Assembly (NCBI RefSeq): GCF_002931235.1
Contig: NZ_PSTT01000041.1
Location: 1 to 48,557 of the forward strand
Length of the DNA: 48,557 nt
Reading direction: 5' to 3'
Source: Subtercola sp. Z020
GTDB taxonomy: Bacteria; Actinomycetota; Actinomycetes; Actinomycetales; Microbacteriaceae
Shown in pieces: positions 1 through 48,557 of the stretch. Within the stretch, counting starts at the first letter, position 1; each line of letters opens with the position of its first letter. A model generated the notes under the pieces. The model was not told the origin of the DNA. It saw only the letters and a list, made by a program, of their open reading frames with translations, and searched no databases. The position numbers were made by a program, and so were the translations under genes.

Positions 1-1247
1 GCGCCGTGGCCCACCCCCGCGCCGACACCCGCACCAGCCCGAGCACCGACACGCGGGTCACCCCACGGAATCATCACCTGCCGCTCGGCGACCCCACGCC
101 CCCCACCGATCACGGCTGTCGTCACCGCCCCGTGCCCGAGCAGGCTCTGCACCCGCGAGAGCCCGTGGTGGATGCGGTCGTCGGGCGCGCTGCCCCAGAG
201 CCCTGTCTCATAGTTGCCGATCGAGTCGAGCCCCTCGGGCAGCACCCGCACCTTCGTGATCGCCGACGTGAGGGCACCGGCCCCCGCCCCTGTTCGACCC
301 TGCACCTGCCAGCGGATGCGGTCGAGCACATCGTTGGCACTGAACCACCGCGGGTGCCCCCAGCCGCGGTCGTGCACCACCCCGTTGTCGGTGTGCAGTT
401 CGACCCGTATGCTCGTGCAGACCAGCAGCGCCTGGGTGAGCTCGTCGACGAAACGTTCCGCCGCCGTGCGAAAGGCGAAGGTGATCTGGTCGACGCGATC
501 GAGCGGCGGCTCGAACGCGACCTCGATGTCGCGCAGCTGCGGCGGCAGACGCGGAACGACCCGCCGGGCATCCCGACCGCTCGCGAGAGTGTGCGCATGC
601 ACACCCGTCTCACCGAACCGGGCCCGCACATCGCGAAAGTCGAGCGCCGCGAAACTGCCGAGCGTCGTGAGGCCGAGCCGTCGCAGCAGTGTGGCGAGCT
701 GCGGGTCGCCGATGGCATCGATCGGGTGCTCGGCCAGGAACTCCGGCGACCCACCCGGTTCGACGATGCGGATGCCCTCCCGCCCGGGCATGCGGGCGAG
801 TTGTTCAGCGGCGAACCGCCCGTCGGCGATCGTGATGCGTGCGTCTTCGACTCCGAGCCCCACCAGGGTGGTCAGTAGCACCCCCGCCGCACCGCGCTCA
901 CCACCGTAGTAGCGGCTCGGACCGCGGGCGGCCAGCGCACACATACCGGGCCGGAGCAGCTGCACCCCCGGCATCAGCTCTTCGATGGCTGCGACGACGG
1001 CCTCGAAACTGCGGTAGTCGAGTGCGGGGTCGTAGTCGAAGGTCATCAGCTCGACGCAGGCGGCCTGGGCCTCGCGCACGCGCTGGCCACGCTTCACCCC
1101 TTCGGCCCGGGCACTGGGGGAGCAGGCGAACACGAGCCCGTGGTCGATGAGGGCGATGGGCTCGTCGAGGGAGAACCCCTCTGCCTGGGCGAGCGCCCGC
1201 ACCGGCCAGTCGGGACACCACACCACAATCGTGCGCACCGCTGCCAT
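1..1247 (-). CDS. imuB: ImuB-like Y-family DNA polymerase homologue (3' end outside window)
   Basis: Reading the minus strand from the ATG at 1247 gives an open frame of 415 codons to the window edge, so the C-terminus is missing. It opens MAAVRTIVVWCPDWPVRALA, the ImuB/DinP-type palm start. Where active Y-family polymerases carry the acidic SxDE motif, this protein reads LRPGMCAL, so one catalytic acidic pair is absent. That is the known hallmark of ImuB, which acts as a non-catalytic hub linking ImuA' and the error-prone polymerase DnaE2 to the beta clamp. A helix-hairpin-helix-like stretch (DAIGDPQLATLLRRLGLTTL) follows. It starts 2 nt after the imuA' stop, so the two are co-transcribed under the LexA box at 2001-2016. 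dnaE2 would be expected further left; that is inference. Confidence 0.88.
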   Translation of the reverse strand, partial: MAAVRTIVVWCPDWPVRALAQAEGFSLDEPIALIDHGLVFACSPSARAEGVKRGQRVREAQAACVELMTFDYDPALDYRSFEAVVAAIEELMPGVQLLRPGMCALAARGPSRYYGGERGAAGVLLTTLVGLGVEDARITIADGRFAAEQLARMPGREGIRIVEPGGSPEFLAEHPIDAIGDPQLATLLRRLGLTTLGSFAALDFRDVRARFGETGVHAHTLASGRDARRVVPRLPPQLRDIEVAFEPPLDRVDQITFAFRTAAERFVDELTQALLVCTSIRVELHTDNGVVHDRGWGHPRWFSANDVLDRIRWQVQGRTGAGAGALTSAITKVRVLPEGLDSIGNYETGLWGSAPDDRIHHGLSRVQSLLGHGAVTTAVIGGGRGVAERQVMIPWGDPRVGARAGAGVGAGVGHG

Positions 1248-1249
1248 CG

Positions 1250-1990
1250 TCAGCCCGCCAGTTCTTCGAAGCCGGCGAACGCGCGCTCGGCGGGCCAGGG
1301 GGATGCTGCACCACGCCCGGCCTCTGCCACCGCCCGAACCTGCTCCCGGGCATCCGGAAGCCACAACCGTGCAGAACGCTTCTGCCCCCTGAACCCCTTG
1401 CCGACAGCGCTCACCGTCACCTGCCTGCTCGCGAGGTGCCCGAACCCCTCGCCGATGCCACCCCAGGTGCTCTCGGTGATGCGCAGTGTCGCTTCGCTCT
1501 GCGGCCAGCCGCCCAACACGATCAGTGTCGCCTCACGCTGCCGGATGCGCGCCGCCAGCCGTGCGGCCAGCGCATCGCCGAGGCGCGGGGGAGCTACGGT
1601 CACCACCACCGTGACCACGTCGATCACGGCAGAGACCACCGCCAACCACTGGTCGCCCGGATGCGGCACGAACACCAGCCGGTCGAGATCGATGCCCGAA
1701 CGCCCTGCGGCCTCGGCGCCGAAGTCGGGCAGCCCGATGACCCCGCACCAGGCACCTGCCGCCGACGGGCCGGCCATCATCGCCATGGCCAGGGAGTGCG
1801 AGCCCTCGACCGAGTATGCCGAGCCCGCCTTCAGCGCCCCGCCGGGCAGCAGCGGCGCCAGGGCGGGCGTCGTCGCGAGGCTGCGGGTCTCGAGTTTGGT
1901 GGCCTGCATCTGCCGGATGCGCTCCTGCAGCTCGCGCACCGACGGAGCCGCGGGGGCGGCTTCGGTGAGGAGTGCTGCTGGCTCTGGCAT
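1250..1990 (-). CDS. imuA': ImuA'-like RecA-fold protein of the mutasome
   Basis: A 246-residue protein preceding imuB, in the position and size of ImuA', the RecA-like partner that binds ImuB in damage-induced mutagenesis. It has the expected RecA-core outline (LLPGGALKAGSAYSVEG near residues 45-60, then GIDLDRLVFVPHPGDQWL) but no intact Walker A, as is usual for ImuA'. An in-frame ATG at 2008 lies inside the LexA operator and would place the start within the promoter, so I prefer the ATG at 1990 (MPEPAALL). A TTGACT -35 at 2025-2020 and a weak -10 near 2001-1996 would start transcription close to 1990, suggesting a leaderless mRNA. Family assignment rests mainly on context plus fold outline. 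Confidence 0.8.
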   Translation of the reverse strand: MPEPAALLTEAAPAAPSVRELQERIRQMQATKLETRSLATTPALAPLLPGGALKAGSAYSVEGSHSLAMAMMAGPSAAGAWCGVIGLPDFGAEAAGRSGIDLDRLVFVPHPGDQWLAVVSAVIDVVTVVVTVAPPRLGDALAARLAARIRQREATLIVLGGWPQSEATLRITESTWGGIGEGFGHLASRQVTVSAVGKGFRGQKRSARLWLPDAREQVRAVAEAGRGAASPWPAERAFAGFEELAG

Positions 1991-2000
1991 GCACCAATGT

Positions 2001-2016
2001 TCGAACATATGTTCGA
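2001..2016. promoter_or_regulatory. LexA operator (SOS box) of imuA'-imuB
   Basis: TCGAACATATGTTCGA is a perfect 16-bp palindrome matching the actinobacterial/Gram-positive LexA box TCGAAC-N4-GTTCGA, and it extends one more paired base on each side (2000-2017). It lies between a TTGACT -35-like hexamer (2025-2020, minus strand) and the imuA' start, where bound LexA would block RNA polymerase. imuA'-imuB is a classic LexA regulon member in mycobacteria. Confidence 0.93.
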
Positions 2017-2068
2017 ATAAGTCAACGCGGGAATCGCCCTCAGAATCGCCCCGGAGAAGAACCCCTGA

Positions 2069-2407
2069 TCACTTCAGCGGGTCATGTCCCCAGTTCATCA
2101 GAGAGTACCTCCAGCGGGTGTCACTGACGTCGCCGTCGGGTCGCTGCTCCAGATGGCGGTGCACGTAGCCGGTCACTTTCTTCATGTGGTCGTAGTCATC
2201 CGACGTGAAGTCGGCCTGCTTCTTGCCGAGCAGCGTGATGATGCGCCGGCCGCTCTGGTGGCCCACAGATTCGTTCGAATCCTTTTTCTGACCGACCTCT
2301 TTCGATTCGTCGGTGTCGAGCCACTTCTTCAACTGACTCGCGGTCATATTGACCGCGGAATGGAACTCCGAGAGGGTCGCCTTGTCGCTTGGTGTGTGTT
2401 CAGCCAT
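2069..2407 (-). CDS. DUF3140 domain protein
   Basis: A 112-residue protein (MAEHTPSDKATLSEFHSAVN) with the features of the DUF3140 family: an N-terminal FHxxVNMT helix, a KKWLDTDES segment, GRRIITLLGKK, a KKVxGYVHRHL helix and the C-terminal signature RYSLMNWGHDPLK. The family has no established biochemical role; members are small, charged proteins common in actinobacteria. A longer frame exists upstream to 2518, but it would overlap the divergent gene at 2484 and adds residues foreign to the family, so I chose the ATG at 2407. The 76-bp gap to the divergent gene holds the promoter of that gene. Confidence 0.85.
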   Translation of the reverse strand: MAEHTPSDKATLSEFHSAVNMTASQLKKWLDTDESKEVGQKKDSNESVGHQSGRRIITLLGKKQADFTSDDYDHMKKVTGYVHRHLEQRPDGDVSDTRWRYSLMNWGHDPLK

Positions 2408-2471
2408 ACCAGCAGTACAACGCCAGAGACACGGGGAGGCAACCGGCTTGTGCATCGCCCGGCGGGCTGCG

Positions 2472-2477
2472 TAGCGT
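2472..2477 (+). promoter_or_regulatory. -10 box of a leaderless promoter for the acidic protein gene
   Basis: TAGCGT ends exactly 6 nt before the ATG at 2484, which puts the predicted transcription start on the start codon. No Shine-Dalgarno sequence is visible in those 6 nt. Confidence 0.5.
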
Positions 2478-2483
2478 CGAGAC

Positions 2484-2813
2484 ATGACATTCGAAGAAGA
2501 GACCCGCAAGACCCACAAGGCAGAGAAGGATGCCGCGAAGCATCACTCGCGGCACGGCCTCTCCGAGCGCGACCTGACGGCCCTCGACCGCGTGAACTCG
2601 CCGCAGAGCGAAGACGAGACCGAGGTGTTGCAGAACCAGTCGGTCACCGACAGCGACGGTGTCGAGAGCGACACGAACGTGTCCGACATCGAAGTCCTGC
2701 CCGGCACGGGCGGCCCCGACGACGTGGGCGACATCGAGGTCGACCCGTCAGAACTGAACATGAGCGGCGACTCGATCCCCGGGCATCCGAAGCCCGCATC
2801 GCACCCGCACTGA
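2484..2813 (+). CDS. Small acidic hypothetical protein
   Basis: 109 residues, not recognised. The first 35 residues are charged and likely helical (TFEEETRKTHKAEKDAAKHH). The rest is rich in Asp, Glu, Ser, Gly and Pro and low in hydrophobic residues, so it is probably disordered. There is no signal peptide, membrane segment or cysteine. It is divergent from the DUF3140 gene. The coding-strand base use matches neighbouring genes, and the -10 box 6 nt upstream supports the start. Function unknown. Confidence 0.7.
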   Translation: MTFEEETRKTHKAEKDAAKHHSRHGLSERDLTALDRVNSPQSEDETEVLQNQSVTDSDGVESDTNVSDIEVLPGTGGPDDVGDIEVDPSELNMSGDSIPGHPKPASHPH

Positions 2814-2837
2814 CCCGAACGGCCCGTGGCAGACGGG

Positions 2838-2859
2838 TGTCGGGGGGCGGGCATAGTCT
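2838..2859 (+). promoter_or_regulatory. Leaderless promoter of the DUF885 gene, with PafBC-like box
   Basis: TAGTCT (2854-2859) ends 6 nt before the ATG at 2866. Exactly 8 nt upstream of it is TGTCGGGG (2838-2845), one base off the RecA-NDp/PafBC motif TGTCRGTG at the characteristic spacing. The -10 call is firmer than the activator-site call. Confidence 0.45.
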
Positions 2860-2865
2860 GAATGG

Positions 2866-4551
2866 ATGACCGACAGAACACCCTCCGGCACCACGCCCCG
2901 CACCCCGACCCCGATCGACGCCATCGCCGAGCGCTGGGTCGACACCCTCGTCGAACTCGAACCGGCCATCGGCACGTACATCGGGCGCAACGAGGCCAAT
3001 GACCGCTACGGCGACTACTCGCCCGAGGGCCATGAGCGCTACGTCGCCGAGGTGCGCCGAACGCTGGCCGACCTCGAATCGGCCCGCCCGGCTGACGACG
3101 TCGACGAGGTGACGCTCGCCGATCTCGGCAGCGAGCTGCGGCAGACTCTCGAGAGCTCTGAGGCGCGGTTGCAGCTGCGCGACCTGAACGTGATCGAGTC
3201 GCCGTCGCAGCAGATCCGCGAGGTCTACGACCTCATGCCCACCGACACCGCCGACGATTGGGAGGTCGTCGGCCAGCGCCTCACCGGTGTCGGGGCCGCG
3301 ATCGACGGCTACATCGAGACGCTTCGGGAGGGCATCCGGTCGGGCGTCGTTCCCGCCCGGCGACAGGTGCGCGAAGTGCTGCTGCAGGCGAACAAGAACG
3401 TCGGTGAGAACGGGTTCTTCTTCGACCTGGCCCGGTCGGCGGCTCCGGATGCTGTGCCCGACGCTCTCGAACGACAGCTCCAGCACGGGGCCGGCGTGGC
3501 GTCTGCGGCGTACGAACGCCTGGCGGCCTTCCTCTCCGCCGAGCTCCTCCCCGTCGCTTCCGAGGAGGATGCCGTGGGGCGCGACATCTACGCCCTCGAG
3601 TCACGCAAGTTCCTCGGTGCGACCGTCGACCTCGACGAGACCTACGACTGGGGTGTCGCCGAACTCGAACGCATGGTGCGCGAGCAGGAATCCATTGCGA
3701 ACGAGATCCTCCCGGGGGCCTCCGTGCTCGAGGCCATCGCACACCTCGATGCCGACCCGGCCCACAAGCTGCACGGCACGGCCGCTCTGCAGGAGTGGAT
3801 GCAGCAGACCAGCGACCGGGCCGTCGCGGAGCTGTCGGCGAGCCAGTTCGACATCCCCGACGAGATCAGAACCATCGAGTGCATGATCGCGCCGACGAAC
3901 GAGGGCGGCATCTACTACACCGGCCCCACCGACGACTTCTCGCGTCCCGGCCGCATGTGGTGGTCCGTGCCAGAGGGGGTCACCGAGTTCGACACCTGGC
4001 GGGAGCTCACCACCGTCTATCACGAGGGCGTTCCCGGCCACCACCTGCAGATCGGGCAGGCGGTCTACAACCGCTCGAAGCTGAACACCTGGCGCCGGCA
4101 GCTCGCCGGAACCTCCGGCCACGCCGAGGGCTGGGCGCTCTACGCCGAGCGCTTGATGCAGGAGCTCGGCTACCTCGACGACCCGGCCGACCGGCTCGGG
4201 ATGCTCGACGGCCAGCGCATGCGGGCCGCCCGCGTCGTGCTCGACATCGGTGTGCACCTCGGCAAACCCCGCCTCGACGGCACCGGCGTGTGGAACGCGG
4301 AGTACGCCCTCGCGTTCATGCGCGAGAACGTCAACATGAACGACGGCTTCATCCGCTTCGAGGTCAACCGCTACCTCGGCTGGCCGGGCCAGGCGCCCTC
4401 GTACAAGGTGGGCCAGCGCATCTGGGAGCAGCTGCGAGACGACTACCGGGCCCGCCAGGGCGCCGACTTCGACATCCGCGAGTTCCACCGCCGCGCGCTC
4501 GATCTCGGCGGTGTGCGCCTCGACACCCTCGTCTCCGCGATGGAGCGCTGA
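2866..4551 (+). CDS. DUF885 family protein, putative zinc metallopeptidase
   Basis: 561 residues, the usual size for DUF885. The key motif is HEGVPGHH (residues 386-393), the HExxPGHH form of a zinc-metallopeptidase site. A second conserved block, TSGHAEGWALYAERLM near residue 419, supplies the likely third-ligand glutamate. The N-terminal half is mostly helical and acidic. There is no signal peptide, so it is probably cytosolic. DUF885 proteins are predicted peptidases, but their substrates are mostly unknown. The gene is monocistronic: it has its own leaderless-type promoter and a hairpin terminator 12 nt after the stop. Confidence 0.92.
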   Translation: MTDRTPSGTTPRTPTPIDAIAERWVDTLVELEPAIGTYIGRNEANDRYGDYSPEGHERYVAEVRRTLADLESARPADDVDEVTLADLGSELRQTLESSEARLQLRDLNVIESPSQQIREVYDLMPTDTADDWEVVGQRLTGVGAAIDGYIETLREGIRSGVVPARRQVREVLLQANKNVGENGFFFDLARSAAPDAVPDALERQLQHGAGVASAAYERLAAFLSAELLPVASEEDAVGRDIYALESRKFLGATVDLDETYDWGVAELERMVREQESIANEILPGASVLEAIAHLDADPAHKLHGTAALQEWMQQTSDRAVAELSASQFDIPDEIRTIECMIAPTNEGGIYYTGPTDDFSRPGRMWWSVPEGVTEFDTWRELTTVYHEGVPGHHLQIGQAVYNRSKLNTWRRQLAGTSGHAEGWALYAERLMQELGYLDDPADRLGMLDGQRMRAARVVLDIGVHLGKPRLDGTGVWNAEYALAFMRENVNMNDGFIRFEVNRYLGWPGQAPSYKVGQRIWEQLRDDYRARQGADFDIREFHRRALDLGGVRLDTLVSAMER

Positions 4552-4562
4552 CACCGTACTAA

Positions 4563-4590
4563 GGGGTGGGCTGAACACACAGCCCACCCC
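4563..4590. terminator. Hairpin terminator between convergent genes
   Basis: A perfect 10-bp stem, GGGGTGGGCT (4563-4572) with AGCCCACCCC (4581-4590), and an 8-nt loop. It lies between the convergent DUF885 and beta-propeller genes and can serve both strands. There is no clear T tract, as is common in GC-rich actinobacteria. Confidence 0.75.
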
Positions 4591-4615
4591 CTCTGCTCTC
4601 GAGGCGCACGTCTCC

Positions 4616-5902
4616 CTAGGGCGTCACGGCAATCGTGAACCGCCCCTCCGACTTGACACTCGTCGTGTTGCGCGCGGAGATCGTGACGGTGAAGCTCCCG
4701 GCTTCGGTGGGGGTGCCCGAGAGCGCACCCGTGCTGGAGTTCAGCCGCAGTCCCTTCGGGAGGGCGCCTGACGTCAGGGTGAAGGTCGGGGCAGGCGAAC
4801 CCTTCGCCCGGAAGGTGAACGAGTAGGGGTCCCCGACGTGGCCCGACGGGGGAGTCGCCAGCGAGATGTCCGGTGTCGCGAGTTCATCGACAGCGGTGAC
4901 CGTGCTGTCGCCCTGGTTCGCGACCCAGATTCTCGACCTCAGTCGGTCGAAGGCAATACCCGAGGGGTGAAGGCCGACCTCCACGGGGGCGCCGACGAGC
5001 GCGTGGGTCGCGGCATCCAGTACCGAGACCGACCTGCCCGCGGCGTCCGTCACGAAGACCGACTGCGTCACCTCGTCGACGGCGACGGCGAACGGCGAGG
5101 CTGACACATCGAAGACCGTCTCGACCAGCTTTCCCGTCTTGTCGATGATGGTCACGGAGTGGTCGTTCGGATTCGGGATGTAGGCCAGGCCGAGGGCGGA
5201 GTCGACGGCGACGTTCTTCGACCCCTTGGGAATGGCGACCAGCTGTTCGACGGTGAGAAGCGCGGAGGACAGCGTCATCACCTCTCCGCTCTCGGGGAAC
5301 ACCACGTACACCGTGTCTGAGGCGGAGTCGACGGCGACACCCCCGCCCCCGTTCAGAGCAGGCGCCTGGCTGATCAATCTGGAGTTCACGACAGTGTCGC
5401 CCACCCCCTCCAGAGTCGCCGCGAACACGAAGTCGTTGAACGGGCCGCTTTCCTCCTCGTACCCCACGACCTGAACGAGATTGCGCAGCTCGTCGACAGC
5501 GACGCCGTAGAGCGTCGACTCAACGGGAACGACCGCTGTCACGGCAGGCTTGTCCCCGGAGATCACAGACACGCTGCCGTTCTCCGAATCGGTGACGTAG
5601 GCCTTGTGCGTCACCGAGTTGACGGCGATGCCCCACGGTGCGGGCCCCACGTCGATCGGCTCACCGACAGGCTTGCTGGTCGCGCCGTCGATGATGGTGA
5701 CGGTGCCCTCGTCGGGGTTGGTCGTGTAGACGAGGTTCTTCACGGTGTCGACGGCGACGCTCTCGGAGCGATGCGCTGTCGCGAAAGCGGGGGTGGCGTG
5801 GAAGTACCTCCAGCTCTCTGCCGAGGCGCTCGAGGGGGTCGTCGACACGGCGAGAACAGCGATGAGGGCGGTGGCCGCGGCCACAGACGTTTTCTTCTTC
5901 AT
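4616..5902 (-). CDS. Secreted YncE/YVTN-type beta-propeller protein with C-terminal putative Ig domain
   Basis: 428 residues. Residues 1-28 form a Sec signal peptide (KKK, hydrophobic core, cleavage near SASA-ES). Residues about 30-330 hold roughly six to seven repeats of 40-45 residues built on GIAVNSVTHKAYVTDSENGSVSVI-like phrases, typical of a YVTN/YncE propeller. The last ~85 residues (GHVGDPYSFTFRAKGSPAP..., GALPKGLRLNSSTGALSGTP) match a putative Ig (He_PIG) domain. There is no LPXTG motif or membrane anchor, so it is probably released or loosely wall-associated. The ligand is unknown. It is divergent from rpsA, and no strong ribosome-binding site precedes the ATG. Confidence 0.85.
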   Translation of the reverse strand: MKKKTSVAAATALIAVLAVSTTPSSASAESWRYFHATPAFATAHRSESVAVDTVKNLVYTTNPDEGTVTIIDGATSKPVGEPIDVGPAPWGIAVNSVTHKAYVTDSENGSVSVISGDKPAVTAVVPVESTLYGVAVDELRNLVQVVGYEEESGPFNDFVFAATLEGVGDTVVNSRLISQAPALNGGGGVAVDSASDTVYVVFPESGEVMTLSSALLTVEQLVAIPKGSKNVAVDSALGLAYIPNPNDHSVTIIDKTGKLVETVFDVSASPFAVAVDEVTQSVFVTDAAGRSVSVLDAATHALVGAPVEVGLHPSGIAFDRLRSRIWVANQGDSTVTAVDELATPDISLATPPSGHVGDPYSFTFRAKGSPAPTFTLTSGALPKGLRLNSSTGALSGTPTEAGSFTVTISARNTTSVKSEGRFTIAVTP

Positions 5903-6096
5903 GCCGGTAGGGATGCACTGAGGGTTGCTCCATTACGCGGGTCTGCGCAGGTTGCCGCCACCTCTTTCGCGGGGCTAAGATTACATGGCGCAATTTGCGT
6001 CAATCATCCATCTGCCTCACAGCGAACTCCATCCGAACTCCGGGCGGCGCGCATGCTGTGTGGCCCGATACATGTCCATACTGGAGCAACTACTAC

Positions 6097-7551
6097 ATGA
6101 CAATCGTAACGACCGAAAAGGCACCGAAGCAGGTCGCCGTCAACGACATCGGATCTGCTGAAGACTTTCTTGCCGCGGTCGAGAAGACACTGAAGTTCTT
6201 CAACGACGGAGACCTCATCGAAGGCACCGTCGTCAAGATCGACCGCGACGAGGTTCTCCTCGATGTCGGTTACAAGACCGAGGGCGTCATCCCCTCCCGC
6301 GAACTTTCGATCAAGCACGACGTCGACCCCACAGAGGTCGTACAGGTCGGCGACCTGGTCGAGGCCCTCGTCCTCCAGAAGGAAGACAAAGAAGGCCGTC
6401 TGATCCTCTCGAAGAAGCGCGCGCAGTACGAGCGTGCGTGGGGCGACGTCGAGAAGATCAAAGACGCCGACGGTGTTGTCACCGGTTCGGTCATCGAGGT
6501 CGTCAAGGGTGGCCTCATCGTCGACATCGGCCTGCGCGGCTTCCTGCCGGCGTCGCTCATCGAGCTCCGTCGCGTTCGTGACCTTACGCCGTACCTCGGC
6601 CAGGAGATCGAAGCGAAGATCCTCGAGCTCGACAAGAACCGCAACAACGTCGTGCTGTCGCGCCGCGCCCTGCTCGAGCAGACGCAGAGCGAGAGCCGCA
6701 CCACGTTCCTGAACAACCTCCAGAAGGGCCAGGTCCGCAAGGGCGTCGTCTCGTCGATCGTCAACTTCGGTGCGTTCGTCGACCTCGGCGGCGTCGACGG
6801 TCTGGTTCACGTCTCCGAGCTGTCGTGGAAGCACATCGAGCACGCCTCAGAGGTCGTCGAGGTGGGCCAGGAGGTCACCGTCGAGATCCTCGAGGTCGAC
6901 CTCGAGCGCGAGCGCGTCTCCCTGTCGCTCAAGGCGACGCAGGAAGACCCGTGGCAGGTCTTCGCCCGCACCCACGCCATCGGCCAGGTTGCTCCGGGCA
7001 AGGTCACGAAGCTGGTTCCCTTCGGTGCGTTCGTTCGCGTCGCAGAGGGCATCGAGGGCCTCGTGCACATCTCCGAGCTGTCGGGCAAGCACGTCGAACT
7101 CGCCGAGCAGGTTGTCTCGGTCGGCGACGACGTGTTCGTCAAGGTCATCGACATCGACCTCGAGCGTCGCCGCATCTCGCTGAGCCTCAAGCAGGCCAAC
7201 GAGGGTGTCGACCCCGAGGGCACCGAGTTCGACCCGGCCCTCTACGGCATGCTCACCGAGTACGACGAGCAGGGCAACTACAAGTACCCCGAAGGTTTCG
7301 ACCCCGAGACCAACGAGTGGCGCGAGGGCTTCGAGACCCAGCGCGAGAAGTGGGAGCAGGACTACGCTGCAGCCCAGGCTCGCTGGGAAGCCCACAAGAA
7401 GCAGGTTGCGACCTCCAACGAGGAGACCCCGCTCAACGAGGTCGGCGCTTCTGCCGGCTCCTCGTTCTCGAGCGAGTCGACCGGCGCCGGCACCCTTGCC
7501 GACGACGAGACCCTCGCGGCGCTTCGCGAGAAGCTCAGCTCGAACAACTAG
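6097..7551 (+). CDS. rpsA: 30S ribosomal protein S1
   Basis: 484 residues with four S1 RNA-binding domains, beginning at EGTVVKIDRDEVLLDVGYKTEG, TGSVIEVVKGGLIVDIGL, KGVVSSIVNFGAFVDLGG and PGKVTKLVPFGAFVRV. Actinobacterial S1 usually has four, not six. The frame is open further 5' to 5995, but the conserved start MTIVTTEKAPKQVAVND is at 6097 with GGAG at 6083-6086, 10 nt upstream. S1 brings mRNA to the 30S subunit. The tail after residue ~400 is acidic and low complexity. A strong hairpin follows the gene. Confidence 0.97.
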   Translation: MTIVTTEKAPKQVAVNDIGSAEDFLAAVEKTLKFFNDGDLIEGTVVKIDRDEVLLDVGYKTEGVIPSRELSIKHDVDPTEVVQVGDLVEALVLQKEDKEGRLILSKKRAQYERAWGDVEKIKDADGVVTGSVIEVVKGGLIVDIGLRGFLPASLIELRRVRDLTPYLGQEIEAKILELDKNRNNVVLSRRALLEQTQSESRTTFLNNLQKGQVRKGVVSSIVNFGAFVDLGGVDGLVHVSELSWKHIEHASEVVEVGQEVTVEILEVDLERERVSLSLKATQEDPWQVFARTHAIGQVAPGKVTKLVPFGAFVRVAEGIEGLVHISELSGKHVELAEQVVSVGDDVFVKVIDIDLERRRISLSLKQANEGVDPEGTEFDPALYGMLTEYDEQGNYKYPEGFDPETNEWREGFETQREKWEQDYAAAQARWEAHKKQVATSNEETPLNEVGASAGSSFSSESTGAGTLADDETLAALREKLSSNN

Positions 7552-7566
7552 TCACACCGTTCCACA

Positions 7567-7602
7567 CGAGAGGCCGTTCTCCTTCGGGAGGGCGGCCTCT
7601 CG
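7567..7602 (+). terminator. Rho-independent-type terminator of rpsA
   Basis: CGAGAGGCCG (7567-7576) pairs with CGGCCTCTCG (7593-7602). An inner stem closes on a C-TTCG-G tetraloop (7583-7586), giving about 16 bp in all, including two G-U pairs. It lies 15 nt after the rpsA stop and before the coaE promoter. Confidence 0.88.
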
Positions 7603-7658
7603 CCGTTGCGGCCATCTGCGCCGGGGCACGCGCCGGGCGGGTGGATGCCTCGCCCGGC

Positions 7659-7664
7659 TACCAT
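7659..7664 (+). promoter_or_regulatory. -10 box of a leaderless coaE promoter
   Basis: TACCAT ends exactly 6 nt before the GTG at 7671, and no Shine-Dalgarno sequence is present. It lies downstream of the rpsA terminator, so coaE appears to be transcribed on its own. Confidence 0.6.
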
Positions 7665-7670
7665 GAACAC

Positions 7671-8318
7671 GTGCATCTCGTAGCCCTCACCGGTGGCATC
7701 GCCTCCGGAAAGTCCACCGTCGCAGCCCGCCTCGCCGAACACGGCGCCGTCATCGTCGACGCCGACAAACTCGCCCGCGAGGTCGTCGAGCCGGGAACGG
7801 ATGCCCTGCGGCAGATCGCGGAGACGTTCGGCAGCGACCTCCTCCGCCCCGACGGCTCGCTCGACCGCCCGGCGCTCGGCCAGCGCGTCTTCGGCCAGCC
7901 CGAGCAGCTGCAGAAGCTGAACGCGATCACGCACCCTGCGGTGCACCGCCTCGGCATGGAGCGCTTCGCCGAGGCAGAGGCCGCCGATCCCGACGCCATC
8001 GTCGTCTACGACGTTCCCCTGCTGGTCGAGGCGAGTGACCGCCCCTACGACTTCGAACTCGTCGTGGTGGTCAGTGCCGACGATGAGACGCGCGTGCGCC
8101 GGCTCGTCGACCTGCGGGGCATGGCGGAGCAGGATGCCCGTCGCCGGGTCGGCTCACAGGCTTCAGAGGCCGAGCGGCTGGCCGTCGCCGACCACGTGAT
8201 CGACTCCACTGGCACGCTCGACGAGACGCTGGCCCAGGTCGATGCACTCTGGACGACGCTCGAGGCACTGCCGCAGTCCGGCGCGCGAAGCGCGACGGCA
8301 TCCGGAGCCGGCAACTAG
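7671..8318 (+). CDS. coaE: Dephospho-CoA kinase
   Basis: 215 residues. It phosphorylates the 3'-hydroxyl of dephospho-CoA, the last step of CoA synthesis. The P-loop GGIASGKST is at residues 8-16, followed by VDADKLAREVVEPG and the lid-side VYDVPLLVE. The GTG at 7671 is the only start that begins the kinase fold correctly: a nearby ATG at 7663 is out of frame. The position after rpsA is conserved in many actinobacteria. It is convergent with pfkA; the two stop codons overlap in the palindrome CTAG (8315-8318), leaving no room for a terminator. Confidence 0.96.
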   Translation: MHLVALTGGIASGKSTVAARLAEHGAVIVDADKLAREVVEPGTDALRQIAETFGSDLLRPDGSLDRPALGQRVFGQPEQLQKLNAITHPAVHRLGMERFAEAEAADPDAIVVYDVPLLVEASDRPYDFELVVVVSADDETRVRRLVDLRGMAEQDARRRVGSQASEAERLAVADHVIDSTGTLDETLAQVDALWTTLEALPQSGARSATASGAGN

Positions 8319-9340
8319 CCGAAGAGCTGCGCGGCCTCGTCGTACCGGGCCTGCGGAACCGTCTTCAGCTTGCCGAGTGCCTCTTCGAAGCCCACGTTGA
8401 CGATCTCGGTGCCGCGGAGCGCCACCATCTGGCCCCACGCGCCGTCTTGCACCGAGTCGCTCGCCGCCATGCCCAGCCGGGTGGCCAGCACGCGGTCGTA
8501 GGCGCTCGGCACGCCGCCGCGCTGGATGTGGCCGAGGGTCGTGGCGCGGGTCTCGATGCCCGTCATCTCCTCGATCATGGGGGCGAGCCGCTCGCCGATA
8601 CCGCCGAGGCGCGGGCGCCCGAAGGCGTCGAGGCCGCGCTCGGAGTGCGGGTCGTCTGTCTCGCCGGGAGTGAAACCCTCGGCGACGACGACGAGCGGCG
8701 ACCGACCGCGAGCGTTGGCGCTCTCGACCCAGCCGCGCACCTCCTCCATCGTGGTCTTCTGCTCGGGGATCAGGATGGCGTGGGCGCCGGCGGCCATGCC
8801 GGAGTGCAGGGCGATCCAGCCGACGTGGCGGCCCATCACCTCGGCGACCATGCAGCGGCTGTGCGAGTCCCCGGTGGTGCGCAGGCGGTCCATCGCGTCG
8901 GTCGCGATCTGCACGGCGGTGTCGAAGCCGAACGTGTAGTCGGTGGCGTCGAGGTCGTTGTCGATGGTCTTCGGCACTCCGACGATCTTCAGCCCGGCAT
9001 CCGTGAGCCGTTTGGCGGCGGCCAGGGTGCCCTCGCCGCCGATCGCGATGATGGCGTCGATGCCCTCGCGCTGCATGTTGGCCTGGATGCGCTCGGGACC
9101 GCCCTCGCCCTCGAAGGGGTTCGTGCGCGAGGTTCCGAGGATGGTGCCGCCCTCTTTGGCGATGCCCCGCACGTTGGCGCGACCGAGTTCGAGCAGATCG
9201 GAGGTGACCACACCGCGCCAGCCGCCGCGGAAGCCGACGAACTCCTGGTCGTTGATCTCCGTGCCCTTCAGCACGATGCCGCGGATGACCGCGTTCAGGC
9301 CGGGGCAGTCTCCACCGCTGGTCAGGATTCCAATACGCAT
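8315..9340 (-). CDS. pfkA: 6-phosphofructokinase, group III, probably ATP-dependent
   Basis: 341 residues. It phosphorylates fructose 6-phosphate to the 1,6-bisphosphate. It shows TSGGDCPGLNAVIRG near the N-terminus, GGEGT, VPKTIDNDL and the substrate loop of actinobacterial group III enzymes. In this group, Gly in GGEGT (instead of Asp in GGEDT) is associated with ATP rather than pyrophosphate as donor, so ATP use is inferred. The start is supported by TAGGGT 6 nt upstream of the ATG. It is divergent from uvrB (93 bp) and shares its stop region with coaE. Confidence 0.95.
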   Translation of the reverse strand: MRIGILTSGGDCPGLNAVIRGIVLKGTEINDQEFVGFRGGWRGVVTSDLLELGRANVRGIAKEGGTILGTSRTNPFEGEGGPERIQANMQREGIDAIIAIGGEGTLAAAKRLTDAGLKIVGVPKTIDNDLDATDYTFGFDTAVQIATDAMDRLRTTGDSHSRCMVAEVMGRHVGWIALHSGMAAGAHAILIPEQKTTMEEVRGWVESANARGRSPLVVVAEGFTPGETDDPHSERGLDAFGRPRLGGIGERLAPMIEEMTGIETRATTLGHIQRGGVPSAYDRVLATRLGMAASDSVQDGAWGQMVALRGTEIVNVGFEEALGKLKTVPQARYDEAAQLFG

Positions 9341-9346
9341 GGCTAT

Positions 9347-9352
9347 ACCCTA
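9347..9352 (-). promoter_or_regulatory. -10 box of a leaderless pfkA promoter
   Basis: On the minus strand TAGGGT is followed by 6 nt (ATAGCC) and the pfkA ATG at 9340. There is no ribosome-binding site. Confidence 0.55.
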
Positions 9353-9405
9353 TGGCTTTCCCGCAGAGCGTAATCGACCCCGCAACCGGCCCGGAAGGGA
9401 GCCAG

Positions 9406-9427
9406 TGTCAGTGGTGCTTCGTAAACT
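9406..9427 (+). promoter_or_regulatory. PafBC-type (RecA-NDp) DNA-damage promoter of uvrB
   Basis: TGTCAGTG (9406-9413), 8 nt, then TAAACT (9422-9427) matches the mycobacterial LexA-independent damage promoter pattern TGTCRGTG-N8-TANNNT. The -10 box ends 6 nt before the uvrB ATG, so the mRNA is predicted to be leaderless. The 18 bases from 9397 to 9414 match the uvrA promoter at 17 positions. Regulation is inferred from the motif. Confidence 0.8.
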
Positions 9428-9433
9428 TGGAGC

Positions 9434-11497
9434 ATGGAACCCACTCGCTCTGTCCGCCCCTTCGAAGTCGTCTCCGAGTACACCCCGAGCGGTGACCAGC
9501 CGGGCGCGATCGCTGAGCTGACGGCCCGCATCAACGCGGGCGAGACCGACGTGGTTCTGCTGGGTGCGACCGGTACGGGAAAGTCGGCGACCACGGCCTG
9601 GCTGATCGAGGCCGTGCAGCGGCCGACGCTCGTTCTCGCCCACAACAAGACGCTCGCGGCGCAGCTGGCGAACGAGTTCCGCGAGCTGATGCCGAACAAC
9701 GCCGTCGAGTACTTCGTGTCGTACTACGACTACTACCAGCCCGAGGCGTACGTGCCGCAGACCGACACCTTCATCGAGAAAGACAGCTCGATCAACGCCG
9801 AGGTCGAGCGACTGCGGCACTCCACGACGAACTCACTGCTCAGCAGGCGCGACGTGATCGTGGTCTCGACGGTGTCGTGCATCTACGGCCTCGGCACGCC
9901 CCAGCAGTACATGAACGCGATGATGGCGTTGCAGGTCGGCATGAAGATCGACCGCGACTGGCTCATCCGCAAGTTCATCTCCATGCAGTACCAGCGCAAC
10001 GACATCGACTTCTCGCGTGGCAACTTCCGTGTGCGCGGCGACACGATCGAGATCATCCCGGTCTACGAAGAGCTGGCGATCCGCATCGAGATGTTCGGCG
10101 ACGAGATCGAGGCTCTGTACACGCTGCACCCGCTGACCGGAGACGTGATCCGCAAGATGGATGCGATCTCCATCTTCCCGGGGTCGCACTACGTCGCCGA
10201 CAACGACGTGATGCACCGCGCGATCGGCACCATCCAGGAGGAGCTCGGCGACCGGCTGAAGCAGCTGGAGCGCGAGGGCAAGCTCCTCGAGGCGCAGCGA
10301 CTGCGCATGCGCACCACCTTCGACCTCGAGATGATGCAGCAGATCGGTTTCACGTCGGGTATTGAGAACTATTCGCGGCACATCGACGGCCGAAACCCGG
10401 GGGAGGCGCCGCACTGCCTGCTCGACTACTTCCCCGACGACTTCCTGGTCGTCATCGACGAGTCGCACGTCACCGTGCCGCAGATCGGCGCGATGTACGA
10501 AGGTGACTCGTCGCGCAAGCGCACGCTGGTCGAGCACGGGTTCCGGCTGCCGAGTGCGCTCGACAACCGCCCGCTGCGGTGGAACGAGTTCAACGACCGG
10601 GTCGGCCAGAAGGTGTACCTCTCTGCGACGCCCGGCAAGTACGAGATGGGGATCGCCGACGGCGTGGTCGAGCAGATCATCCGCCCCACCGGCCTGATCG
10701 ACCCCGAGATCATCGTGAAGCCCTCGAAGGGGCAGATCGATGACCTGCTCGAACAGATCCGCACCCGGGTCGCGAAAGACGAGCGCATCCTCGTCACGAC
10801 CCTCACCAAGAAGATGGCCGAGGAGCTCACCGACTTCATGGGGGAGCACGGGGTGCGCGTGCGCTACCTGCACTCCGACGTCGACACGCTGCGCCGGGTC
10901 GAACTGCTCACCGAGCTCCGCGCCGGCGTCTACGACGTGCTGGTCGGCATCAACCTGCTGAGGGAGGGCCTCGACCTTCCCGAGGTGTCGCTGGTCGCGA
11001 TTCTGGATGCCGACAAGGAGGGCTTCCTGCGCTCGTCGACGTCTCTCATCCAGACCATCGGGCGTGCCGCGCGAAATGTCTCCGGCCAGGTGCACATGTA
11101 CGCCGATGTGATGACGGACTCGATGGCGCGTGCGATCGAGGAGACCACGCGCCGCCGCGAGAAGCAGGTCGCGTACAACCTCGAACGCGGGGTCGACCCG
11201 CAGCCGCTCCGCAAGAAGATCAACGACATCACCGAGATGCTCGCCCGCGAGGGCGCCGACACGGCCGAACTGCTGGCCGGTCGCGGTGGCAAGAAGAAGA
11301 GCCCGACGCCGAACCTGCGGCGCGAGGGAATCGCAGCTGCCGGTGCCAACGAGCTCGAAGGCCTGATCGGCGACCTCAACGACCAGATGATGACGGCGGC
11401 GGCCGAGCTGAAGTTCGAGCTGGCCGCGCGCCTGCGTGACGAGCTCGGCGACCTCAAGCGCGAGCTCCGCCAGATGGAGAAGGCCGGCCACATCTGA
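9434..11497 (+). CDS. uvrB: Excinuclease ABC subunit B
   Basis: 687 residues. UvrB is the damage-verifying helicase-like subunit of nucleotide excision repair. It is loaded by UvrA and recruits UvrC. Visible features: Walker A GATGTGKS (residues 44-51), the beta-hairpin region [20 protein letters not shown], the DESH Walker B, SF2 helicase motifs through [10 protein letters not shown], and a C-terminal UVR domain ([25 protein letters not shown]) that contacts UvrC. Full length. Its start is fixed by the leaderless promoter. uvrA and uvrC follow after one small regulator gene. Confidence 0.98.
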
Positions 11498-11590
11498 GTT
11501 AGGCTGATCCAACCGGGAGATGAGCAAGGCTCAGAAGCCCGGGGTGCGTGCGCTCTGGTCGCAGAGCACTCAGGTGGGTACTCATGAGGT

Positions 11591-11890
11591 ATGCCAGAAC
11601 TGCACTCGGAAGCCGCCCGCATCTTCGGGGATCGCGTGCGATCCAGTCGCCTGCAGCTCGGGGTCAGCCAGGAGCACGTCGCCGAGCTCGCCGAGATGCA
11701 CGTGACGAACGTCGGCAAGATCGAGCGCGGCCAGACGAACCCGAGCCTCTCGACGATCGTCGCGCTGGCCGGGGCGCTGAGCGCCGACCCGGGGTCGTGG
11801 GTCACCGGCATCCGTCCCGAGATGGTTCCGGGGCGGTCGCACACCCTCACCGCGGCCGAATTCATCCGAGAGCGTAGTCGGCGTGCCTAG
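11591..11890 (+). CDS. XRE-family helix-turn-helix protein
   Basis: 99 residues. Residues about 10-68 form an HTH_3/Cro-CI domain: [48 protein letters not shown] short tail after residue 70 shows no sensor domain. It sits alone between uvrB and uvrA, both with damage-type promoters. Whether it regulates them is unknown. TACTCA lies 6 nt before the ATG, a poorer -10 than those of its neighbours. An unrelated housekeeping role is equally possible. Confidence 0.85.
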
Positions 11891-11913
11891 CACACGGCGG
11901 CCACGGGAGGCAG

Positions 11914-11935
11914 TGTCAGTGGCAGACCATAGACT
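11914..11935 (+). promoter_or_regulatory. PafBC-type (RecA-NDp) DNA-damage promoter of uvrA
   Basis: TGTCAGTG (11914-11921), 8 nt, then TAGACT (11930-11935), the same architecture as uvrB. Six nt (TCTAAG) separate the -10 box from the GTG start at 11942. Confidence 0.82.
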
Positions 11936-11941
11936 TCTAAG

Positions 11942-14829
<2,888 letters not shown>

Positions 14830-14833
<4 letters not shown>

Positions 14834-16683
14834 CCGACACCGTCAGCTATCGCCCGAAGGCGGGGGAGATCCCCACCCAACCGGGCGTGTACCGTTTTCG
14901 CGACGCCAACAAGCGCGTGCTGTACGTCGGCAAGGCGCAGAACCTGCGTGCCCGGCTGAGCAACTACTTCGCGCCGCTCCGCAGCCTGCACGAGCGCACC
15001 CGTCGCATGGTGACCACCGCGTCGAGCGTGGAATGGACGGTCGTCGGCACCGACGTCGAGGCCCTGCAGCTCGAGTACACGTGGATCAAGGAGTTCGACC
15101 CGCCGTTCAACGTCAAGTTCCGCGACGACAAGAGCTACCCGTTCATGGCGATCACCCTGGCCGACGAGGCACCGCGGGTGATGGTCACCCGCAACCAGAA
15201 GATCAAGGGTGCCAAGTACTTCGGCCCGTACCCGAAGATCTGGGCCGTGCACGACACGATCGACCTGATGATCAAGGCGTTCCCGATCCGCACCTGCTCG
15301 GATTCGAGTTACAAGAAGGCGATGCAGACCGGTCGGCCCTGCTTCCCCGGCCAGATCGGCCGGTGCGGTGGCCCCTGTTCGGGCAAGGTCACGATCGAGG
15401 AGCACCGCGAGCTCGTCAACGACTTCATCGCGTTCATGAACGGGCACGACAAGCGGTTCGTCACCGAGACGACGAAGCGGATGCGCGAAGCCTCAGAGGC
15501 GCAGGAGTACGAGAAGGCGGCCCGCTTCCGCGACCAGCTGCAGGCGCTCGACGCCGTTCTCGAGAAGAGCACCGTCGTGCTGGCCGACAGCGTCGACACC
15601 GACCTCTTCGGCATCGAGCACGACGAGCTCGCGGCGGCGGTGCAGCAGTTCATCGTGCGCGGCGGCCGCATCCGGGGCGTGCGCGCATGGATGGTCGACA
15701 AAGAACTCGACCTGACCACCGCAGAACTCGTCGACTCCATTCTGCAGACCGCCTATGAGGGCCTCGTTCCTCCGCGGGAAATCATCGTGCCCGACCTGCC
15801 CGACGACGCCCGCGAGCTCGAACAGTGGCTCTCCGAACGCCGCGGCACCTCCAAGGTCACCCTGAAGACCGCGCAGCGCGGGGAGAAGGCCGCGCTGATG
15901 CAGACGGCGACCCTCAACGCGAAGAACGCGCTCATGCTGTACAAGATGCGCCGCAGCAGCGACTTCGTCGCCCGCACGGAGGCGCTCACCGACATCCAGA
16001 ACGGGCTCGGGATGCCCGACGCACCGCTTCGCATGGAGTGCTTCGACGTCTCCCACCTCGGCGGCACGAACGTCGTCGCCTCGATGGTGGTCTTCGAAGA
16101 CGGCCTCGCCCGTAAAGACCAGTACCGCCGGTTCACCATCCCGGAGACGACCGACGACACCGACTCGATCTACCAAGTCATCACGAGGCGGCTGGCCTAT
16201 CTCGAGGAGGGGTCGGAGCGGAGCGAATCCGACACCGCAGCGAAGAAGTTCTCGTACCCGCCGAACCTGCTGATCGTCGACGGCGGCCAGCCCCAGGTGC
16301 AGGCGGCCGCGCGGGCCCTGCGGGAGTCGGGCGTGCAGGGCATCTTCCTCGCGGGGCTCGCCAAACGGCTCGAAGAGATCTGGCTGCCCGACGACGACTA
16401 CCCCGTCATTCTGCCGCGTGGCAGCGAGGCGCTCTTCCTGCTGCAGCGCATCCGCGACGAGGCCCACCGTTTCGCGATCACGCACCAGCGCGCCCGGCGC
16501 AAACGCGACATCCATTCGGTGCTCTCGGAGATCCCCGGCCTCGGCCCCGCGCGCGTCAAGACCCTGCTGAAGGAGTTCGGCTCGGTCTCGAAGCTGAAGG
16601 AGGCGACGCCCGAGCAGATCGCCGAGGTGAAGGGTGTCGGCCCCACGCTCGCGGCCACGATCCACCAGCAGCTCCGCGCCTGA
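14830..16683 (+). CDS. uvrC: Excinuclease ABC subunit C
   Basis: 617 residues. UvrC makes the 3' and 5' incisions in excision repair. The N-terminal GIY-YIG nuclease is seen as [25 protein letters not shown] (3' cut). A UVR domain for UvrB binding lies near residues 205-240. The RNase H-like domain for the 5' cut includes [11 protein letters not shown] and [11 protein letters not shown], and two helix-hairpin-helix motifs end the protein ([30 protein letters not shown]). The 4-nt overlap with uvrA gives one operon. Confidence 0.98.
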
Positions 16684-16699
16684 GCATGCCCCGGCCCGA

Positions 16700-16705
16700 T
16701 AGTCT
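16700..16705 (+). promoter_or_regulatory. -10 box of a leaderless rapZ promoter
   Basis: TAGTCT is followed by 6 nt and the rapZ ATG at 16712. rapZ can therefore be transcribed separately from uvrC, whose stop is 28 nt upstream. Confidence 0.55.
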
Positions 16706-16711
16706 TGAAGC

Positions 16712-17590
16712 ATGACACCCGAGACCGCTGGGCAGCAGGAAGTGCTCATCGTGACCGGCATGTCGGGTGCCGGTCGCTCGACGGTGGCGAATGCCCTCGA
16801 AGACCTCGGCTGGTATGTTGTCGACAACCTGCCGCCGCAGATGCTGCGCCCGCTCGTCGACCTCGCCGAGCACGCCGGCTCCACGCTGCCGCGCCTGGCC
16901 GCCGTCGTCGACGTGCGCGGGCGTGACTTCTTCGCCGACCTGCAGGAGATCATCCAGGCTCTCCGCAGCGGAATCCAGCTGCGCGTGGTGTTCCTCGAAG
17001 CGACCGACTCCGCACTGGTGCGGCGCTTCGAGCAGGTGCGCCGGCCGCACCCCCTGCAGGGCGATGGAACGCTGCTCGACGGTATCGGGGCCGAGCGCGC
17101 GCGCATGACGGCCATCCGCGAGTCGAGCGACATCATCATTGACACCTCCGACCTGAACATCCACCAGCTCGCGAACGCCGTGCAGGAGCGCTTCTCCGCC
17201 GTCGACACAGCCGGGGTGCAGGTCACGATCATGAGCTTCGGCTTCAAGTACGGCGCCCCGGCCGACGCCGACGCGATGGCCGACTGCCGCTTCATCCCGA
17301 ACCCCTTCTGGATTCCTGAGCTGAAAGACAAGACGGGCCTCGACGCCGAGGTCAGCGAGTACGTGCTCGGCCAGCAGGGCGCCGAAGATTTCATCGAGAA
17401 CTACGCCAAGGCGCTGGCACCTGTGCTCGCCGGCTACCAGCGCGAGAACAAACGCCACGCCACAATTGCCATAGGCTGCACGGGCGGCAAACACCGCTCG
17501 GTCGCCGTGGCTCGCAGGCTGGCAGACCTGGTCAGCACGAATCCCGGCGTTGTGGTGAGTGTCAAACACCGCGACCTCGGTCGCGAATAG
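16712..17590 (+). CDS. rapZ: RapZ/YvcJ family nucleotide-binding protein
   Basis: 292 residues. The N-terminal P-loop is GMSGAGRS (residues 16-23), with Arg in place of the Walker A Lys, as in many RapZ proteins. It is followed by WYVVDNLPPQML. The C-terminal half contains the RNA/GlcN6P-binding block FGFKYG...DCRFIPNPFW and IAIGCTGGKHRSV. In E. coli RapZ guides RNase E to GlmZ; the actinobacterial role is less clear. It normally sits in a rapZ-yvcK-whiA cluster, but here yvcK is absent between rapZ and whiA. Confidence 0.94.
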   Translation: MTPETAGQQEVLIVTGMSGAGRSTVANALEDLGWYVVDNLPPQMLRPLVDLAEHAGSTLPRLAAVVDVRGRDFFADLQEIIQALRSGIQLRVVFLEATDSALVRRFEQVRRPHPLQGDGTLLDGIGAERARMTAIRESSDIIIDTSDLNIHQLANAVQERFSAVDTAGVQVTIMSFGFKYGAPADADAMADCRFIPNPFWIPELKDKTGLDAEVSEYVLGQQGAEDFIENYAKALAPVLAGYQRENKRHATIAIGCTGGKHRSVAVARRLADLVSTNPGVVVSVKHRDLGRE

Positions 17591-17647
17591 TCTCAGCCCC
17601 ACACCCCCACGAGGGAACTGTGCTGCTGACGAAGGAGATGGAAGAGA

Positions 17648-18625
17648 TTGGCCCTCACCGCCGATGTCAAGAACGAACTGACAGAAGTCGTTGTCAGCAG
17701 AACCTCAGCACGCGCGGCTGAACTCGCGACCATACTGCGTTTCGCCGGCGGCCTGCACCTCATCTCGGGGCGCATCGCGATCGAATCCGAACTCGACACT
17801 CCTGAGCTTGTGAAGCGGGTGCGCAAAGACCTCGCCGAACTCTACGGAGTGCGGGGCGACGTTCAGCTGGTCTCGGCCTCCGGTGTGCGCCGCGGCAGCT
17901 ACTACCTCGTGCGGGTGCTCGAGGGCGGCGAGACGCTCGCGCGTCAGACGGGGCTTCTGGATGCTCGGCGGCGCCCCATCCGCGGCCTCCCCAACCGGCT
18001 CACCACGGGCTCCATCGACGAGCTCGGTGCCGTCTGGCGCGGGGCCTTCCTCGCCCAGGGCTCTCTGACTGACCCCGGCCGCTCCGCAGCCCTCGAGGTG
18101 GTGTGCCCCGGGAACGAGGCCGCCATGGCCCTGGTCGGCGCCGCCGCCCGCCTGCACGTGGCGGCCAAGGCCCGCGAGGTGCGGGGCGTGCACCGCGTCG
18201 TCATCCGCGACGGCGAGGCCATCGCCTCGATGCTCGGCCTGATGGGCGCGAAGAAGTCCGTCGCCCGCTGGGAGGAGATGCGCCAGCGCCGCGAGGTGCG
18301 CGCCACGGCGAACCGCCTGGTGAACTTCGACGACGCGAACCTGCGCCGATCGGCCCAGGCCGCGGTCGCTGCCTGCTCCCGTGTCGAACGGGCCCTCGAG
18401 ATCATCGGCGACGAGGTCCCCGAGCACCTGCGCTATGCCGGTGAACTCCGCCTGAACTTTCGGGACGCGAGCCTCGACGAGCTGGGCCACCACGCCGACC
18501 CGCCCATGACGAAAGACGCGATCGCCGGGCGCATCCGGCGCCTGCTCGCGATGGCCGACAAGAAGGCACTCGACCTCGGCATCCCCGGCACAGACGCCAA
18601 CCTGCCGCCCGATCTCGACGACTGA
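17648..18625 (+). CDS. whiA: WhiA sporulation/cell-division regulator homologue
   Basis: 325 residues. It has an N-terminal LAGLIDADG-like fold (residues ~1-210) and a C-terminal HTH (residues ~220-310, including [40 protein letters not shown]). WhiA controls division and sporulation genes in Streptomyces and is kept in non-sporulating actinobacteria. The start is a TTG at 17648 ([11 protein letters not shown]), which fits the conserved N-terminus. AAGGAG at 17632-17637 lies 10 nt upstream, and the nearby ATG at 17638 is out of frame. The 57-bp gap to rapZ shows no clear terminator. Confidence 0.95.
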
Positions 18626-18628
18626 CGG

Positions 18629-18644
18629 ATTCATTAGACTGAAT
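18629..18644 (+). promoter_or_regulatory. sodA promoter with a small inverted repeat
   Basis: TAGACT (18635-18640) is a good -10 about 25 nt before the AUG. It is embedded in ATTCA (18629-18633) and TGAAT (18640-18644), a 5-bp inverted repeat that could be an operator. The repeat is short and may be chance. Confidence 0.45.
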
Positions 18645-18668
18645 GAGACCACGTACAAGGAGAAAATG

Positions 18669-20409
<1,741 letters not shown>

Positions 20410-20430
20410 CCGCAACCAGAAACACGAGAA

Positions 20431-21651
20431 GTGACGATACGAACGCTTGACTCCCTCGGGTCGCTCGACGGCAAGACCGTCATCATCCGCTGCGACCTGA
20501 ATGTCCCCGTGAAAGACGGCGTCATCACCGACGACGGGCGTATTCGGGCGTCGCTTCCCACGCTTCAGGCCCTGGCCTCCCAGGGCGCCAAGGTGGTCAT
20601 TGTGAGCCACCTCGGTCGCCCTGAGGGGGCGCCTGAGGCGAAGTACAGCCTCGGCCCCGTCGCGGCGCGGCTCTCCGAGCTGCTCGATGAGCCGGTCGCC
20701 TTCGCCGAAGACACGGTTGGCGCGTCGGCTCAGGATGCCGCGGCCACCCTCGCGGGCGACGGCACCTTCCTCCTTCTGGAGAACCTCCGGTTCAACCCGG
20801 GGGAGACCTCGAAGGACGACGCCGAGCGCCGGGCCTTCGCCCAGCAGCTCGCCGACTTCGCCGATGTCTTCGTCTCCGACGGATTCGGTGTCGTGCACCG
20901 CAAGCAGGCGAGCGTCTACGAGCTCGCCGAAATGCTGCCGAGCGCGGCTGGGCTTCTGATCGAGACCGAACTCGGCGTGCTCGAGAAGCTCACCGAGAAG
21001 CCGACCCGGCCCTACGCCGTCGTGCTCGGCGGGTCGAAGGTCTCCGACAAGCTCGGGGTCATCGGCCATCTGCTGCCGAAGGTCGACTCGCTGCTGATCG
21101 GTGGTGGCATGCTCTTCACCTTCCTCGCCGCCCAGGGTTACCAGGTCGGTGCGAGCCTGCTCGAGAAGGACCAGATCGACACGGTGAAGGGCTACCTCGA
21201 GAAGGCTGCAGAGCTCGGTGTGAAGATCGTTCTGCCGACCGACGTCGTCGTGGCGTCGAAGTTCGGTGCAGACGCCGAGCACACCGTCACCAGCGCCGAG
21301 ACCATCGAAGAGACGCCGTTCGGCCAGAGTGGCCTCGGGCTCGACATCGGGCCCGAGACGGCGGCCACGTTCGCCGGCATCATCGAGTCCGCACACACCG
21401 TCTTCTGGAACGGCCCGATGGGCGTGTTCGAGCTGGCTCCCTTCGCCGAGGGAACCCGATCCATTGCCGCAGCCCTCACCGAGGTCGACGGCCTCGGCGT
21501 GGTCGGCGGCGGCGACTCCGCCGCGGCGGTTCGCGCCCTCGGCTTCACCGACGACCAATTCGGTCACATCTCCACGGGCGGCGGTGCGAGCCTCGAATTC
21601 CTCGAGGGCAAGCGCCTGCCCGGCCTCGACGTTCTCGGATGGACAGCATGA
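20431..21651 (+). CDS. pgk: Phosphoglycerate kinase
   Basis: 406 residues. It makes ATP from 1,3-bisphosphoglycerate. It shows the N-terminal RCDLNVPVKDG and SHLGRPEG substrate motifs, the VLGGSKVSDKLGVI hinge block and the C-terminal GGGDSAAAV nucleotide loop. The start is GTG, 21 nt after gap. The stop overlaps the tpiA start (ATGA at 21648-21651), giving a tightly coupled glycolytic operon. Confidence 0.97.
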   Translation: MTIRTLDSLGSLDGKTVIIRCDLNVPVKDGVITDDGRIRASLPTLQALASQGAKVVIVSHLGRPEGAPEAKYSLGPVAARLSELLDEPVAFAEDTVGASAQDAAATLAGDGTFLLLENLRFNPGETSKDDAERRAFAQQLADFADVFVSDGFGVVHRKQASVYELAEMLPSAAGLLIETELGVLEKLTEKPTRPYAVVLGGSKVSDKLGVIGHLLPKVDSLLIGGGMLFTFLAAQGYQVGASLLEKDQIDTVKGYLEKAAELGVKIVLPTDVVVASKFGADAEHTVTSAETIEETPFGQSGLGLDIGPETAATFAGIIESAHTVFWNGPMGVFELAPFAEGTRSIAAALTEVDGLGVVGGGDSAAAVRALGFTDDQFGHISTGGGASLEFLEGKRLPGLDVLGWTA

Positions 21652-22433
21652 CGAACCGCACCCCCCTCATCGCCGGCAACTGGAAGATGAATCTCGACCA
21701 CCTGCAGTCGATCGCCTTCGTGCAGAAGCTCGCGTGGAGCCTGAAAGACGCTGCGCACAGCTTCGACGATGTCGAGGTCGCCATCTTCCCGCCGTTCACC
21801 GACCTCCGTTCGGTGCAGACGCTGGTCGCCGCCGACAAGCTCGAACTCGCCTATGGCGGTCAGGATGTCTCGGCTCACGACTCCGGTGCATACACCGGCG
21901 AGATCTCGGGCCAGTTCCTGGCCAAGCTCGACTGCGCCTACGTCATCATCGGGCACTCGGAGCGGCGCACCCTGCACAACGAGACCGACGAGCAGATCGG
22001 GGCCAAGGTCGCTGCCGCGCTCAAGAACGGTCTCGTTCCCGTGCTCTGCGTCGGCGAGACGGCCGAAGACCTCGAGAAGTTCGGCCCGAGCGCCGTGCCG
22101 GTCGCGCAGTTGAAGGCCGCCCTCGCCGGTGTCGCCTCCGACGCGAACATCGTCGTCGCCTACGAGCCGGTCTGGGCCATCGGATCGGGCCAGGCCGCAA
22201 CGCCAGACCAGGCCGAGCAGGTCTGCGCCGCTCTCCGCGCAGAGCTCGCCGACACGTTGAGCGCCGAAACGGCTGCGGCCACCCGCATCCTGTACGGCGG
22301 TTCCGTCAAGTCGGGCAACATCGCGGGGTTCATGCGCGAGCCCAACGTCGACGGCGCCCTCGTGGGTGGCGCGAGCCTCGACCTCGACGAATTCAGTGCG
22401 ATCGTGCGCTACAAGAAGCACGTCGGAGTGTAG
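21648..22433 (+). CDS. tpiA: Triose-phosphate isomerase
   Basis: 261 residues. It interconverts DHAP and glyceraldehyde 3-phosphate. The start AGNWKMN is typical, with catalytic His-103 in IIGHSERR and Glu-173 in AYEPVWAIG, and the GGSVKSGN phosphate loop. An in-frame ATG exists 9 nt earlier (21639); the one at 21648, overlapping the pgk stop, gives the standard N-terminus. Confidence 0.97.
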   Translation: MTNRTPLIAGNWKMNLDHLQSIAFVQKLAWSLKDAAHSFDDVEVAIFPPFTDLRSVQTLVAADKLELAYGGQDVSAHDSGAYTGEISGQFLAKLDCAYVIIGHSERRTLHNETDEQIGAKVAAALKNGLVPVLCVGETAEDLEKFGPSAVPVAQLKAALAGVASDANIVVAYEPVWAIGSGQAATPDQAEQVCAALRAELADTLSAETAAATRILYGGSVKSGNIAGFMREPNVDGALVGGASLDLDEFSAIVRYKKHVGV

Positions 22434-22460
22434 CAAATCTCGTTTTCAGCACGGCCACGG

Positions 22461-22466
22461 TATACT
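22461..22466 (+). promoter_or_regulatory. -10 box of the secG promoter
   Basis: TATACT, one of the best -10 matches in the window, lies 27 nt after the tpiA stop and 55 nt before the secG start. No convincing -35 is visible, so secG may also receive read-through from tpiA. Confidence 0.55.
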
Positions 22467-22520
22467 CAGACGTGGTCGTGCGGGGGCTGACCGTCTTCCG
22501 TCTTGTGTGAAAGGTAACCG

Positions 22521-22772
22521 TTGCAAATCCTCCAGGTCGTCTTGCAGGTTCTGCTCGGCATAACCAGTCTGCTTCTGACTCTTCTGATCCTGCTCCACCG
22601 CGGTCGCGGCGGCGGGCTCTCAGACATGTTCGGCGGTGGCGTCACCTCCAACCTCGGTGCGTCCGGCGTCGCTGAACGCAACCTCAACCGCATCACGGTG
22701 ATCCTCGGCCTCGTCTGGGTCGCCTGCATCATCGTGCTCGGTCTCATCACCAAGTTCGACTCGGGAAGCTAG
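22521..22772 (+). CDS. secG: Preprotein translocase subunit SecG
   Basis: 83 residues with two membrane helices (about 3-23 and 56-76) separated by the cytosolic loop HRGRGGGLSDMFGGG, the SecG signature. It is the accessory subunit of the SecYEG channel. The start is a TTG at 22521 preceded by GAAAGG (22509-22514) at 6 nt; no in-frame ATG is available. Placement after gap-pgk-tpiA is conserved in actinobacteria. Confidence 0.95.
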   Translation: MQILQVVLQVLLGITSLLLTLLILLHRGRGGGLSDMFGGGVTSNLGASGVAERNLNRITVILGLVWVACIIVLGLITKFDSGS

Positions 22773-22780
22773 GGGAAATC

Positions 22781-23152
22781 ATGGCATCAGGCGGCAGCGC
22801 CATCAGGGGTTCGCGCGTCGGCGCCGGCCCCATGGGCGAACAGGATCGTGGGTACCACGCCGATCGCATCAAGATCTCGTACTGGGATGCGCTCGGCAAC
22901 GAGACCGTTCGGTACTTCGCAGCGAACCTTCCCCTCGAAGAGATCCCCGAGACCATCGACTCCCCGCAGTCGGGTCTGCCGGCCGGGCGCGACCAGTTGA
23001 ACCCACCGTCGGTCGCAAAGCTCGAGCCCTACAAGACGCACCTCGCCTACGTGAAGGAGCGTCGCACCGAAGAAGAGGCAGCGCAACTCCTCGAAGACGC
23101 CCTGGCCCAGCTCCGCGCCCGCCGCGGCACGGCTGCGCCCACCACGAAGTAG
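22781..23152 (+). CDS. rbpA: RNA polymerase-binding protein RbpA
   Basis: 123 residues. RbpA binds the primary sigma factor and the RNA polymerase beta' subunit and helps open promoters; it is restricted to actinobacteria. The basic linker GGSAIRGSRVGAGPMGE (residues 4-20), the core DRIKISYWDALGNETVRYFA and the C-terminal sigma-interaction helix PYKTHLAYVKERRTEEEAAQLLEDAL are all recognisable. The two-Cys zinc motif of Streptomyces RbpA is absent, as in mycobacteria. It starts 8 nt after secG. Confidence 0.96.
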   Translation: MASGGSAIRGSRVGAGPMGEQDRGYHADRIKISYWDALGNETVRYFAANLPLEEIPETIDSPQSGLPAGRDQLNPPSVAKLEPYKTHLAYVKERRTEEEAAQLLEDALAQLRARRGTAAPTTK

Positions 23153-23168
23153 GCGCGTCAGGCACCAC

Positions 23169-23213
23169 CAACGAAGAAGGGCCGGAGAGATGATCTCCGG
23201 CCCTTCTTCGTTG
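23169..23213. terminator. Strong bidirectional terminator (20-bp perfect stem)
   Basis: A 20-bp perfect stem (23169-23188 with 23194-23213) and a 5-nt loop GATGA lie between the convergent rbpA and pgl genes. The outer base pairs are AT-rich on both sides (GAAGAAG / CTTCTTC), so each strand ends in a T-rich run. It insulates the glycolytic and pentose-phosphate transcripts. Confidence 0.93.
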
Positions 23214-23225
23214 CGGTGATGAATG

Positions 23226-23996
23226 TCAGTAGGAGGGGGCGATCAGGTTCTCGGGAACCTGGGCCGCAGCATCCTGATCGACGAAGAAGACCGTGCGCCG
23301 ACGACCCTCGGCACCGGCGGCCGGCACCTCTTCGATCGATGCGCCAGCGAGAGCCAGGCCGAGCGGCGAAGCCTTGTCGGTGCCGGCCATGACGAGCCAG
23401 ACGCGGTCGGCCGACCGGATCACCGGCAACGTCAGGCTGAGACGGAGCGGCGGCGGCTTGGGGGAGTTCCGTACGGCGATGACGGTCTTCTCGGTCTCGG
23501 TGATGCCTTCGAGCCCGGGAAAGAGAGAGGCGATGTGACCATCGGGGCCGACGCCCAGGAACATGATGTCGAACCGGGGGTAGAGAGCACCGTCGGGGGC
23601 TGCCGCCTCGAGCTCGGCTGCATAGGCCGCAGCGGCCTCGTCGATGTCAGCGATCTCGTCTGACGAGGCGAAAGCGTGCACCTTCGCCTCGTCGACGGGA
23701 ATGTAGTCGAGCAGCGCCTCACGAGCCTGCCCGTCGTTTCGGTCGGAGCTGCCTGCCTCGACGAACCGCTCGTCGCCCCACCAGAAGCTGATGCGCTTCC
23801 AGTCGACGTTGTTCTGGGCCGGGGAGTTGCGGATGGCGGCCAGAACGGCCGTGTTCACACTCCCACCGCTCAGCACGACATGAGCCTCGTCGTTCTCGTC
23901 GAGAATGTCGATGATCTTCGTGATGAAGCGGGCGGCAACGGCTCCCGCAAGGGAGTCCTTGTCGGGGTGGACCAGAACGCGGCGATCGGTTGTCAT
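23226..23996 (-). CDS. pgl: 6-phosphogluconolactonase
   Basis: 256 residues. It hydrolyses 6-phosphoglucono-lactone in the oxidative pentose-phosphate pathway. Family motifs: HVVLSGGSVNTAVL, WWGDERFVEAGSSDRN, and FLGVGPDGHIASLFPG. It is the last gene of the tkt-to-pgl operon, 22 nt after opcA. It is cytosolic. It ends before the 20-bp terminator stem shared with rbpA. Confidence 0.96.
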   Translation of the reverse strand: MTTDRRVLVHPDKDSLAGAVAARFITKIIDILDENDEAHVVLSGGSVNTAVLAAIRNSPAQNNVDWKRISFWWGDERFVEAGSSDRNDGQAREALLDYIPVDEAKVHAFASSDEIADIDEAAAAYAAELEAAAPDGALYPRFDIMFLGVGPDGHIASLFPGLEGITETEKTVIAVRNSPKPPPLRLSLTLPVIRSADRVWLVMAGTDKASPLGLALAGASIEEVPAAGAEGRRRTVFFVDQDAAAQVPENLIAPSY

Positions 23997-24018
23997 GAAA
24001 TTCAGCCCTATTTGCTAC

Positions 24019-24993
24019 TCAAGACCGGCTCTGAAAGCCGACATCGGTCGTTTCGAACAGTTCCGCAAGCCCTACGGAGATCACTTCACCATACAGGTCG
24101 TCGGGGTCGAGCCTGCGCAGCTCCTCTGCGAGACAGTCGCGGAGGTTGCGGCGGGGCAGAGCCAGGTCGTGGGTGGGCTGGTTGGGCTGGATCAGCGTGG
24201 CGACGTTCGGGATCTCGCGCACCAGTTCGATCTCGCCCGAGGCCCGAATGAGCTTGACGCTGTGGATGCCGCTTGATCCGTTCGCCCGCTTGGTCAGCCC
24301 GTAGGTGACCGGCGCTTCGAGCTGGTGGCCGAGCCAGGCGGCGAGCAGCAGCGTCGACGGTGAGTCCGACGCGCCCTGCACCTCCACCGAGAGCACCGGC
24401 TCGAACGGGGGCTGGTCGAGCACCGCGGCGAGCTGCGCCCGCCACAGGGTCAACCGCGTCCACGCGAAGTCCGTGTCGCCCGGGGCGTAGGTCTCCGAGA
24501 GCCGGATGAGGGATTCCACCGGGTTGGGGTGGTTCGAGGCATCCGTGATCCGTCGCTGGGCGATGCGGCCGAGGCTCGAGGTCGACGCCTTGTCGGGCGA
24601 CTCACCGGGCCACCACACCACGACGGGTGCGTCAGGCAGGAGCAGGCCGGTGACCAGCCCCTCTTCGTCGGAGGCTGCGGCGCCGTACGCCTTCAGCAGC
24701 ACGACCTCGCTCGCGCCGGCGTCGCCGCCCACGCGGATCTGGGCGTCGAGGCGAGCACCCCGGCCCGTGCGGGCGCCGTCGGACTCGGTGTCGGTCGAGA
24801 CCACGATGACGCGCATCGGGTGCTCGCGCGAAGCGTCGTTGGCGGCCTCGATGGCCTCCTCCTCGGCCCCGAGGCTCGTACGGATGACGAGCGTCAGAAC
24901 GCGGCCGAGGGCGACGGCGCCGCCCTCCTCGCGGATCTTGACGAGCGCCTTCGAGATCTTGCTGGTATTGGTGTCGGGAAAGTCGACGATCAC
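24019..24993 (-). CDS. opcA: Glucose-6-phosphate dehydrogenase assembly protein OpcA
   Basis: 324 residues. It matches actinobacterial OpcA, which is needed for full glucose-6-phosphate dehydrogenase activity and oligomerisation. Features include MIVDFPDTNTSKISKAL at the start, LLPDAPVVVWWPGESP in the middle and DPDDLYGEVI near the end. Its ATG overlaps the zwf stop by 4 nt, consistent with a stoichiometric partner of Zwf. Confidence 0.95.
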   Translation of the reverse strand: MIVDFPDTNTSKISKALVKIREEGGAVALGRVLTLVIRTSLGAEEEAIEAANDASREHPMRVIVVSTDTESDGARTGRGARLDAQIRVGGDAGASEVVLLKAYGAAASDEEGLVTGLLLPDAPVVVWWPGESPDKASTSSLGRIAQRRITDASNHPNPVESLIRLSETYAPGDTDFAWTRLTLWRAQLAAVLDQPPFEPVLSVEVQGASDSPSTLLLAAWLGHQLEAPVTYGLTKRANGSSGIHSVKLIRASGEIELVREIPNVATLIQPNQPTHDLALPRRNLRDCLAEELRRLDPDDLYGEVISVGLAELFETTDVGFQSRS

Positions 24994-26531
24994 GGGCGTC
25001 TCCAGGTTCTTCCGTCGCGGGCGAGCAGTTCATCGGCAGAGTCGGGGCCCCAGGTACCGGGCCGGTACTGGTCGGGCTGGCCCTGGGTTGCCCAGTACTC
25101 CTCGATCGGGTCGAGGATCTTCCACGACAGCTCCACCTCCTGGTGGCGCGGGAAGAGGGGCGGGTCGCCCAGCAGAACGTCGAGGATGAGACGTTCGTAG
25201 GCCTCGGGGGAGGCCTCCGTGAACGCGTGGCCGTATCCGAAGTCCATCGTCACGTCACGCACCTGCACACCGGCGCCGGGAACCTTCGAACCGAACCGGA
25301 TCGTCACGCCCTCGTCGGGCTGCACGCGGATCACCAGGGCGTTCGAGCCGAGCTCAGAGGTCTGGCTCTCTGCGAACAGGTGCTGCGGAGCGCGCTTGAA
25401 GACGACGGCGATCTCGGTGACGCGTCGACCGAGGCGCTTGCCTGCGCGCAGGTAGAACGGCACGCCGTCCCAGCGGCGGGTTCCGATGTCGATGCGCAGA
25501 GCGGCATACGTCTCGGTGGTCGACTGCGGGTTCATGCCGTCTTCTTCGAGGAAGCCCGGCACGTACTCACCGCCCTGCCAACCGCTCGAGTACTGGCCAC
25601 GGGCCGTCGAGTGCGAGAGGTCCTTCGGCAGCTTGACGGCCGCGAGCACCTTCTCCTTCTCGGCACGCAGGTCGGCGGCGTTGAACGAGATGGGCTCCTC
25701 CATGGCCGTCAGCGCCATGAGCTGCAGCAGGTGGTTCTGGATCACGTCGCGTGCCGCGCCGATGCCGTCGTAGTACCCGGCCCGGCCACCGACGCCGATG
25801 TCCTCGGCCATGGTGATCTGCACGTGGTCGACGTAGTTGCCGTTCCAGATGGGTTCGTACAGCTGGTTCGCGAAGCGCAGCGCGAGGATGTTCTGCACCG
25901 TCTCCTTGCCCAGGTAGTGGTCGATGCGGAACACGTCATCGGGGGCGAACACCGACTCCACGACGTCGTTCAGTTCGCGGGCGGTCTTCAGGTCGCTGCC
26001 GAACGGCTTCTCGATGACGACGCGTCGCCACTGGCCGGGCTCCGGGCGGGCGAGCCCCGAACGGCGGAGCTGCTCGGTGACGAGCGGGAAGGCCTTCGGC
26101 GGAATCGAGAGGTAGAACGCATGGTTGCCCATCGTGCCGCGCGAGGAGTCGAGCTCGTCGATGACCTCCTTGAGGTGCTCGAACGCCGAGTCGTCGTCGA
26201 ACTCACCCGAGACGAACCGGATGCCCTCCGAGAGCTGGCGCCAGACATCCTCGTCGAACGGGGTGCGGGCGTACTCCTTGACGGAGTCGTGCACGACCCG
26301 CTCGAAGTCCTGGTCCTCCCAGTCGCGCCGGGCGAACCCGACGAGCGAGAAGCCCGGTGGCAGGAGCCCCCGGCTGGCCAGATCGTAGACCGCTGGCATG
26401 AGCTTCTTGCGTGACAGGTCGCCCGTGACACCGAAGATGATGAGGGCGCTGGGCCCCGCGATCCGGTTGAGGCGGCGGTCAGACGGAAGTCTCAGCGGGT
26501 TGAAATCCGGGGTGATTTCTACCGGTGGCAT
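24990..26531 (-). CDS. zwf: Glucose-6-phosphate dehydrogenase
   Basis: 513 residues. It oxidises glucose 6-phosphate, producing NADPH. The coenzyme motif IFGVTGDLSRKKLMP and the substrate/catalytic motif RIDHYLGKE are clear. The ATG at 26531 has AAGGAG 4 nt upstream. It overlaps opcA by 4 nt and follows pgi after a 76-bp gap that contains a GC-rich hairpin. Confidence 0.97.
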   Translation of the reverse strand: MPPVEITPDFNPLRLPSDRRLNRIAGPSALIIFGVTGDLSRKKLMPAVYDLASRGLLPPGFSLVGFARRDWEDQDFERVVHDSVKEYARTPFDEDVWRQLSEGIRFVSGEFDDDSAFEHLKEVIDELDSSRGTMGNHAFYLSIPPKAFPLVTEQLRRSGLARPEPGQWRRVVIEKPFGSDLKTARELNDVVESVFAPDDVFRIDHYLGKETVQNILALRFANQLYEPIWNGNYVDHVQITMAEDIGVGGRAGYYDGIGAARDVIQNHLLQLMALTAMEEPISFNAADLRAEKEKVLAAVKLPKDLSHSTARGQYSSGWQGGEYVPGFLEEDGMNPQSTTETYAALRIDIGTRRWDGVPFYLRAGKRLGRRVTEIAVVFKRAPQHLFAESQTSELGSNALVIRVQPDEGVTIRFGSKVPGAGVQVRDVTMDFGYGHAFTEASPEAYERLILDVLLGDPPLFPRHQEVELSWKILDPIEEYWATQGQPDQYRPGTWGPDSADELLARDGRTWRRP

Positions 26532-26563
26532 CGTGCTCCTTGCGTGTGCGCTTGGTGTGTGGG

Positions 26564-26592
26564 GGCCGGCGCCCGGAGAGCGAACGCCGGCC
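26564..26592 (-). other. GC-rich hairpin inside the pentose-phosphate operon (pgi-zwf gap)
   Basis: GGCCGGCG (26564-26571) pairs with CGCCGGCC (26585-26592) around a 13-nt loop. It sits in the only sizeable gap of the six-gene operon and could act as a partial terminator or mRNA processing/stability element. There is no T tract. Confidence 0.5.
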
Positions 26593-26607
26593 GGTGAAGC
26601 GGGGTGC

Positions 26608-28215
26608 CTAGGTGATCGCGTCGAACAGACGCGAGACCTCGGCGCGATCGGTGAGGTTCAGCCGCAGAACCGGCCGACCGTGCTGCTCGAGAACGCTGGC
26701 GTCACCCGCGGCCTGGGCCTGGATGAGCTGGCCGAGCGTGAACGGTCGACCCGGCACGGCCAGATCGCTGGGTGCGTTCTCGGTGATCTGCAGGAAGGTG
26801 CCGACGGCAGGCCCGCCCTTGTGGAACTGGCCCGTCGAGTGCAGGAACCGGGGGCCCCAGCCGAACGTCACCGGTCGGTCGACCTTCGCGGCGACGGCAT
26901 CCCGAAGCTCGGCGAGCTGGGGGAGTGCGAGCCGGTCGACGTAGGCCTGGATCGACACGTAGCCGTCACCGGGCGTCTCGGCCACGAGGGCTGCGACGGC
27001 GGAGGCGATCGTGTCGACGCCGGCCAGAACGGACGCCGTGCCCCGCACCTCGATGCCGCCGTCGGTGAAGACCGGCGCCTCGGGCTCGGGACGGGCATCC
27101 AGCAGGCCGCGTGTTGCGACCTTCGCCGACTCCACGTCGGGCTGGTCGAACGGGTTGATGCCGAGCAGGTGACCAGCGACAGCGACGGCGTACTCCCAGG
27201 TCAGCAGCAGCCCGCCGAGCGAACCGCTGACCAGGATCTCGCCCTCGTGGCGGTGGGCCGGCAGCAGGTGGAACTGGTCGGCCTCCTTCACGAGCCGAAC
27301 GACCTGGAGGTCGTCGAGACCCTCCGCGAGTTCGGGCGACGCCGTGTCGAGCACGACGGGAAGCAGGCCGCGGCCGATCTTTCCCGTCGACTCGGCGATC
27401 AGCTGTTCGGCCCAGTCGGCGAACCCGACGATGTGCGTGCCATCAGAGACGATGCCGAGCTTGTTCTTCAGCGGTGTCGTACCGGCGATCGCAGCACCCA
27501 GGATGAGACCCGGGTTGTCGGCGTCGTCGGTCGCCAGGTAGAGCTCGATGGCCTCTGCCTCGTCGAGCAGCTCGCCGAGGTCGGCACCGGCGAGTCCCGA
27601 CGGAACCAGACCGAAGGCGGTGAGCGCCGAGTAGCGCCCGCCCACGTTCGGGTCGGCGAGGAAGACGCGGTAACCGGCCTCCCTCGCCGAGGCCTCGAGC
27701 GGCGAACCGGGGTCGGTCACCACGACGATGCGTTCGGCCGGGTCGATTCCGCTGTCGCGGAAGGCCTGCTCGTAGATGCGCAGCTGGCTGTCGGTCTCGA
27801 CCGTCGAGCCCGACTTCGACGAGACGACGAGAACGGATGTCGCGAGCCGGTCGTTCAGGGCGGCCTCGACCTGAGTCGGGGCCGTCGAGTCCAGCACCGT
27901 CAGCTCGACGCCGGCGGTGCGCGTGATGACCTCGGGCGCGAGGGACGAGCCACCCATGCCCGCGAGCACGACGTGGTTCACCCCCTTCGCGACGAGGTCG
28001 TCCCGCAGGGCCGCGATCTCGGCGACGAGCGGACGGGAGACCGAGACGGCCTCCGTCCACCCGAGGCGCTTCGAGGCCTCGGCCTCGGCCTCAGCGCCCC
28101 AGAGCACCGGGTCGAGACCCGTGATGCTCGAGGCGACGAGGTCGTCGACCAGCTGCGGAACGTGGGTGTCGACCGCAACAGCGGCCGCCCCACTCACATG
28201 GACCCTTACGCTCAC
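26608..28215 (-). CDS. pgi: Glucose-6-phosphate isomerase
   Basis: 535 residues. It interconverts glucose 6-phosphate and fructose 6-phosphate. It carries [14 protein letters not shown], the [17 protein letters not shown] phosphate-binding block and the C-terminal lysine region. The frame is open further upstream, but the GTG at 28215 ([11 protein letters not shown]) overlaps the tal stop by 4 nt (GTGA) and gives the expected length. Having pgi inside the tkt-tal-zwf operon joins upper glycolysis to the pentose cycle. Confidence 0.95.
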
Positions 28216-29333
28216 TTCGCGGCATCCAGAGCCGTCTGTACGGTCTCGAGCAGTTCGTTCCACGAAACGATGAACTTCTCGACGCCCTCCTTCTCGAGCA
28301 GCTCGGTGACCTCGGCGTAGGAGATGCCCTGCGCGGCGATCGCGTCGAGCACCTTGTTCGCCTGGGCGTAGCTGCCGGCGATCGTGTTGCCGGTGATCAC
28401 GCCGTGGTCGAACGTCGCGTCGAGGGTCTTCTCGGGCATGGTGTTGACGACCTCGGGTGCGGCGAGCTCGACCACGTAGGTCGTGTCGGGAACCTCGGGG
28501 TCTTTGACACCGGTGGATGCCCAGAGCGGGCGCTGCTTGTTGGCACCGGCCTCGAGCAGCACCTTCGCGCGCTCGGTGTCGAAGGCCTGCTCGAAGACCT
28601 CGTAGGCGAGCTGGGCGTTCGCGACGCCCGCCTTGCTCTTGAGGGCGAGGGCGTCGTCGGTGCCGATGGCCACGAGGCGCTTGTCGATCTCCGTGTCGAC
28701 GCGCGACACGAAGAAGGAGGCGACGGAGTGGATCTTCGACAGGTCTTCGCCGTTCGCCTGGGCCTGCTCGAGGCCGGCGAGGTAGGCGTTGATGACGTCG
28801 CGGTAGCGCTCGAGGCTGAAGATCAGGGTGACGTTCACGCTGATGCCGGCCGCGATGGTGGCCGTGATGGCCTCGAGGCCCTCGATCGTCGCGGGGATCT
28901 TGATCAGCACGTTCTCTTTGTCGACCTTGTCGAACAGTTCCTTGGCCTGCTTGATCGTCGCCGCAGCGTCGTTCGCGAAGCCCGGCTCGACCTCGATCGA
29001 GACACGGCCGTCGAAGCCGTTCGTCGCGTCGTAGATCGGGCGGAAGATGTCGCAGCCCTGCGCGACGTCGCTCGTGGTGATCTCGAACACGGCGTCGGTG
29101 ACGTTCGTGCCCTTCGCCGCGAGCTCGCGCACCTGCTCGTCGTACGCCTCGCCCTTGGCGAGGGCCGACGCGAAGATCGACGGGTTCGTGGTGACCCCGA
29201 CGACGTTCTTCTCGGCGATGAGCTTCTGCAGGTTGTCGGTCTTCAGCCGCTCGCGCGACAGGTCGTCGAGCCAGATGCTGACGCCGACGGCAGAGAGCTG
29301 TGCGGTGGGAGTGGATTCTCGGGTATCGGTCAT
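28212..29333 (-). CDS. tal: Transaldolase
   Basis: 373 residues, the length of the long actinobacterial transaldolases. It moves a dihydroxyacetone unit between sugar phosphates. It shows [25 protein letters not shown], the Schiff-base lysine segment [13 protein letters not shown] and [11 protein letters not shown]. The ATG at 29333 has AAGGAG about 10 nt upstream. It lies between tkt (40-bp gap) and pgi (4-nt overlap). Confidence 0.97.
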
Positions 29334-29374
29334 AGTGTGTGTCTCCTTGAAGAGGGGGGTCAGGTGAGTGAGGG

Positions 29375-31471
29375 CTACTTGAGGCCGTTGATCGAGACCT
29401 TGGCGGCCTCGATGGCGGCGCCGGTGGTCATGCCGAACTCACGGAACAGCGTCTTGTAGTCGGCAGAGGCGCCGAAGTGCTCGATCGAGACGCTCTTGCC
29501 GGCGTCGCCGACGTAGCCGCGCCAGGTCAGCGCGAGGCCGGCCTCGATCGACACACGGGCCTTGACGGCCGCGGGGAGCACCGACTCGCGGTACTCGGCG
29601 GTCTGCTCCTCGAACCACTCGAGGCACGGAGCCGACACGACGCGGGCGTTGATGCCGTCGGCCTTCAGCAGTTCGCGCGCATCGACGGCGATCTGAACCT
29701 CGGAGCCGGTCGCGATGAAGATCACGTCGGGGGTGCCGTTCGGAGCCTCGGCGAGCACGTAGGCGCCCTTCGAGGTGAACTTCGCCGAGGCGAACGTGTC
29801 TCCGGATGCCTCGCCCTCGCCGCGCTCGTACACCGGGATGTTCTGGCGGGTGAGCGCCAGCCCGGCCGGGCCCTTGCGGCGTTCGAGGATCGTCTTCCAC
29901 GCGTAGGCGACCTCGTTCGCGTCACCGGGGCGCACGACATCCAGTCCCGGAATCGCGCGGAGCGCAGCGAGCTGCTCGATCGGCTGGTGCGTCGGACCGT
30001 CTTCGCCGAGGGCGACGGAGTCGTGCGTCCACACGTAGATCGCGGGGGACTTCATCAGCGCAGCGAGACGCACGGGGGGCCGCATGTAGTCGCTGAAGAT
30101 GAGGAAGGTGCCGCCGAACGGGCGGGTGTTGCCGTGCAGCACGATCCCGTTCAGGATCGAGCCCATGGCGTGCTCGCGGATGCCGAAGTGCAGCACACGG
30201 CCGTAGGGGTTGCCGGTCCACTCGTGGGTGGAACGCTCGGCGGGCACGAAGGATGCGCCCGACTCGATCGTCGTGTTGTTCGACTCGGCGAGGTCGGCCG
30301 AGCCGCCCCAGAACTCGGGCATGACGCCGGCGATCGCGTTGACGACCTTGCCGGAGGCAGCACGGGTCGAGACCTCTTTGCCTGCTTCGAAGCTCGGCAG
30401 GGCCTCTTCGAGACCGTCGGGCACATCGCCCTTCAGGATGCGGTCGAGCAGAACCTTCTTCTCGGGGTTCGCGGCGGCCCAGGCGTCGAAGCCGACCTGC
30501 CACTCCTCGTGGGCCGCGGTTCCGCGGGTGAGGGCCTCGCGGGTGTGGCTGATGACCTCGTCTGAGACGACGAACGTCTCGTCGGGGTTGAAGCCGAGCA
30601 CCTCCTTGAGGCCGGCGAGCTCCTCTGCGCCGAGCGCCGATCCGTGGATCTTGCCGGTGTTCTGCTTCTTCGGGCTCGGCCACCCGATGATGGTCTTCAG
30701 GATGATCAGGCTGGGCTTGCTCGTCTCCGCCTTGGCAGCCTCGATCGCCTCGGCGAGCGACTGCACGTCTTCGACGTACTGGCCGGTCTTCTTCCAGTCG
30801 ACGACCTGCACGTGCCAGTGCAGCGCCTCGTAGCGCGCCTTGACGTCTTCGGTGAAGGCGATGTTGGTGTCGTCTTCGATCGAGATCTGGTTGCTGTCGT
30901 AGAACGCGATCAGGTTGCCGAGCTCCTGGTGACCGGCGAGCGACGACGCCTCGTTGGTGACGCCCTCCTCCATGTCACCGTCGCCGGCGATCGTGTAGAT
31001 GAAGTGGTCGAACGGGCTCGTGCCGGGTTCGGCATCCGGGTCGAAGAGGCCGCGCTCGAAGCGGGCGGCGTACGCGAAGCCGACGGCGGAGGCGAGGCCC
31101 TGGCCGAGCGGGCCGGTGGTGATCTCGACACCGTCGGTGTGGCCGTACTCCGGGTGGCCGGGCGTGAGGGAGCCCCAGGTGCGGAGCTTCTTCAGGTCGT
31201 CGAGCTCGAGGCCGTAGCCGCCCAGGTAGAGCTGGATGTAGAGCGTGAGCGAGCTGTGGCCCACCGAGAGGATGAAGCGGTCCCGGCCGATCCACTCGTT
31301 GTCGCTCGGGTCGCGACGCATCTCCTTCTGAAAGAGGAGGTAGGCCAGAGGGGCGAGGCTGATCGCCGTTCCCGGATGGCCGTTGCCGACCTTCTCCACA
31401 GCGTCAGCAGCGAGAACCTTCGCTGTGCTGACGGCCTTGTCGTCGATTGAATCCCACTGCAGTGATGCCAC
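29375..31471 (-). CDS. tkt: Transketolase
   Basis: 698 residues. This thiamine-diphosphate enzyme transfers two-carbon units. It has [19 protein letters not shown], the ThDP motif region [19 protein letters not shown], and [22 protein letters not shown]. First gene of the pentose-phosphate operon. The start is a GTG at 31471; no strong Shine-Dalgarno sequence precedes it. It is divergent from ctaB, an arrangement common in actinobacteria. Confidence 0.97.
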
Positions 31472-31554
31472 GAGGTTTAGAGCCCTTCTTCGGTTGCCGA
31501 CGCGGTAGGAAGCCCGGACACCAATGAGCCGCAGGTGATTCCCACCTCGCTTCC

Positions 31555-31560
31555 AGTATA
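31555..31560 (-). promoter_or_regulatory. -10 box of the tkt operon promoter
   Basis: TATACT on the minus strand (31560-31555), about 84 nt before the tkt start. It implies a 5' leader of roughly 75 nt. No clear -35 and no recognisable riboswitch was seen in the leader. Confidence 0.55.
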
Positions 31561-31608
31561 GAGATTCAGCAGTGCCGCCCGCCTGCCCGTGCCGACTTCT
31601 ACGCGCCG

Positions 31609-31614
31609 TAAACT
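31609..31614 (+). promoter_or_regulatory. -10 box of the ctaB promoter
   Basis: TAAACT is placed so that transcription would begin near 31621. It lies about 50 bp from the divergent tkt -10. Confidence 0.45.
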
Positions 31615-31652
31615 ATGCTGGGGTGGGTATGTCGAGCGCAGTTAGAGGAGCA

Positions 31653-32573
31653 ATGGACGTTGCTGTAGAAGGCCGAGTCGAGCGCCCGCGGATTTCCGTG
31701 GGCCAGAAGGCCAGGGCATACGTCGCACTGACGAAGCCGCGGGTCATGGAGCTGCTGCTCGTGACGACGGTTCCGGTGATGATCCTGGCGCAGGGGGGCA
31801 TCCCGAACCTCTGGCTGGTCTTCGCGACCCTGATCGGCGGGGCTCTGAGCGCGGGCGGCGCCGGAGCGTTCAACTGCTACATCGACCGTGACATCGACCG
31901 GGTGATGAACCGCACCAAGTCCCGGCCGCTGGTCACCGGCGAACTCTCCGACCGCGAGGCGCTCGTCTTCGCCTGGGTGCTGGCCATCGGGTCGACGCTC
32001 TGGTTCGGGCTGCTGGTGAACTGGTTCACCGCGCTGCTCTCGGTCATCGCGATCTTCCTCTACGCGGTCGTCTACACGATCATCCTGAAGCGGCACACGT
32101 CGCAGAACATCATCTGGGGCGGAACCGCGGGCTGCATGCCCGTGCTGATCGGCTGGGCAGCGGTCACCAATTCGCTCGACTGGCCGGCGTGGATCCTGTT
32201 CGGCGTCATCTTCCTCTGGACACCGCCGCACTACTGGCCGCTGTCGATGCGCTACCGGGAGGACTACAAGTCCGTCGGTGTGCCGATGCTGGCGGTCGTT
32301 CGCGGGCAGTCGGTGGTGGGCCTGCAGACGATCCTCTACGCGTGGGCGACGGTGGCGTGCTCCCTGCTGCTCATCCCGGTGGCGTCGATGGGCATCGTGT
32401 ACTCGGTCGCGGCGGTCGCCTCGGGCGGCTGGTTCATCTACGAGACGCACCGTCTCTACGGCGCGGCGATCCGCCACGGCTCTGTGAAGCCGATGCGCGT
32501 CTTCCACGCCTCGATCACCTACCTCACCATCCTCTTCCTGGCGATCGCGATCGACCCCCTCCTCCCCTTCTAG
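31653..32573 (+). CDS. ctaB: Protohaem IX farnesyltransferase (haem O synthase)
   Basis: 306 residues from this start, polytopic with about eight to nine membrane helices. It attaches farnesyl to haem B, giving haem O for haem A of cytochrome aa3. The UbiA-type motif [20 protein letters not shown] carries the Asp residues that bind Mg-diphosphate. A second Asp-rich loop is replaced by [13 protein letters not shown]. Starts at 31623 (GTG), 31629 (ATG) and 31653 (ATG) are in frame. I chose the last because GAGGAG (31645-31650) precedes it, though only 2 nt away, so the start is uncertain. It is convergent with the next gene, sharing CTAG at the stops. Confidence 0.93.
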
Positions 32574-33007
32574 GGGAGCCTTTCGAAGAGGGGCGCGATG
32601 GATGCCACGGCCGCTTCATACTGCGTGCGATCGAAGATGAAGGGGCCGAAGGCGGAGTAGTCGCGATCCGAACGGTAGGGCTGACGGAACTTCTGCCAGC
32701 CGACGGTATCGGAGCTTGTCGCGACCTCGATCGCCAGCGGCCAGCAGGCCATCTCACCGCATTCGCAGCCAAGCGCGAAGACCCGATCACCGGCCGGATG
32801 TTCACCCAGCCAGTATGCGGCGGCCGAACCGAGACCGAAGACGGTCGGGAAGAGTCCGCCGTAGCCACCAGCCGGGTCCCACCCCCGGCCCACCTCGAAC
32901 GCGGTAACCAGCGCGGTGAGTGGCGAACCGTCGATGACGGGCAGCACCTCCATCGCATTCATGTCGGCAGAGAACGCCGTGCGGTAGGTCAGAGTGTTGA
33001 GAGACAC
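32570..33007 (-). CDS. Uncharacterised protein with CECGxxxCWP motif
   Basis: 145 residues, not assigned to a named family. The centre carries [19 protein letters not shown], a three-cysteine motif that may bind a metal or be redox active. It is followed by [31 protein letters not shown], a motif I recall from other short actinobacterial hypothetical proteins. There is no signal peptide or membrane segment. The GTG start at 33007 is supported by TATGAT ending 6 nt upstream. It sits between ctaB and ctaA but points the same way as ctaA. Its stop overlaps ctaB's stop in CTAG (32570-32573). Confidence 0.75.
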
Positions 33008-33013
33008 ACGACC

Positions 33014-33019
33014 ATCATA
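33014..33019 (-). promoter_or_regulatory. -10 box of a leaderless promoter for the CECG-motif gene
   Basis: TATGAT on the minus strand (33019-33014), 6 nt (GGTCGT) before the GTG at 33007. It lies just after the ctaA stop. Confidence 0.6.
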
Positions 33020-33029
33020 TGAGCAATGT

Positions 33030-33974
33030 TCAGGAAACGGCCAGTGGCTCCCGTGCGAGTAACGGGGCAGGTTCGGAGCGGCGCTCCGCCAGGAGGGTCG
33101 CTGTCATGGCCGCGACGAGGCAGCCCGCGAGCACCATGTGCACGATGACGAGCGCGGGCGGCAGGCCGAGGCGCGACTGCGTCAGGCCGACCGCGATCTG
33201 CAGTCCCTCGATCACCAGCAGCGTCAGCGGCCAGCGCCGGGGGAGTCCGCGCACGAGAGCGACCACCACGAGCAGCACCGTCAGCGCGAAGAGCACGTAC
33301 GCGGGGTAGCTGTGCAGGTGCTCCATCACGTCGGTGTTCAGTCCGTTGCGCGGCGTCGCGGCGTCGCCGGCGTGCGGACCCGATCCTGTCGTCAGAATGC
33401 CGAGCGTCACCGCGAGACCGACGAAGACGGCGGCCAGGCGAGACACGGAGAGGTACCAGCCCGGCACGGCCAGCGGCAGCGCGGCACCCGAGGCGGTGGA
33501 CCGCACGCCGTAGTGCACCCGGTACACGAGCATGGCGGTCACCACGATCAGCCCGATCGACACCACGAAGTGCAGCCCGACGATGTAGGGGTTCAGCCCG
33601 GTCAGCACCGTGATGCCGCCGATGACGGCCTGCAGCGGGATCGACAGCCCCTGCAGCAGCGTGAGCACGAACAGGTCGCGCCGCTGCCGCCGGATGCGGA
33701 GCACCGCGACGAAGACAGCGATCGACACCAGCACGACCACGAAGGTCAGCAGGCGGTTGGTGAACTCGATGATGCCGTGCACGCCCATCTCGGGCGTCGA
33801 CACGAACGACCCATCGGTGCACTGGGGCCAGGTCGGGCATCCGAGACCCGAACCGGTGAGCCGCACCGCGCCGCCCGTACCGATCAGCACGATCTGCACC
33901 ACGAGCGATGCCCAGGCGAGCACTCGCACACGGCGGTCGACGGTGGTGGGGAGCCAGGCGTACAGGCGTTTCAC
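33030..33974 (-). CDS. ctaA: Haem A synthase (COX15/CtaA)
   Basis: 314 residues with eight predicted membrane helices. It oxidises the C8 methyl of haem O to a formyl group, giving haem A. Conserved features: GGAVRLTGSGLGCPTWPQC at the first helix boundary, EFTNRLLT (His/Glu haem-ligand helix region), and the repeated half with EHLHSYPAYVLF and LVIVHMVLAGCLVA. The GTG start at 33974 has AAGGAAC upstream. It works with CtaB, encoded 0.5 kb away on the other strand. It is divergent from the SUF operon. Confidence 0.94.
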   Translation of the reverse strand: MKRLYAWLPTTVDRRVRVLAWASLVVQIVLIGTGGAVRLTGSGLGCPTWPQCTDGSFVSTPEMGVHGIIEFTNRLLTFVVVLVSIAVFVAVLRIRRQRRDLFVLTLLQGLSIPLQAVIGGITVLTGLNPYIVGLHFVVSIGLIVVTAMLVYRVHYGVRSTASGAALPLAVPGWYLSVSRLAAVFVGLAVTLGILTTGSGPHAGDAATPRNGLNTDVMEHLHSYPAYVLFALTVLLVVVALVRGLPRRWPLTLLVIEGLQIAVGLTQSRLGLPPALVIVHMVLAGCLVAAMTATLLAERRSEPAPLLAREPLAVS

Positions 33975-34004
33975 AGGGCAGGTTCCTTCGTGGGGCAGAG
34001 ACGA

Positions 34005-34010
34005 TAGAGT
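34005..34010 (+). promoter_or_regulatory. Possible -10 box of the suf operon
   Basis: CGATAGAGTT resembles the box before the ABC ATPase gene at 47165. If used, it gives a leader of about 160 nt before sufB. A second candidate is near 34091-34096 (CTAAGT). No SufR or IscR site was recognised. Confidence 0.3.
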
Positions 34011-34107
34011 TAGAGGGTCAAGAATCCGCGCCGCAGGCGCAACGGGCTATTCACATGAGGCGGCGCCGAAGCCGATCGACTCGGTTCATTCTAAGTACAG
34101 AGCCTCG

Positions 34108-34137
34108 ATGTTCTACGCTTCGTGGAATTCCTTCTGA
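34108..34137 (+). CDS. Possible 9-residue upstream ORF in the sufB leader
   Basis: ATG to TGA encodes MFYASWNSF, 38 nt before the sufB start. Four of nine residues are aromatic and there is no Cys. It could be a leader peptide, or a chance open frame; no ribosome-binding site is visible. Confidence 0.2.
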
Positions 34138-34175
34138 CCTTGACACGTTGTAAGAGAAAAGGAAGGGAGAAAGTC

Positions 34176-35594
34176 ATGACAGACGTACTCATCGACCGTC
34201 CAGAACTTCAGAACCTGGGGGTGTACGAGTTCGGGTGGTCCGACTCCGACGCCGCCGGCGCGATCGCCAAGCGGGGCATCTCTCCCGAGGTCGTGAAGGG
34301 CATCTCCACGCTCAAGAACGAGCCCGAATGGATGCTCAAGAACCGCCTGAAGGCTCTTGCACTGTTCGAGAAGAAGCCCATGCCGACGTGGGGCGCCGAC
34401 CTGTCGGGCATCGACTTCGACAACATCAAGTACTTCGTGCGGTCGACGGAGAAGCAGGCCACCACGTGGGATGACCTGCCCGACGACATCAAGAACACGT
34501 ACGAGAAGCTCGGCATCCCGGAAGCCGAGCGCCAGCGCCTCGTCTCCGGCGTGGCGGCCCAGTACGAGTCCGAGGTCGTCTACCACACGATCCGCGAAGA
34601 CCTCGAGGCCCAGGGCGTCATCTTCATGGACACCGACACCGCGCTCCGTGAGCACCCCGAGTTCTTCGACGAGTACTTCGGCACCGTCATCCCGTCGGGC
34701 GACAACAAGTTCGCCGCGCTCAACTCGGCCGTCTGGTCGGGCGGGTCGTTCGTCTACGTTCCGAAGAACGTTCACGTCGAGATCCCCCTGCAGGCCTACT
34801 TCCGCATCAACACCGAGAACATGGGTCAGTTCGAGCGCACGCTGATCATCGCCGACGAGGGTAGCTACGTGCACTACATCGAGGGCTGCACCGCCCCGAT
34901 CTACAAGAGCGACTCGCTGCACTCCGCCGTGGTCGAGATCATCGTGAAGAAGAACGCCCGCGTTCGCTACACGACGATCCAGAACTGGTCGAACAACGTC
35001 TACAACCTCGTCACCAAGCGCGCCATCGCACACGAGGGCGCCACCATGGAGTGGATCGACGGCAACATCGGTTCCAAGGTCACCATGAAGTACCCGTCGA
35101 TCTACCTGGTCGGCGAGCACGCCAAGGGCGAGACCCTCTCCGTCGCATTCGCAGGCCCCGGCCAGCACCAGGATGCGGGCGCCAAGATGATCCACATGGC
35201 GCCGTACACCCAGTCGTCGATCGTCTCGAAGTCGATCGCCCGTGGCGGTGGCCGCGCCGGCTACCGCGGCGAGGTGCGGGTGGCAGAGAACGCCCACCAC
35301 TCCGCGAACACGGTGCGCTGCGACGCTCTGCTGGTCGACACCCAGTCGCGCTCCGACACGTACCCCGCGATCGACATCCGGGTGGATGATGTGCAGCTCG
35401 GCCACGAGGCGACCGTGTCGCGGGTCAGTGAAGAGCAGCTCTTCTACCTGATGAGCCGCGGGCTGCCCGAAGACGAGGCCATGGCCATGATCGTGCGCGG
35501 GTTCATCGAGCCCATCGCGCGCGAGCTGCCCATGGAGTACGCACTCGAACTCAACAAGCTCATCGAGATGGGCATGGAAGGGTCGGTCGGATGA
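34176..35594 (+). CDS. sufB: Fe-S cluster assembly scaffold protein SufB
   Basis: 472 residues. SufB forms the SufBC2D scaffold on which [Fe-S] clusters are built. It carries the beta-helix core seen as [39 protein letters not shown] (with the conserved Cys), and the C-terminal [16 protein letters not shown] with the second cluster-associated Cys. GGGAG at 34165-34169 is 6 nt before the ATG, so the longer frame to 34122 is not needed. First gene of the operon sufB-sufD-ferredoxin-sufC-DUF59. Confidence 0.97.
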
Positions 35595-35635
35595 CCATCG
35601 CCCCCCACACCGCGCCGAAAGGACCTGTCGGCTAA

Positions 35636-36817
35636 ATGTCGAACGTTGCACCACCCTCGCAAGCCGAGCAGAAACCCCACACCGACGGCGGCTGGCACAA
35701 TGTGCCCGTGCAGACCCGATCCGAGCGCTTCGGCTCGGTGGATGTCGCGGACTTCGTCGAACCCACCGGCCGTGAGGTCGACTGGAAGCTGACGCCGATC
35801 AGGCTGATCGGAGACCTGATCTCCGGCGAACTCGACGGTTCGCCGTTCGACGACGCCCTCACGGTCGCGCAGCCTGTCGACGGTTTCGCCCTGAGCTGGA
35901 TCGACCGCACCGACGTGCGCATCGGCAGCGCTGGCCTCCCCGAAGACAAGGCGAGCGCCAACGCGTGGTCGCACTTCGACCAGGCCCTCGCGATCGACAT
36001 CACGGGGAAGCAGCCCTCGAGCGAGTACGTCGTCTCCCGATCCGGGCTCGGCACGGTCGCCCGCGCCGCCCACACGGTGATCACGGCCGCGCCGAACAGC
36101 CGCGGCATCGTCGTGCTCGAGAACTCGGGCGACGCCCGCATCGCCGAGAACGTCGAGATCGTCGTCGGCGAGGGCGCTTCGGTGACCGTCGTGACGGTGC
36201 AGCAGTGGAACGACTCCGCTGCACACCTGGCGAGCCACTTCGCGCAGGTGGGTCGCGACGCGACGCTCCGGCACATCGTGGTCTCGCTCGGCGGCGGGGT
36301 CGTGCGGGTGAATCCGAGCATCCACCTCTCCTCACCGGGCAGCGCCACCGAGGCGTACGGGCTCTACTTCGCCGACGCCGGCCAGCACCTCGAGCAGCAG
36401 GTCTACATCGACCACGAGGCCGAGAACTCGCGTAGCCGTGTGAAGTACAAGGGTGCACTGCAGGGTGAGGGTGCGCACTCCGTCTGGATCGGCGACGTGC
36501 TGATCAGGCAGAGCGCCGACGGCACCGACAGCTACGAGGAGAACCGCAACCTCGTGCTCTCGGAGGGCACCCGGGCCGACTCCATCCCGAACCTCGAGAT
36601 CGAGACCGGCAACATCGTCGGGGCCGGCCACGCCTCCTCGACGGGTCGCTTCGACGACGAGCAGCTGTTCTACCTGCAGTCGCGCGGCATCAGCGAAGAA
36701 GAGGCGCGCCGCCTCGTGGTGCGCGGGTTCCTCGCCGAGATCATCCAGCAGATCGGTTCGGCAGACGTCGAAGAGCGCCTCACGCGCGCCGTCGAAGCAG
36801 AACTGACGGTGGTCTGA
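35636..36817 (+). CDS. sufD: Fe-S cluster assembly protein SufD
   Basis: 393 residues. It is the SufB paralogue that pairs with SufB and SufC. It shows RGIVVLENSGDARIAENVEIVVGEGASVTVVTVQQW, the conserved YKGALQGEGAHSVWIGDVLI block with the functional His, and the YLQSRGISEEEARRLVVRGFLAEI tail shared with SufB. GAAAGGAC precedes the ATG in the 41-bp gap after sufB. It overlaps the next gene by 1 nt (TGATG). Confidence 0.96.
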   Translation: MSNVAPPSQAEQKPHTDGGWHNVPVQTRSERFGSVDVADFVEPTGREVDWKLTPIRLIGDLISGELDGSPFDDALTVAQPVDGFALSWIDRTDVRIGSAGLPEDKASANAWSHFDQALAIDITGKQPSSEYVVSRSGLGTVARAAHTVITAAPNSRGIVVLENSGDARIAENVEIVVGEGASVTVVTVQQWNDSAAHLASHFAQVGRDATLRHIVVSLGGGVVRVNPSIHLSSPGSATEAYGLYFADAGQHLEQQVYIDHEAENSRSRVKYKGALQGEGAHSVWIGDVLIRQSADGTDSYEENRNLVLSEGTRADSIPNLEIETGNIVGAGHASSTGRFDDEQLFYLQSRGISEEEARRLVVRGFLAEIIQQIGSADVEERLTRAVEAELTVV

Positions 36818-37146
36818 TGGCCGCGACCCGCATCTGTTCGGTCGACGACCTGAACGAGAACGAAGCCGTACGCGTCGAGATCGACGGCGTGCCGATCGCG
36901 CTGGTGAAGGACTCGTCGGGGGCGTGCTTCGCCATCGGCGACACCTGCACCCACGGCGACATCTCGCTGGCGGAGGGCTTCGTCGAAGACACGACCCTCG
37001 AATGCTGGGCGCACGGCTCGAAGTTCTCCCTGCTCACCGGCAAACCGCTGACCCTCCCGGCCTATGAGCCGGTTCCCGTCTACGAACTCAGCATCGTCGA
37101 CGGCGACATCTACATCGACCCGACCTCGACCAAAGAAATCAACTAG
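36817..37146 (+). CDS. Rieske-type non-haem iron oxygenase ferredoxin component
   Basis: 109 residues. A Rieske [2Fe-2S] domain with the two ligand pairs C-T-H (CTHGDISLAEG) and C-W-A-H (ECWAHGSKF). It resembles ferredoxin subunits of ring-hydroxylating oxygenases, but within suf operons of actinobacteria it is thought to serve cluster assembly, perhaps as an electron donor. That role is inference from position between sufD and sufC. Confidence 0.93.
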   Translation: MAATRICSVDDLNENEAVRVEIDGVPIALVKDSSGACFAIGDTCTHGDISLAEGFVEDTTLECWAHGSKFSLLTGKPLTLPAYEPVPVYELSIVDGDIYIDPTSTKEIN

Positions 37147-37148
37147 CC

Positions 37149-38000
<852 letters not shown>

Positions 38001-38015
38001 AGTCAGGAGCAGGTC

Positions 38016-38345
38016 ATGGTCACCACCCTCGAACCCGCCAAGTTCGACCAGGTCGAAGAGGCGCTCAAAGACGTCATGGACCCGGAGCTCGGCATCAACG
38101 TCGTCGACCTCGGTCTCATCTACGACCTCGGCTGGGACGCCGACAACGACGCGCTCATCATCTCGATGACCCTCACCAGCGCGGGATGCCCGCTGACCGA
38201 CGTGCTCGAAGAGCAGACCGCCGAGGCTCTCGACGGCGTGGTCGACGCGTTCCGCATCAACTGGGTGTGGATGCCGCCGTGGGGCCCCGACAAGATCACC
38301 GACGACGGGCGCGACATGATGCGCGCGCTCGGCTTCAGCATCTAG
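38016..38345 (+). CDS. sufT: SufT-like DUF59 (MIP18) metal-sulfur cluster assembly factor
   Basis: 109 residues of the DUF59/MIP18 type: VMDPELGINVVDLGLIYDLGW at the start, MTLTSAGCPLTDVLEEQ with the single conserved Cys, and VDAFRINWVWMPPWGPDKITDDGRDMMRALG. It assists cluster maturation. It is the last gene of the operon, and its final codons and stop lie inside a 23-bp tandem duplication (38333-38378). Confidence 0.95.
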   Translation: MVTTLEPAKFDQVEEALKDVMDPELGINVVDLGLIYDLGWDADNDALIISMTLTSAGCPLTDVLEEQTAEALDGVVDAFRINWVWMPPWGPDKITDDGRDMMRALGFSI

Positions 38346-38378
38346 CTCGGAAAGCCCTCAGCATTTAGCTCGGAAAGC
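38333..38378. repeat. 23-bp tandem duplication covering the sufT stop codon
   Basis: 38333-38355 and 38356-38378 are adjacent 23-bp copies matching at 21 positions (key run TAGCTCGGAAAGC in both). Copy 1 includes the sufT stop TAG; copy 2 repeats it out of frame in the 3' untranslated region. It lies immediately before the terminator. Confidence 0.85.
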
Positions 38379-38383
38379 AATGA

Positions 38384-38418
38384 CGCCCCGACCGGATCCG
38401 CTCCGGTCGGGGTGTTTT
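38384..38418 (+). terminator. Rho-independent terminator of the suf operon
   Basis: CCCCGACCGGA (38386-38396) pairs with TCCGGTCGGGG (38402-38412), 11 bp perfect, extended by a G-U and a C-G pair. The loop is 5 nt and TGTTTT follows. Confidence 0.92.
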
Positions 38419-38430
38419 CCGTTCACGATT

Positions 38431-38436
38431 TATACT
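38431..38436 (+). promoter_or_regulatory. -10 box of the ABC-F gene promoter
   Basis: TATACT, 13 nt after the suf terminator stem's T tract. It implies a leader of about 60 nt that contains a small hairpin (CGCCG-CAT-CGGCG). Confidence 0.55.
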
Positions 38437-38505
38437 TGACTTTCCTCCCCGACTTTTTTCCCCACCTACGCCGCATCGGCGTGCCATCAGAATTGGACTA
38501 CTTCC

Positions 38506-40100
<1,595 letters not shown>

Positions 40101-40104
<4 letters not shown>

Positions 40105-41501
40105 CCCGCCTCGTGCGTTGCACCGTCGCGTGTCGTGACGGTGATCGTCGGTAGCGCGGCCGGTGCGGGTGTTTCGGTGGCGCCGGTCGGACCGGGTGTG
40201 GAGCCCGCCGCGATTGCTGCAGGCTCGTCCTCGGGCCACCACGCCAGCCACGTGCCGTTCTGCACCGTCGCCTGCACGTCGACACCGTCGGCGAGGTGCA
40301 CGGTCACACCGGTCACGTCAGCACCAGCGACACCGCGCACTGCCGAGACACGAGTTCCTGCGACGTCGCCATCCAACCCCATTCCGTCGGTGAGATACGC
40401 GTCGCCGGCAGCTGGGGATTCCGTCGTCGGCAGACCCAGATCGATCGACCAGGCGATCGTGCCATCCCGGATGCCGCAGTACAGCCGCTGGCCGTCACCG
40501 TTGAGCACGAGTGTCAGGACGTCTCCCCGCATTTCGGCTATCAGGACGTCACGGGAATAGTCGACGGATCCGGCTGGGCGCGAGGCCCTGCAGAGGTCGA
40601 CATCTCCCGGTGAAGGAACGACTGCCTTCGCAGCCTCAGACCAGCCGGTCATCGACCCGAGCCTCGGCGGCGTCGATGAGACGGCCTCCGCAGGATCACC
40701 CGACGCCTCGTCGTCGGTCTCCGTGTGCGTCTGACCATCGGTGGTCGTGTAGGTGATGAAGACGTCATCACCGTATGCACCGAAGAGGCCTCCGCTCGCT
40801 CGCGAGTCGGCCTCGATCGGCCACCAGGCCGACCAGACGCCTCCCGCCACGGTGGCCGTCACGTCTTCGCCCGTATCAGGGTTGTGCACTTTAACCCCGG
40901 TGACGTCGGCGCCGGCGCGACCAGAGACGGTGATCATCCACTCGTAACCCTGCAGCACGCTGAGACTGGCTTCATTCGGATCGTCGAGAGGGTGGTCGCG
41001 AAGGCCGGCGAAGTTGGTCCAGTTCACGACCTGGCCGTCGGCGAGCACGCAGAACGCGTCAGTGTCGCCGCCGTGCACGATGAGCGACGTGAAGTCCCCG
41101 CGTTTCTCGCTGGTGAGCACAGAGAGCGCTGTACCCGGGGGTATTCCGATGGCGAGCCCGCACGCGTCGAGGCTGTCAGCGCCGACCGGCGACGGCTGAG
41201 GCGTGGCAGTCCAGCTCGCCAGCGAACCGTGCGCCGGGAGGGCGTACGAGGCGGCCGGGGCGTGCGATGCCCCGGGCAGGGTTCCGATGACGATACCGGC
41301 AACCAGTGCACACGCGGCCGCCGCAGGCACCACGACGAACAACGATCGGGCGGATCGGGACCACCGACGAGGCTGCCGGGGTGTGGGTGCGCCGGCCGTG
41401 ACGGAGTGCAACGTGCGTTCACGGATGTCGATTTCAGCGGGTGTGAGGTCGAAGGAGTGCGTGGGATCGAGTTCACGGAGGTCGAGCTGTGAGGGGGTCA
41501 T
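40101..41501 (-). CDS. Membrane-anchored protein with two extracellular repeat domains, downstream of a sigma factor
   Basis: 466 residues, unassigned. Residues 1-53 are cytosolic and charged, 54-74 are one membrane helix, and the rest is outside. The outside part holds two related domains (~110-255 and ~305-435) about 196 residues apart. Each has a Cys pair (CGL...FCV; LCRA...YCG) and ends in GADVTGVKVH...GVWSAWWP or GADVTGVTVH...GTWLAWWP. It starts 6 nt after the sigma gene, the usual place for an anti-sigma factor. The short N-terminal segment (DLTPAEIDIRERTL) lacks a recognisable zinc anti-sigma motif, so that role is inference. AGGA precedes the ATG. Confidence 0.8.
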
Positions 41502-41507
41502 GGTGTC

Positions 41508-42092
41508 CTACCGAACGGGTCGAGAATGAGAGAGGGGCGCCTGCGATTTCGGCGGCGATGAGAGGGTCGATGCCAAACGCGCGGAGGCATCCGGCACCTC
41601 GGTGAGCAGAGCGGCGAGACGGCGGCGGGCTCGGGTGAGACGCATCGAATAGGTGGCCCGCGAGCATCCGAGAGCCGTCGACGCTGCCTTCGCGTCGAGG
41701 TCTTCCCACGCATCGAGAGCGAGAACCTCCTGGTCGGCAGGGCTCAGTGTCGAGAATGCGGCGGCGAGGTCGATTCGGCGTTCGAGATCGGCGATGCCGC
41801 GATCATCCTGCCGATCGGAGGCCTCGGCGAAGCCTGCGAGCCGAACAGCTATCGCGCTCTGCCTGCCACCTGAGCGAGAAGCGTTCAACATCACGTTGCG
41901 GGCCGTGTTGTAGAGCCAGGGGAGCGGCTCAGCAGGCAGCCTGTCGCGCCTGACCCAGGCGATGGCGAACGTCTCGCTCACGATGTCGTCGGCGACCAGC
42001 GGATGCGCCCTGCGCCGCACGAACCGTAGCACCTCGGCGTAGGTCTGCCTGTAGGTGGCGGAGAAGGCCTCTGCCGTGGCAGGGGGTTTCAT
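41508..42092 (-). CDS. ECF-type RNA polymerase sigma factor
   Basis: 194 residues. Region 2: FSATYRQTYAEVLRFVRRRAHPLVADDIVSETFAIAW and LPWLYNTARNVMLN. Region 4: FSTLSPADQEVLALDAWEDLDAKAASTALGCSRATYSMRLTRARRRL, a standard HTH. A short basic/Ser-rich tail follows. No sensory domain, so control must come from a partner, likely the membrane protein encoded 6 nt downstream. The region just upstream (42124-42145) contains three CAGAC/GTCTG elements that could be a self-regulatory site. Confidence 0.92.
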   Translation of the reverse strand: MKPPATAEAFSATYRQTYAEVLRFVRRRAHPLVADDIVSETFAIAWVRRDRLPAEPLPWLYNTARNVMLNASRSGGRQSAIAVRLAGFAEASDRQDDRGIADLERRIDLAAAFSTLSPADQEVLALDAWEDLDAKAASTALGCSRATYSMRLTRARRRLAALLTEVPDASARLASTLSSPPKSQAPLSHSRPVR

Positions 42093-42185
42093 GAAGTCTC
42101 GATTCGTCAGCCCGGTTGGGCCTCAGACTGTTACTGTCTGCAGACTCTCATTCTGCAACAGGTAACCGAGAATTCGTCAGGAAAG
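42093..42185 (-). other. Sigma-gene upstream region with repeated CAGAC elements
   Basis: CAGAC (42124-42128), GTCTG (42136-42140) and CAGAC (42141-42145) form a 10-bp palindrome GTCTGCAGAC plus a third arm. ATTCGTCAG occurs at 42102-42110 and 42172-42180. These may be parts of an autoregulated ECF promoter, but I cannot assign -35 and -10 elements. Confidence 0.3.
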
Positions 42186-42500
42186 TCAGATGGTCGTCGA
42201 TCCGAACGGGGAGAGGGACGCGGCATCCGGAACCGTGCCGAACGGGGCCACGGCGAGGGGGAAGTCACGCGCCGACAGGAACTCGCGGAGGAAGGCGACG
42301 TGCTCGTCGCAGGCCACCCACACCTTCACGCGGTCGGCGGTGTGGATCTTCGGGTTTCGCCAGCCGATCGCCCAGGCGGCGGTGGCGCGGCACCCCGCAC
42401 GAGAACACTCCTGCGCGGTCGGCTCGCCGCTGAGAGGGGACCCGCCGGAGAGGGAGCCGCCGAGCGGGGAGGCCCCGGAGAGCGCGTCGAGCAGGCTCAC
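42186..42500 (-). CDS. Small cysteine-containing conserved hypothetical protein
   Basis: 104 residues. After a Ser/Gly/Pro-rich N-terminus comes a compact domain: CSRAGCRATAAWAIGWRNPKIH...VWVACDEHVAFLREFLSARDFPLAV. The pattern CxxxxC...CDEH suggests a zinc-ribbon-like fold. Similar short actinobacterial proteins are sometimes labelled acetone carboxylase, without support I can see. The GTG start at 42500 overlaps the DUF3099 stop (GTGA), so the two are co-translated. Confidence 0.8.
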   Translation of the reverse strand: MSLLDALSGASPLGGSLSGGSPLSGEPTAQECSRAGCRATAAWAIGWRNPKIHTADRVKVWVACDEHVAFLREFLSARDFPLAVAPFGTVPDAASLSPFGSTTI

Positions 42501-42814
42501 TCGGGCCGGCCGCCGGTCTCGCGGCCGCCGGTGTAGAGCGGCACCTGGCCGAGGGGCACCATCTGGCCGCCGGGCGCCTGCATCGTTCCGGGGGTGTTGC
42601 GACCGGTGTTCGCGATCACGACCGCGAACCAGGGAAGCACGACCGCGGCCACGCCGAGAACCAGCAACCACCAGCCCTGCACGAACAGCAACCCGGCCAG
42701 GCAGAGCAGCCTGATGCCCATGGCGAGCGAGTAACGCACCATGCGCGCGTGGCGCTCGGTGGCCGGGTTCTCGCGCAGGGTCGTGATCGAGAGCTGCTGT
42801 GGTTCGTGCTTCAC
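42497..42814 (-). CDS. DUF3099 membrane protein
   Basis: 105 residues with two hydrophobic helices (about 29-47 and 49-70), preceded by a conserved LSITTLRENPATERHARMVRYSLAMGIR start typical of DUF3099. The C-terminal tail is Gly/Pro-rich. Function unknown. The GTG at 42814 has an SD-like AGGCGG 6 nt upstream. It is divergent from fabG, an arrangement often seen in actinobacteria. Confidence 0.88.
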   Translation of the reverse strand: MKHEPQQLSITTLRENPATERHARMVRYSLAMGIRLLCLAGLLFVQGWWLLVLGVAAVVLPWFAVVIANTGRNTPGTMQAPGGQMVPLGQVPLYTGGRETGGRPE

Positions 42815-42870
42815 TGTGTGCCGCCTGTCGGAAAGGGATCCTCCTCAGCCTACGCTTCCCCGGGGCCTCG

Positions 42871-42876
42871 TAAGCT
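42871..42876 (+). promoter_or_regulatory. -10 box of the fabG promoter
   Basis: TAAGCT, about 50 nt before the fabG ATG. The ribosome-binding site AAAGGA is at 42916-42921. A facing TAGGCT at 42852-42847 may serve the DUF3099 gene. Confidence 0.4.
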
Positions 42877-42927
42877 GGTGGGCGGCCCATTCGACGAATC
42901 GCTTGACAGAACCGCAAAGGACGCACG

Positions 42928-43638
42928 ATGACCACCCCCAGAACCGTATTGATCACCGGTGGAAACCGCGGCATCGGCTACTCGCTCGCCGAGGAGTTCG
43001 TCGCCCAGGGCCACCGCGTCGCCGTGACCGCGCGCTCGGGCGAGGGCCCCGCCGGCTCGCTCACCGTGAAGGCAGACGTAACCGACTCCGCCTCGATCGA
43101 CGCGGCCTTCACCGAGGTCGAAGCCGCGCTCGGGCCGGTCGAGGTGGTCGTCGCGAACGCGGGCGTCACGCGAGACACGCTCCTGCTGCGCATGAGTGAA
43201 GAGGACTTCACCGACGTCATCGACACGAACCTCACGGGGGCGTTCCGGGTCGTCAAGCGGGCGTCGAAGGGGATGCTGAAGGCCCGGTTCGGGCGCGTCA
43301 TCCTCATCTCGAGCGTGGTGGGCCTCTACGGTTCGGCGGGCCAGGTCAACTATTCGGCCTCGAAGGCGGGCCTCGTTGGCCTCGCACGGTCGATCACGCG
43401 GGAGCTCGGCGCGCGCGGCATCACCGCGAACGTCGTCGCCCCCGGCTTCATCGAGACCGAGATGACCGCTGAGCTTCCGGATGCGCTGCAGGCCGAATAC
43501 AAGAAGTCGATCCCGGCGGCCCGCTTCGCGACGGCCTCGGAGGTCGCGAAGGTCGTGGCGTGGCTGGCCTCCGACGACGCTGCCTACATCTCGGGTGCGG
43601 TCATCCCCGTCGACGGCGGCCTCGGAATGGGCCACTAG
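42928..43638 (+). CDS. fabG: 3-oxoacyl-ACP reductase FabG (SDR family)
   Basis: 236 residues, classical short-chain dehydrogenase. The coenzyme motif TGGNRGIG (residues 10-17), NAG in VANAGVT, catalytic Ser in ILISSVVG, Tyr-142 and Lys-146 in YSASK, and the C-terminal IPVDGGLGMGH are present. It reduces 3-oxoacyl-ACP with NADPH in fatty acid synthesis. The match to mycobacterial FabG1/MabA-type proteins is good, but no inhA-like partner follows. AAAGGA lies 6 nt before the ATG. Confidence 0.93.
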   Translation: MTTPRTVLITGGNRGIGYSLAEEFVAQGHRVAVTARSGEGPAGSLTVKADVTDSASIDAAFTEVEAALGPVEVVVANAGVTRDTLLLRMSEEDFTDVIDTNLTGAFRVVKRASKGMLKARFGRVILISSVVGLYGSAGQVNYSASKAGLVGLARSITRELGARGITANVVAPGFIETEMTAELPDALQAEYKKSIPAARFATASEVAKVVAWLASDDAAYISGAVIPVDGGLGMGH

Positions 43639-43728
43639 CCCGACCCGCCGCGTCGCGTCGCGTCGCCCTGCGAGCCCGCCTACCGCCGCCCGCCCGCCCA
43701 GGTCAACACCCTGCCCGGCAGCGAGCCC

Positions 43729-43798
43729 GCGAGACGGTCAGTTGCGGGCGAGACCGTCAGGGAGACGTGACCATCTCGCCCGGAAGTGACCGTCTCGC
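43729..43798. repeat. Four-copy 12-bp repeat, two direct and two inverted
   Basis: GCGAGACGGTCA (43729), GCGAGACCGTCA (43748), then in opposite orientation TGACCATCTCGC (43768) and TGACCGTCTCGC (43787). Copies are spaced 19, 20 and 19 bp. Copies 1 and 4 are perfect inverted matches, so the whole can fold into a long hairpin or bind a dimeric protein array. Confidence 0.85.
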
Positions 43799-43841
43799 CG
43801 AAAGCGCGGGCACCGGAACGGGATGGCGGGGTGGAAAGCGT

Positions 43842-43887
43842 GGGGTGGCGCGCCGACTGGGCGCGGGGTGGCGCGCCGGCTGGGCGC
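43842..43887. repeat. 23-bp tandem duplication downstream of serB
   Basis: 43842-43864 and 43865-43887 are adjacent 23-bp copies with one difference (GCCGACTGG versus GCCGGCTGG). Each contains the palindrome GGCGCGCC (AscI-type). Confidence 0.88.
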
Positions 43888-43905
43888 GGCGCGGGGCGGG
43901 CCGCG

Positions 43906-44640
43906 CTAGCCGCGGAGGCCGAGCAGGGGGAGCAGCTGCGCGAGGTCGCGGGTGTCGATCGCGACGTGGGCGGCGCTCCGCACGACCTCCCGGGCGTTGA
44001 ACGCGACGGAGAGCGCGGCCGTCGACATCATGTGCAGGTCGTTGGCGCCGTCGCCGACCGCCACGGTGCGGGCGAGCGGGATGCCCGTGGCCGACGCCCA
44101 CTCGACGAGCGCCGACGCCTTCGCCTCCGCGTCGACGATCGGGCCGACGAGGGCGCCCGTCAGCAGCCCGTCGGCGACCTCCAGCCGGTTGGCGCGCCAG
44201 AAGTCCAGGTCGAGCGCCGCAGCGACATCGTCGACGAGCTCATGGAACCCGCCCGAGACGACGCCGACGTATCCGCCGGCAGCGTGGAGGCCCGCGACGA
44301 GCTCCGGCACGCCCTGCGTTACGCGGATGTCGGCCGCGACATCCGCAAAGCACGACACCGGGAGCCCCGCCAGGGTCGACACGCGCGACCGGAGGCTCTG
44401 CTGGAAGTCGAGCTCACCCGACATCGCCCGCTCGGTGATGTGTGCGACCTCGGTGAGGCTGCCGGCGCACTCCGCCAGCATCTCGATGACCTCGTTCTCG
44501 ATCAGCGTCGAGTCGACGTCGAGCACCACGAGGAAGGAGGGCGTCGCGAGGGGAGCGGCCGGCTCGGAGGAGGCAGCCGAGACGGTGGTCAGTCGCTGAC
44601 GGTGGGTGCGGGCATCCGGAGTCAACAACTGGTTCGTCAT
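43906..44640 (-). CDS. serB: Phosphoserine phosphatase
   Basis: 244 residues, HAD family. The nucleophile motif is VVLDVDSTL (Asp-41 nucleophile, Asp-43), followed by the substrate Glu in [11 protein letters not shown], the motif [13 protein letters not shown] and motif [15 protein letters not shown]. It hydrolyses phosphoserine in the last step of serine synthesis. It lacks the N-terminal ACT domains of the mycobacterial SerB2. The ATG at 44640 overlaps the glgC stop by 4 nt; the longer frame to 45009 runs back into glgC and is rejected. Confidence 0.94.
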
Positions 44641-45881
44641 GGCTCTACGCGCACTCCCTTGCCGACGACGGTGATGCCCGTGTCGGTCACTGTGAACCCA
44701 CGTTCGCGGTCGCGAGCGTGGTCGATTCCGATCATGGCCCCTGCGGCGACAACCACGTTCTTGTCCAGAATAGCGCGACGGATCACGGCGTCGGGTTCGA
44801 TGTGCACCCGGTCGAAGAGCACGCTGTCCTGAACGAGGGCGCTCGAGCCGATGGTCACCCACGGGCCGAGAACGCTGCGCTCGATGCGGGCACCGGAGAT
44901 GAGGCAGCCGAGGGAGACGATCGACTCGACCGTCGTTCCGCTGTTGCCCTTCGCATCGCGCACGAACTTCGCCGGCGGCGAGTTGAGCTGCTGGGTGTAG
45001 ATCGGCCACTCGCTGTTGTACAGGTTGAAGATCGGCAGCGCCGAGATGAGGTCTTGGTGCGCGTCGTAGAACGACTCGATCGTGCCCACATCGCGCCAGT
45101 AGTAGCGGTCGCGGTCGGTCGCGCCGGGCACCTCGTTGTGCGACAGGTCGTACACGCCGGCCTGGCCGCGCGACACGAAGTCGGGGATGATGTCGCCACC
45201 CATGTCGTGGTTCGAGTCGGTCTTCTCGCCGTCGCGGATGACGGCGTCGATCAGGGCGTCGGTGTTGAAGACGTAGTTGCCCATCGACGCGAGAACCTCG
45301 TGCGGCGCGTCTGCCAGGCCGACGGCCGTCTTGGGCTTCTCGAGGAACTCGGAGATCTGCGCCGGGTTCGCGGGGTCGGTCTGGATGACGCCGAACTGGT
45401 CGCTCAGCTCGATGGGCTGGCGGATGGCGGCGACCGTGGCGGGCAGGCCCGAGGCGATGTGCGCCTGCACCATCTGGTCGAAGTCCATGCGGTAGACGTG
45501 GTCGGCGCCGACCACCACGACGATGTCGGGCATCTCGTCGCGGATCAGGTTGAGGCTCTGCAGGATGGCGTCGGCCGACCCGCTGAACCAGCGCTTGCCG
45601 AGCCGCTGCTGGGCGGGCACGGAGGCGACGTAGGAGTCGAGCAGGCCGGAGAGCCGCCAGGTCTGGGAGATGTGCCTGTCGAGGCTGTGCGACTTGTACT
45701 GCGTCAACACCACGATCTTCGTCAGCCCCGAGTTGATGAGGTTCGAGAGAGCGAAGTCGATGAGACGGTAACCGCCGCCGAACGGCACGCCGGGCTTCGC
45801 ACGGTCGGCGGTGAGCGGCATGAGCCTCTTGCCTTCACCACCGGCGAGAACGATGCCGAAGATCTTCTTTGATGCAGCCAT
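44637..45881 (-). CDS. glgC: Glucose-1-phosphate adenylyltransferase
   Basis: 414 residues. It makes ADP-glucose from glucose 1-phosphate and ATP, the committed step of glycogen synthesis. It has the nucleotidyltransferase motif [20 protein letters not shown], the substrate motif [12 protein letters not shown] and a C-terminal left-handed beta-helix. The ATG at 45881 is fixed by TATAGT 6 nt upstream, so the mRNA is predicted leaderless. It is divergent from glgA across 75 bp and overlaps serB by 4 nt, an unrelated pathway in the same transcript. Confidence 0.97.
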
Positions 45882-45887
45882 AGCTTG

Positions 45888-45909
45888 ACTATAGGGCAGG
45901 GCGCCGACA
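45888..45909 (-). promoter_or_regulatory. Leaderless promoter of glgC, with PafBC-like box
   Basis: On the minus strand TGTCGGCG (45909-45902), 8 nt, TATAGT (45893-45888), 6 nt, ATG. The -10 is strong. The upstream box is one base off TGTCRGTG, with the exact spacing, but a damage role for glgC would be surprising. Confidence 0.5.
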
Positions 45910-45944
45910 CCCACCGGGCCTCGATTTCCCACGCGGTTCCGTAG

Positions 45945-45950
45945 TACGTT
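45945..45950 (+). promoter_or_regulatory. -10 box of a leaderless glgA promoter
   Basis: TACGTT ends 6 nt (CTGCTT) before the GTG at 45957. With the glgC promoter it makes a back-to-back pair of leaderless promoters within about 75 bp. Confidence 0.5.
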
Positions 45951-45956
45951 CTGCTT

Positions 45957-47138
45957 GTGCGCGTCGATGTGATTTCCCGAGAGTATCCACCAGAGGTCTA
46001 TGGCGGGGCAGGTGTTCACGTTGCCGAGCTCGTGAAGGCGCTCCGCGAGAACATCGAGGTCGTGGTGAGGGCCTTCGGGCAGCCTCGCAGCGAGCCCGGG
46101 GTGTTCTCCTACCTCCCGCCCGCCGAACTGCTGGGGGCGAATCCGACGCTCACCACGCTCGGCGTCGACCTGCAGATCGCCAACGATGTGGCAGGCGCCG
46201 ATGTCGTTCACTCACACACCTGGTATGCGAATGCGGCCGGGCAGCTGGCATCCATGCTGCACGGCATCCCGCACGTCGTCACCGCCCACTCGCTCGAGCC
46301 CCTGCGCCCGTGGAAGGCCGAGCAGCTCGGCGGCGGCTACCGCCTGTCGAGCTGGATCGAGAAGAACGCGTTCGAGACGGCCGATTCGGTGATCGCCGTG
46401 TCGAACGGCATGCGCAATGACATCCTGCGCTCGTACCCGTCGATCTCCGAAGACCGCGTGAGCGTGGTCTACAACGGCATCGACCTCGAGAAGTGGCAGC
46501 CGGTTCAGGATGCGTCTGTGCTCGAGCGCTGGGGCATCGACACGTCGAGGCCGTCCGTGGTCTTCGTCGGGCGCATCACCCGGCAGAAGGGGCTGCCGTA
46601 CCTGCTGCGGGCGGCTCGGCAGCTGGCTCCGGATGTTCAGCTGATCCTCTGCGCCGGCGCCCCCGACACGCCCGAGATCATGGCGGAAGTGACCTCGCTG
46701 GTCGAGACGCTGCAGCAGGAGCGCACAGGCGTCATCTGGATTCCCGAGCTGCTCAGCCAGCACGACCTCTCGGCGGTGCTGACCAGCGGAACGGTGTTCG
46801 TCTGCCCCTCGGTGTACGAGCCGCTCGGCATCGTCAACCTCGAAGCGATGGCGTGCGGTCTGCCGGTCGTCGGAACGGCGACCGGCGGCATCCCGGAGGT
46901 CGTCGACGACGGCGTCACCGGCCGCCTCGTACCCATCGACCAGGTCACCGACGGCACCGGAACGCCGACCGACCCCGAGCGATTCGTGCACGACCTCGCC
47001 GGCACCCTCACGGAGGTGCTGGCAGACCCCTCGGCCGCGCGCCGCATGGGCGCGAACGGTCGGTTGCGGGCCGAGAGCACGTTCAGTTGGAAGCAGATCG
47101 CCGAAGACACGGAACGTATCTACCGCAGCCTGATCTGA
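45957..47138 (+). CDS. glgA: Glycogen synthase / maltose-1-phosphate synthase, GT4 family
   Basis: 393 residues, a GT-B fold glycosyltransferase of the short actinobacterial type. N-terminus [29 protein letters not shown] with the ADP-glucose-binding loop YGGAG. The C-terminal half has [19 protein letters not shown] and the donor-binding [29 protein letters not shown] (E-x7-E). In mycobacteria the homologue (GlgM) makes maltose 1-phosphate from ADP-glucose; which product applies here is not decidable from sequence. It is the divergent partner of glgC. Confidence 0.94.
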
Positions 47139-47164
47139 TCGTCTTCGCGCGCGGTTTTGGCCGA

Positions 47165-47170
47165 TAGAGT
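47165..47170 (+). promoter_or_regulatory. -10 box of the ABC ATPase gene, near-leaderless
   Basis: TAGAGT is followed by 7 nt and the ATG at 47178. The intervening GAGAG is too close to the ATG to act as a normal ribosome-binding site. Confidence 0.45.
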
Positions 47171-47177
47171 TGAGAGC

Positions 47178-47963
47178 ATGCCCACAGTTCTTGACCTCGA
47201 AGACGTGTCGGTCGTTCGCAACGGAAACCGCATCCTTAGCGACATCAACTGGAAGGTCGAGGCCGATGAGCGCTGGGTTATCCTCGGGCCGAACGGCGCC
47301 GGCAAGACCACGCTGCTGAACCTCGCGTCGGCGATGGTGCACCCGTCGTCGGGTACCGTGCAGATTCTGGATGCGCGCATGGGCCGCGTCGATGTATTCG
47401 AGCTGCGGCCCCGGGTCGGGTTCGCATCCAGTGCCATGGCGAAGCGCTTCCCGCAGGACGAGACCGTGCTGAACGTCGTTCTCACGGCGGCCTACTCTGT
47501 CACCGGCCGGTGGAACGAGCAGTACGACGAGATCGACCTGCGCCGCGCCCAGCGGGTGCTGGCCGAGTGGCGGCTCGACCACCTCGAAGACCGTCGCTTC
47601 GGCTCGCTCAGCGATGGTGAGCAGAAGCGGGTGCAGATCGCCCGGTCGGTGATGACCGACCCCGAGCTGCTGCTGCTCGACGAGCCGGCGGCGTCGCTCG
47701 ACCTCGGGGCGCGCGAGGAGCTGCTGCAGTTGCTGGGCGGGTATGCCTCGGCGCCGTCTGCTCCGGCGATCGTGATGGTGACCCACCACGTCGAAGAGAT
47801 CCCGCGCGGGTTCACGCACGTGCTGCTGGTGTCGCGGGCGTCGGTCGTCGCCGCAGGGCCGCTCGCCGAATCGCTGACCGCCGCCAACCTCGAGGCGACC
47901 TTTGGGCTGCCGATCGTGCTCACCGAGACCGACGGGCGATACGCCGCGCGGGCCGCGAGCTGA
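47178..47963 (+). CDS. Lone ABC transporter-type ATPase
   Basis: 261 residues, one ABC domain. Walker A GPNGAGKTT, signature LSDGEQKRVQIA (Asp in place of the second Gly of LSGGE), Walker B LLLLDEPAASLD, switch His in MVTHHVEEIP. It resembles the ModF/YlmA group of soluble ABC ATPases. No permease or binding-protein gene is adjacent, so the partner and substrate are unknown. The start at 47178 (MPTVLDLEDVSV) is preferred over 47157 because of the -10 box. Confidence 0.9.
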   Translation: MPTVLDLEDVSVVRNGNRILSDINWKVEADERWVILGPNGAGKTTLLNLASAMVHPSSGTVQILDARMGRVDVFELRPRVGFASSAMAKRFPQDETVLNVVLTAAYSVTGRWNEQYDEIDLRRAQRVLAEWRLDHLEDRRFGSLSDGEQKRVQIARSVMTDPELLLLDEPAASLDLGAREELLQLLGGYASAPSAPAIVMVTHHVEEIPRGFTHVLLVSRASVVAAGPLAESLTAANLEATFGLPIVLTETDGRYAARAAS

Positions 47964-47986
47964 TCACGTTCTGCCTGCCCGTTTCT

Positions 47987-47994
47987 GGTAGACT
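47987..47994 (+). promoter_or_regulatory. Extended -10 promoter of rpmE
   Basis: TGGTAGACT: TAGACT at 47989-47994 with a TG one base upstream, an extended -10. It predicts a leader of about 60 nt containing a GGCCC/GGGCC hairpin. No Zur box (TGAnAATGATTnTCA type) is seen. Confidence 0.6.
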
Positions 47995-48063
47995 CTCTAG
48001 CTGGCCCTCGGGCCGTCTCTTTTCTTCCATCCCCTCAGCTGACACAGCACCAAGGAATCCCTC

Positions 48064-48315
48064 ATGAAGACCGACACTCACCCCGACTACCAGCCCGTCG
48101 TGTTCCGCGACCTGGCCTCGGGCGCAACCTTCCTCACCCGCTCGACGGTGACGAGCCAGAAGACGATCGAGTTCGAAGACGGCAACACGTACCCCGTCAT
48201 CGACGTCGAGATCTCGTCGGAGTCGCACCCGTTCTACACGGGCAAGCAGCGCATCATGGACTCGGCCGGTCGCGTCGAGAAGTTCAACAGCCGCTACAAG
48301 GGCTTCGGCAAGTAG
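48064..48315 (+). CDS. rpmE2: Ribosomal protein L31 type B, zinc-independent
   Basis: 83 residues: [16 protein letters not shown], then [34 protein letters not shown], the L31 signature. It contains no cysteine, so it is the C-minus (type B) form that does not bind zinc. In many bacteria this paralogue is induced by zinc starvation through Zur, but no Zur site is visible upstream, which suggests constitutive use. AAGGA lies before the ATG. Part of the 50S subunit. Confidence 0.96.
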
Positions 48316-48338
48316 CCCCAGCCTTCCTGCTGCTCCCA

Positions 48339-48370
48339 GGGGCGGGTGACCTTCGGTCGCCCGCCCCTTT
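48339..48370 (+). terminator. Rho-independent terminator of rpmE2
   Basis: GGGGCGGGTGACC (48339-48351) pairs with GGTCGCCCGCCCC (48355-48367), 13 bp with one G-U pair and a TTC loop, followed by TTT. Confidence 0.9.
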
Positions 48371-48557
48371 GGCGTGCCCCATGGACTCGGCGATTTCTGT
48401 CGCTGGGAGGGCGCGCGGGCGACAGAAAGCGCCCAGTCGATCGCGCGGGATGCGACCGGGTGCCGCGGGCCGGGCGGGGCGCGTAACAGGGGAATGACTG
48501 CGTCGCGCGTGGATGAACGCGCTAGTCAGTTGAGGGGGGCGGTGGTGGCCTTCGTGG
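48371..48557. other. Right-edge intergenic region with a 15-bp inverted repeat
   Basis: No credible complete gene. It holds the inverted repeat at 48389-48433. The final bases (GTGGTGGCCTTCGTGG) could begin a gene running off the edge, but too little is present to say. Confidence 0.6.
48389..48433. repeat. Inverted repeat with 15-bp arms
   Basis: Arms 48389-48403 and 48419-48433 pair at 14 of 15 positions (core TTTCTGTCGC / GCGACAGAAA) around a 15-nt spacer. It lies about 20 bp after the rpmE2 terminator. It has no T tract, so it is more likely a repeat element or protein site than a second terminator. Confidence 0.75.

Follow-up and report, generated by a model that had tools for sequence, protein, structure and literature searches.

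In mycobacteria, PafBC is activated by single-stranded DNA and is placed between promoter DNA and sigma domain 4, the normal reader of the -35 box, with PafB reading the -26 motif and PafC contacting sigma, according to the account of the complex in PMC11804915. The consensus of the corresponding RecA-NDp promoters is quoted in a passage of PMC5656591 as tTGTCRgtg-8 nt-TAnnnT, alongside a 37% decrease of the uvrB transcript in an M. smegmatis pafBC mutant. The M. smegmatis PafBC regulon, as outlined in PMC8223512, includes UvrABC, and the same outline places mycobacterial uvrA under both PafBC and SOS control, so the two pathways are not exclusive. UvrA is described as overproduced in M. tuberculosis lacking RecA (PMC8151990). 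RecA-NDp promoters are not always leaderless, since the start mapped for Rv1955 lies upstream of the start codon (PMC2897130). Beyond mycobacteria, the PafBC of Arthrobacter aurescens is described as a natural fusion (PMC6789036). In Streptomyces venezuelae the mycobacterial motif was not conserved in the initial motif search described in PMC9380542, where Streptomyces species are stated to have PafBC homologues.

We analysed a 48,557-nucleotide stretch of the Subtercola sp. Z020 genome (contig NZ_PSTT01000041.1, positions 1 to 48,557; hereafter the window), in which uvrB and uvrA share the promoter layout TGTCAGTG-N8-TARACT-N6-start codon, exact at both genes. All features of the pair lie on the plus strand. 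At uvrB (9434–11497, 687 aa; NF003673 and TIGR00631), the TGTCAGTG sequence, a match to the PafBC-type -26 element, spans 9406–9413 and is followed after 8 nt by the -10 box TAAACT (9422–9427), with the ATG 6 nt beyond. At uvrA (11942–14833, 963 aa; NF001503 and TIGR00630), the matching -26 element spans 11914–11921, the -10 box TAGACT follows after 8 nt (11930–11935), and the start codon, again 6 nt beyond, is GTG. Both gene identities rest on NCBIfam equivalogs with scores above cut-off, and both genes are predicted to be leaderless, with which the 6-nt gap is compatible. Directly 5′ of the -26 elements lie the 9-nt extensions GGGAGCCAG (uvrB, 9397–9405; -37 to -29 counted from the ATG as +1) and GGGAGGCAG (uvrA, 11905–11913), and a small gene of 99 aa with an HTH_31/HTH_3 (XRE-like) domain sits between the two uvr genes (11591–11890). 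A divergent phosphofructokinase gene lies 5′ of uvrB (8315–9340, minus strand; intergenic region 9341–9433); with its ATG 6 nt past a TAGGGT box, this gene too may be leaderless.

The first-pass annotation of this DNA had described this layout, together with a match at 17 positions between 18-mers in otherwise unrelated surroundings. The coordinates hold at both genes, and 17 of the 18 positions are indeed identical. The flanking sequences are otherwise unrelated, as identity ends at the edges of the 18-mer, falling to 30% over the 60 bases upstream and to 1/7 over the next 7 bases. The twin-promoter observation is exact and beyond chance: TGTCRGTG-N8-TANNNT has two matches in the window against 0.02 expected, at least two were obtained in 0 of 100 shuffles, and the two matches are the uvrB and uvrA promoters, with no others in the window. 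Taking TTGACA as the -35 consensus, which we assume here, the hexamers at a 17-bp spacer (GAGCCA and GAGGCA) each agree at 3/6 positions, so neither uvr promoter has a consensus -35 box.

A genome-wide motif search, of the kind the first-pass annotation had proposed, yielded 19 sites matching TGTCNGTG and 0 for the reversed-pattern control. The start codon lies exactly 6 nt past the -10 box in 10 of these and exactly 7 nt past it in 2. The genes behind these 12 sites, named from their domains, are uvrB, uvrA, radA-like, dnaX-like, holB-like and RarA/MgsA-like genes, together with genes for an RNase_T exonuclease, DUF4191 and DUF3072 proteins, an aldo/keto reductase, an AMP-binding enzyme and an MFS transporter. 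A further site stands upstream of recA, farther from the gene. The remaining six sites have no ATG, GTG or TTG opening a frame of at least 60 aa within 17 nt, and may include chance matches. That 7 of the 19 sites fall outside the start-codon spacing counts against a PafBC-promoter explanation, as does the exact spacing before three genes of no evident repair role (the aldo/keto reductase, AMP-binding enzyme and MFS transporter). The motif is nevertheless enriched (19 versus 0), including before recA and the radA-, dnaX-, holB- and rarA-like genes, an enrichment of motif count rather than a statistic on repair function. Across 12 genomes of the genus there were 147 matches versus 10 for the reversed control, so that the regulon can be read from sequence at low background.

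The genome contains five WYL-domain matches, two of which are adjacent genes on contig C76 encoding proteins of 359 and 335 aa. Both match the solved PafBC structures 6sj9, 7p5x and 9fnd, with 6sj9, the Arthrobacter aurescens PafBC, as the best solved match to each (E = 9.1e-35 for PafB and 8.3e-35 for PafC); the NCBIfam search named neither pafB nor pafC. Thus the pafB and pafC genes that the first-pass annotation took as necessary to its reading are present side by side, as two separate genes, unlike the Arthrobacter fusion. The two genes that follow look like tatA and tatC, names read off by eye rather than by family search. A Pup ligase was looked for and not found in this assembly (98.7% complete), a difference from the mycobacterial system, and the mycobacterial Pup–proteasome circuit may therefore not carry over. 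Shared with the mycobacterial RecA-NDp promoters, including recA P1, are the core -26 element, the 8-nt spacer and the -10 box, along with DNA-repair targets that include UvrABC and separate, adjacent pafB and pafC genes. A PafC match was obtained in 77 of 80 family genomes; the weak matches may include other WYL proteins. The three genomes with no PafC match (G016, G025 and G098) also have no motif match, but this co-absence says little because many PafC-bearing genomes also have none; the filtered pattern matched in 51 of the 80.

The LexA/RecA SOS system likewise makes repair genes of this kind respond to DNA damage, but the uvr promoters here are without its box. With TCGAAC-N4-GTTCGA presumed as the SOS consensus, no box with two or fewer mismatches was found in the uvrB or uvrA promoter. 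The nearest SOS-like matches to the uvrB promoter, at 9237 and 9462, have three mismatches, and around the uvrA promoter (11419–12959) there was none with up to three. We therefore reject SOS co-regulation of uvrA and uvrB, as no box was found in their promoters. Elsewhere, the window contains a perfect palindromic SOS box, TCGAACATATGTTCGA (TCGAAC-N4-GTTCGA, 2001–2016), just 5′ of where a leftward ORF (1250–2008, no Pfam match) may have its start codon, near 1990, and thus holds a LexA-type site alongside its PafBC-type sites.

To place the promoters in a wider context, we turned to other members of the family. UvrB was matched in 79 of the 80 family genomes searched, including the window genome and a second member of the genus (G001); of the other 77, loci were fetched for 60 (L155–L214), the 17 lowest-scoring being left out. 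TGTCRG-N10-TANNNT precedes uvrB in 50 of these 60 loci from other genera, with a start codon 6–7 nt on in 46 and no match for the reversed control. Found in 50 of the 60 stretches, uvrA has the motif in 40 (27 with an 8-nt spacer, 14 with a 7-nt spacer, one with both; reversed control 0). The start codon follows 6–7 nt on in 19 of the 27 cases with an 8-nt spacer, and several of the others lie 39–83 nt 5′ of the alignment-derived start. In 12 of the 50 sister-genus uvrA promoters a 7-nt spacer is paired with 7 nt to the start codon, instead of 8 and 6, which keeps the -26 element and the start codon equally far apart; at uvrB the 7-nt spacer occurs in 0 of 60 loci. These uvrA promoters offer a test of the spacing tolerance of the complex. 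Among 30 loci from named genomes, chosen from a set of 80, TGTCNG-N10-TANNNT lies upstream of uvrB in 17, among them Microbacterium, Curtobacterium, Microcella, Arthrobacter, Nocardioides, Mycolicibacterium and Nocardia. It was not seen in the other 13 (two Bifidobacterium, Corynebacterium, Mobiluncus, Rothia, Saccharothrix, Hamadaea, Streptomyces oceani, three Acidimicrobiales and two further actinobacteria). The three best matches in the set of 80 point to the Microbacteriaceae as the most likely family of the window's organism.

The uvr promoters fit a promoter type already known from mycobacteria. From their sequence and spacing, the genome-wide enrichment, the pafBC genes and the conservation, we infer that the uvrB and uvrA promoters are very probably of the PafBC (RecA-NDp) type and probably give leaderless mRNAs. 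The S. venezuelae search and the Rv1955 start cited above weigh on the other side. The earlier suggestions of a mycobacterial-type damage promoter and of excision repair as part of a PafBC-type regulon are both supported in this respect by the motif, its enrichment and the presence of pafB and pafC, the second as a reading of sequence. Single-stranded DNA arising from damage would activate PafBC, which would allow RNA polymerase with the housekeeping sigma factor to use TGTCAGTG (-28 to -21) and TARACT (-12 to -7) even though a proper -35 box is lacking. Transcription would start at the start codon, giving leaderless mRNAs, and excision repair would be switched on along with recA and the radA-, dnaX-, holB- and rarA-like genes. 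The mycobacterial regulon would thereby extend to a further actinobacterial family, and to a genome where a Pup ligase was sought without success.

The first-pass annotation had further suggested that GGGAGnCAG, upstream of the known motif, may be a longer, undescribed part of the recognition site. Counting back from TGTC, with -1 directly before it, we compared these positions in the genus set of 12 genomes, where uvrA promoters were found in 12 and uvrB promoters in 11, giving 23 uvr sites. The uvrB promoter of G006 was not found with the patterns used, and that of G008 was named by its sequence and its distance from uvrA rather than from a fetched locus. Positions -9 and -8 are G in 23/23 uvr sites, -7 is G in 21/23, -9 to -5 are all purine in 20/23, and -1 is G in 22/23. 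Among the 124 other PafBC-type sites of the same genomes, GG occurs in 18, GGG in 10 and the all-purine form in 4 (Fisher p < 1e-15 for uvr versus other sites, values that overstate the case because the species are related). With species grouped by the similarity of their promoters, between-group identity of the 9-nt extension is 68% for uvrB and 75% for uvrA (10 uvrB and 12 uvrA promoters), whereas 9-mers farther upstream average 26% and 28%, with maxima of 36% and 37%, respectively.

Outside the uvr pair the outer and inner parts of the extension behave differently. In the 124 non-uvr sites, positions -9 to -5 carry 0.01–0.03 bits each, while -3, -2 and -1 carry 0.38, 0.37 and 0.18 bits. C at -3 is combined with a purine at -2 in 73/124 of these sites (18% expected from flanking composition) and in 52 of 118 sites in other genera (17% expected), the latter restricted to those whose base at -13 is G or C and whose start codon follows after 6 nt. 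T, which stands before TGTC in the mycobacterial consensus, is the rarest base at -1 in both sets (10/124 and 9/118). GGG at -9 to -7 is found in 6 of the 118 other-genus sites and GGGRR in none. The inner CAG reflects a general local preference for C at -3 and a purine at -2. The outer GGGAG, on these comparisons, is a footprint of uvrA and uvrB in the genus that PafBC sites do not generally share. The 124 genus and 118 other-genus sites led us to reject GGGAGnCAG as a feature common to PafBC sites; what stands of the suggestion is the conservation of GGGAG at uvrA and uvrB in the genus. Relative to the mycobacterial consensus, then, the genus prefers C at -3 and a purine at -2, and its uvr promoters add GGGRR at -9 to -5. 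The titles and opening lines of abstracts in the literature searched mention no such element and no PafBC in Microbacteriaceae; either may be in print elsewhere.

GGGRR lies about one helical turn 5′ of the -26 element, near the expected location of a -35 box. Its conservation is strong, and it may be a functional element of the uvr promoters, which would work through a contact of the same complex or through a second factor. One possibility, which we regard as doubtful, is that the PafBC–RNA polymerase complex itself reads GGGRR, whether by sigma domain 4, by the helix-turn-helix of PafC or in some other way; uvrA and uvrB would then form a class of PafBC promoter with greater strength or responsiveness. 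The centre of GGGRR is 10.5 bp 5′ of that of TGTCAGTG (about -37 to -33, counting the start codon as +1), so the two would be on the same face of the DNA, and the position of mycobacterial PafBC against sigma domain 4 is in keeping with such a contact (PMC11804915, in its account of the complex). That account, however, assigns the -26 motif to PafB and sigma binding to PafC, and GGGRR is absent from most other PafBC-type sites. Another possibility is a separate regulator coordinating the excision-repair pair, with a site overlapping the PafBC promoter. In its favour are the GG found in every uvr site against 18 of the 124 others and the presence of the small HTH gene between uvrB and uvrA in the window. 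GGGRR is, however, short and non-palindromic, and it keeps a set distance from the -26 element; we consider a separate regulator somewhat unlikely.

Two further readings are much less probable. GGGRR resembles a Shine–Dalgarno sequence, which could act in longer, read-through transcripts, with the G at -1 forming a GTG; GGAG occurs within -11 to -3 in 16/22 uvr promoters. That GTG is 29 nt from the start codon and out of frame in both genes, GGAG is missing in 6/22 promoters whereas GG at -9 and -8 is missing in 0/23, and leaderless mRNAs would exclude the sequence. We rejected this very unlikely reading because the GTG is out of frame and strict conservation is lacking. Gene conversion or a recent local duplication involving the two promoters would account for the 17/18 identity in the window and for the 9/9 identity of the extensions within G003 and within G010. 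Yet the uvrA and uvrB extensions are hardly more similar within genomes (6.7/9) than between them (6.5/9; 11 genomes, permutation p 0.24), and spacers and flanks differ. Gene conversion, the most improbable of these readings, was rejected for want of a signal in this comparison.

We infer that GGGRR would most likely tune both uvr promoters, by an extra contact of the PafBC–sigma complex or by a second factor. More generally, we tentatively propose that PafBC promoters come in classes, the uvr pair of the genus carrying a GGGRR element (at about -37 to -33, facing the same side of the helix as the -26 element) read by the PafBC–polymerase complex or a second factor, such that uvrA, uvrB and perhaps dnaX might respond unlike the rest of the regulon. 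The element offers a natural test of further upstream contacts in PafBC sigma adaptation. The dnaX site of the window genome (G000, contig C89, L013), GGGGAGCGG, also has GG at -9 and -8. So do sites in G001, G005, G006 and G008 whose -10 box and spacer end (GATACGAT or GATACCAT) are nearly identical to those of the dnaX site, which makes them candidate dnaX sites. These five are among the 18 non-uvr sites with GG, and the extra element may therefore reach beyond uvrA and uvrB.

Two repeated arrangements were seen in the wider survey. In a genome of the order (G058), five sites on contigs C1, C15, C16 and C17 have the identical promoter TGTCGGTGGTGGTGCGTAGGTTTGTCGCATG, perhaps marking a repeated gene family under PafBC. 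Tandem TGTCGG repeats (GTGTCGGTGTCGGTGTCGGTG) occur at PafBC-type sites in two genera (G064, contig C13; G112, contig C1).
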